Assembly (NCBI GenBank): GCA_948469815.1
Contig: CAOKMR010000015.1
Span: 1 to 36,577, forward strand
Origin: an uncultured Clostridiaceae bacterium
Lineage (GTDB): Bacteria > Bacillota > Clostridia > TANB77 > CAG-508
Length of the DNA: 36,577 nt
Direction: 5' to 3'
The translations under genes were made by a program, and so were the position numbers. Of the stretch, positions 1 through 36,577 are shown piece after piece; positions within the stretch are counted from its first letter, which is position 1; every line of letters begins with the position of its first letter. The notes below the pieces were generated by a model, which was given only the letters and a program-made list of their open reading frames with translations, was not told the DNA's origin and did no database searches.

Positions 1-96
1 TTCCTAACAAGCACTGAATTTTTCCTCCCTAGTCAAAATTCGAAATTTGGGACTAAGTCCAAAGCCCTTTATAAAACAATGAAAGGAAGATTAAAA

Positions 97-729
97 ATGA
101 TATTAAAAAATAATAGTGAAGATGTAAAAGTTTTAGTAAAATATTTTCAAAGTTTAAGTATAGAAAATAGATTAAAATTAAGTATAATTGTTATACAAAG
201 TGATATGATAAAATTAAAAATCGATAAAGAAAAGTTAGTTGATATATTAAAGAATTTCTTATGTGTTTTTGATAAAAATTATAATAAAAATGCAATGGTT
301 TATTATAAGGATAATATGGATGTTTTTATATTAGCAAAAGTTATGGAAATGAATGAAAAAGAAAAACTTAACTTTATTTTTGAAATAATATATATTGTTT
401 ATTATAGCATTACCTTCTACCAGAGAAAGCTTACTTATCAGCTTGAATTGAAGGCAGAATCAGAGTTCAATAATGCAAATCTTAAAGTTGCTAGCTTAGG
501 ATATCATGATGCTCATATTAAAAAGTATGAATGCATTTTAGCTGACTTGGCTACAATTAAGAGAGGTATTAAGAACGATAAGACATCTATCAAAATATAT
601 GGTACTGATTATAACAGAGGTTATATATATAAAGAAACCTCAGATGCATTGTATGAAGCTGGATTTTATATTCGCATTACTGATTCTGGAGCATCAGCTC
701 TTTATCCTATTGATGAAATGGATGACTAA
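97..729 (+). CDS. Hypothetical protein, 210 aa
   Basis: I do not recognise this protein. The start at 97 is chosen because GAAAGGAAGA (81-90) lies at the right distance before that ATG; an in-frame ATG at 79 has no ribosome binding site. No signal peptide is evident; a hydrophobic stretch lies near residues 90-105 (FIFEIIYIVYYSITFY), too weak to call a membrane segment firmly. The first ~105 codons are typical of this genome (AAA, TTA, ATA), while the second part, from about base 415, uses CTT, AAG, GCT and CAG more often, so the gene may be chimeric or acquired. It ends in an acidic tail. An intrinsic terminator follows 20 bases after the stop. The other genes on this side of 3973 run the opposite way, so it is a single-gene unit. 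Function unknown. Confidence 0.6.
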   Translation: MILKNNSEDVKVLVKYFQSLSIENRLKLSIIVIQSDMIKLKIDKEKLVDILKNFLCVFDKNYNKNAMVYYKDNMDVFILAKVMEMNEKEKLNFIFEIIYIVYYSITFYQRKLTYQLELKAESEFNNANLKVASLGYHDAHIKKYECILADLATIKRGIKNDKTSIKIYGTDYNRGYIYKETSDALYEAGFYIRITDSGASALYPIDEMDD

Positions 730-749
730 AGTACTGCTAATTTAGGATA

Positions 750-777
750 GGGCAAGTCATAATTGGCTTGCTCTTTT
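750..777 (+). terminator. Intrinsic terminator after the 97-729 gene
   Basis: A nine-pair stem (GGGCAAGTC at 750-758 with GGCTTGCTC at 765-773, two G-T wobbles) with a 6-base loop is followed by TTTT. It starts 20 bases after the stop codon. Confidence 0.75.
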
Positions 778-810
778 CCGTATATATGTAAAACAAAATT
801 ATAATTTGTA

Positions 811-839
811 TATACAAGTTATAAAAAATATGCTATACT
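811..839 (+). promoter_or_regulatory. Promoter of the orphan leader
   Basis: An extended -10 element, TGCTATACT (831-839), follows a weaker -35 match, TATACA (811-816), at 17-bp spacing. It would transcribe the structured leader at 874-941. Confidence 0.5.
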
Positions 840-873
840 AATTTCAACAGTTGATTAATCGAATTATTTTTTT

Positions 874-941
874 GAGCTAAATGTGGGAGGAACACTATGA
901 GAAACAGACGATTTTTTCGCAGATAACCTCCTAAAACGCTC
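874..941 (+). promoter_or_regulatory. Structured leader that can hide the uORF ribosome site
   Basis: GGAGG (886-890), the ribosome binding site of the short ORF at 897, is complementary to CCTCC (927-931) placed directly after that ORF's stop codon. A second pairing, GAGC (874-877) with GCTC (938-941), brackets the first. This layout is that of a translation-sensitive attenuator leader, but no gene follows on this strand. Confidence 0.4.
897..926 (+). CDS. Nine-codon Arg-rich leader peptide (uORF)
   Basis: ATG at 897 follows GGGAGG (885-890) with a 6-base gap and encodes MRNRRFFRR before TAA. Five of nine residues are Arg, and it uses CGA and CGC, which are rare in this AGA-using genome. 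Arg-X-Arg motifs are known to stall macrolide-bound ribosomes (the +X+ motif, as in ErmDL), and rare Arg codons could also slow translation. Either would open the SD/anti-SD pairing around it. No resistance or arginine gene lies downstream: the next gene is on the opposite strand. It may be the relic of a lost gene's regulator, or a stand-alone small transcript. No homology was tested. Confidence 0.4.
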   Translation: MRNRRFFRR

Positions 942-1111
942 CATGAAATTTGTTTTTATTAAATTTTATAAAATGTTATTAGATTTTATTACATTCTTAA
1001 AATGGCTTAATTTCAATAGTTTTTTTAATTTCTTAATTTTTTATTCTTTATAGTTTTTTATTACTTTTAATTAAATATTTTAAAAATTGCATTAAAACGT
1101 GAAAAATAATT

Positions 1112-1164
1112 GCATTAAAATAATGGGAAGAGACTAGCTAGTAGATTATCCAATATTTTAATGC
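1112..1164. terminator. Long imperfect hairpin, possible bidirectional terminator
   Basis: Perfect 10-base arms GCATTAAAAT (1112-1121) and ATTTTAATGC (1155-1164) continue inward with partial pairing (TGGG with TCCA) around a CTAGCTAG palindrome. It lies between converging transcription from the leader at 834 and the branching-enzyme gene. Confidence 0.4.
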
Positions 1165-1179
1165 GTTTTATATATTTAT

Positions 1180-1204
1180 GCACAAGATTGTGCTTTTAAT
1201 TTTT
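1180..1204 (+). terminator. Weak plus-strand terminator-like hairpin
   Basis: GCACA/TGTGC (1180-1193, 4-base loop) followed by TTTTAATTTTT. The stem is only five pairs, so activity is uncertain. Confidence 0.35.
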
Positions 1205-1295
1205 GTTTTTCATAATAAGAACGACAATCTTTTATTTGTTATCAATTGGAAGAAAATCTTATTTAAACAACTTTTATGATAATCTTCCCAAAATA

Positions 1296-2894
1296 TTATT
1301 TATAAATCATATAATCAATATCATCGAAGATTTTGTCTTTTTTTGAAATTTCATTTAAAAATATCTCATCAATTTCATCATTTTTAATTTGATAATAGAG
1401 TTTAGTAAATCTACCAATATGTTCTTTTATTCTTTTATGAGCATAATCAACCATTGTTTGATTTGTAATAATAAAATTCCAATCACTACTTTGTGCAAGT
1501 AATAATTCTCTAGCGCATTGATTTAATGCTTTACGTTTTAGACTAGTTTTAGGCTCATTAGGGAATAAATTTGTAATTTCAACCATTCTATCGCCAGCAA
1601 TGTGATAATGTCTGTGAACATAATCATTTAAAGGATTTAGCCAAACCTCACTATAACCATTAGCACCCCAACTTGACCTACAAGGTGTAGATTCTTGAAT
1701 TTCAGGATATAAATCAATATATTCACTAGGTGTAATTAATTTGTAATCACATTTATCATAATATATTTTTTTAAACAAAATGTATAACCAATCTGGTCCC
1801 TCATACCACCAATGTCCATAAAGTTCAGCATCGTAAGGACAAACTATTATAGGCTTTTTTCCATCCATTTGAGAATAAAGATAACTAATTTGAGATTGTC
1901 TACAATCAAAAAAGTGACCAGCTTGTTTTTCTACAGAATCCATGGCCCATTTAATATTATAATAATCTTTATTTTCGGTTTTTCCTGTAATTCTATAATA
2001 TTTAATTTGAGTATTAACTCTAACACCATTATGAGCAATAAATGGTTTTATATAATCATAAGGCGCATCATAACCAATATCTCTATAAAATTCGCGATAA
2101 TTAGGGTCACCTGGATATCCATTTATAGAACTCCAAACCTGTCTAGAAGATTCTAAATCTCTACCAAATGCAATTATTCCATTAGGAGAAACAATAGGAG
2201 CAAAAGTACCATAAACTGGAGTAGGATTAGCATATAAAATACCATGGGTTTCAGTTATTATATATTGAATTCCAAATTCTTTAAGATATTTGTCTGTTTC
2301 AGGAATATATCCACATTCAGGAAGCCAAATTCCTCTAGGTTTTTTTCCAAAATATTTTTCATAAGTTTGTACACCAACTGCAATCTGAGCACGAACAGTT
2401 TTTTCATTTAAATATAGAATCGGGAAATAACCATGTGTTGCCCCACAAGTAATAATTTCAAGTAAACCAATATCTTGAAAATACTTAAATCCTTCTATCA
2501 AATTACAATTATATGTCTCTTTAAAAATATGTAAATCATCAGTATATCTATTTAGGTAATAGTTTGCTAATTCACAAACTTTATCATTACCTTTATTACG
2601 AATAAGTTCTTTTTTAGAAAGTTCAATATGTTGTTTTAGATATTTTATGTAGCGTTTTTGTAACATTTTGTTATCAAGCATTGAAAGAAGAGGTGGAGTC
2701 ATAGACATAGTTATTCTAAAATTAACATTTTCATTTTCCAATTTTTTGAAGTTTTTTAGCAAAGGTATGTAAGTTTCAGAGATTGCTTCAAATAACCACT
2801 GTTCCTCTAAATAATCTTCACTTTCTGGGTGATGCACAAATGGTAAATGTGCATGCAATATAAAACAAACATAACCTTTTTCATTAGTAGTCAT
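1296..2894 (-). CDS. Glycoside hydrolase family 57 1,4-alpha-glucan branching enzyme
   Basis: Cytoplasmic enzyme of glycogen or alpha-glucan metabolism that moves alpha-1,4 segments to alpha-1,6 branches. It shows the GH57 signatures: HAHLPF near residue 14, WLPEC with the nucleophile Glu193, and CPYDAELYGHWW with the acid/base Asp355. These positions are very close to the Glu183/Asp354 of the characterised Thermococcus GH57 branching enzyme. The C-terminal part is the DUF1957 helical region. At 532 aa it has the expected length. The start at 2894 is preceded by AAAGGAGA; an upstream in-frame ATG at 2927 has no such site and lies in a hairpin. It is the second gene of a minus-strand pair with the DUF4912 gene, a common pairing in Clostridia. 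GH57 amylases are the main alternative, but the whole-length match favours branching enzyme. Confidence 0.85.
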   Translation of the reverse strand: MTTNEKGYVCFILHAHLPFVHHPESEDYLEEQWLFEAISETYIPLLKNFKKLENENVNFRITMSMTPPLLSMLDNKMLQKRYIKYLKQHIELSKKELIRNKGNDKVCELANYYLNRYTDDLHIFKETYNCNLIEGFKYFQDIGLLEIITCGATHGYFPILYLNEKTVRAQIAVGVQTYEKYFGKKPRGIWLPECGYIPETDKYLKEFGIQYIITETHGILYANPTPVYGTFAPIVSPNGIIAFGRDLESSRQVWSSINGYPGDPNYREFYRDIGYDAPYDYIKPFIAHNGVRVNTQIKYYRITGKTENKDYYNIKWAMDSVEKQAGHFFDCRQSQISYLYSQMDGKKPIIVCPYDAELYGHWWYEGPDWLYILFKKIYYDKCDYKLITPSEYIDLYPEIQESTPCRSSWGANGYSEVWLNPLNDYVHRHYHIAGDRMVEITNLFPNEPKTSLKRKALNQCARELLLAQSSDWNFIITNQTMVDYAHKRIKEHIGRFTKLYYQIKNDEIDEIFLNEISKKDKIFDDIDYMIYK

Positions 2895-2920
2895 AAATAA
2901 TTCTCCTTTATTAATATTGT

Positions 2921-2945
2921 AAGACACATAAAAGCAATGTGTCTT
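2921..2945 (-). other. Perfect hairpin between DUF4912 and GH57 genes
   Basis: Arms AAGACACAT (2921-2929) and ATGTGTCTT (2937-2945) pair perfectly around a 7-base loop just before the branching-enzyme ribosome binding site. There is no T-run on the minus strand, so it may be an mRNA processing or stability element rather than a terminator. Confidence 0.4.
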
Positions 2946-2967
2946 GTTATATTTTAAAATGTAAATT

Positions 2968-3810
2968 CTAAAACATTCCAGATGTCGGATTACCCGAAGA
3001 TGGATTAGAAAACATTTTATTATTTTCTAAAATTTCATCTTTGTATAAATTAGTATAAAAACGGTAAACTTTATGCTTTTTGCTATATATATTTCCTATA
3101 TTTGTCATTAAACGTATACTTCCGAAATCCTTATTATCTATAGTACCAGTTTTTACATTTTTAAATTTAATATTTGTAAAATCAGTTTCATCAAATAATA
3201 CATGATCATTAGGTGAAATTAATTTATTAGAGGAAGAAACATAAGTGTATCTAGAAGGATTTGTAATATTACGTCTCCCAAGTTCTATTTCATATTCACA
3301 ATCTGGTTCTTGCATGTGTAAATACCAACTATTAGCAAAATCATTGATTTCAACTTCAAAGAAAATATCTTTTGTTTTATTATGAATAAGTAAAACAGGT
3401 TTTGTGGTATTAAAGAAATCTTTACCATGTTTCTCTATAAAAATCTTTCTATCGTCATCAGAAATATCCCAATATACAAACAAGGTTGTAGGAGTTTGAG
3501 CTAGAACCCTAACTATAGTTTGATTGTATCTATAAGGTAAATCGTAATATTCTGATATAGGGGAAGGTTTTGAGATAATAATAGAATTATCACTTTTAGT
3601 AGTATTTTTCACTGCATTCTTTCTAGATTTAGTACTGTTTTTACTAGTGTTTTTTTTCGTAGTAGAATTAGTAGTAATTTTTTTATTAGCACTAGTTTTT
3701 ATTTTTTTGGAAGATATAGAATTTGTTTTGCTCGATATAGACTTCTTAATTTCCTTATTTTCATTATTTATAAAATCTTGTTTTTTTTCTTTTTTTGTAA
3801 CTCTTGACAT
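2968..3810 (-). CDS. DUF4912 domain protein with Lys/Ser/Thr-rich N-terminus
   Basis: The first ~85 residues are low complexity (Lys, Ser, Thr, Asn), strongly basic, without a signal peptide. Residues ~88-245 match the DUF4912 pattern: a short aromatic run (YYDLPYRY), a beta-rich start with FVYWDIS, and HMQEPDCEYEIELGRR. The family's biochemical role is not settled; the adjacent branching enzyme suggests a link to glucan metabolism, possibly glucan binding by the beta-sandwich-like domain, which is inference. The start at 3810 has AAGGAGGAAG upstream. A promoter with 17-bp spacing is seen before it, and the branching-enzyme gene follows after 73 bases on the same strand. The basic tail could bind nucleic acid or an anionic polymer. 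Confidence 0.75.
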   Translation of the reverse strand: MSRVTKKEKKQDFINNENKEIKKSISSKTNSISSKKIKTSANKKITTNSTTKKNTSKNSTKSRKNAVKNTTKSDNSIIISKPSPISEYYDLPYRYNQTIVRVLAQTPTTLFVYWDISDDDRKIFIEKHGKDFFNTTKPVLLIHNKTKDIFFEVEINDFANSWYLHMQEPDCEYEIELGRRNITNPSRYTYVSSSNKLISPNDHVLFDETDFTNIKFKNVKTGTIDNKDFGSIRLMTNIGNIYSKKHKVYRFYTNLYKDEILENNKMFSNPSSGNPTSGMF

Positions 3811-3853
3811 GATTTTACTTCCTCCTTAGTAAAAATATATTAAAATATAGTAT

Positions 3854-3882
3854 ATAATATATCAAAAAAATAATTAATTCAA
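3854..3882 (-). promoter_or_regulatory. Promoter of the DUF4912-GH57 operon
   Basis: Read on the minus strand: TTGAAT (3882-3877), 17-bp spacer, TATTAT (3859-3854). Confidence 0.55.
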
Positions 3883-3913
3883 TAGAAAACACAAAAAAAT
3901 CATATATAATATA

Positions 3914-3942
3914 TTGTAAATAAATATAAATCGAGTTATACT
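3914..3942 (+). promoter_or_regulatory. Promoter of copA-copZ
   Basis: TTGTAA (3914-3919), 17-bp spacer, TATACT (3937-3942), 30 bases before the copA start. No CopY-type (TACANNTGTA) or other recognisable copper operator was seen. Confidence 0.5.
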
Positions 3943-3972
3943 ATTAGAAGTAATTAAATATAAGGAGGGATA

Positions 3973-6186
3973 ATGAAGAAAATAATTCTAAAAATAGATG
4001 GTATGAGTTGTAGTGCTTGTTCAAATGGATTAGAGAAATACTTAAATAAACAAGAAGGAATAAGTAGTGCAAGTGTGAATTTAGTGATGGCAAATGCCTT
4101 AATTGAATTTGATGAGAATATTTTAAATCAAAAAAAGATAGAAAGCTTCGTAAAAGAAGCGGGATTTAAGAGTTTAGGAATATATAATAATGAAATAGAA
4201 AAGGATAGTAACAAAAGTGAAAAAGTAAAATTCATTATATTTGGGGGCTTAGCAATTGTTTTATTATATATCTCGATGGGACATATGATGGGATTGCCAA
4301 TAATAGATAAATTGAATATGCATAAAAATCCGATAACTTATACTATAGTTTTATTTATTTTAACTACAGCATTTTTAATATATGGATTTGGCATAATAAA
4401 AAATGGTATAAAAAACTTACTCCACAGAATACCCAATATGGATACGTTAGTCATGATAGGAGTACTTAGTAGTTATTTCTATAGTATATATGGAATGATA
4501 ATGATTATTAAAGGTCAAAATGATTATGTAGAAAATTTATACTTTGAGTCAGCTGCTATTGTTATATTTTTTATAAAATTAGGAAGATATATTGATGGAA
4601 TAAGTAAAGATAAGACAAAAGATTCAATAAAGAAATTAGTTCAAATTACGCCTAATAGTGCGATTATAAAAGTTAATGGAGAAGAAAAAGAGGTTACAAT
4701 TGATGAAATTAAAAAAGATGATATAGTAATTTCTCATGCTGGAGATAAAATTGCCGTAGATGGAGAAATTATAAGTGGAAAAGCACATTTAGATGAAACT
4801 TTTATAACAGGCGAAAGTAAACCTATTAGTAAAAGTGTAGGGAATAAAGTTATTGCAGGAAGTATTAATTATGATGGATACTTAGAATATAAAGCAGAAC
4901 GAATAGGAAAGGAATCCACTATATCTGAAATTGTTAGATTAGTAATAGAAGCAACAAACACAAAAGCACCAATTGCAAAAATAGCAGACAAAGTAAGTGG
5001 TTATTTTGTACCAATAGTTATTATTCTGGCTATTTTAACCTTTGCAGTTTATTTAATCTCAGGATATAGTTTTAATGAAGCAATAAATACCTTTGTAACT
5101 ATTTTAGTTGTAGCATGCCCATGTGCTCTTGGGTTAGCAACACCACTTGCGATAGTGGTAAGTGAGGGGATGTGTGCTAACAATGGAATATTAGTTAAGA
5201 AAAGTGAAATATTAGAAAATGCAGAAAAGATAGATACAATAGTGTTTGATAAAACTGGAACATTAACATATGGTAATCTAAAAATAGCAAATATCTTTAA
5301 TTATAGTAATTTAGAAGATAATAAAATTTTAAAGATTGCAGGGAGTATAGAGGCAAAATCTACTCATCCAATAAGTAAAGCATTTGTAGATTATTTAAAA
5401 GAAAACAAAATAGAAACTTTGCAGGTAAAAGAATTTAAGAATATAAGTGGATATGGAATTGCGGGAGAAATAGATGGAGACGAAATAATTTTAGGAAATG
5501 CAAAAATATTAAAGCAATTTGAAATAGAAAATAATCATTTACAAGATGAGAAGAAATTAGCCCAAAAAGGAAATAGTATTATATATGTAGTAAAGAACAA
5601 AACTATAATTTCAATTATTGGAGTAAATGATATTGTAAGAGAAAATGCAAAATCAGTTATAAAAAGGTTAAACATAAACAATATAGAAACTATAATGTTA
5701 ACAGGCGATAACAAAGAAACAGCAAACATTGTTGCTAAAAGTATAGGAATATCTAATATAATTTCGAATGTTTTACCATCAGAAAAAGCTGAAACTATAA
5801 AAAAATTGAAAGAAGATAATAAAAAGGTAATGATGTGTGGAGATGGAATAAATGATAGTCCAGCGTTAGCAAATGCTGATATCGGTGTAAGTGTTAATAG
5901 TGGAACAGATATAGCAATAGACTCATCTGATGTTATACTAATGAAAGATGATTTAAATAAGATTTTAGATTTAATTAACATTAGTAAAAAAACAATAAGG
6001 AATATCAAACAAAATTTATTTTGGGCATTTTTCTATAATAGTTTAATGATACCAATTTCGATGGGACTGTTAAAACCTATTGGAATATCTATAAATCCAA
6101 TGATAGCTGGATTTACTATGATACTTAGTAGTTTTACAGTAATATTAAATGCTTTAAGATTAAAATATATAAAAATGGAAAGGTGA
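3973..6186 (+). CDS. copA: Copper-translocating P1B-type ATPase
   Basis: Membrane ATPase that exports Cu(I). Domains in order: one N-terminal heavy-metal-associated domain with GMSCSAC (Cys13, Cys16); membrane helices from ~residue 82; the actuator loop with TGES; the transmembrane metal site CPC at 382-384; the phosphorylation site DKTGT with Asp426; the HP signature in STHPISKA; the hinge GDGIND at 623-628; and two final helices. The intramembrane CPC indicates monovalent copper or silver rather than zinc. At 737 aa with a single HMA domain it is a normal short CopA. The start has AAGGAGGGATA directly upstream. The stop overlaps the ribosome binding site of the following chaperone gene, so the two are translated together. 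No copper repressor gene lies in the window. Confidence 0.93.
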   Translation: MKKIILKIDGMSCSACSNGLEKYLNKQEGISSASVNLVMANALIEFDENILNQKKIESFVKEAGFKSLGIYNNEIEKDSNKSEKVKFIIFGGLAIVLLYISMGHMMGLPIIDKLNMHKNPITYTIVLFILTTAFLIYGFGIIKNGIKNLLHRIPNMDTLVMIGVLSSYFYSIYGMIMIIKGQNDYVENLYFESAAIVIFFIKLGRYIDGISKDKTKDSIKKLVQITPNSAIIKVNGEEKEVTIDEIKKDDIVISHAGDKIAVDGEIISGKAHLDETFITGESKPISKSVGNKVIAGSINYDGYLEYKAERIGKESTISEIVRLVIEATNTKAPIAKIADKVSGYFVPIVIILAILTFAVYLISGYSFNEAINTFVTILVVACPCALGLATPLAIVVSEGMCANNGILVKKSEILENAEKIDTIVFDKTGTLTYGNLKIANIFNYSNLEDNKILKIAGSIEAKSTHPISKAFVDYLKENKIETLQVKEFKNISGYGIAGEIDGDEIILGNAKILKQFEIENNHLQDEKKLAQKGNSIIYVVKNKTIISIIGVNDIVRENAKSVIKRLNINNIETIMLTGDNKETANIVAKSIGISNIISNVLPSEKAETIKKLKEDNKKVMMCGDGINDSPALANADIGVSVNSGTDIAIDSSDVILMKDDLNKILDLINISKKTIRNIKQNLFWAFFYNSLMIPISMGLLKPIGISINPMIAGFTMILSSFTVILNALRLKYIKMER

Positions 6187-6191
6187 ATGTT

Positions 6192-6419
6192 ATGTTTGGA
6201 GAAAAAATAATTAAGATAATTTTCATAGATGGTATGCACTGTATGCATTGCGCAAAAAAAGTAGAAGAAGTATTAAAAGAAATAAAACAAGTAAAATCAG
6301 TAAAGGTAATCCTTGAAGAAAAAAAGGCAGAAATTATATTAAAAGAAAAAATTGATAATGAAGTTTTAAAGGAAACCATAGAAAATTTGGGATATAATGT
6401 AGTAGAGGTTAGAGATTAG
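6192..6419 (+). CDS. copZ: Copper chaperone, HMA domain
   Basis: A 75-aa cytoplasmic single heavy-metal-associated domain that would carry Cu(I) to CopA. The metal site is GMHCMHC, a CxxC with His between the cysteines, followed by AKKVEEVL as in the first helix of the fold. ATG 6192 is chosen because AAAGGTGA, made by the last bases of copA, lies 5 bases before it; a GTG at 6183 in the same frame would overlap copA and has poor spacing. It is coupled to copA and followed by a strong hairpin. The closest alternative is the HMA protein of a mercury or generic metal operon, but the copA partner argues for copper. Confidence 0.88.
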   Translation: MFGEKIIKIIFIDGMHCMHCAKKVEEVLKEIKQVKSVKVILEEKKAEIILKEKIDNEVLKETIENLGYNVVEVRD

Positions 6420-6429
6420 GAAACAAAGG

Positions 6430-6463
6430 TTGAAAGAAGCATAGGATTTTATGCTTCTTTCAA
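6430..6463. terminator. Terminator after copA-copZ
   Basis: Perfect 14-pair stem (TTGAAAGAAGCATA at 6430-6443, TATGCTTCTTTCAA at 6450-6463) with a 6-base loop. There is no long T-run beyond it, but the 3' arm is itself T-rich (CTTCTTT). Confidence 0.65.
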
Positions 6464-6734
6464 ATGTCTTACTACCACTATAAAAATAAAATAAAAAAGT
6501 ACTTGACAGTTGGCAATATTACATATAAAATATATACTAGGTTAAATATATTCTAAGTAAATAATAACCGAATTAACAGTTTCTAAATAAAAATATATTT
6601 AAGAAACTATAATATTCGCTATATTTATTTTGTATAGAGCTTTTATAATACAAATAGAAACTTATACAATATAAAAAATATTAGTTATATATATTATCTG
6701 AACATTGAAAATTTAATAGAAAAGAGGAATGAAT
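6464..6734 (+). other. Long rny leader region
   Basis: This stretch lies between the copZ terminator and rny and holds no gene. A promoter at 6503-6531 would give a 5' leader of about 200 bases. The leader contains a hairpin, AGTTTCT (6578-6584) with AGAAACT (6602-6608), extended by AAATA/TATTT. A TATAAT at 6644-6649 has no acceptable -35. No known riboswitch was recognised. Confidence 0.5.
6503..6531 (+). promoter_or_regulatory. Promoter of rny
   Basis: Perfect -35 TTGACA (6503-6508), 17-bp spacer and TAAAAT (6526-6531, within TATAAAAT). Confidence 0.6.
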
Positions 6735-8276
6735 ATGGAAATAATTGCCATAATCGCCACTCTTATAATCTCAGCAATAATTTTTATTCCATTAGGAGTA
6801 TTAATTAGAAAAAGAATAGCAGAGTCTAAAGTAGAAGGAGCAGAGGGAGAAGCAAAAAGAATATTAGATTTAGCCAAAAAGGAAGCAGAAACAATAAAAA
6901 AAGAAGAGGTTTTTAAGGCAAAAGAAGAAATAATAAGTGCCAAAGAAGACTTAGAAAAAGAGATTAGACAGAGAACAGGTGATTTGAATGCTAAGGAAGC
7001 AAGAATAACAAAAAGAGAAGAAAACATTGAAAGAAGAACTGAAAATTTTGAACAAAAGGAAAAAGAATTAGAAAAGAAAGCACAAGATATTGAAAATCAA
7101 AAAAAGAATTTAGAAGAATTAGAACAAAGAAAAATGTCTGAGCTTGAAAGAATAGCAAAACTATCAGAAGAAGATGCAAAAACAATGCTATTAACAGAAG
7201 CAGAAAAACAATTAAAAGTTGAAAAAGCCAATCTACTTAAAGAAATGGATACTCAAATTAAAGAAGAGGCAAATAAGAAAGCAAAAGAAATATTAACATA
7301 TACAGTTCAAAAATGTGCAGCAGATCATACAGCAGAAACTACAGTATCTATAGTGGCTCTTCCAAATGACGATATGAAGGGGAGAATTATCGGTCGTGAA
7401 GGTAGAAATATAAAGGCATTAGAAACATTAACTGGAATAGATTTAATAATAGACGATACACCAGAAGCAGTAGTTATATCAGGATTTGATCCATTAAGAA
7501 GAGAAGTTGCAAAAATTGCTTTGGAGAAATTAATTGAAGATGGAAGAATACATCCGGCAAAAATAGAAGAAACAGTTGAAAAAGCAAAAGAAGAAGTTGC
7601 AAATACAATTAAATCAGAAGGAGAAAGAGCAACTCTTGAAACTGGGGTAATTGGATTAAATAATGAACTTATAAAACTTATTGGTAAATTAAAATATAGA
7701 ACAAGCTATGGTCAAAATGTGTTAAATCATTCTATAGAGGTATCAAATCTTGCAAGAATTATGGCAGAAGAACTAGGCTTAGATGCAAAACGTGCAGCTA
7801 GAGCAGGATTATTACATGATATAGGAAAAGCATTAGATCATGATATGGAAGGAACACATGTAGAGATTGGTGTAGATGTACTTAAAAAATTCAAAGAAAA
7901 TGAATTAGTAATAAATGCAGTACAAGCACATCATGGAGATGTTGAGCCTTTAACATTAGAGGCAGTACTAGTACAAGCTGCTGATGCAATTTCTGCGTCA
8001 AGACCTGGAGCAAGAAGAGAAACCTTAGAAGCATACATAAAAAGATTGGAAAAACTTGAGGAAATTGCAGATTCTTTTGAAGGTGTTGATAAATCTTATG
8101 CAATCCAAGCAGGACGTGAAGTAAGAATTATTGTAAAACCTGATAAAGTTTCAGAAGCTGAAATGACATTAATGGCAAGAGATGTTGCAAAACGTGTAGA
8201 AAGTGAAATGGAATATCCAGGACAAATAAAAGTTAATGTAATAAGAGAATCTAGAGCGATAGAATATGCAAAATAA
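6735..8276 (+). CDS. rny: Ribonuclease Y
   Basis: Membrane-anchored endoribonuclease that starts mRNA decay in Gram-positives. Features in order: an N-terminal membrane helix (residues ~2-22), a long charged coiled coil (~25-180), a KH RNA-binding domain with [15 protein letters not shown] from residue 216, and an HD nuclease domain with the metal-binding HD pair His361-Asp362 in [12 protein letters not shown]. The length of 513 aa is standard. ATG 6735 is preferred to ATG 6729 because AAAGAGGA (6721-6728) is then 6 bases away rather than adjacent. It is a single-gene unit: its own promoter lies upstream and a strong terminator follows at 8381. All expected key residues are present. Confidence 0.95.
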
Positions 8277-8380
8277 AATTCTTTCTAAATAAAGAAATAT
8301 AACAAAAATGTAGAGTCACCACTTGGAGGAGTAACATTTGCTTCTCACTACACTCAAAAATATAACTTTCCTATTATACA

Positions 8381-8410
8381 AAAACTAGCTTATTATAAGC
8401 TAGTTTTTTT
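8381..8410 (+). terminator. Terminator after rny
   Basis: AAAACTAGCTTA and TAAGCTAGTTTT form a perfect stem around TTA, followed by more T. It also insulates asnB from rny transcription. Confidence 0.8.
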
Positions 8411-8421
8411 CTAAAAAATAC

Positions 8422-8457
8422 TTGACAAAAACGGATTACAGATGTAATCTATATTAT
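8422..8457 (+). promoter_or_regulatory. asnB promoter
   Basis: Perfect -35 TTGACA (8422-8427). The -10 is ambiguous: TAATCT (8445-8450) has 17-bp spacing and overlaps operator 1; TATTAT (8452-8457) is a better sequence but has a 24-bp spacer. The bla-type promoter at 10321 has the same TTGACA-N17-TAATCT arrangement. Confidence 0.6.
8434..8449. promoter_or_regulatory. BlaI/MecI-type operator 1 of asnB
   Basis: Perfect palindrome GATTACAGATGTAATC. It contains the TACA-N2-TGTA core of BlaI/MecI operators and covers the spacer and -10 of the asnB promoter, so binding would block RNA polymerase. Confidence 0.75.
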
Positions 8458-8477
8458 AAGATTACAATTGTAATCTT
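8458..8477. promoter_or_regulatory. BlaI/MecI-type operator 2 of asnB
   Basis: Perfect 20-bp palindrome AAGATTACAATTGTAATCTT. Its centre is 26 bp after that of operator 1. Relative to the -35 it sits within 2 bp of where the operator of the repressor's own promoter sits. Confidence 0.78.
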
Positions 8478-8503
8478 ATATCGAAGTATGAGGAGGAAAT
8501 ATT

Positions 8504-10315
8504 ATGTGTGGAATAGTAGGATTTATAAGTTCAAAAGGAGAAAAAGGAAAAATAATAAAAAAGATGACAGATAAACTAATTCATCGTGGACCAGATGAAG
8601 AAGGATTTTATATAGATGAAAACATTGCTTTAGGTCATCGTAGATTATCAATTATAGATTTAGATAATGGAAAACAACCAATTAGTAATAAAAATTTCGT
8701 AGTCATATTTAATGGTGAAATATATAATTATATGGAGCTAAAAGCAGAGCTGATAGAAAAGAATCATAAATTTGAAACTGATAGTGATACAGAAGTACTA
8801 TTACATGGATATGAGGAATGGGGTAATCATCTTCCTGAAAAATTAAGAGGAATGTTTGCATTTGCTATTTGGGATAAAGAAAATAGAAATTTATTTTGTG
8901 CACGTGATAATTTTGGAATAAAGCCATTGTATTATTATAAAAATGAAGATGTGTTTATGTTTGCATCAGAAATAAAGGCATTTTTAGAACATCCTCAATT
9001 TGAAAAAATATTGAACAAGGATTTAATTAATCTATATCTATCTTTTAGTTTTACACCAACAGATGAAACATTTTTTAAAGGTGTATATTGTTTAGAACCA
9101 GGACATACCTTAACATTAAAAGATAATAAAATAAATATAGAGCAATATTATGAAATAAATTTAGAAGAACAGAATAGAGACTTTGATGAGGTAGTAGAAG
9201 AAATAAGTAAAACAATGAAAAGTTCAGTAGAATATCATAAAATAAGTGATGTTGAGGTTGGGGCATTTTTATCTAGTGGAATTGATTCTTCATATATTGT
9301 GAGTTTAGCAAAACCAAACAGAACATATACAATAGGATATAACTTACCAAAATATAGTGAAATAAGATACACCAAAAAATTGGCAGAAACATTAGGAATT
9401 AAGAATATAAGCAAAAAAGTATCTCAAAAAGAATATATGGAAGAAGTTGAAAAAATGCTATATCATATGGATGAACCATGTGCTGACCCATCTGCTATTG
9501 CATTATATTCAGTATCAAAATTAGCAAGTAATGATGTAAAGGTTATAATGTCAGGAGAAGGTGCAGATGAATTTTTTGGAGGATATAATACATATAGAGA
9601 AGCAATAGATTATAAAGCATATGATAAACTACCATACTGGATTCGCCATTTATTATCTAGAATATTTAGTTATCTACCAGAATTTAAAGGACGTAATTTT
9701 ATTGTACGTAGAGGGACTAAACTAGAAAATGAATATGTCGGAGTAAATAAAATATTTGGTGATGAAGAAATAAAAAAAGTATTAAATTTTAAAGGTACAA
9801 TTAAACATAAAGATATAACAAAATCTTTATTTTATAAAAATAAGGATAAAAGTGATATTGTAAAAATGCAAGCAGTAGATATAAAATATTGGCTTGTGAA
9901 AAATATTCTTCTAAAAGTAGATAAAATGACAATGGCAAATTCCATTGAAGCAAGGACACCTTTTATAGATAAAGAAGTTTTTAAAGTAGCAAGTACAATG
10001 CCACCCAAATGTAAATTATCAAAAGATAATACAAAAATCGCATTAAGAGAAGCATGTAAAAAGGATATTCCAAATGAAGCCTATAAAAAGAAAAAATTGG
10101 GCTTTCCAGTACCAATAAGGGAGTGGATGAGAGAAGATGTAATATATAGTGAAATAAAACAAACAGTGGAGCAGGACTTTGTTAGTGAATTTTTTAAACA
10201 AGAATATGTAATCAAATTATTAGAACAACATAAGAATCATAAAAGAGATAACTATAAAAAAATTTGGGCAATATATTGTTTTATAAAATGGTATGAAATA
10301 TATTTTATGAGATAA
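8504..10315 (+). CDS. asnB: Glutamine-dependent asparagine synthetase-type amidotransferase
   Basis: Class II glutamine amidotransferase of 603 aa. The nucleophile is Cys2 (MCGIVGF), followed by RGPDEEG, then the synthetase domain with the ATP pyrophosphatase loop SSGIDSS at 257-263 and SGEGADEFFGGY. The C-terminal half (KMTMANSIEARTPF, KKKLGFPVPIREW) matches full-length B. subtilis AsnB as I recall it. Proteins of this type make asparagine, and in B. subtilis and C. difficile AsnB amidates meso-diaminopimelate in peptidoglycan. The usual SGGxDSS is SSGIDSS here, a small change. The start has AGGAGG upstream. Two BlaI-type operators sit in its promoter and the repressor-sensor pair follows directly, so regulation by wall stress is likely, which favours the peptidoglycan role over plain amino-acid synthesis. 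Confidence 0.88.
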   Translation: MCGIVGFISSKGEKGKIIKKMTDKLIHRGPDEEGFYIDENIALGHRRLSIIDLDNGKQPISNKNFVVIFNGEIYNYMELKAELIEKNHKFETDSDTEVLLHGYEEWGNHLPEKLRGMFAFAIWDKENRNLFCARDNFGIKPLYYYKNEDVFMFASEIKAFLEHPQFEKILNKDLINLYLSFSFTPTDETFFKGVYCLEPGHTLTLKDNKINIEQYYEINLEEQNRDFDEVVEEISKTMKSSVEYHKISDVEVGAFLSSGIDSSYIVSLAKPNRTYTIGYNLPKYSEIRYTKKLAETLGIKNISKKVSQKEYMEEVEKMLYHMDEPCADPSAIALYSVSKLASNDVKVIMSGEGADEFFGGYNTYREAIDYKAYDKLPYWIRHLLSRIFSYLPEFKGRNFIVRRGTKLENEYVGVNKIFGDEEIKKVLNFKGTIKHKDITKSLFYKNKDKSDIVKMQAVDIKYWLVKNILLKVDKMTMANSIEARTPFIDKEVFKVASTMPPKCKLSKDNTKIALREACKKDIPNEAYKKKKLGFPVPIREWMREDVIYSEIKQTVEQDFVSEFFKQEYVIKLLEQHKNHKRDNYKKIWAIYCFIKWYEIYFMR

Positions 10316-10320
10316 ATTAC

Positions 10321-10349
10321 TTGACAATATAATTAAAATATTATAATCT
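10321..10349 (+). promoter_or_regulatory. Promoter of the blaI-blaR1-like pair
   Basis: TTGACA (10321-10326) begins 6 bases after the asnB stop. TATAAT (10342-10347) has 15-bp spacing and the overlapping TAATCT (10344-10349) has 17. The pair can therefore be expressed apart from asnB. Confidence 0.65.
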
Positions 10350-10354
10350 TATAC

Positions 10355-10374
10355 AAGGTTACATTTGTAACCTT
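10355..10374. promoter_or_regulatory. BlaI/MecI-type operator of the repressor gene
   Basis: Perfect 20-bp palindrome AAGGTTACATTTGTAACCTT, the third TTACA-N2-TGTAA site in the locus, just downstream of the -10. It indicates autoregulation of the repressor-sensor operon. Confidence 0.78.
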
Positions 10375-10391
10375 ATAGAAAGGAGAAAATG

Positions 10392-10766
10392 ATGCCAAAT
10401 AAATATGATATAACTGATGCAGAGCTAGAGATTATGCAAGTATTATGGAAAAATAAAGAATGTGACTTAAATACTATTATAGAAGAATTAAATGGAGAAA
10501 CAGATAAAAATAGAAATACTGTAAAAACTTTATTAAGAAGATTAATACTAAAAGGTTCTGTTGAATCGAAAAAGATAAATTTAAAAGATACAGTGTATGT
10601 GCCAAAGGTAAAAAAAGATAAATTTTTATCTAATCAAAACGACAACTTTCTAAAAAAACTATACAATGGAAAAACAGGAAATTTATTATTAAATTTCGTA
10701 GAAAATAAAAAAGTATCAAAAGAGGAATTACAAAAACTAATAGACATATTAGAAAGCGAGGACTAA
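10392..10766 (+). CDS. BlaI/MecI-family winged-helix repressor
   Basis: DNA-binding dimer of 124 aa. Residues ~5-75 form the winged helix (ITDAELEIMQVLWK, then NTVKTLLRRL as recognition helix) and residues 80-124 the dimerisation helices. ATG 10392 is preferred over ATG 10389 because AGGAG (10381-10385) is then 6 bases away. With that start the sequence LLLNFVE places Asn101-Phe102 at exactly the site where BlaI and MecI of staphylococci are cut on induction. Three palindromic operators lie in this locus, two before asnB and one before this gene. The gene ends one base before the start of the sensor gene, so the pair is co-translated. Seen: the motif and operators. Inferred: control of asnB. 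Confidence 0.9.
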   Translation: MPNKYDITDAELEIMQVLWKNKECDLNTIIEELNGETDKNRNTVKTLLRRLILKGSVESKKINLKDTVYVPKVKKDKFLSNQNDNFLKKLYNGKTGNLLLNFVENKKVSKEELQKLIDILESED

Positions 10767-10767
10767 A

Positions 10768-12714
10768 ATGTTAGAAATATTAATAAATATATGTGAAATT
10801 ATATCTCCAATATTTTATAAAATATTATATATGTCAGTTATAGGAACAATATTAGGAATACTAATTTTAATACTAACAAAACTTTTTGATAATAAACTTT
10901 CTGCAAAATGGAAATCTTTAATGTGGATAATACCACTAATATTTTTAATTATACCAATACAAAGAATTGAAATAAAAACTCCTAATAGCATACCTATAAG
11001 TTCAACCATAGACAAAGTAGAAAATATTTTTAATAGTGTAGAACCAATAGATCATAAAGAATTAAATAAAGGTACATATAAATTGACAGAATCACAAACA
11101 GTACAATTAGAAGAAATACAAAATAATGAGAATCCCAAATATGATACAAAAGAAATTATATTAAATATGATAATACCACTATTATGGTTAATAGTTTCTA
11201 TAATGGGATTATTTGTATTTATAATAGGAAATGTAAGTCTAATATCTAAAGTAAGAAAAACTAAAAAAGTTAAAGATTATAGAATTAAAGCTATACAGAG
11301 AAATTGTAAGAGAAAACTAAAAATACATAAAAATATAGAAATAAGAAGTCAAAAGGCTAATACTTCTCCATGTATTTATGGAATAATGCGTCCTAAAATA
11401 TTAGTTCCAGAGGGCTTTACAGAAAAAGAAGATGAAATTATAGAAAATGTATTTATGCATGAATTATCACATTATAAAAGAAAAGATATGATAACTAATT
11501 TTATATTAATAATAATTACATCTTTGCATTGGTTTAATCCTTTCGTATATGCTCTTTTTAAAAAAATAAGACAAGAAATGGAACTTGCGACAGATGAAAT
11601 AGCTTTAAGTAAAATGAATAAAGATGAAAAAAAGAAATATGGATTAACATTAATAAATTTATTACAAACATATCAAAATGAGCAATTAGCAACTAAAATG
11701 TTATGTATTATAGATGATAATAAGAGTATGGAAAAAAGGATAATGATGATAAAATTATCTACAAAATTAAAAAAACATAGAATATCTATTATAATATTTA
11801 TTTTAAGTATTTTGCTTTGTGTGATAAGCCCATTTTTATTAAAAACAACAAATGAAATAAATGCTTATTCACTTTCAGATGAAGATAAACTATATGACCA
11901 AGTACAACAATATCTTATTAAATTAGCGGAAGAAATTCATTATTTAGAAAGACCTGAGTTTGCTAATAATAGTGATAATTTTAGAGTTTTTAGTGATATA
12001 GTTAAATTAGGTATTAGACAGAATGAAGACGAAACATATGTATATATATGGGCATTAATTAAAACTTACTATGCACAAGAAGAATTATCAAGTAGTGGAA
12101 GTTCAATGCCATATAAATTTACTATAAAGAACAATCAAATTATAGATTATAAAATACCAACAGATGGTATAGATTATGGAGATTCAATAAAAGAGATTTT
12201 TCCAGAAGATATAAGAGAAAAATTGGAGCAATGTGAAAATCTATTAGATGAAGAAAAACTTGATAATGAGGCAAAAGAGTATTACAGATATCTTGATATT
12301 AATGGTAATTTAGAAGATGAAAAATTGAGCAATGAAGAATATATTAATTTAAAATCTAACCAGCAAGAAATAAATAAACTCGTAGGAATATGGAAACCAT
12401 TTAAAGCAGAGTATAATGGAGAGGAAATTTCTTTAACACAAGTATATGGCTCTGGAATATCATATGGTGGAGAATTGATATTAAATCATAATGGGACATA
12501 TACAGAATTTATAGGAGTATATTCTGATGAAACAATTAACGATTTACAAGGAACATATAGTATATATGGAAATGGTGAAAAAGCTTTATTAAAAACTAAT
12601 AATGGTGAAAAAAAAGCAGTAGAATGCCTAGAAAGCAGTAATGTAAATTCCGATGAAGTTACCATAGTAGAAAGATTAGAAAACGGAACTTGTATATACT
12701 TAAAAAAACAATAA
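10768..12714 (+). CDS. BlaR1-like M56 membrane metalloprotease with non-PBP sensor domain
   Basis: Membrane antirepressor-type protein of 648 aa. Helices lie at ~15-37, ~50-65 and ~125-150, then the cytoplasmic zinc protease with HELSH at 231-235 and the third ligand region ELATDE (Glu272, Asp276), then a last helix at ~338-358. In BlaR1 the outer domain that follows is a penicillin-binding fold of ~260 aa. Here the outer region (~360-648) shows no SxxK, SxN or KTG motif. It has an alpha-rich part (~370-540) and a C-terminal beta-rich part (~545-645; VGIWKPF, GGELILNHNGTYTEF, GTYSIYGNG) that resembles lipocalin-like domains. The ligand is therefore not obviously a beta-lactam. It probably senses an envelope signal and cleaves the BlaI-type repressor encoded just before it. 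Confidence 0.85.
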   Translation: MLEILINICEIISPIFYKILYMSVIGTILGILILILTKLFDNKLSAKWKSLMWIIPLIFLIIPIQRIEIKTPNSIPISSTIDKVENIFNSVEPIDHKELNKGTYKLTESQTVQLEEIQNNENPKYDTKEIILNMIIPLLWLIVSIMGLFVFIIGNVSLISKVRKTKKVKDYRIKAIQRNCKRKLKIHKNIEIRSQKANTSPCIYGIMRPKILVPEGFTEKEDEIIENVFMHELSHYKRKDMITNFILIIITSLHWFNPFVYALFKKIRQEMELATDEIALSKMNKDEKKKYGLTLINLLQTYQNEQLATKMLCIIDDNKSMEKRIMMIKLSTKLKKHRISIIIFILSILLCVISPFLLKTTNEINAYSLSDEDKLYDQVQQYLIKLAEEIHYLERPEFANNSDNFRVFSDIVKLGIRQNEDETYVYIWALIKTYYAQEELSSSGSSMPYKFTIKNNQIIDYKIPTDGIDYGDSIKEIFPEDIREKLEQCENLLDEEKLDNEAKEYYRYLDINGNLEDEKLSNEEYINLKSNQQEINKLVGIWKPFKAEYNGEEISLTQVYGSGISYGGELILNHNGTYTEFIGVYSDETINDLQGTYSIYGNGEKALLKTNNGEKKAVECLESSNVNSDEVTIVERLENGTCIYLKKQ

Positions 12715-12749
12715 TTTTTAGGAAAATTTTTAGGAAATTTGATAAATAA

Positions 12750-12778
12750 TTGCCTATTATAAAACTTTATGATATACT
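12750..12778 (+). promoter_or_regulatory. Promoter of the coiled-coil protein gene
   Basis: TTGCCT (12750-12755), 17-bp spacer, TATACT (12773-12778) with an extended TGA before it. It begins 36 bases after the blaR1-like stop. No TTACA-N2-TGTAA site is near it. Confidence 0.6.
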
Positions 12779-12807
12779 ATTTACAAAATTATTTATGGAG
12801 GATAGAA

Positions 12808-15075
12808 ATGTCTGAAGAAACTAATGAAGAGATAGAAAAATTACAAAAAAAGTTAGAGTATATAGGATTAGATTTTGACAATATTCCTGAATTTTTAAGA
12901 AATACAGAAAATGTAGACTTTATACCAGAGAAATCATATTCAGAAGAAACGTACAGGGTTTATAAATATGTACCTATTAATGACATACAAATAATTTTTA
13001 CAAAAGCTAATAGGATGAATTCAATACAAGAAAAATATAAAAGTATTAGTCCAATATATTCATATCTTGTACCAGAAAATGAAGAAGATATAATAAAACA
13101 TAGCACTTTTTTAAAGATGTTACAGACTGTTGAAATTGAAGAAATAGAAGAAATAAGTGAACAACAGGATAAATTAAATAATGAAATACCATTTTTAATA
13201 AAATATGACAAAAATTATCTGTGGGAGATATATTATTCAAATCACTTGCATAAATATTTTATGTTGGTAACAACAGAAGATAAAGAATATGAAAGTTTCT
13301 TCTATGTATTAAGAGAGCAATTAAAAAATAGAAATAAAGATAAAAAAATTTTTGTGCCAATAACATATATGGATTATTCAAATAATCTATTAACTAAAGA
13401 TGAATTCAAAGATTTAGAAAAATATGTATTAAAATTTACTAGTGAATGGCCAATGATATATGAAATATATGATAAAGATGGGCATCCATCAATACAAATA
13501 TGTGGTAAAACAGTAGTTTATGGTAAACTAGAAAGTATTTATAAAATTAAATTAGACAATAAAGAAATTGCAACTAAATTTTTCAAATTAATAAAAGCAT
13601 TATTTATATTAGAAACAGAATTTCCACATGATTATAAATTTGATATACAGATATCACAAAATGGTGGATTAGAATTAGTATATAATTCAAAAATAATAAC
13701 ATATGAAATTTTAGGAAACTTTATAAAAGAAGAGTATAAAAAGAAATCAGAATATCTTCGTATACTAAAAAAAGAAGAAAAGATATTAAAAGAAGTATTA
13801 GACAACTTAAAAAGAGTAGAATCAGAAAGAGAAAAAGAATACTTGCTAAAACAAAATCAGGTAGCAACATATTTAAAATGTAGAAAAACCTTTTTTGGAA
13901 AAGTCAGATATTTCTTTAAAGGAAAATTAAAAGAAGAAATAAATAATAGATTAGAATTACCAGAACCAAAAATTGAAATAAACGAAGAAGAAATAAAACA
14001 AGAATATGAAAAAGATTTTTATACAATAGAAGATTTAATAAAATTGTGTAAAGAATTAAATGAAATTTCTAATACAGTTAAAGATATTAAAATGGATAAA
14101 ACTGCATTAGAAATAAAAAACAACCAATTAAAAGTAAAAATCAATAATGCTACAAAATTTATAGAAGAAATAGATAGCCATAGAAAAAGCATTTTTGAGT
14201 TTTGGAGATTTGCCAATAAGGATAATGGATTAGCATTAGAAAGTGGAACAATAGAAGAAAAGAAAGAAGAAAAAAATAAAATTTCAGAGCTATATTTTGA
14301 TTACATAGAAGATATAGAAGAAATTACTGTAAGAATTGACGAATTGCAAAGAAAAATACTATCAAAAGAAGATACAGATAATATATTTTTAGCTGTAACG
14401 AAGTTTTTAAATCCTATGAATGCTATAAAAAGCGGTAAACAATACAACTTTACAGCAGAATTAGAAGATATAAAAAACGATTTAAGAAGTATTGAATTAT
14501 TATTTGGAAAAGAAGAATTTGATATATTTGGCAGTTCAGTGGAAGATAAAACTAAAATAGATATAATAAAAAACAAAAAGCACAGAGAAAATAAAAAAGT
14601 TGAGCATAAAATACTAAAAATTAATAAAGAAACTGATACAATAGAATTTGTATCATATCTTCATGGTATCATTAATTCACTAGACAAGGTTTATGAAAAG
14701 AACAATTTAGGAATAAAATTAAATGTATATCAAGTGTCAGAAAAATCATTAAACATAGATGGTTATGGAATTTTTAATATTAATCCGCAAAATGCACTAA
14801 GAAAAATAAAGAATGAACCTATAATTAATTTATATACTATACATTTAAAATCTACAAGTCCAGCAATTGGTTTATCTAATATAATATATTATGATAATTT
14901 TAATGAGACTTTACCTATTGGGATGGATATATCAGATGAGGTATTATTAGATATTAGTAAATTAGATTTAGAATTAAAAAGACAGAAATTATTTAGAATA
15001 AATGTAATAATTAATGAACAAGATGTACAGACAAAAACAATATGTGCATATGAATATGAAGTTAGAGATAATTAA
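12808..15075 (+). CDS. Large predicted coiled-coil protein of unknown function, 755 aa
   Basis: I do not recognise a family. The start at 12808 follows GGAGGATA; an upstream in-frame ATG at 12769 lies within the promoter and is rejected. The protein is very rich in Lys, Glu, Ile and Asn, and has no signal peptide or membrane helix. Heptad-like charged stretches occur around residues 310-345, 395-465 and 480-535, with a basic island (RKTFFGKVRYFFKGKL) near 370-385. The N- and C-terminal parts look globular. It is the first gene of a two-gene unit with a membrane-anchored peptidoglycan amidase, 22 bases apart, which hints at a cytoplasmic scaffold or regulator for envelope work. Function is otherwise unknown. 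Confidence 0.7.
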   Translation: MSEETNEEIEKLQKKLEYIGLDFDNIPEFLRNTENVDFIPEKSYSEETYRVYKYVPINDIQIIFTKANRMNSIQEKYKSISPIYSYLVPENEEDIIKHSTFLKMLQTVEIEEIEEISEQQDKLNNEIPFLIKYDKNYLWEIYYSNHLHKYFMLVTTEDKEYESFFYVLREQLKNRNKDKKIFVPITYMDYSNNLLTKDEFKDLEKYVLKFTSEWPMIYEIYDKDGHPSIQICGKTVVYGKLESIYKIKLDNKEIATKFFKLIKALFILETEFPHDYKFDIQISQNGGLELVYNSKIITYEILGNFIKEEYKKKSEYLRILKKEEKILKEVLDNLKRVESEREKEYLLKQNQVATYLKCRKTFFGKVRYFFKGKLKEEINNRLELPEPKIEINEEEIKQEYEKDFYTIEDLIKLCKELNEISNTVKDIKMDKTALEIKNNQLKVKINNATKFIEEIDSHRKSIFEFWRFANKDNGLALESGTIEEKKEEKNKISELYFDYIEDIEEITVRIDELQRKILSKEDTDNIFLAVTKFLNPMNAIKSGKQYNFTAELEDIKNDLRSIELLFGKEEFDIFGSSVEDKTKIDIIKNKKHRENKKVEHKILKINKETDTIEFVSYLHGIINSLDKVYEKNNLGIKLNVYQVSEKSLNIDGYGIFNINPQNALRKIKNEPIINLYTIHLKSTSPAIGLSNIIYYDNFNETLPIGMDISDEVLLDISKLDLELKRQKLFRINVIINEQDVQTKTICAYEYEVRDN

Positions 15076-15097
15076 CCCCGAAAGGAGAATAAACTTT

Positions 15098-16429
15098 ATG
15101 AAAAAGAAGAGAAAACCGAACTTTTTAGCAATATTATTATTTCTTTGTATTTTGGTGTGTATTTTAATTGCAGTTTCATATTTATACAATAAAGAGCAAA
15201 AGAGAAAAATCCTATCAAGTATTGAAGACGAAATAATAGAAGTTAATAATTATTATTTATATGGAACACATTTTAACTTAGAAGGCAAAATAAAGGGAAT
15301 ATCAACTAATAATATAAAAGACATAAAATTTACATTAGTTGATATTTCAGAAAATGAAAAAGAATATGATGCAATATATGAAATAGATGGAAATGAATTA
15401 AACCTTACTACATCAAAGCTTATAAATGAAGGCATATATTTAGAAGATATTGAAAGCGGAAAGTATTTTCTGTTTTTAAAAATAAAATACTCAAACGATG
15501 AAATAAAATATTATTCAATGAGAAATAATACTAATTATCAAGACGTAGAATACTATACGATTACAAAAAACAAATCTAACAAAAAGGTAAATATAGAATT
15601 TGATATTTTTAAATCAAATGATGAAGAGGCTTCTTATATTAAATTTAGTGTAGCAAAAGCAAAACTACCTACAAGTGTTTATGATATTTCTATTGATCCA
15701 GGACATGGAGGAAGTGACCCAGGAGCAATTTCAGGGCAATATAAAGAAGCAGAAATAGCGATGAAGCATAGTGCAGAATTAAAAGACAAATTAGAAGAGT
15801 TAGGATTAAAAGTTATATTAACAAGAGATGGAACAGAGGATACATCAGAAACTAGCAAATTTGGCGTTTATAGTGTATATGATTTTGAAGGAAGAGTTAA
15901 TATTGTAGGAAGAGCAAAAGTAAAATACAATTTTTCAATACATGTTAATAGTTTTGATACAAATACACTAAGTGGAACAGAAATATATGCGCCATCAAAT
16001 GCATCATTAAAAATTGCGCAATCATTAGCAGATAATATAGTTAGTATAGCAAAAACTACATATTCAACAAGAAATACGGATAAAGTATCAGATGGTGTCT
16101 ATGTTAGAACATTTACAGACACTGAAATCGTAGAATCAGCTGAGACCGCTCAGAAAAAAGGATTTGAGCCATATAATATAACAACATCAACTCCATATTT
16201 ATATATGATAAGAGAAGTGGGAGGTAAAACAACAGGAGCATATATTGATGGAAGAAATAAAGGTATTGGAACTAATATGTATTACAATTCTAATATAGGA
16301 GTAGAAAGTTATTTAATAGAATTAGGATATATAATAAATAAAACAGACTTAAATAATATGTTAAATAATCAAACATCATATATTGAAGCTATAGCAAAAT
16401 CCATACAAGAAAACATTTGCAAAGAATAA
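15098..16429 (+). CDS. N-acetylmuramoyl-L-alanine amidase, membrane-anchored (Amidase_3)
   Basis: Zinc amidase that cuts the bond between MurNAc and the stem peptide. The start at 15098 follows AAAGGAG; an earlier in-frame ATG (15014) would overlap the preceding gene. A single N-terminal helix (residues ~8-28) with no cleavage site anchors it outside the membrane. Residues ~30-190 form an unrecognised spacer, then the Amidase_3 domain: IDPGHGGSDPGA with zinc ligand His203, Glu217 in KEAE, His282 in SIHVNSF, and the catalytic Glu408 in LIELGYI. All key residues are present. An insertion-like segment (SDGVYVRTFTDTEIVESAE) lies before the last motif. Its 443 aa fit CwlD-like or cell-separation amidases; the sporulation type CwlD is shorter. 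Confidence 0.88.
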   Translation: MKKKRKPNFLAILLFLCILVCILIAVSYLYNKEQKRKILSSIEDEIIEVNNYYLYGTHFNLEGKIKGISTNNIKDIKFTLVDISENEKEYDAIYEIDGNELNLTTSKLINEGIYLEDIESGKYFLFLKIKYSNDEIKYYSMRNNTNYQDVEYYTITKNKSNKKVNIEFDIFKSNDEEASYIKFSVAKAKLPTSVYDISIDPGHGGSDPGAISGQYKEAEIAMKHSAELKDKLEELGLKVILTRDGTEDTSETSKFGVYSVYDFEGRVNIVGRAKVKYNFSIHVNSFDTNTLSGTEIYAPSNASLKIAQSLADNIVSIAKTTYSTRNTDKVSDGVYVRTFTDTEIVESAETAQKKGFEPYNITTSTPYLYMIREVGGKTTGAYIDGRNKGIGTNMYYNSNIGVESYLIELGYIINKTDLNNMLNNQTSYIEAIAKSIQENICKE

Positions 16430-16461
16430 AATGAATATAACTACACATAATAATAACAAAT

Positions 16462-16485
16462 AAAAACAAAAAATATTTTGTTTTT
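16462..16485 (+). terminator. AT-only hairpin between the amidase and CBS genes
   Basis: Perfect 10-pair stem AAAAACAAAA / TTTTGTTTTT with an AATA loop. The U-rich 3' arm suggests weak termination. It lies directly before the CBS ribosome binding site. Confidence 0.45.
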
Positions 16486-16505
16486 AAGAAAGGATTGATA
16501 TTATT

Positions 16506-16949
16506 ATGAAAGTTAAAGATTGTATGACAAATTCAGTATGCAATTGCACACCAGAAACAACAATACAAGATGTGGCAAAGAAAATGTGTTCGAACCATAT
16601 AGGTTGTTTACCTGTATGCGATAATACAAATAATATTGTAGGATTAATAACAGATAGAGATATTGTATTAAGAAGTGTTGCATGTGGAAAAGACTCAAAA
16701 ACTACACCAATAAGTGAGATAATGACTACAGACGTTTGTTGTTGTAATAGTAATGATGAAGTAAATGAAGCAGAAAAATTAATGGGAACAATGCAAATAA
16801 AAAGAATACCTGTATTAGATAATAATAAGGTAGTTGGAATGATAACAGTTGGAAACTTAGTAAATGATTCAAAAATAACAAGTATAGAAGTATCTAATAC
16901 AGTTGAAAATATATGTCATTGTGGACCAAATGCTAAAAATAATGAATAA
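16506..16949 (+). CDS. Cys-rich tandem CBS-domain protein
   Basis: A 147-aa cytoplasmic protein made of two CBS domains (~1-63 and ~70-125), a fold that binds adenosine nucleotides. The pattern is clear: MKVKDCMTNSV, GCLPVCDN, IVGLITDRDIVLRSVA, then a second ISEIMTTDV, RIPVLDNNKVVGMITVGNLV. It carries 12 cysteines (8% of residues), including CNC near residue 12, CCC near 75 and CHC near the end. Most CBS proteins have few, so a metal- or redox-sensing role is possible. The start follows AAAGGATTG. A terminator follows directly, so it is a one-gene unit or the end of the amidase operon. No attached catalytic domain indicates its target. Confidence 0.8.
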   Translation: MKVKDCMTNSVCNCTPETTIQDVAKKMCSNHIGCLPVCDNTNNIVGLITDRDIVLRSVACGKDSKTTPISEIMTTDVCCCNSNDEVNEAEKLMGTMQIKRIPVLDNNKVVGMITVGNLVNDSKITSIEVSNTVENICHCGPNAKNNE

Positions 16950-16954
16950 ACTAT

Positions 16955-16978
16955 AGCACGGAAATATCCGTGCTTTTA
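16955..16978 (+). terminator. Terminator after the CBS gene
   Basis: AGCACGGA (16955-16962) pairs perfectly with TCCGTGCT (16967-16974) around AATA, followed by TTT. Confidence 0.8.
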
Positions 16979-17045
16979 ATAATTATATAAAATGTAAAAA
17001 TTATAAATAAATAGAACATGAGGAGAACATTAAATTTAAAGTAGT

Positions 17046-17062
17046 GGCACATTGCATGTGCC
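17046..17062. other. Short perfect hairpin in the 16979-17186 gap
   Basis: GGCACAT and ATGTGCC flank a TGC loop. A GAGGAG upstream suggests a ribosome site, but no usable start codon follows it at proper distance. Apart from this and the promoter below, the gap appears empty. Confidence 0.35.
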
Positions 17063-17128
17063 CAATGAAGAAATTAGAATACAACAATATAAATAGTAAC
17101 AGAAAATTAAAACAAATCTAAATATATA

Positions 17129-17157
17129 TTGAAAAAACAAAACAAATAAGATATTAT
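17129..17157 (+). promoter_or_regulatory. Promoter of the 17187 gene
   Basis: TTGAAA (17129-17134), 17-bp spacer, TATTAT (17152-17157), 29 bases before the start codon. Confidence 0.55.
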
Positions 17158-17186
17158 ATTAATACAAAGTAAAAAGGAGAAAAATC

Positions 17187-18128
17187 ATGGAAACATTTGA
17201 TAAAAAAATAAAACAAATAAAAAGTAGAAGAATACCTTTAGCAATAATCATGCTAATGATTGCAGCTGTTATATTTATATTAGCAATAATTGAATTGTTA
17301 CCAAAAGAAATTGAATATGTAGAATTTAGAAAAGACAGAAAATTAGGTAATTATGCTAAAACAACAGTATATTATTTAATGGGTCCATTAGTACAAGTTA
17401 AAGATTCTAAAGATGGAATTATTTCAGGCTATTATGTAGCGGTTGGAAAAGAAAATGATATGTTTATTATAAGACTAAAAGAACACAATATAGAAATACC
17501 AATACTTGGAAAGGATATAGATGAAAATTCAATAGATTCATTAGAAGGAAGAGAACTTTTAGGTAATGTTCAATTAAGTTCTTCTAGTTTAAGAAGTGCC
17601 TTAAATAATAGCTTGAATAATATATATAATGAAAAAATTGCAAATAATAATAATTTTGAAAAAGTTTTTGGTGGATATTATTTAGATACAGTTATAGAAG
17701 TAGAAAATAATGCAAAAAATTTATTTATATTAGATATATTTTTTATAATGATAGTGATTATGTGTTTATTTATAAATAAGTACATAAGAAAAAACGTAGA
17801 TAGAAATCTTAATAAATTAAAAGCAAAAGGAAAATTAGAAGAAGCTATAAAAGAATTTGAAGGTGAAAAGTTAATAAGTTATAAAAAATTAAAAGTTTAT
17901 TTATCACCTAATTATATATTTAGTTATTGTGTTGGATTTGATATTATAGCTTTTAAAGATATCAAACAAGTTACTGTATCTAAAAAAGTTTTTGGAAGTT
18001 CAAATAAGAATAAATATATAATTATTACTACGAAAGATGATATAGAATATTATATAGCACCAATTAGCAAAAAAAGGCATAAATTTATATTTAATGAGTT
18101 ACTTACAAAGATTAAAGAAAAAATTTGA
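17187..18128 (+). CDS. Two-helix membrane protein of unknown function
   Basis: A 313-aa protein with membrane helices at ~17-40 (LAIIMLMIAAVIFILAIIEL) and ~182-202 (LFILDIFFIMIVIMCLFI). The segment between them, ~140 residues, should be outside and has mixed alpha/beta character; the last ~110 residues are cytoplasmic and basic (VSKKVFGSSNKNKYIIITTKDDIEYYIAPISKKRHKF), with beta strands. I do not recognise the family with confidence; similar two-helix proteins of unknown function are widespread in Clostridia. The start follows AAAAAGGAGA. It has its own promoter and no clear terminator before the PBP gene, which is 190 bases further. Confidence 0.7.
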   Translation: METFDKKIKQIKSRRIPLAIIMLMIAAVIFILAIIELLPKEIEYVEFRKDRKLGNYAKTTVYYLMGPLVQVKDSKDGIISGYYVAVGKENDMFIIRLKEHNIEIPILGKDIDENSIDSLEGRELLGNVQLSSSSLRSALNNSLNNIYNEKIANNNNFEKVFGGYYLDTVIEVENNAKNLFILDIFFIMIVIMCLFINKYIRKNVDRNLNKLKAKGKLEEAIKEFEGEKLISYKKLKVYLSPNYIFSYCVGFDIIAFKDIKQVTVSKKVFGSSNKNKYIIITTKDDIEYYIAPISKKRHKFIFNELLTKIKEKI

Positions 18129-18318
18129 TAAGATATATAGAATATTAAATATAAAATCAGTAATTTTTCAATACAAGAATAAGACCATTATCTAATAGCA
18201 AAAATTAATAAATATTTCATAAAATACTTTATCTTTTAATTTTTTTGTAATATAATATAAAATATTTATACCTATAAGGGTACAAGACCTAAGTACCTAA
18301 GAAAGGAAGAAATAAACT

Positions 18319-20940
18319 ATGAGTGATGAAAAAGTAAAAAATAGAAAACAAAAAAAGGAGAGAAAAGGAAAAAATAAAAAAGGAAATAAGAAAGTAAAGA
18401 AAATATTATTAATAACATTTTTGACAATACTAATATTAGGAGTTATAGCAGTAGGAGTATTATTTGGAGTAGTATTTGGACTAATTAAAGGAGAATGGTC
18501 TTTATCAGAAGAAGACTTAGAGATAGAATTTGCAAATTCAACAATTGTAGACATGGATGGTAATGTAATTGGTACATTAAACGGTGATGAAAACAGAATA
18601 ATAATAAGCAAAGACGAAATGTCTAAATACTTAGAACAAGCATTTATATCAATAGAAGACGAAAGATTTGAAACACATAAAGGAGTTGACTTAAAAAGAA
18701 CATTAGGTGCAACTTTAACATTTGTAACACATAAAGGCAGTTCATCATATGGTGGAAGTACTATAACTCAACAATGTGTAAAAAATCTAACAGGAGAAGA
18801 TGATAGCAAAGGAATAAATGGTGTACTAAGAAAAGTTAAAGAAATGGCTAGGGCATACCAATTAGAAAAAATTTGGTCAAAAGACCAAATACTAGAGCTA
18901 TACTTAAACCTAATTCCCTTAGGTGGAGATGTATATGGAGTAGAGATGGCATCAAGAAAATACTTTAATAAATCAGCAAAAGACCTTACAGTAGTTGAAT
19001 CAGCATATTTAGCTGGAATTACAAATGCACCTAGTACATATAATCCATTTGGAGATCATGGATATGGAACAGATGAAGCAAAGACAACAAGAATAAATAA
19101 AAGAGTAACAAATGTATGTTATAAAATGAATGAATTAGGACGTTTAAGTGATGATGAATACAAAAAAGCACTAGAAGAAATAGAAGCAGGAATTAAATTT
19201 GAACAAGGAACTACATCAAGCAATTCAAACCACTCATATCATACAGAGGCAGCAATAAGACAGGTAATAAAAGAGTTAATGGCAAAGAATAGTTGGTCTG
19301 AAGAAGAAGCAAAACTACACTTATATGGTGGAGCATATACAATATATACAACTCAAGATACAAATTTACAAAAAACAGTGCAAGATGCTTACTTAAATAA
19401 AGATTGGATAACAACAAAAACAGTAACTAAGAAAAATGAAGAAGGAAAAGATGAAAAAATAAAGGAACAAATACAATCTGCAATGGTAATAATAGACCAC
19501 TCTACAGGATATATAGTTGCAGGTACAGGAGCATTAGGAGAAAAAACAGCCTGGGGAGTTAACAGAATGGTTGAAAACGGTTCACAACCAGGTTCATCAA
19601 TAAAACCATTAGCAGTTATTGCACCATCATTACAGGAAGGTTTAATTACTGCAGCATCAGTTGCAGAAGATAGCCCAATAACCTTTGGAAGTTGGTCACC
19701 ACATAATGATAAACAAGATGGATATTATGGACTTATGAATATTAGATGGATTTTAAGAGTATCTAGAAATCTTCCAGAAGTAAGAATGATGGCAAAATTA
19801 ACTCCAGAAAAATCAGCAGAATATTTAAAAGCTATGGGTATAAGCTCACTTGCAGGTGATGAAGGACTATCTCTAGCATTGGGAGGATTAACCAATGGTG
19901 TTAGTCCACTTGAAATGGCAGCAGCATATGCTACAATAGCAAATTATGGAGTTTATATAGAACCTACATATTATACAAAAGTAGAATCATCAACAGGAAA
20001 AGTATTAATAGAAAAACAACAGGAAACACATAGAGTATTCTCAGAACAAAATGCATGGATACTTCAATCATTACTTACAGAACCAACAGGAACAGGTTTG
20101 ACAGGAGCAAGTGGAGCAACTGCAACAGGAGCTGTATTAAAGGGATATCAAACATCAGGAAAAACAGGGACCTCAAATGATACTCTATATACATGGTTCT
20201 GTGGATTTACACCTTACTATACAGCATCTATGTATTTTGGATATGATAGTTATGAAAAAAATGAAATTGGAAGAGTAAAAGCACCAGGAAGTGGTACAGT
20301 AGCAAGAAGATGGGCATCAATTATGAAAAAAGCACATGAAGGATTAGAACAAAAAAGATTTGAAATGCCATCAGGGATAACAACAGCAAAAGTTTGCTCA
20401 AAATCAGGATTATTAGCCACTGGATTATGTAGCAGTTCAGGAACAGTTTATACAGAATATTTTGTAACAGGAACGGTGCCAAAAACATCATGTTCATCTC
20501 ATAATGAAACTGCAATATGTAGTGAAACAGGATTATTAGCAAGTGATGGATGTCCGTACGTAGTAAGAAAATTATTTATAAAAAAGGAAAACGAAAATGG
20601 GTCAACAGGTATGTTTAGTGCAGATAGTGAAAGTATACCTATGCCAACAGAGAAATGCCCACATGGACCACAAACTCCACAAGAACCACCAGAAGGAGAA
20701 AATCCTACAGACCCAAATAATCCAGAAGAACCTAACAACCCAACTCAGCCACCAGAAGGAAATAATACAGTAGATCCAAATAATCCATCAGAAGGAAATA
20801 ATACAACAGAACCGAATAATCCATCAGGAGGAAACAATACAACGACTCCACCATCAGGAGGAAATACAATACAACCACCAGAAGGAAATAATACAGTACC
20901 ACCAACAGGAGGAAACACAGTAAATAATACGATTGAGTAA
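18319..20940 (+). CDS. Class A penicillin-binding protein (transglycosylase and transpeptidase)
   Basis: Bifunctional peptidoglycan synthase of 873 aa. A very basic cytoplasmic tail (1-27) precedes one membrane helix (~28-52). The GT51 domain follows with EDERFETHKG (catalytic Glu113), GGSTITQQ, and KIWSKDQILELYLN. The transpeptidase has SxxK as Ser426-Ser-Ile-Lys429, SxN as Ser482-Arg-Asn484, and Lys615-Thr-Gly617. The C-terminus has two Cys-containing SKSGLLATGLC / CSETGLLASDGC repeats, then a low-complexity tail (~785-873) of Pro, Asn, Gly, Glu and Thr repeats (NNP, EGNNT, SGGN) which probably spans the wall. All active-site motifs are intact. The start follows AAAGGAAG; a TATAAT at 18251 with a weak -35 is the likely promoter. 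Confidence 0.93.
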   Translation: MSDEKVKNRKQKKERKGKNKKGNKKVKKILLITFLTILILGVIAVGVLFGVVFGLIKGEWSLSEEDLEIEFANSTIVDMDGNVIGTLNGDENRIIISKDEMSKYLEQAFISIEDERFETHKGVDLKRTLGATLTFVTHKGSSSYGGSTITQQCVKNLTGEDDSKGINGVLRKVKEMARAYQLEKIWSKDQILELYLNLIPLGGDVYGVEMASRKYFNKSAKDLTVVESAYLAGITNAPSTYNPFGDHGYGTDEAKTTRINKRVTNVCYKMNELGRLSDDEYKKALEEIEAGIKFEQGTTSSNSNHSYHTEAAIRQVIKELMAKNSWSEEEAKLHLYGGAYTIYTTQDTNLQKTVQDAYLNKDWITTKTVTKKNEEGKDEKIKEQIQSAMVIIDHSTGYIVAGTGALGEKTAWGVNRMVENGSQPGSSIKPLAVIAPSLQEGLITAASVAEDSPITFGSWSPHNDKQDGYYGLMNIRWILRVSRNLPEVRMMAKLTPEKSAEYLKAMGISSLAGDEGLSLALGGLTNGVSPLEMAAAYATIANYGVYIEPTYYTKVESSTGKVLIEKQQETHRVFSEQNAWILQSLLTEPTGTGLTGASGATATGAVLKGYQTSGKTGTSNDTLYTWFCGFTPYYTASMYFGYDSYEKNEIGRVKAPGSGTVARRWASIMKKAHEGLEQKRFEMPSGITTAKVCSKSGLLATGLCSSSGTVYTEYFVTGTVPKTSCSSHNETAICSETGLLASDGCPYVVRKLFIKKENENGSTGMFSADSESIPMPTEKCPHGPQTPQEPPEGENPTDPNNPEEPNNPTQPPEGNNTVDPNNPSEGNNTTEPNNPSGGNNTTTPPSGGNTIQPPEGNNTVPPTGGNTVNNTIE

Positions 20941-20950
20941 AATAGTTATA

Positions 20951-20982
20951 AAATATATGGGATATTTATGTCCCATATATTT
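20951..20982. terminator. Terminator after the PBP gene
   Basis: Perfect 12-pair stem AAATATATGGGA / TCCCATATATTT with an 8-base loop, 10 bases after the PBP stop. The 3' arm ends in TTTT. Confidence 0.6.
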
Positions 20983-21012
20983 TAAAGAAACTATATAAGA
21001 AAGGAAAAGATC

Positions 21013-22398
21013 ATGGGATTAAAAATATATAATACTTTAACTAGAGAAAAAGAAGAATTTAAACCTTTAAATGGAACAGATGTAAAAATTTATTCTTGTG
21101 GACCAACAGTGTACAGCTATGCACATATAGGAAACTTTAGAACATATATATTTATGGACACATTAAGAAGAGTTTTAAAATACAATGGTTATAAATTAAA
21201 ACATGCTATGAATATTACAGATGTTGGACACCTTGAATCAGATGCAGATGAAGGCGAAGATAAAATGTTAAAAGCAGCTAAGAAGGAAAATAAAAATCCA
21301 TATGAAATTGCAAAATTTTATACAGATGCCTTTTTTAAAGACTTTGATATATTAAATATAGATAGACCAGAGATAATATGTAAAGCAACAGACCATATTG
21401 AAGAAATGTTACAATTTGTTAAAGAAATTGTAGAAAATGGATATGCATATGAAACAAGCAGAGGAATATATTTTGATATATCTAAACTAGACAAATATCC
21501 AGTATTATCAACAAGAAAAATCGATGAACAAATAGCAGGTGCAAGAATTGCAGTAGATGATGAAAAAAGGAATCCAGAAGATTTTGCACTTTGGATAAAG
21601 GCACCAGAAAATCATATAATGAAATGGGAAAGCACTTGGGGATTATCTTATCCAGGATGGCATATAGAATGTTCAGCAATGAGTAGAAAATACTTAGGAA
21701 ACGAATTTGATATTCATACAGGGGGAATAGACCATATTCCTACTCATCATGAAAATGAAATTGCACAATCAAAAGGAGCAAATGGAAAAATACCTGCAAA
21801 ATATTGGATGCACTGTAATTATTTACAAGTTGATGGTGGAAAAATGTCTAAAAGTTTAGGAAATGTTTATACTGTATCAACACTAATTGAAAAAGGTGTA
21901 AATCCATTAGCATTCAAACTATTCTGCTTTTCATCACATTATAGAAACAATATAAATTTTACCTTTGAAGGAATTGAAGCTACAAATAAAGCTTATGTTA
22001 GATTAAAAGATGGATATAATAAGCATAAAGAGGGGAAGGAAGATATTAGCGAGGAAATAATAAATGAATTCAAAACAAAGTTTGAAGACGCAATAAATGA
22101 TGACTTAAATATGCCGATGGCAATGGGAGTAGTTTGGGATGTTATAAAATATCCATCCAAATCAGAAAAGCTTTCAAAGCTATTAGAAAAGTTTGATGAA
22201 GTTTTAGGTTTAAAAATAAATGAAATTGATAAAAATAGTATAGATTTACCAGAAGAAATAAAAGAATTAATTGAGCAAAGAAAAAATGCTAGAGAAAATA
22301 AAGAGTGGGAGTTATCTGATAAATTAAGAGATAAGATATTAGAATTAGGATATTCAGTAAAAGATACAAAAAATGGAATGGAGATAGAAAAAGCCTAA
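21013..22398 (+). CDS. cysS: Cysteinyl-tRNA synthetase
   Basis: Class I synthetase, 461 aa, charging tRNA-Cys with cysteine. Signatures: HIGN at 38-41 and KMSKS at 277-281; zinc site ligands Cys29, Cys220, His245 and Glu249. WHIECSAMS and GGIDHIPTHHENE are typical of CysRS. The DALR/anticodon region is in the last ~150 residues. Length is normal. The start at 21013 follows AAAGGAAAAG. No T-box leader is seen; only 30 bases separate it from the PBP hairpin. The downstream DUF1189 gene starts 30 bases after the stop, so cysS, DUF1189 and ftsH may form one transcript. Function is secure; how it is regulated is not. Confidence 0.97.
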   Translation: MGLKIYNTLTREKEEFKPLNGTDVKIYSCGPTVYSYAHIGNFRTYIFMDTLRRVLKYNGYKLKHAMNITDVGHLESDADEGEDKMLKAAKKENKNPYEIAKFYTDAFFKDFDILNIDRPEIICKATDHIEEMLQFVKEIVENGYAYETSRGIYFDISKLDKYPVLSTRKIDEQIAGARIAVDDEKRNPEDFALWIKAPENHIMKWESTWGLSYPGWHIECSAMSRKYLGNEFDIHTGGIDHIPTHHENEIAQSKGANGKIPAKYWMHCNYLQVDGGKMSKSLGNVYTVSTLIEKGVNPLAFKLFCFSSHYRNNINFTFEGIEATNKAYVRLKDGYNKHKEGKEDISEEIINEFKTKFEDAINDDLNMPMAMGVVWDVIKYPSKSEKLSKLLEKFDEVLGLKINEIDKNSIDLPEEIKELIEQRKNARENKEWELSDKLRDKILELGYSVKDTKNGMEIEKA

Positions 22399-22428
22399 TA
22401 AAAGTTTTGGAAGGATTGATATAAAATA

Positions 22429-23421
22429 ATGGAAAAATCAAATAATAAAAAAATGAATTTTTTTGTTAGAACATATAAAGCGGTAACTAAATTTGAAACT
22501 TATACACAATTTGCAATAGAGCCTATATCAAAAGCAATTAAATATTTAGCAATATTAGTTTTAATATTTTCAATAATTGTTACAACTATTTATATAACAT
22601 CCTTTAAATCAAAAATTTCACAAGGTGTTTTATATTTAAAAGAAAATATAGAAGATATAAATTTTAATAATAAGACACTAAGTTATAACAATGGTGAATA
22701 TTCAATTTATAATGATGACAAAAATATGATACCAATTATTATAGTTGATACTAGTGAAGAACCAAATATAGAGGAATATAGAAATAAAGTAAAATTATAT
22801 GATTATGGATTTATATTATTAAAAGATAAAATTGAAATGTTTATATCAACACAAAGTGATGAAAATCAATTTACAACAATGCTATATTCGGATTATAATA
22901 TTGATAACATGAGTAAAGAAGAAATATTAAATAGTATTAATAATCCGATTATATGTGTTTATTTAGGAATAGCAGTATTTATAGTAGAATTTATACAATA
23001 TTTTATCTATATATTATTAAATGCAGTCGTATTAGCTGTAATGGGACAATTGCTTGCCATGATATTAAAACTAAGGATGAAATTTAGTGAAACATATAGA
23101 ATGGGAATATATGCTCTAACTTTACCTGCAATACTAGAATTAATATATATTATACTAAATAACACCACAGGATTAGTAATACAATATTTCTCTTGGATGT
23201 ATACAACAATATCATATATATATATTTGTGTAGCTATACTTATAATAAAAACAGACTTTATAAATATGCAAAATGAACTAATAAGAATAAAAATGGAAGA
23301 GCAAAAGGAAGAAAAAGACACATTAGAAGAACAGGACGAAACAAAAGATGAAAATACAGAAGAAAAAAAAGAGGAAGACTCTAATGAAGATAGTGACTTA
23401 AAAGAACAGACAGAAGGCTAA
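22429..23421 (+). CDS. DUF1189-family membrane protein
   Basis: A 330-aa membrane protein. A first helix lies at ~38-58 (AIKYLAILVLIFSIIVTTIYI), an outside domain of ~100 residues follows, and three or four helices fill ~175-282. The segment NFFVRTYKAVTKFETYTQFA near the N-terminus and the helix arrangement fit the DUF1189 family of Firmicutes, whose role is unknown. The last ~45 residues are almost entirely Glu, Asp and Lys, a disordered acidic tail (EEKKEEDSNEDSD). ftsH starts 33 bases after the stop. An adaptor or substrate relation to FtsH is possible but is only inference from position. Confidence 0.72.
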   Translation: MEKSNNKKMNFFVRTYKAVTKFETYTQFAIEPISKAIKYLAILVLIFSIIVTTIYITSFKSKISQGVLYLKENIEDINFNNKTLSYNNGEYSIYNDDKNMIPIIIVDTSEEPNIEEYRNKVKLYDYGFILLKDKIEMFISTQSDENQFTTMLYSDYNIDNMSKEEILNSINNPIICVYLGIAVFIVEFIQYFIYILLNAVVLAVMGQLLAMILKLRMKFSETYRMGIYALTLPAILELIYIILNNTTGLVIQYFSWMYTTISYIYICVAILIIKTDFINMQNELIRIKMEEQKEEKDTLEEQDETKDENTEEKKEEDSNEDSDLKEQTEG

Positions 23422-23454
23422 TTAGCTAATATAAAATATGGAAGGAATATGATA

Positions 23455-25257
23455 ATGAAAAAAGAACCAAAAAAAGAAAGAAATAATAAGAAAAAAATGC
23501 TTGTTGTATTACTCACAATATTACTAATTGCATTAATAGCCCTTACAGCTTTATTGGTAATATACTCAGACACAAAGAACAAAGAAAACTTACCATATAC
23601 TACATTATTAGATTACTTAGAACAAGACAAAATTGAAAAGATGGAAATGACTTATGGTTCAACTACGTTAAAGGTAACACTCAAAGAAAGAGAAAAAGAA
23701 GAAGACACAGAAACTGTAATAGTACCTAGCATACAAGCATTTATGGAACATGTACAGAATAAAAAAATGGAAGGTAAAGACATTAATTTAGAGCAAAAAC
23801 CAGCAAGTATAATAACAACAATAGCGAGCAAGGCTTGGTCAATTATCCCAACAATATTAATGATAGCTTTATTTGTAATGATATTTCAAATGCAAGGACT
23901 GGGAGATAAAGGTGTAGTATATGATGGTGAAGAAAACAAAAGCAGTGTAAAATTTGAGGATATTGCAGGATTAGAAGAAGAAAAGAATGAATTAGTAGAG
24001 ATAGTTGGATTTTTAAAAGACCCTAAAAAATTTAGAGATATGGGAGCAAAAATTCCAAGAGGAGTCCTACTTTGTGGTAAACCAGGAACTGGAAAAACTT
24101 TACTTGCAAAAGCAGTTGCAGGAGAAGCAGGAGTTCCCTTTATAGCAATGAGTGGTTCTGAATTTATAGAGATGTTTGCAGGACTTGGAGCATCACGTGT
24201 AAGAAAATTATTTGCAAAAGCAAAAAAATTATCTCCATGTATAGTTTTTATAGATGAAATAGATGCAATTGGTTCAAGAAGAACAGGAGGTGGTGGAGCA
24301 GAATCAGAAAACAACCAAACATTAAATCAATTATTAGTTGAAATGGACGGATTTGAAACTGATAATGCAGTAATAGTATTAGCAGCAACAAATAGACCAG
24401 AAATGTTAGATAAAGCCTTATTAAGACCAGGAAGATTTGATAGACAAATAACAGTAGCACCACCAGATATTAAAGGTAGAGAGCAAATTTTAAAAATACA
24501 TGCAAAAGACAAAAAATTTGCAGATGATATAAATTTAGCAGATATTGCAGACGATACAGCAGGATTCACAGGAGCAGAATTAAGTAATATATTAAATGAA
24601 GCAGCAATAATTGCAACAGTAAATGACCATGAAGCAATACAAAAAGAGGATTTAGAAGAAGCCATAAAAAAGGTAACAGTTGGATTACAAAAAACAAGTA
24701 GATTAATGTCAGAAAAAGATAAAAAATTAACAGCATATCATGAAGCAGGACATGCTATAGTCAGTAAATTCCTTCCAACAGTAACGGATGTAAAAGAAAT
24801 ATCAATTATACCAAGAGGAGTTGCTGGAGGATATACAATGTATAAATCAGATGAAGACAAATACTATGTATCAAAAACAGAAATGGAAGAAAAACTAATT
24901 TCATTATTAGGAGGACGTGCCGCAGAAAGACTAATATTAAATGATATATCAACAGGAGCAAGTAATGATATAGAAGTTGCAACAAAAATTGCAAGAAACA
25001 TGATAACTGTATATGGGATGAGTGATACACTAGGACCAATATCATTAGTAGTAGATACACCAGAAGAATTAAGACTATTTGGTCATAACATTGAAGATGA
25101 AATAGGAACAGAAATAAAAACTATAATAGATACAGCATATGTTAGAGCACAACAAATATTAAATGCAAATATGGAAAAATTACATCAAATAGCACAAATA
25201 TTATTAGAAAAAGAAACAATAACACAAGACGAATTTGAACAAGTATTTATGTCTTAA
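23455..25257 (+). CDS. ftsH: ATP-dependent zinc metalloprotease FtsH
   Basis: Membrane AAA+ protease of 600 aa. Two helices (~17-38 and ~118-140) flank a short outside domain. The AAA domain has Walker A GKPGTGKT (208-215), Walker B IVFIDEID (263-270), the pore loop EMFAGLGASRVR and an SRH with RPGRFDRQ. The protease has HEAGH at 429-433 and a third-ligand region STGASND. The start at 23455 is favoured: GGAAGG is 9 bases upstream, while ATG 23449 is too close. The pore motif, FVGVG in most homologues, reads FAGLG; the key Phe is kept. Length is slightly shorter than the usual ~640 because the C-terminal tail is short. A 153-bp inverted-repeat element follows. Confidence 0.95.
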   Translation: MKKEPKKERNNKKKMLVVLLTILLIALIALTALLVIYSDTKNKENLPYTTLLDYLEQDKIEKMEMTYGSTTLKVTLKEREKEEDTETVIVPSIQAFMEHVQNKKMEGKDINLEQKPASIITTIASKAWSIIPTILMIALFVMIFQMQGLGDKGVVYDGEENKSSVKFEDIAGLEEEKNELVEIVGFLKDPKKFRDMGAKIPRGVLLCGKPGTGKTLLAKAVAGEAGVPFIAMSGSEFIEMFAGLGASRVRKLFAKAKKLSPCIVFIDEIDAIGSRRTGGGGAESENNQTLNQLLVEMDGFETDNAVIVLAATNRPEMLDKALLRPGRFDRQITVAPPDIKGREQILKIHAKDKKFADDINLADIADDTAGFTGAELSNILNEAAIIATVNDHEAIQKEDLEEAIKKVTVGLQKTSRLMSEKDKKLTAYHEAGHAIVSKFLPTVTDVKEISIIPRGVAGGYTMYKSDEDKYYVSKTEMEEKLISLLGGRAAERLILNDISTGASNDIEVATKIARNMITVYGMSDTLGPISLVVDTPEELRLFGHNIEDEIGTEIKTIIDTAYVRAQQILNANMEKLHQIAQILLEKETITQDEFEQVFMS

Positions 25258-25284
25258 AATAAGTAATTAAACTATAAAACATAA

Positions 25285-25437
25285 GAGGTAATTATATTAA
25301 TTTTTCCATCGAACTCAAAAGACCCCGTAATGTGCGAAAGTATGAGATGAAATTAAAATATTTATTACATTACTTTGCAGTAATCCGTAAGTAGCAGGCT
25401 GTTTGAGCTTCGATTACAAAATTAATATAATTACCTC
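25285..25437. repeat. 153-bp inverted-repeat element before purD
   Basis: Perfect 20-bp terminal inverted repeats: GAGGTAATTATATTAATTTT (25285-25304) and its complement at 25418-25437. Inside, an 11-pair stem (TCGAACTCAAA with TTTGAGCTTCGA, one bulge) and a GTAATGT/ACATTAC stem (25327-25333, 25367-25373) continue the fold. There is no ORF. It looks like a MITE-like element or a structured RNA. Each arm contains an outward-facing promoter-like sequence. Confidence 0.65.
25403..25431 (+). promoter_or_regulatory. purD promoter in the right arm of the inverted-repeat element
   Basis: TTGAGC (25403-25408), 17-bp spacer, TATAAT (25426-25431), 46 bases before the purD start. The mirror image in the left arm (TTGAGT 25318-25313, 16-bp spacer, TATAAT 25296-25291) points leftward. 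Confidence 0.5.
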
Positions 25438-25476
25438 AATGTAAATGAAATTTATCAAAAATGAGGAGGAATAGAA

Positions 25477-26781
25477 ATGGAAAAATGTATATTACTAGGA
25501 AATGGAGCAAGAGAAGCAGTAATCGCAGAAAAAATATCAGAAGGATTTGAATTATATTGTATAATGCCATATGAAAATCCAACAATTTCAGAATTTGCAC
25601 AAAAATCAAATGGAAAAATATTAATAGGAGACCCATTTGATAAGGAATTAGTAAAAAAATTCATAAAAGAAGAAGATATAACAAACTGTGTAATAAGTAG
25701 TGATAACTTATTAAGAGATGGATTAATAGACTTAGCAAGACAATTAGGATTAAAAACATTTGGACCAACATCATTAGGTTCAAAAATAGAATGGAGCAAA
25801 ACTTATGCTTTAGACATCGTACAAAAAATTGCACCAGATATGGTAATAAAAAACTTTGAAGTAAGAAGCAAAGAAGAGCTAAGAAAAATAATAGATGAAA
25901 ACTATCAAGACGATAGTTTTGTTATAAAACCAGAAGGATTAACAGGAGGAAAAGGTGTTAAAGTAGGAGGAATACACTTTAAAGGTAAAGAAGAAGGATA
26001 CAAATACGCATTATCATGTTTAGAGGATAGTGGAGTGGTTATAGTGCAAGATAAAGTAGAAGGAAGAGAATTTACAGTAACAGGATTAACAGACGGAAAA
26101 AATCTTGTTATAACCCCAACTACTTTTGATTATCCATATAGATTTGATGAAGATAAAGGACCAGGAACAGGTGGAATGGGATGTTTAAGTTTTGAAACAG
26201 GTCTATTACCATTTTTAAACAAAGAAGATATTAATAAATGTGCAGAATTAATGAAAAAAGTAATTGAATATATAAATCGTGATAGTAATGAATTTACAGG
26301 ACCAATCTATGGAGGATTCTTTAAATGCGAAAATGGAATAAAATTTATTGAATTTAATGCAAGATTTGGAGACCCTGAAGCACTAAATATATTAAATACA
26401 TTAGAAACACCATTTAAAGAAGTATTTTATAATATTCAAAAACAAGAGCTATCAGAAGAAAACTGTAAATTTGCAAAAAAAGCAATTTGTACAGTTTATA
26501 TGGTAAGTCCAAACTATGCAATAGCCTCAAGCAAAGAACCTTGTAAATATACACTAAACAAAGAAGAAATAAACAAAAAAGGAGCAAAAGTATATTTTGC
26601 AAGTTCAAAAAGAGTAGAAGGTAATTCTTATGAATCAGTTGGAAATTCAAGATTAGTAGCTATTGTTGCAGAAGATGAAAACTTAGAAAAAGCAAAACAA
26701 AAAGTATATAAGGCAATAGAAGGAAATGTAGATAGTGTATTGAATTTTAGGAAGGATATTGGAACAATATATATACATTAA
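25477..26781 (+). CDS. purD: Phosphoribosylamine-glycine ligase (divergent)
   Basis: ATP-grasp enzyme of purine synthesis joining phosphoribosylamine and glycine. The start has AGGAGGAATAG upstream. Evidence: N-terminal GNGAREAVIA (family GNGGREHA), FVIKPEGLTGGKGVKV in the ATP-grasp domain, DYPYRFDEDKGPGTGGMGC (family DHKR..D.GPNTGGMG), and NARFGDPEA with RFGDPE at 296-301, the PurD signature. Length 434 aa is normal. Several signature positions differ (GNGA for GNGG, FDYPY for QDHKR), so it is a divergent copy. No other purine genes are adjacent, which is unusual for purD. It may be a regular PurD in a split pathway or a related ligase with another amine substrate. Confidence 0.82.
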   Translation: MEKCILLGNGAREAVIAEKISEGFELYCIMPYENPTISEFAQKSNGKILIGDPFDKELVKKFIKEEDITNCVISSDNLLRDGLIDLARQLGLKTFGPTSLGSKIEWSKTYALDIVQKIAPDMVIKNFEVRSKEELRKIIDENYQDDSFVIKPEGLTGGKGVKVGGIHFKGKEEGYKYALSCLEDSGVVIVQDKVEGREFTVTGLTDGKNLVITPTTFDYPYRFDEDKGPGTGGMGCLSFETGLLPFLNKEDINKCAELMKKVIEYINRDSNEFTGPIYGGFFKCENGIKFIEFNARFGDPEALNILNTLETPFKEVFYNIQKQELSEENCKFAKKAICTVYMVSPNYAIASSKEPCKYTLNKEEINKKGAKVYFASSKRVEGNSYESVGNSRLVAIVAEDENLEKAKQKVYKAIEGNVDSVLNFRKDIGTIYIH

Positions 26782-26949
26782 TCGAAAAATAATTGCCATT
26801 TGGCATAGCTGGAACAGCATAGCGTGAGAAATTTATGAAATAAATTTCACTCGCTAAAAAGTTCATCGAAAGAAAATCCTCAACGTGCACAAGCACGCCT
26901 CCGGTATTTCTTTCTCGAATGCCTTGTCAAATAACAATTCTTTTCCGAT
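26781..26949. repeat. Long imperfect palindrome, family A copy 1
   Basis: The outer arms (ATCGAAAAATAATTGCC... at 26781-26805 and the matching ...CAATTCTTTTCCGAT ending 26949) pair over 25 positions with four mismatches. Inside are a GCG..GAAATTTAT hairpin (26822-26854) and a second hairpin (26865-26918) with the tip CGTGC-ACAA-GCACG. It begins at the purD stop codon. Copy 2 lies at 28920-29033. Confidence 0.6.
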
Positions 26950-26992
26950 TATATATTATAAGAAGAAATATAAATAAAGGAAGAAATATTAA

Positions 26993-27421
26993 ATGCTAGA
27001 TTATAATAAAATACAAGAATTTGAGAAACAAAAAACAAAAGTAATGAACTATATAATATATAAAAAGAGAACAGAATATGAAGTAAGACAAAAGTTTTCT
27101 AAAATAATAGATGAAGTAACCTTAGAAGAAATAATTGAATATGTAAAAGAAGTAGGATATTTGAGTGATAAAGACTATATTGAAAGAGCAATCAATGAAT
27201 TTATGGCATTAAAAAATTTATCAATATTTGAAATAAAAAACAAACTATATGCAAAAGGAATTTCAAAAGATGATATAGAAGATTATATATGTGAACACAG
27301 AGAAGAACTAGAAGAATATGAAGAAAAATCAAAAGAAAACATAATTGCAAAAAAATCGGATGTAATGGACGAAAGAGAATTAAAAAATTATCTATATAAA
27401 AAAGGGTTTAATAAGGATTAA
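26993..27421 (+). CDS. recX: RecX-family regulatory protein
   Basis: A 142-aa all-helical cytoplasmic protein of the RecX family, which restrains RecA filaments. Typical features are the repeated three-helix modules: YIIYKKRTEYEVRQKFS, IIEYVKEVGYLSDKDYIERAINEF, LSIFEIKNKLYAKGISKDDIEDYI, and a last, partial module ending in YLYKKGFNKD. The pattern [LY]..KG[IF] is characteristic. It is shorter than E. coli RecX (166 aa) and much shorter than B. subtilis RecX (264 aa). The start follows AAAGGAAGAAAT. It stands alone between two structured intergenic elements, not next to recA. Confidence 0.82.
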   Translation: MLDYNKIQEFEKQKTKVMNYIIYKKRTEYEVRQKFSKIIDEVTLEEIIEYVKEVGYLSDKDYIERAINEFMALKNLSIFEIKNKLYAKGISKDDIEDYICEHREELEEYEEKSKENIIAKKSDVMDERELKNYLYKKGFNKD

Positions 27422-27459
27422 TTTGAAGCATAAAATTATGTCATAATGGAAATGGTAAG

Positions 27460-27515
27460 TGTAGGGGCACCGTTTGTGGGAATACTCATAAGACATGACA
27501 CCACTGTGCCCTTTT
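27460..27515. repeat. GGGCACC element, copy 1 (terminator-like)
   Basis: AGGGGCAC (27463-27470) can pair with GTGCCCTT (27506-27513), followed by TTATT, so it may terminate recX. The inside (CGTTTGTGGGAATACTCATAAGACATG) closely matches the sequence at 36361-36387 before pyrG, including the small GGG-AATA-CTC/CCC hairpin. Confidence 0.5.
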
Positions 27516-27553
27516 ATTATAAGTAACACATAAATAGAATGAAAGGAAAAATA

Positions 27554-28312
27554 ATGAACAACGTATTATCACTAGAAACAAATAAATATGCAATAAAAAT
27601 AGAAAATTTTGAAGGTCCACTAGACTTATTAGTACATCTAATAGATAAAAACAAAATGGATATATATGATATTAAAATTTCTGAAATTGCTGAACAATAT
27701 ATAGAATACATACACAAAATGGAGGAACTAAATTTAGTAATAACTAGTGAATTTGCAATTATGGCATCAACTTTATTATATTTAAAATCAAAGAAATTAC
27801 TTCCAAAGCATCAAGAAGACGAAGAAGAATTAACTGAGGAAGAACTTATAAGAAGAATTATAGAATATAAGAAGTATAAAGACATAACACGAAAATTAAA
27901 AGAAAACTTTTTAACTTTTTCTAATAGATATTATAAATTTGCAGAAAAAATTGAATTGCCTAAACAAGAATTAGATGAGAACTATGAGCAAGGGATAATA
28001 ACAAAACTATACAAAAGATTAATATATAGAAATGAAGAAAAGATAAATGTAAATGCAAAAAATATTGAAAAAATAGCATTAGTAGACACATATACAGTAC
28101 ATGATAAAGTAAAAGAAATGTTTAAAATATTATTGCATACACCAAACTTTGTATTTAATAAAGTATATACTTTAAAAAAACATAACAAACAAGAAGTTGT
28201 AACTGCATTTTCAGGACTTTTGGAATTATCGAGAAGAAGCAAGGTTATGACAGAACAACAACAGAACTTTGGAGACATAAAAGTTGAAAAAATAAAGAAA
28301 GCAAAAGAATAA
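27554..28312 (+). CDS. scpA: Segregation and condensation protein A
   Basis: Kleisin subunit (252 aa) that bridges the SMC ATPase in chromosome condensation. The N-terminal helical domain shows the family pattern FEGPLDLLVHLIDKNKMDIYDIKISEIAEQYI, then ASTLLYLKSKKLLP, and a C-terminal winged-helix part (FSGLLELSRR). The start at 27554 has AAAGGAAAAA at the right distance; ATG 27539 has none. The partner gene scpB, normally directly downstream, is absent: the next gene, 55 bases on, encodes a DUF2953 protein. The rest of the order (scpA region, DUF2953, ytfJ) is typical of Clostridia, so scpB may have moved or been lost. Confidence 0.9.
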   Translation: MNNVLSLETNKYAIKIENFEGPLDLLVHLIDKNKMDIYDIKISEIAEQYIEYIHKMEELNLVITSEFAIMASTLLYLKSKKLLPKHQEDEEELTEEELIRRIIEYKKYKDITRKLKENFLTFSNRYYKFAEKIELPKQELDENYEQGIITKLYKRLIYRNEEKINVNAKNIEKIALVDTYTVHDKVKEMFKILLHTPNFVFNKVYTLKKHNKQEVVTAFSGLLELSRRSKVMTEQQQNFGDIKVEKIKKAKE

Positions 28313-28367
28313 AATTAGAAAAATTGGAAAAAATTAATAATATAAATTCTATGAAATGGAGAATTTT

Positions 28368-28928
28368 ATGTTATTAATTTTATTTTTTTTAATCATTATT
28401 ATAGCTATATTTACTATAAAAATAAGAATTAATTTTAAAGACATACAAGTATCTAATATTAATGAAAATAGAGAAAAGACTCCAATTAAACATCATTATT
28501 ATATAGAATTTGAAATTTTCATATTAAAGATTATTAAAATTGCAAAAATAAAATTCAATAATCAGAAAATGAATAAAGCAATAAATAAAATGAAATACAA
28601 AATAGAAGACTTTGGTGTAGAAAGAGAGATAAGGAAAGAAATAAAAAACAGGAAACAATTATTAAAAGCATTTAAACATCTAAATTTAAAATTAGAAAAA
28701 TTGAATTTTAAACTTGCAATAGGCACAGATGGAATAGTTAGTACAATAGGAATATTTACTGTTATATCAACAATAATACCTATATTAATTAGAAACAATG
28801 CAGACAAAGTACAATATGAAATAGAACCTATATATAATACTGGAAATGTAATAAATTTTTGGGCAAATGGTATAAGTGAGGTTTACTTGGTACATATTAT
28901 TTATGCATTATATACGATAAAAAAATAA
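28368..28928 (+). CDS. DUF2953-family membrane-associated protein (YtfI-like)
   Basis: A 186-aa protein with an N-terminal membrane helix (residues ~1-17, LLILFFLIIIIAIFTI), a basic amphipathic middle, and a second hydrophobic region near 130-145 (GIFTVISTIIPILI). DUF2953 proteins sit before ytfJ in many spore formers and are thought to act in sporulation; no biochemical activity is established. ATG 28368 follows TGGAGA at 6 bases, better than ATG 28356. The last codons and the stop lie in the left arm of a palindromic element (28920-29033), so insertion of that element may have set the present C-terminus. ytfJ follows after 143 bases. Confidence 0.75.
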   Translation: MLLILFFLIIIIAIFTIKIRINFKDIQVSNINENREKTPIKHHYYIEFEIFILKIIKIAKIKFNNQKMNKAINKMKYKIEDFGVEREIRKEIKNRKQLLKAFKHLNLKLEKLNFKLAIGTDGIVSTIGIFTVISTIIPILIRNNADKVQYEIEPIYNTGNVINFWANGISEVYLVHIIYALYTIKK

Positions 28929-29033
28929 TTGCCCTTTGACGTTGTTAGACTTCAATCGAAATCAAATCAACGTACATAAGTACGTCTCATTGATTTCAAT
29001 TTTGTCTGCCTAGTCAAAGAACAATTCTTTTTC
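28920..29033. repeat. Long imperfect palindrome, family A copy 2
   Basis: Outer arms AAAAATAATTGCCCTTTGAC (28921-28940) and GTCAAAGAACAATTCTTTTT (29013-29032) pair with three mismatches at the same places as in copy 1. The inner hairpin GAAATCAA...TTGATTTC carries the tip CGTAC-ATAA-GTACG, where copy 1 has CGTGC-ACAA-GCACG. The base change is compensated, so the stem is conserved. Confidence 0.6.
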
Positions 29034-29071
29034 AATCTAGATAAATTTTTTCAAGGAAGGAAGGAAAGAAA

Positions 29072-29509
29072 ATGGGAGAAGAAACAAAAGGACAAAGTCA
29101 TCCTATAGAAGGACTTATGATTACAGCAATGGATAGCATACAAGGAATGGTGGACGTTAATACAATAATAGGAGAACCAATAGAAACATCAGTAGGGAGT
29201 GTAATAATACCAATATCAAAAGTAACATTTGGATTTGCAGCAGGTGGTAGTGAATTTAAAGGAGAAACAGTTGATGAATATACTAAAAAAGAAAAAGAAG
29301 AACAGGTGCAGTACAGATTGCCATTTGGAGGAGGAAGTGGTGCAGCGGTTAATATAAATCCAGTAGCATTTTTAATAGTACAAGCAGACACAGTAAAACT
29401 ATTACCAGTAAATCATGCATCATCATTAGACAAAGTATTAGACTATGCACCAGATATAATAGAAAAAATAGAAAAAGTAATGTGCAAAAAGGAAAAACAG
29501 GAAAATTAG
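29072..29509 (+). CDS. ytfJ: Sporulation protein YtfJ/GerW family
   Basis: A 145-aa cytoplasmic protein of the GerW/YtfJ family. Evidence: HPIEGLMITAMDSIQGMVDVNTIIGEPIET near the start, the Gly-rich VSFGFAAGGSEF-type segment (here VTFGFAAGGSEF) and GGGSGAAVNINPVAFLIVQ. In B. subtilis it is needed for germination of some spores; in many Clostridia it is a spore-formation marker, although homologues also occur in organisms not known to sporulate. The start follows AAGGAAGGAAAG. It is preceded by the DUF2953 gene as in B. subtilis (ytfI-ytfJ) and followed by a good terminator. Confidence 0.93.
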   Translation: MGEETKGQSHPIEGLMITAMDSIQGMVDVNTIIGEPIETSVGSVIIPISKVTFGFAAGGSEFKGETVDEYTKKEKEEQVQYRLPFGGGSGAAVNINPVAFLIVQADTVKLLPVNHASSLDKVLDYAPDIIEKIEKVMCKKEKQEN

Positions 29510-29518
29510 AACTTTAAC

Positions 29519-29545
29519 AAATGGGCGATTAATCGTCCATTTTTG
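29519..29545 (+). terminator. Terminator after ytfJ
   Basis: AAATGGGCGA (29519-29528) with TCGTCCATTT (29533-29542), one G-T pair, TTAA loop, then TTT. Confidence 0.75.
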
Positions 29546-29590
29546 TATATTACATTAGAAAGTTTTATTTAACTAATTCAACTTAAAATA

Positions 29591-29619
29591 TTGAAATTTA
29601 TAAAAAAACGTAGTATAAT
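29591..29619 (+). promoter_or_regulatory. Promoter of the sortase gene
   Basis: TTGAAA (29591-29596), 17-bp spacer, TATAAT (29614-29619), 20 bases before the start codon. Confidence 0.7.
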
Positions 29620-29639
29620 AATTACGAGGAGAAAATAAG

Positions 29640-30464
29640 ATGAATCAAATTTTGGTTACAGATAAAGTTATAGTCACTAAGGAAATGCGAAAAAAAAAGA
29701 ACTTTTATAAAAGAAATATAATTTTATCAATTTTTCTAATGTGTATATTATGTACATATTATGTGTATGCAGAATATGACAGAAATAGATATGAACAAAA
29801 GTCACAAGATATTTTAAATGATTTGAATATTTTAGATACAACTACTAAAGAAGATGATACTACTATGGATAATAGTACTTTTATAGCGACTAGTTCAATA
29901 ATGGTAGAAGATGATATATTAAAAGTAATTTTAGGAAATTCATCAGAAACAGCAGAAGAAGTAAAATTAGGCAATATATTGAAAAATGTTAGACATGCTG
30001 TTGAAGAACAAGACAATTTAACAGGAGAAGGACAACTACCTAATAAATATATGACAGAAAATGGAGAAATAGAATATTCAGCTGAAGCTATAGTAAAAGT
30101 GCCAACTTTAGGAATAGAATATCCAGTGTTATCAGAAACATCAGAAGAATTATTAAAGATTTCTATTAATAAACTTTGGGGACCACAACCTAATGAAATT
30201 GGAAATTATGTAGTAATTGGGCATAATTATAAAAGTGGAAAGATGTTTGGAAAACTAAAAAGTATTAATATGGGTGATATAATAGAACTTACAGATATAA
30301 AAGGAAAAACTATAAAATATGTTGTATCAGAAAAATATATTATAGAGCCTACAGATGTTAGTTGTACAAGTCAATTAACAAATGGAAAAAGACAAATAAC
30401 ATTGATAACATGTTCTAATTCTGGTAGCAAAAGATTAGTAGTACAGGGATATGAACAGGAATAA
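29640..30464 (+). CDS. Sortase family transpeptidase
   Basis: Membrane-anchored cysteine transpeptidase, 274 aa, that links surface proteins to the wall or to each other. An N-terminal helix (~25-43) is followed by a ~100-residue linker and the beta-barrel domain. Catalytic residues are visible: His195 in VVIGHNYKSG, Cys258 in ITLITCSN and Arg265 in SKRLVV. The TLxTC context and small size suit the class D/E-like housekeeping sortases of Clostridia better than class A or B, but class is not certain. The start follows GAGGAGAAAA. A short membrane protein gene overlaps or follows within 25 bases. No LPXTG-type substrate is encoded in the window. Confidence 0.87.
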   Translation: MNQILVTDKVIVTKEMRKKKNFYKRNIILSIFLMCILCTYYVYAEYDRNRYEQKSQDILNDLNILDTTTKEDDTTMDNSTFIATSSIMVEDDILKVILGNSSETAEEVKLGNILKNVRHAVEEQDNLTGEGQLPNKYMTENGEIEYSAEAIVKVPTLGIEYPVLSETSEELLKISINKLWGPQPNEIGNYVVIGHNYKSGKMFGKLKSINMGDIIELTDIKGKTIKYVVSEKYIIEPTDVSCTSQLTNGKRQITLITCSNSGSKRLVVQGYEQE

Positions 30465-30486
30465 AACGGAGAAAAGAGGGAATAAT

Positions 30487-30714
30487 ATGGTAAAAGAAGA
30501 CACAAAAAAAGTTAACCCTAAAGAGGAGGAACCAATGAAGATTTATGATAAATACATGTATAAAAGTCAAGAGAAAATAAAAAATATTGTACTTATAATA
30601 GCTGTATTTATAATAGGATTCATAGCAGGGTATGCATCTGAAATTAACACTATTAATAAATTAAATAAAGAGATAAATAATTTGCAGGAAAATAATTCGT
30701 TAACTCAGAATTAA
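30487..30714 (+). CDS. Small single-helix membrane protein
   Basis: A 75-aa protein with one helix (NIVLIIAVFIIGFIAGYAS, ~44-62) followed by a short coiled-coil-like end (INTINKLNKEINNLQENN). The ATG at 30487 has AGAGGGA upstream, but the ATG at 30535 has a much stronger AAAGAGGAGGAA with 5-base spacing and could be the main start (59 aa, same frame); the use of GAG GAG there, in a genome that prefers GAA, supports a real ribosome site. It is translationally linked to the sortase gene 22 bases before. I do not recognise a family; a sortase accessory role is only inferred from position. Confidence 0.6.
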   Translation: MVKEDTKKVNPKEEEPMKIYDKYMYKSQEKIKNIVLIIAVFIIGFIAGYASEINTINKLNKEINNLQENNSLTQN

Positions 30715-30730
30715 TTATATTTAAAAATAT

Positions 30731-30764
30731 AAATTTGGGGAGACCTTGTGTCTGCCCTAAATTT
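30731..30764. terminator. Hairpin after the sortase operon
   Basis: AAATTTGGG-G-AGAC pairs with GTCT-G-CCCTAAATTT (one mismatch) around CTTGT. The T-run after it is poor, so it may end the transcript or protect its 3' end. Related TCTGCCCTA arms occur in the hairpin at 34828. Confidence 0.5.
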
Positions 30765-30777
30765 ATTGAATTAGATA

Positions 30778-30803
30778 TATAATACTAATATTTTAGTATT
30801 ATA
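30778..30803. promoter_or_regulatory. Perfect AT-rich palindrome before the flavin reductase gene
   Basis: TATAATACTAA and TTAGTATTATA (11-bp arms, TATT loop). It lies 46 bases before the start and next to promoter-like sequences (TTGAAT at 30766), so it may be an operator; an AT-only terminator is the alternative. Confidence 0.4.
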
Positions 30804-30849
30804 TTTATACATGAATTACATATTAAATAAAATAGAAAGGGAGATTAAT

Positions 30850-31416
30850 ATGTCGAAAACATTATGGAAGCCAGGAACATTTGAATATCCGATACCAGCA
30901 GTAATGGTATCTTGTGGAAATATGGAAAAATCAAATATAATAACAGTTGCTTGGACTGGTATTATTTGTACTAATCCTGCTAAAGTATATATATCAATAA
31001 GACCAGAAAGATATTCATATAATATAATAAAAGAGACACATGAATTTGTAATAAATCTTACTAGTGAAAAATTAGCATTTGCTACAGACTGGTGTGGAGT
31101 TAAATCAGGAAAAAATGTTGATAAATTTAAAGAGATGAAGCTAACTAAAGAAAAGGCTAATTTTTTAGAGTGCCCGATGATAGGAGAAAGTCCTGTATCA
31201 GTAGAATGCAAAGTTACAGAAATAAAAGAAGTAGGAAGTCATCATATGTTTATTGCAGATGTACTAGGAATAAATGCAGATGACAAATATATAGATGAAA
31301 ATGGAGCTTTTGATATTTCAAAATGCAATTTAATAGCTTATGCAAATGGAGGATATTATTCTTTAGGAGATAAAATAGGTAAATTTGGATTTTCAGTAAA
31401 AAAGAAGAAAAAATAA
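30850..31416 (+). CDS. Flavin reductase-like FMN-binding split-barrel protein
   Basis: A 188-aa cytoplasmic protein. MSKTLWKPGTFEYPIPAVMVSCG and NIITVAWTGIICTNPAKVYISIRPERYSYNII match the flavin reductase-like family (split barrel, FMN-binding), of which flavoredoxin is an example. TGELVINL-type residues (here HEFVINLTSEKLA), then DWCGVKSGKNVDKF and GSHHMFIADVLGI complete the pattern. It would bind FMN and pass electrons or reduce flavin; the substrate cannot be told. The start at 30850 follows AAAGGGAGA; an earlier ATG at 30811 has no ribosome site. It is a single gene with a palindrome upstream. Anaerobes commonly carry several such proteins. Confidence 0.85.
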   Translation: MSKTLWKPGTFEYPIPAVMVSCGNMEKSNIITVAWTGIICTNPAKVYISIRPERYSYNIIKETHEFVINLTSEKLAFATDWCGVKSGKNVDKFKEMKLTKEKANFLECPMIGESPVSVECKVTEIKEVGSHHMFIADVLGINADDKYIDENGAFDISKCNLIAYANGGYYSLGDKIGKFGFSVKKKKK

Positions 31417-31425
31417 TTATTGATA

Positions 31426-31439
31426 CTAATAATGATTAG
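31426..31439. promoter_or_regulatory. Dyad upstream of the CobW-family gene
   Basis: CTAAT-AATG-ATTAG, about 40 bp before the -10. It has a loose likeness to Fur/Zur boxes (TAATGATTA), which would suit a CobW-family metallochaperone, but the match is weak. Confidence 0.25.
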
Positions 31440-31476
31440 CAACGACATAAAATAAATAGAAAAAAATGAAAATATA

Positions 31477-31485
31477 TGTTATAAT
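31477..31485 (+). promoter_or_regulatory. Extended -10 promoter of the CobW-family gene
   Basis: TGTTATAAT (31477-31485), with no good -35 at 16-18 bp. It is 39 bases before the start codon. Confidence 0.5.
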
Positions 31486-31523
31486 GGAAAAATGAAAGAA
31501 GAAAAAGAAAGGAATGATAAATA

Positions 31524-32642
31524 ATGAAAGTAGTGCCAATTACATTATTAACAGGATATTTAGGGGCAGGAAAAACTACTCTTATAAACCATATTTTAAA
31601 TAATCAAGAAGGATATAAAGTAGCTGTAATAGTTAATGATATAGGAGAAGTCAACATAGATGCATCTTTAATAGGAAAAGGTGGAGTTGTTAAAGAAACT
31701 AACGATAGTTTAGTTCCACTACAAAATGGTTGTATTTGTTGTACTTTAAAAGTTGATTTAATGCAACAAATAGTAGAATTAATAAAATCTAAAAACTTTG
31801 ATTATATATTAATAGAAGCAAGTGGAATTTGTGAACCTATTCCAATAGCGCAAACAATAACTGTTTTACAAGATTCTACAGAACAGTATGGATTACCCAA
31901 AATTTGTAGACTTGATAATGTTGTATCAATTGTTGATGCACTAAGATTAAGGGATGAATTTAATTGTGGAAAAGAACTAGAAAAAGAAGAAATAGATGAT
32001 GAAGACATAGAAAATCTTTTAATACAACAAATTGAATTTTGTAATACTTTAATTTTAAACAAAGTAGATGAATTATCTAAAGAAGAATTAGAAAAAGTTA
32101 AAGCTGTTATAAAAAAACTGCAACCAGTTGCTAAAATTATAGAAACAAATTACTCAAAAGTTGATGTAAAAGAAATAATGGATACAAATGCTTTTGATTT
32201 TGAAGAGGCAGCCATGTCCGCAGGATGGGCACAAGAACTAGACAAGCCTGAGGAAGAGGAAGAAGGAGAAACAGAAGAATATGGAATAGGAACATTTGTA
32301 TATTATCGTAGAAAACCGATTGATGAAGATAAATTTGAAGAATATATAAATAGATTTCCTAAAAATGTCATAAGATGTAAAGGAATAGTATGGTTTAAAA
32401 ATGACTATGAAATGTCTTATGTATTTGAACAAGCAGGAAAGCAAAAGGGAATATATGAAGGAGGAGAATGGATCGCAACATTCCCAGAAGAAGAAATAAA
32501 AATGTTAAGAAAAGAAAATGCTGATTTAGAAAGAGACTGGGATGAAAAAATAGGAGATAGAATGATAAAATTAGTATTTATAGGACAAAATATGGACAAA
32601 AAAGCAATTTCAGAAGAACTAGACAAATGCATTATACAATAA
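31524..32642 (+). CDS. CobW/COG0523-family GTPase metallochaperone
   Basis: G3E-family GTPase, 372 aa. Evidence: Walker A GYLGAGKTT (11-19), the metal-binding CICC (Cys70, Cys72, Cys73) of COG0523 proteins, ILIEASGICEP (switch region) and LNKVDEL (NKxD base recognition). The C-terminal CobW_C domain is present (FVYYRRKPIDEDKFEEYINRFPKNVIRCKGIVWF). Between the domains is an acidic stretch (KPEEEEEGETEE). The family delivers Zn, Co or Ni to target enzymes; which metal cannot be read here. No cobalamin, urease or nitrile hydratase gene is near, so zinc homeostasis is the most general possibility. The start follows AAAGGAATG. The next gene, class II aldolase, is itself metal (usually zinc) dependent but has its own promoter. 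Confidence 0.87.
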   Translation: MKVVPITLLTGYLGAGKTTLINHILNNQEGYKVAVIVNDIGEVNIDASLIGKGGVVKETNDSLVPLQNGCICCTLKVDLMQQIVELIKSKNFDYILIEASGICEPIPIAQTITVLQDSTEQYGLPKICRLDNVVSIVDALRLRDEFNCGKELEKEEIDDEDIENLLIQQIEFCNTLILNKVDELSKEELEKVKAVIKKLQPVAKIIETNYSKVDVKEIMDTNAFDFEEAAMSAGWAQELDKPEEEEEGETEEYGIGTFVYYRRKPIDEDKFEEYINRFPKNVIRCKGIVWFKNDYEMSYVFEQAGKQKGIYEGGEWIATFPEEEIKMLRKENADLERDWDEKIGDRMIKLVFIGQNMDKKAISEELDKCIIQ

Positions 32643-32695
32643 TTTCATATTAATTTTAGAGTGGAATCTGTTCTTAAAAAATGAACAAAAATATA

Positions 32696-32723
32696 TTGAC
32701 AAAAAAAATGGTAATGATATAAT
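32696..32723 (+). promoter_or_regulatory. Promoter of the aldolase gene
   Basis: TTGACA (32696-32701), 16-bp spacer, TATAAT (32718-32723) with an extended TGA. This is the strongest promoter match in the window, suited to a glycolytic gene. Confidence 0.75.
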
Positions 32724-32749
32724 GAAGAAAAAATTAGGAGGTAATAATA

Positions 32750-33679
32750 ATGGCTTTAGTTACAACGAAAGAAATGTTTGAAAAATCAATGAAAGAACAT
32801 TTCGCAATAGGAGCTTTTAATGTAAACAATATGGAATTAATACAAGGAATAGTAGAAGCAGCAAGTGAGGAAAATTCACCAGTAATTTTACAAGCATCTT
32901 CAAGTGCAATAAAATATGCAGGAATAAATTACTTGATGAAGATGGTAGAGGCTGCTGTTGAATCAACCAATATTCCAATAGCAATTCATCTTGATCATGG
33001 ACCAGATTTAGAAACTTGTAAAAAATGTATAGATGCAGGTTTTACATCTGTAATGTTTGATGGTTCAAAATATGATTTCGAAGAAAATATCAGACTAACA
33101 AAAGAGGTAGTAGATTATGCACATGCTCATGGCGTTGTTGTAGAAGCAGAACTTGGAAAATTAGCAGGGATAGAAGATGAGGTAAATGTTTCAGCCAGTG
33201 ATGCTATGTTTACAGATCCAAACCAAGCTAAAGAGTTTGTAGAAAGAACAGGTTGTGATTCTTTGGCTATAGCCATAGGTACAAGCCATGGAGCATACAA
33301 ATTTAAAGGAGAAGCAAAATTAAGATTTGATATACTTGAAAAAGTAAAAGAAAAATTACCAAACACTCCAATAGTTTTACATGGTGCTTCAACTGTAATT
33401 CCAGAATTAGTTGAAATGTGCAATAAATATGGAGCAGATATACCAGGAGCAAAAGGAGTGCCAGATGAAATGTTACATGAAGCAGGTCTAAGAGGTGTTT
33501 CTAAAATAAATGTTGATACAGATTTAAGACTTGCAATGACTGCTCAAATTAGAAAGACCTTTACTGAAGAGCCATCTGCCTTTGATCCAAGAAAATATTT
33601 AACGCCAGCAAGAGAAGAAATCAAAAAAACTGTTAAACATAAAATAAAAGATGTTTTTGGTTCAGAAGGTAAAGCATAA
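32750..33679 (+). CDS. fba: Class II fructose-bisphosphate aldolase
   Basis: Zinc-dependent TIM-barrel aldolase of glycolysis, 309 aa, splitting fructose 1,6-bisphosphate. HLDHG at 80-84 supplies catalytic Asp82 and zinc ligand His83; the other zinc ligands fit His180 (GTSHG) and His211 (VLHGAS); VEAELGKLAGIEDE and NVDTDLR complete the family pattern. Length and residues fit the bacterial FbaA type (B. subtilis 285 aa). Tagatose-bisphosphate aldolase is a close relative, but the gene stands alone without tagatose genes. The start follows AGGAGGTAATAATA. It has its own strong promoter and a terminator, so it is a highly expressed single gene. Confidence 0.95.
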   Translation: MALVTTKEMFEKSMKEHFAIGAFNVNNMELIQGIVEAASEENSPVILQASSSAIKYAGINYLMKMVEAAVESTNIPIAIHLDHGPDLETCKKCIDAGFTSVMFDGSKYDFEENIRLTKEVVDYAHAHGVVVEAELGKLAGIEDEVNVSASDAMFTDPNQAKEFVERTGCDSLAIAIGTSHGAYKFKGEAKLRFDILEKVKEKLPNTPIVLHGASTVIPELVEMCNKYGADIPGAKGVPDEMLHEAGLRGVSKINVDTDLRLAMTAQIRKTFTEEPSAFDPRKYLTPAREEIKKTVKHKIKDVFGSEGKA

Positions 33680-33721
33680 TGAAAAAATATTACTGTAGGT
33701 CATTATAAAAAGTTAGTAAAC

Positions 33722-33760
33722 AAATCCTTCCTTGATACTTTATCATTGAAGGATTTATTT
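33722..33760 (+). terminator. Terminator after fba
   Basis: AAATCCTTC (33722-33730) with GAAGGATTT (33748-33756), followed by ATTT. The loop can pair further (TTGATA/TATCA). Confidence 0.6.
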
Positions 33761-33774
33761 ATACAAAGAAATTT

Positions 33775-33816
33775 GATTGAGTAGACATATATGTTACCAT
33801 ATATGTCTACTCAATC
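33775..33816. repeat. Perfect 19-bp palindrome with 4-base loop
   Basis: GATTGAGTAGACATATATG (33775-33793), loop TTAC, and its exact complement (33798-33816). No T-run follows. It lies between the fba terminator and the recombinase promoter and could be a recombination or protein-binding site, or a second terminator. Confidence 0.6.
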
Positions 33817-33854
33817 CGAAATTTTAGTTTTTATGTAAAATTTCAATAAAAGTA

Positions 33855-33883
33855 TTTACAATTTTAGTTTTATTTGATATAAC
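33855..33883 (+). promoter_or_regulatory. Promoter of the recombinase gene
   Basis: TTTACA (33855-33860), 17-bp spacer, TATAAC (33878-33883) with an extended TGA. Confidence 0.55.
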
Positions 33884-33924
33884 ATATATAACATATGAAC
33901 AGTAAAAAATAGGGAGTGTGTAGA

Positions 33925-34806
33925 ATGGAAAAACAAATAAATCATTTTTTAGAATTCATACAGAATGATAAAAAGGCTTCAGAAAATACATTACAATCAT
34001 ACAGAAGAGATATAGAACAATACCAAAAATATATTGAAATAAATAAAATAAATTATGCAAAAGTAGAGGCAGAGCAAATTTCAGGTTATTTAGATTATAT
34101 GAAAAATATTGGAAAGAAAAGTTCAACAATTTCAAGGAGCCTTGCATCAATAAGAGCTTTTTATCAGTATTTATTAAGAAACAAGAAAGTAAAAAAAGAC
34201 CCAACAGAAGGAATACAATCTCCTAAAATTGATAAAAGAGTTCCAACAGTATTATCTGCACAAGAAGTAGAATTATTATTAGAACAACCTAAAAGTGTCG
34301 ACTTAAAGGGAATTAGAGATAAAGCTATGTTAGAATTTGCATATGCTACAGGAATGAAAGTTACAGAGATTATATCATTAGATATGGACAATATTAATTT
34401 TGTAGAAGGTCTTGTAATGTGCAAGACAGGAGAAAAACATAGAAATATTCCACTAGGAAATTTATCAAAAGAAGCATTAAAGGATTATGTTGAAAATGCA
34501 AGACCAATACTTATAAAGGATGATAGTGTTACAGCATTATTCGTTAATACTAATGGTCAGAGATTAACAAGACAAGGTTTTTGGAAAATAATAAAATATT
34601 ATAAAGAGCAAGCACATATAACAAAAGATATAACACCACATGTATTAAGACATTCATTTGCTACACACTTATTACAAAATGGTGCAGACTTAAAATCAAT
34701 ACAATTAATGTTAGGGCACTCAGATATATCATCAACACAAGTATATATGCAATTTCAAGATGAAAGTTTACAAAACATATATAAAAAGGCGCATCCACGT
34801 GCATAA
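33925..34806 (+). CDS. xerD: XerD-like tyrosine recombinase
   Basis: A 293-aa recombinase with the Xer layout: SAM-like N-terminal domain (1-~90; SENTLQSYRRDIEQY, SRSLASIRAFYQYL) and catalytic domain. Residues seen: Lys167, His239, Arg242 (HVLRH), His265 (LGHSD) and the nucleophile Tyr274 (STQVYMQF). Spacing equals that of E. coli XerD. The first catalytic Arg (ATGLRVSEL, Arg148 in E. coli) is replaced by Lys145 (ATGMKVTEI). Xer proteins resolve chromosome dimers at dif; with the substitution, activity needs testing. The start at 33925 has AGGGAGTG upstream; a GTG at 33916 is within that site. No integrase-like neighbours, so a housekeeping role is likely. Confidence 0.85.
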   Translation: MEKQINHFLEFIQNDKKASENTLQSYRRDIEQYQKYIEINKINYAKVEAEQISGYLDYMKNIGKKSSTISRSLASIRAFYQYLLRNKKVKKDPTEGIQSPKIDKRVPTVLSAQEVELLLEQPKSVDLKGIRDKAMLEFAYATGMKVTEIISLDMDNINFVEGLVMCKTGEKHRNIPLGNLSKEALKDYVENARPILIKDDSVTALFVNTNGQRLTRQGFWKIIKYYKEQAHITKDITPHVLRHSFATHLLQNGADLKSIQLMLGHSDISSTQVYMQFQDESLQNIYKKAHPRA

Positions 34807-34827
34807 GCAAATATTAGATAAATTAAT

Positions 34828-34859
34828 ACTAAGGGTAGATTTATAAAATCTGCCCTAGT
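34828..34859. terminator. Hairpin after the recombinase gene
   Basis: ACTA-A-GGGTAGATTT pairs with AAATCTGCCCTAGT (one bulge, one wobble). There is little T after it. Confidence 0.5.
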
Positions 34860-34886
34860 ACATTAATTATAATCGGAGGAAAAAAT

Positions 34887-35390
34887 TTGAAAAACAAAGA
34901 AACTGGGATAAACACGAATTTAGCAAAATTAGAAGAAGAGATAAAAAATAAGAAAAAATTACCACAAGAAGAAAAAAAAGCAATATTCAAAAAATGTTTA
35001 ATTAATACTATACTACTAATAATATTATTAATGTATTTGATTGGTTTACAAATAGGAGAACAAAATATTGAAACAGGAACATATATTACAACATTAAAGA
35101 TATTTAGTATAATATTAATAATAGGAACAACAATAATGTTTGAAATATCATATAAAACTAATAAAAATAATATAATTATACACAGTATAGAAATATTAAC
35201 ACTATCATTCTTTACGCTATTTCTAATATCAGGATACTCAATATACTATGGTAACTTTTATAAAATAACAATAACAGGAATGATTGCAAGTGGAATATAC
35301 TATATACTAAAAAATATATTAATTGTAAAAAGCTCAAAAAATAAATATCAAAAAAGTCAAAACGATATAAAAAATATAGTTAAATATTAA
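34887..35390 (+). CDS. Four-helix membrane protein with TTG start
   Basis: A 167-aa protein. The TTG at 34887 is taken as start because CGGAGGA (34874-34880) lies 6 bases before it and no ATG is suitably placed. A charged, helical N-terminus (1-~32, LAKLEEEIKNKKKLPQEEKK) precedes four hydrophobic segments: ~38-57, ~64-90, ~97-120 and ~128-150. A short basic tail follows (SSKNKYQKSQNDIKN). I do not recognise a family. It lies between the recombinase and rpoZ genes without its own visible promoter. Function unknown. Confidence 0.68.
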   Translation: MKNKETGINTNLAKLEEEIKNKKKLPQEEKKAIFKKCLINTILLIILLMYLIGLQIGEQNIETGTYITTLKIFSIILIIGTTIMFEISYKTNKNNIIIHSIEILTLSFFTLFLISGYSIYYGNFYKITITGMIASGIYYILKNILIVKSSKNKYQKSQNDIKNIVKY

Positions 35391-35466
35391 TGAAATAAAA
35401 AAAGATTGCGAAGCAGATTTTCTACATATTTAATGCCAAGCAAAAGTTATAAAGGAGTGATTAAAA

Positions 35467-35658
35467 ATGATGGTAAGACCAACTGTCACAGAATTATTAA
35501 AAAAAGTAGATAATAGATTTGGGCTAGTAATAGTAACTGCAAAAAGAGCAAGACAATTATCAAGTGGAAGAGAACCATTGACAAATAAAATAGAAGATTC
35601 AAATGTAACATTAGCAGCAGTTGAAATTGCAGAAGGTAAGGTAGGTCCAAAATGTTAG
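35467..35658 (+). CDS. rpoZ: RNA polymerase omega subunit
   Basis: A 63-aa protein that helps assemble and stabilise RNA polymerase. VRPTVTELLKKVDNRFGLVIVTAKRARQLSSG matches the conserved omega core, and NVTLAAVEIAEGKV the C-terminal helix region. Length is close to the B. subtilis protein (67 aa). The start follows AAAGGAGTGA; a second ATG three bases later is equally possible. Its end overlaps the start of gmk by 7 bases, so the two are translationally coupled. In most Firmicutes the order is gmk then rpoZ; here it is reversed. Confidence 0.92.
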   Translation: MMVRPTVTELLKKVDNRFGLVIVTAKRARQLSSGREPLTNKIEDSNVTLAAVEIAEGKVGPKC

Positions 35659-36215
35659 TAATATTATCAGGAGTAGCGGGAGCAGGTAAGGACACTGTAA
35701 AAAAAGAAATAGTAAAAAGATTAGAATATGTTGATACTTTTCCAACAGTTACAAGTAGACCCATGAGAGAAGGTGACATTCCAGGAATAACATATATATT
35801 TGTTACTGAAGAGAAGTTTAAAGAAATGATAGAAAATGGTGAATTGTATGAATATGATATACATCATAATAACTATTATGGAGTTGCCAAAAAGCCATTA
35901 CAAGAAAAAATATCAAATGGAAAAGTAGCTATAAGAGATGTAGATGTTAATGGGACTGAAAACTTAGTTAAACAATTAAAAGAAACAATAAAGATTATTA
36001 CTATATTTTTAAGAGTGCCTAAAGAAGAACTAAGAAGAAGACTAGAATTAAGAGAAGACAAGCCTAGTGAAGAAGAAATAAAACTAAGATTAAGTAGATT
36101 TGAATATGAAGAATCTAAAATGGAACAATATGATTATATTATAGATAATATAAATCAAGAACAAACAATACAAAAAGTAATAAAAATAATAGAGGAAAAT
36201 ATGGAAAATAGTTAA
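35652..36215 (+). CDS. gmk: Guanylate kinase (divergent)
   Basis: Nucleotide kinase, 187 aa, converting GMP to GDP. The P-loop GVAGAGKDT (7-15) differs from the usual GPSGxGKxT; the Pro-Ser pair is missing but the glycines and Lys13 are kept. The GMP-binding TSRPMREGDIPGITYIFV is close to the family TSRxPRxGExxGxxYxFV. HNNYYGVAKKPLQEKISNGKVAIRDVDVNG replaces the typical YGT...LEIDVQG, so this segment is also changed. RLSRFEYEESKMEQYDYIIDN fits the C-terminal part of Gmk. The start overlaps rpoZ. Likely the housekeeping enzyme, since rpoZ and gmk go together, but a related kinase cannot be excluded. Confidence 0.85.
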   Translation: MLVILSGVAGAGKDTVKKEIVKRLEYVDTFPTVTSRPMREGDIPGITYIFVTEEKFKEMIENGELYEYDIHHNNYYGVAKKPLQEKISNGKVAIRDVDVNGTENLVKQLKETIKIITIFLRVPKEELRRRLELREDKPSEEEIKLRLSRFEYEESKMEQYDYIIDNINQEQTIQKVIKIIEENMENS

Positions 36216-36248
36216 TAGAAATTTAATTTAATTTTGACAAAAAAAGTA

Positions 36249-36277
36249 TTGCATAAATTGTCGTTATATGATAATAT
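36249..36277 (+). promoter_or_regulatory. Promoter of the pyrG leader
   Basis: TTGCAT (36249-36254), 17-bp spacer, TAATAT (36272-36277) with an extended TGA. A TTGACA at 36234 has no matching -10. Transcription would begin near 36284. Confidence 0.55.
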
Positions 36278-36295
36278 AAATAAGTCTTAAAGAGA

Positions 36296-36344
36296 TAGGT
36301 TAAAAAAAAACCCCTAAAGAGGTTTCAATTTAATCTATTTTTTT
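36296..36344 (+). terminator. Intrinsic terminator in the pyrG leader
   Basis: TAGGTTAAA (36296-36304) pairs with TTTAATCTA (36329-36337, one wobble), enclosing AAACCCC/GAGGTTT, followed by seven T. It lies after the leader promoter and before pyrG, as an attenuator would; it may also end the rpoZ-gmk transcript. Confidence 0.7.
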
Positions 36345-36349
36345 ATATT

Positions 36350-36393
36350 GTAAGGGCACCATTTGAGGGAATACCCATGAGACATGCACAATA
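36350..36393. repeat. GGGCACC element, copy 2
   Basis: TGTAAGGGCACCATTTGAGG and the following AATACCCATGAGACATG match copy 1 at 27460-27503 at most positions, including the GGG-AATA-CCC mini-hairpin. The closing GTGCCC arm of copy 1 is absent here. Confidence 0.5.
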
Positions 36394-36456
36394 AATTTAG
36401 AAAAGGTATATATGAAATATGTCCATACAAATATAATAATATAAGGAGAGATAAAA

Positions 36457-36577
36457 ATGAATACAAAGTACATATTTGTAACAGGAGGAGTAGTATCGGG
36501 ATTAGGAAAAGGAATAACTGCTGCATCATTAGGAAGATTATTAAAAAATAGAGGATATAAAGTAACAAACCAAAAAT
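36457..36577 (+). CDS. pyrG: CTP synthase, N-terminal fragment cut by the window end
   Basis: The first 40 codons of CTP synthase, which makes CTP from UTP and glutamine. [20 protein letters not shown] is the characteristic N-terminus with the P-loop-like [10 protein letters not shown], followed by [16 protein letters not shown]. The start follows AAGGAGAGAT. The gene runs past base 36577. Upstream, a promoter, a terminator and a repeat element form a ~170-base leader, which recalls the CTP-sensitive attenuation of pyrG known in B. subtilis, though the GGG-start signature of that system was not seen. Confidence 0.93.

Follow-up and report, generated by a model that had tools for sequence, protein, structure and literature searches.

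A BlaI-family repressor and an M56 protease partner without a penicillin-binding domain as probable regulators of asnB in uncultured Clostridia

BlaI and BlaR1 form an antibiotic-resistance switch. In the window, that is, the whole stretch of 36,577 nucleotides of uncultured Clostridiaceae DNA analysed here, a blaI–blaR1-like pair follows asnB, a gene for a glutamine-dependent amidotransferase, and similar palindromes lie in the promoters of asnB and blaI. A preliminary description had proposed that a BlaI/BlaR1-type proteolytic switch controls asnB rather than a β-lactamase. The locus raises the question of whether the repressor governs asnB, what its membrane partner could sense and what AsnB does. 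The asnB, blaI and blaR1-like reading frames were confirmed, and their families were assigned using Pfam and NCBIfam. The locus is laid out as follows.

8422-8427, + strand: −35 box TTGACA of the asnB promoter; ACTTGACA is invariant in the window and 12 relatives
8434-8449, + strand: operator O1, GATTACAGATGTAATC, in the asnB −35/−10 spacer and overlapping the −10 box; 12-mer core perfect across all 13 promoters (window plus 12 relatives)
8445-8450, + strand: putative −10 box TAATCT of the asnB promoter, placed 17 nt past the −35 box
8458-8477, + strand: operator O2, AAGATTACAATTGTAATCTT, spanning roughly +1 to +20 of the asnB promoter; 12-mer core likewise perfect across the window and its 12 relatives
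8504-10315, + strand: asnB, glutamine-dependent amidotransferase, likely meso-diaminopimelate (mDAP) amidase, 603 aa (TIGR01536, 523 bits; PF00733; PF13537)
10321-10326, + strand: −35 box TTGACA of the blaI promoter, read from the sequence; relatives share the layout
10344-10349, + strand: −10 box TAATCT of the blaI promoter, read from the sequence; relatives share the layout
10355-10374, + strand: operator O3, AAGGTTACATTTGTAACCTT, at the O2-equivalent place in the blaI promoter; a degenerate version in most relatives
10389-10766, + strand: blaI, Penicillinase_R repressor, 125 aa (PF03965, 104.9 bits), with predicted cleavage at N102–F103
10768-12714, + strand: blaR1-like M56 membrane metalloprotease without a penicillin-binding domain, 648 aa (PF05569, 183 bits)
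11875-12165, + strand: extracytoplasmic α+β domain of the M56 protein, approximately residues 370–466, from a structure model and alignment
12376-12711, + strand: C-terminal lipocalin-like barrel of the M56 protein, approximately residues 537–648, presumed sensor (Lipocalin_4 in 5 of 11 members; model)

Direct reading of the sequence confirmed that O1, O2 and O3 are perfect palindromes at the places previously claimed (8434-8449, 8458-8477 and 10355-10374). O2 begins 30 nt after its TTGACA box and O3 begins 28 nt after its own, in agreement with the claim that these distances are equal within 2 bp. Using BlaI protein similarity and no motif, we found 12 related loci in uncultured Clostridia. 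asnB adjoins blaI in all 12, and each asnB promoter carries two perfect TTACA-N2-TGTAA sites, O1 over the −10 box and O2 at the start, so the proposed search of related genomes for asnB beside blaI with these palindromes gave a clear positive. The promoter layout, ACTTGACA-N17-TAAYCT, is constant in the window and its relatives. Alignment of the 13 promoters showed that the 17-nt −35/−10 spacing and TAAYCT are kept and that conservation is found mainly at the −35 box, O1 with the −10 box, O2 and the gene start. Most of the relatives' AsnB proteins differ from that of the window by 30–35%, and several groups of relatives have different flanking genes. Within the genus of the window, AsnB and BlaI occur together in three genomes and are both missing from three others. 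AsnB homologues of 47–66% identity from genomes without this blaI have no such operators before them. The palindrome in the blaI promoter held up less widely: O3 is perfect in the window and in L027–L029, a minority of the relatives, and is degenerate in most of the others. In L033, L034 and L036–L038, the sequence separating asnB from the blaI promoter contains a hairpin followed by a T run, so that blaI probably has its own transcript there. A promoter and terminator scan of the region returned promoters no more numerous than in shuffled sequences.

The bare 12-mer TTACANNTGTAA matches 15 times in the 2.25-Mb AT-rich assembly, versus 12 for the reversed control, and the longer palindrome form matches 6 times versus 3, with three of the six at the asnB–blaI locus. 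We therefore rejected the notion that the core palindrome is itself rare; with a genome-wide count near control level, the information lies solely in the tandem arrangement, the position and the conservation of the sites. Surveying 391 genomes of the class with the tandem motif alone and a control motif in parallel, we obtained tandem matches in 18 genomes, whereas the control motif matched in 4. At 16 of the 18 tandem loci a blaI–blaR1 pair follows directly, which marks the tandem motif as a BlaI operator; the remaining two are the window itself and one SNF-family transporter. The strongest test, a family survey blind to asnB, gave 33 genomes with the tandem motif versus 7 with a control match (n = 390). 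Thirty loci were fetched, and 29 of the 30 inspected directly precede asnB (17 loci, 21–41 bp 5′ of the gene) or blaI (12 loci). Many of the 17 asnB-linked loci come from genomes already among the 12 relatives found through BlaI; four new ones (L172, L174, L178 and L184) have blaI and an M56 gene 3′ of asnB. The last of the 30 precedes a FemAB gene (PF02388, 210 bits) whose −35 box, O1 and O2 are arranged as at asnB; this genome has its own BlaI of 47% identity. FemAB is another modifier of the peptidoglycan stem peptide. We found no wider BlaI regulon in the genome of the window: the other exact sites inspected fall inside reading frames or at their ends, save one before a second blaI (C3).

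The putative repressor scores 104.9 bits for the Penicillinase_R domain (curated cut-off, 22.6) and aligns over nearly its full length with the S. aureus MecI and BlaI structures. The S. aureus BlaI cleavage site, N101–F102 (PMC9834060), corresponds in this alignment to N102–F103, and the N–F pair is present in the window and all 12 relatives. Operators of the form TACANNTGTA precede both blaI itself and its target asnB. Judged by sequence, the protein is a member of the BlaI/MecI family. The repressor-control part of the original proposal is well supported by the blind motif search, the promoter layout and the joint presence or absence of AsnB and BlaI in the genus, and as a matter of regulatory wiring it is very probable that a repressor of the BlaI family controls asnB.

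The sensor is where the proposal has to be revised. The zinc motifs HELSH (residues 231–235) and E272-xxx-D276 (ELATD) are invariant among 12 M56 proteins, and the hydrophobic segments are compatible with the layout of BlaR1; by these features the protein belongs to the M56 protease family. A search for a penicillin-binding domain gave no Pfam match, and neither SxxK nor K(T/S)G occurs in residues 364–648. With both the domain and its motifs absent, we rejected a canonical β-lactam sensor. The name BlaR1, in its strict β-lactam-sensor sense, thus fails on sequence features, and the M56 protein falls outside the β-lactam-sensing BlaR1/MecR1 group, since the sensor feature was looked for and not found. 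Because the penicillin-binding part is missing, the signal must be something else. The preliminary description missed that the β-lactam sensor domain has been exchanged for another, and its assertion that the sensor detects wall stress was not borne out, the C-terminal domain not being a penicillin-binding domain.

The α+β domain is absent from L031 and L032 in the alignment, while the C-terminal domain of ~110 residues is conserved and is kept even in these shortened versions. Lipocalin_4 matches 5 of 11 members (best E value, 2.7e-5); the window protein reaches 19.0 bits, below the cut-off of 22.4. A middling-confidence model of the sensor region (pLDDT 72.6, pTM 0.52) forms a lipocalin/FABP-like barrel with weak fold matches (Z up to 8.0). 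The top Foldseek matches of this region, GH43 arabinanases and Spindlin, were disregarded owing to their high r.m.s.d., and the full-length model was too poor for use (pLDDT 60, pTM 0.33). The predicted fold suggests that the C-terminal domain, the presumed sensor, is probably lipocalin-like.

Listeria AsnB is a proven mDAP amidase, and such amidases lack the D and R with which E. coli AsnB binds Asp and have an extra insertion in the substrate region (PMC8554201). In our alignments, a large insertion after GGY is common to the AsnB of the window and Listeria AsnB, and the window protein has no equivalents of the D and R of the E. coli enzyme. By alignment, we place these two residues at D384 and R387 of E. 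coli AsnB. In the tree, the window protein falls within a 28-row group that includes Listeria AsnB (support 99/95), outside which E. coli AsnB sits on a long branch of unsure position. Its nearer relatives there include genes adjoining murE (Collinsella) and murC (L. curvatus). The host MurE carries a DNPR motif, which characterizes mDAP-adding MurE enzymes and suggests an mDAP wall, with the substrate presumably at hand. Together, the tree group, the missing D and R and the mDAP-type MurE make mDAP amidation likely, and on these sequence features we hold it quite likely that AsnB amidates mDAP; a role in asparagine supply is less likely.

From these observations we infer BlaI binding, BlaI cleavage, the amidation activity of AsnB and the kind of signal, which would combine as follows. 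The BlaI-family repressor would sit on two palindromic operators, at the −10 region and the transcription start, and keep asnB off, while holding the blaI–blaR1-like operon lower through a single, weaker operator. A tightly shut target and a leakier repressor operon would be the natural reading of two operators versus one. An envelope signal received by the extracytoplasmic lipocalin-like domain would activate the M56 membrane protease, which would then cut BlaI at N102–F103. Cut BlaI would leave the operators, allowing AsnB to be made. AsnB would most likely amidate the mDAP of peptidoglycan precursors, altering wall cross-linking and hydrolase resistance. We give this explanation as a whole, a BlaI–M56 switch that induces asnB for mDAP amidation, a probability of roughly 0.7. 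Release of BlaI through proteolysis by its M56 partner is itself probable, given the conserved cleavage site and zinc motifs. The proteolytic step proposed earlier is thus supported at most loci, but L035 and G023/L013 carry blaI with no adjoining M56 gene, so the protease linkage is not universal.

Four other readings bear on the repressor and its signal or on the enzyme. That the palindromes are chance features or belong to another regulator would fit the near-control count of the bare 12-mer (15 versus 12), but it is hardly credible against their tandem spacing, cores that stay perfect in the window and in every one of the 12 relatives, whose promoters have otherwise diverged, and the 29 of 30 blindly found loci that precede asnB or blaI. 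A CopY-like copper response would treat the TACANNTGTA box as a cop operator, there being a copper-type P-ATPase gene further upstream. CopR/CopY do share the operator core of BlaI (PMC7253601), a heavy-metal P-ATPase gene lies at 3973-6186, relative L162 has a copA-like gene upstream, and a Paenibacillus asnB–blaI–M56 case, described below, sits in a copper island. However, rny lies between the P-ATPase gene and asnB, the genes 5′ of the asnB block vary among relatives, and the tandem motif tracks blaI–M56 pairs. BlaI has a single Cys in the whole protein and no CxC metal-binding motif, and its NCBIfam CopY_TcrY score of 73.9 is below the cut-off of 122. Despite the common operator core it is thus not CopY; we rejected CopY control on the missing CxC and consider a copper response highly improbable.

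A different route to derepression would have cytoplasmic γ-D-Glu-mDAP, rather than mainly proteolysis, release BlaI, so that turnover of unamidated wall is sensed and AsnB closes a feedback loop. This dipeptide displaces B. licheniformis BlaI, with a reported affinity in the mM range (PMC3305447); by analogy, feedback through the AsnB substrate, which would contain the same dipeptide, is conceivable, and the two relatives with asnB and blaI but no adjacent M56 gene would fit it. Against it stand that millimolar affinity, the retention in most relatives of the M56 partner with invariant zinc motifs and of the N–F site in BlaI, and the direct, unaided cleavage of BlaI by S. aureus BlaR1 (PMC9834060), and we regard it as quite unlikely. 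Alternatively, repressor control may be real but AsnB an ordinary asparagine synthetase, in which case the module would govern asparagine supply or nitrogen use. AsnB is the sole PF00733 protein in the genome, AsnA was not found there and AsnS is present. Listeria-type enzymes can also be promiscuous: PMC8554201 cites B. subtilis paralogues that restore asparagine prototrophy to E. coli. This reading is nevertheless unlikely, given the missing Asp-binding residues, the amidase-type insertion, and the grouping with a proven mDAP amidase and with members beside murE or murC. Moreover, the three same-genus genomes without AsnB and AsnA still keep AsnS, so AsnB is dispensable for asparagine in the genus. 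Returning to the BlaI–M56 switch on a probable mDAP amidase, a broader form of it is a homeostatic circuit of wall chemistry. BlaI–M56 would read the state of the stem peptide, through an envelope ligand of the lipocalin-like sensor, unamidated γ-D-Glu-mDAP bound to BlaI, or both, and induce AsnB here and FemAB in the sister genus, independently of β-lactams; we offer this only tentatively.

Compared with BlaI–BlaR1 and MecI–MecR1 of Staphylococcus and Bacillus licheniformis, which make β-lactamase or PBP2a inducible, the system described here has the same Penicillinase_R repressor with TACANNTGTA dyads and an N–F site, the M56 zinc protease with HEXXH and EXXXD, and an autoregulated repressor–protease operon. 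It differs in that asnB is controlled instead of a β-lactamase or low-affinity PBP, that a probable lipocalin-like domain replaces the penicillin-binding sensor, and that a tandem operator precedes the target and a single weaker one precedes blaI. CopY/CopR belong to the same BlaI/MecI/CopY repressor family with the same operator core, whereas here CxC motifs are absent and an M56 partner is present. The AsnB mDAP amidases of Listeria monocytogenes, B. subtilis, C. difficile, L. plantarum and C. glutamicum (LtsA) resemble the window enzyme in tree group, missing D and R, large insertion and a host with mDAP-type MurE. None of the papers that we consulted describes BlaI control of these amidases, and a literature search covering few subscription journals returned no paper on BlaI control of asnB. 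Expression of C. difficile asnB rises in the Wal-ON condition (PMC9210968). Wall-linked BlaI–M56 pairs with target genes other than asnB occur in C. difficile, where the BlaI–BlaR operon cd630_23900-23880 includes a peptidoglycan hydrolase (PMC9210968), and in C. thermocellum, where the BlaI_1845 pair is tied to wall genes and not to a β-lactamase and the BlaIs use another operator motif, with GTCTAT/GACTAT half sites (PMC8457756).

At this locus, BlaI machinery with an exchanged sensor is tied, in a strongly conserved arrangement, to an enzyme that probably modifies peptidoglycan; in one sister genus the BlaI operators precede a FemAB gene instead. The wiring to asnB and FemAB suggests that BlaI–M56 pairs are general envelope-sensing switches, of which the β-lactam version is one specialisation. 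Two testable questions follow, namely what non-penicillin M56 sensors respond to and whether Clostridia induce mDAP amidation as a response of the wall. A parallel case is found on Paenibacillus plasmids, where a copper-resistance island carries, in this order, asnB, a hypothetical gene, blaI and an M56 gene. Its palindrome, ACTACA-N4-GTAGT, has two sites before asnB and one before blaI; all matches fall at 154–172 kb of a 226-kb plasmid, and the control gave none. The different palindrome and the copper island led us to view the wiring as parallel rather than homologous, and BlaI–M56 control of asnB may thus have evolved more than once.

A FemAB-family gene (PF02388) in one genome of the family set (locus L186, G030:C39, ~2061–3279) is preceded by putative tandem BlaI-type operators, which adopt a promoter layout identical to that of the asnB promoter. 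This arrangement of sites suggests that the gene is a second stem-peptide modifier controlled by BlaI in the family. Tandem TTACANNTGTAA sites, in two pairs (L048, G077:C38, 19672–19947), also lie upstream of an SNF-family sodium symporter, with no blaI seen adjoining the symporter within the stretch examined.

In Collinsella (L125, NZ_OY725717.1), murE lies directly 3′ of asnB, as does murC in L. curvatus (L122, NZ_CP016468.1); these positions lend contextual support to a wall role for the AsnB group of the window. Downstream of the asnB–blaI–M56 block, the window continues with two genes that occupy this place in the closest relatives only:

12769–15075, ORF of 768 aa, with no match in Pfam or NCBIfam
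15014–16429, Amidase_3 (CwlD-like) gene

At two loci, L035 (about 5983–6381) and L013 (G023:C66), blaI adjoins asnB and no M56 gene lies beside blaI; their neighbours are not alike (a thioesterase-like gene versus a small membrane protein and others). The Paenibacillus lautus plasmid pAZOPL1 (L127, NZ_CP032413.1, about 154–171 kb) carries the order asnB–hypothetical–blaI–M56 within a copper-resistance island. Here, ACTACA-N4-GTAGT palindromes precede asnB (two sites), blaI and a copper P-ATPase, with further copies near other genes.

The genome of the window encodes a second BlaI–M56 pair (L040, G000:C3, 57647–58003), whose BlaI shares 39% identity with that of the window. This pair is preceded by a single palindrome, the flanks of which differ from those of the window sites.
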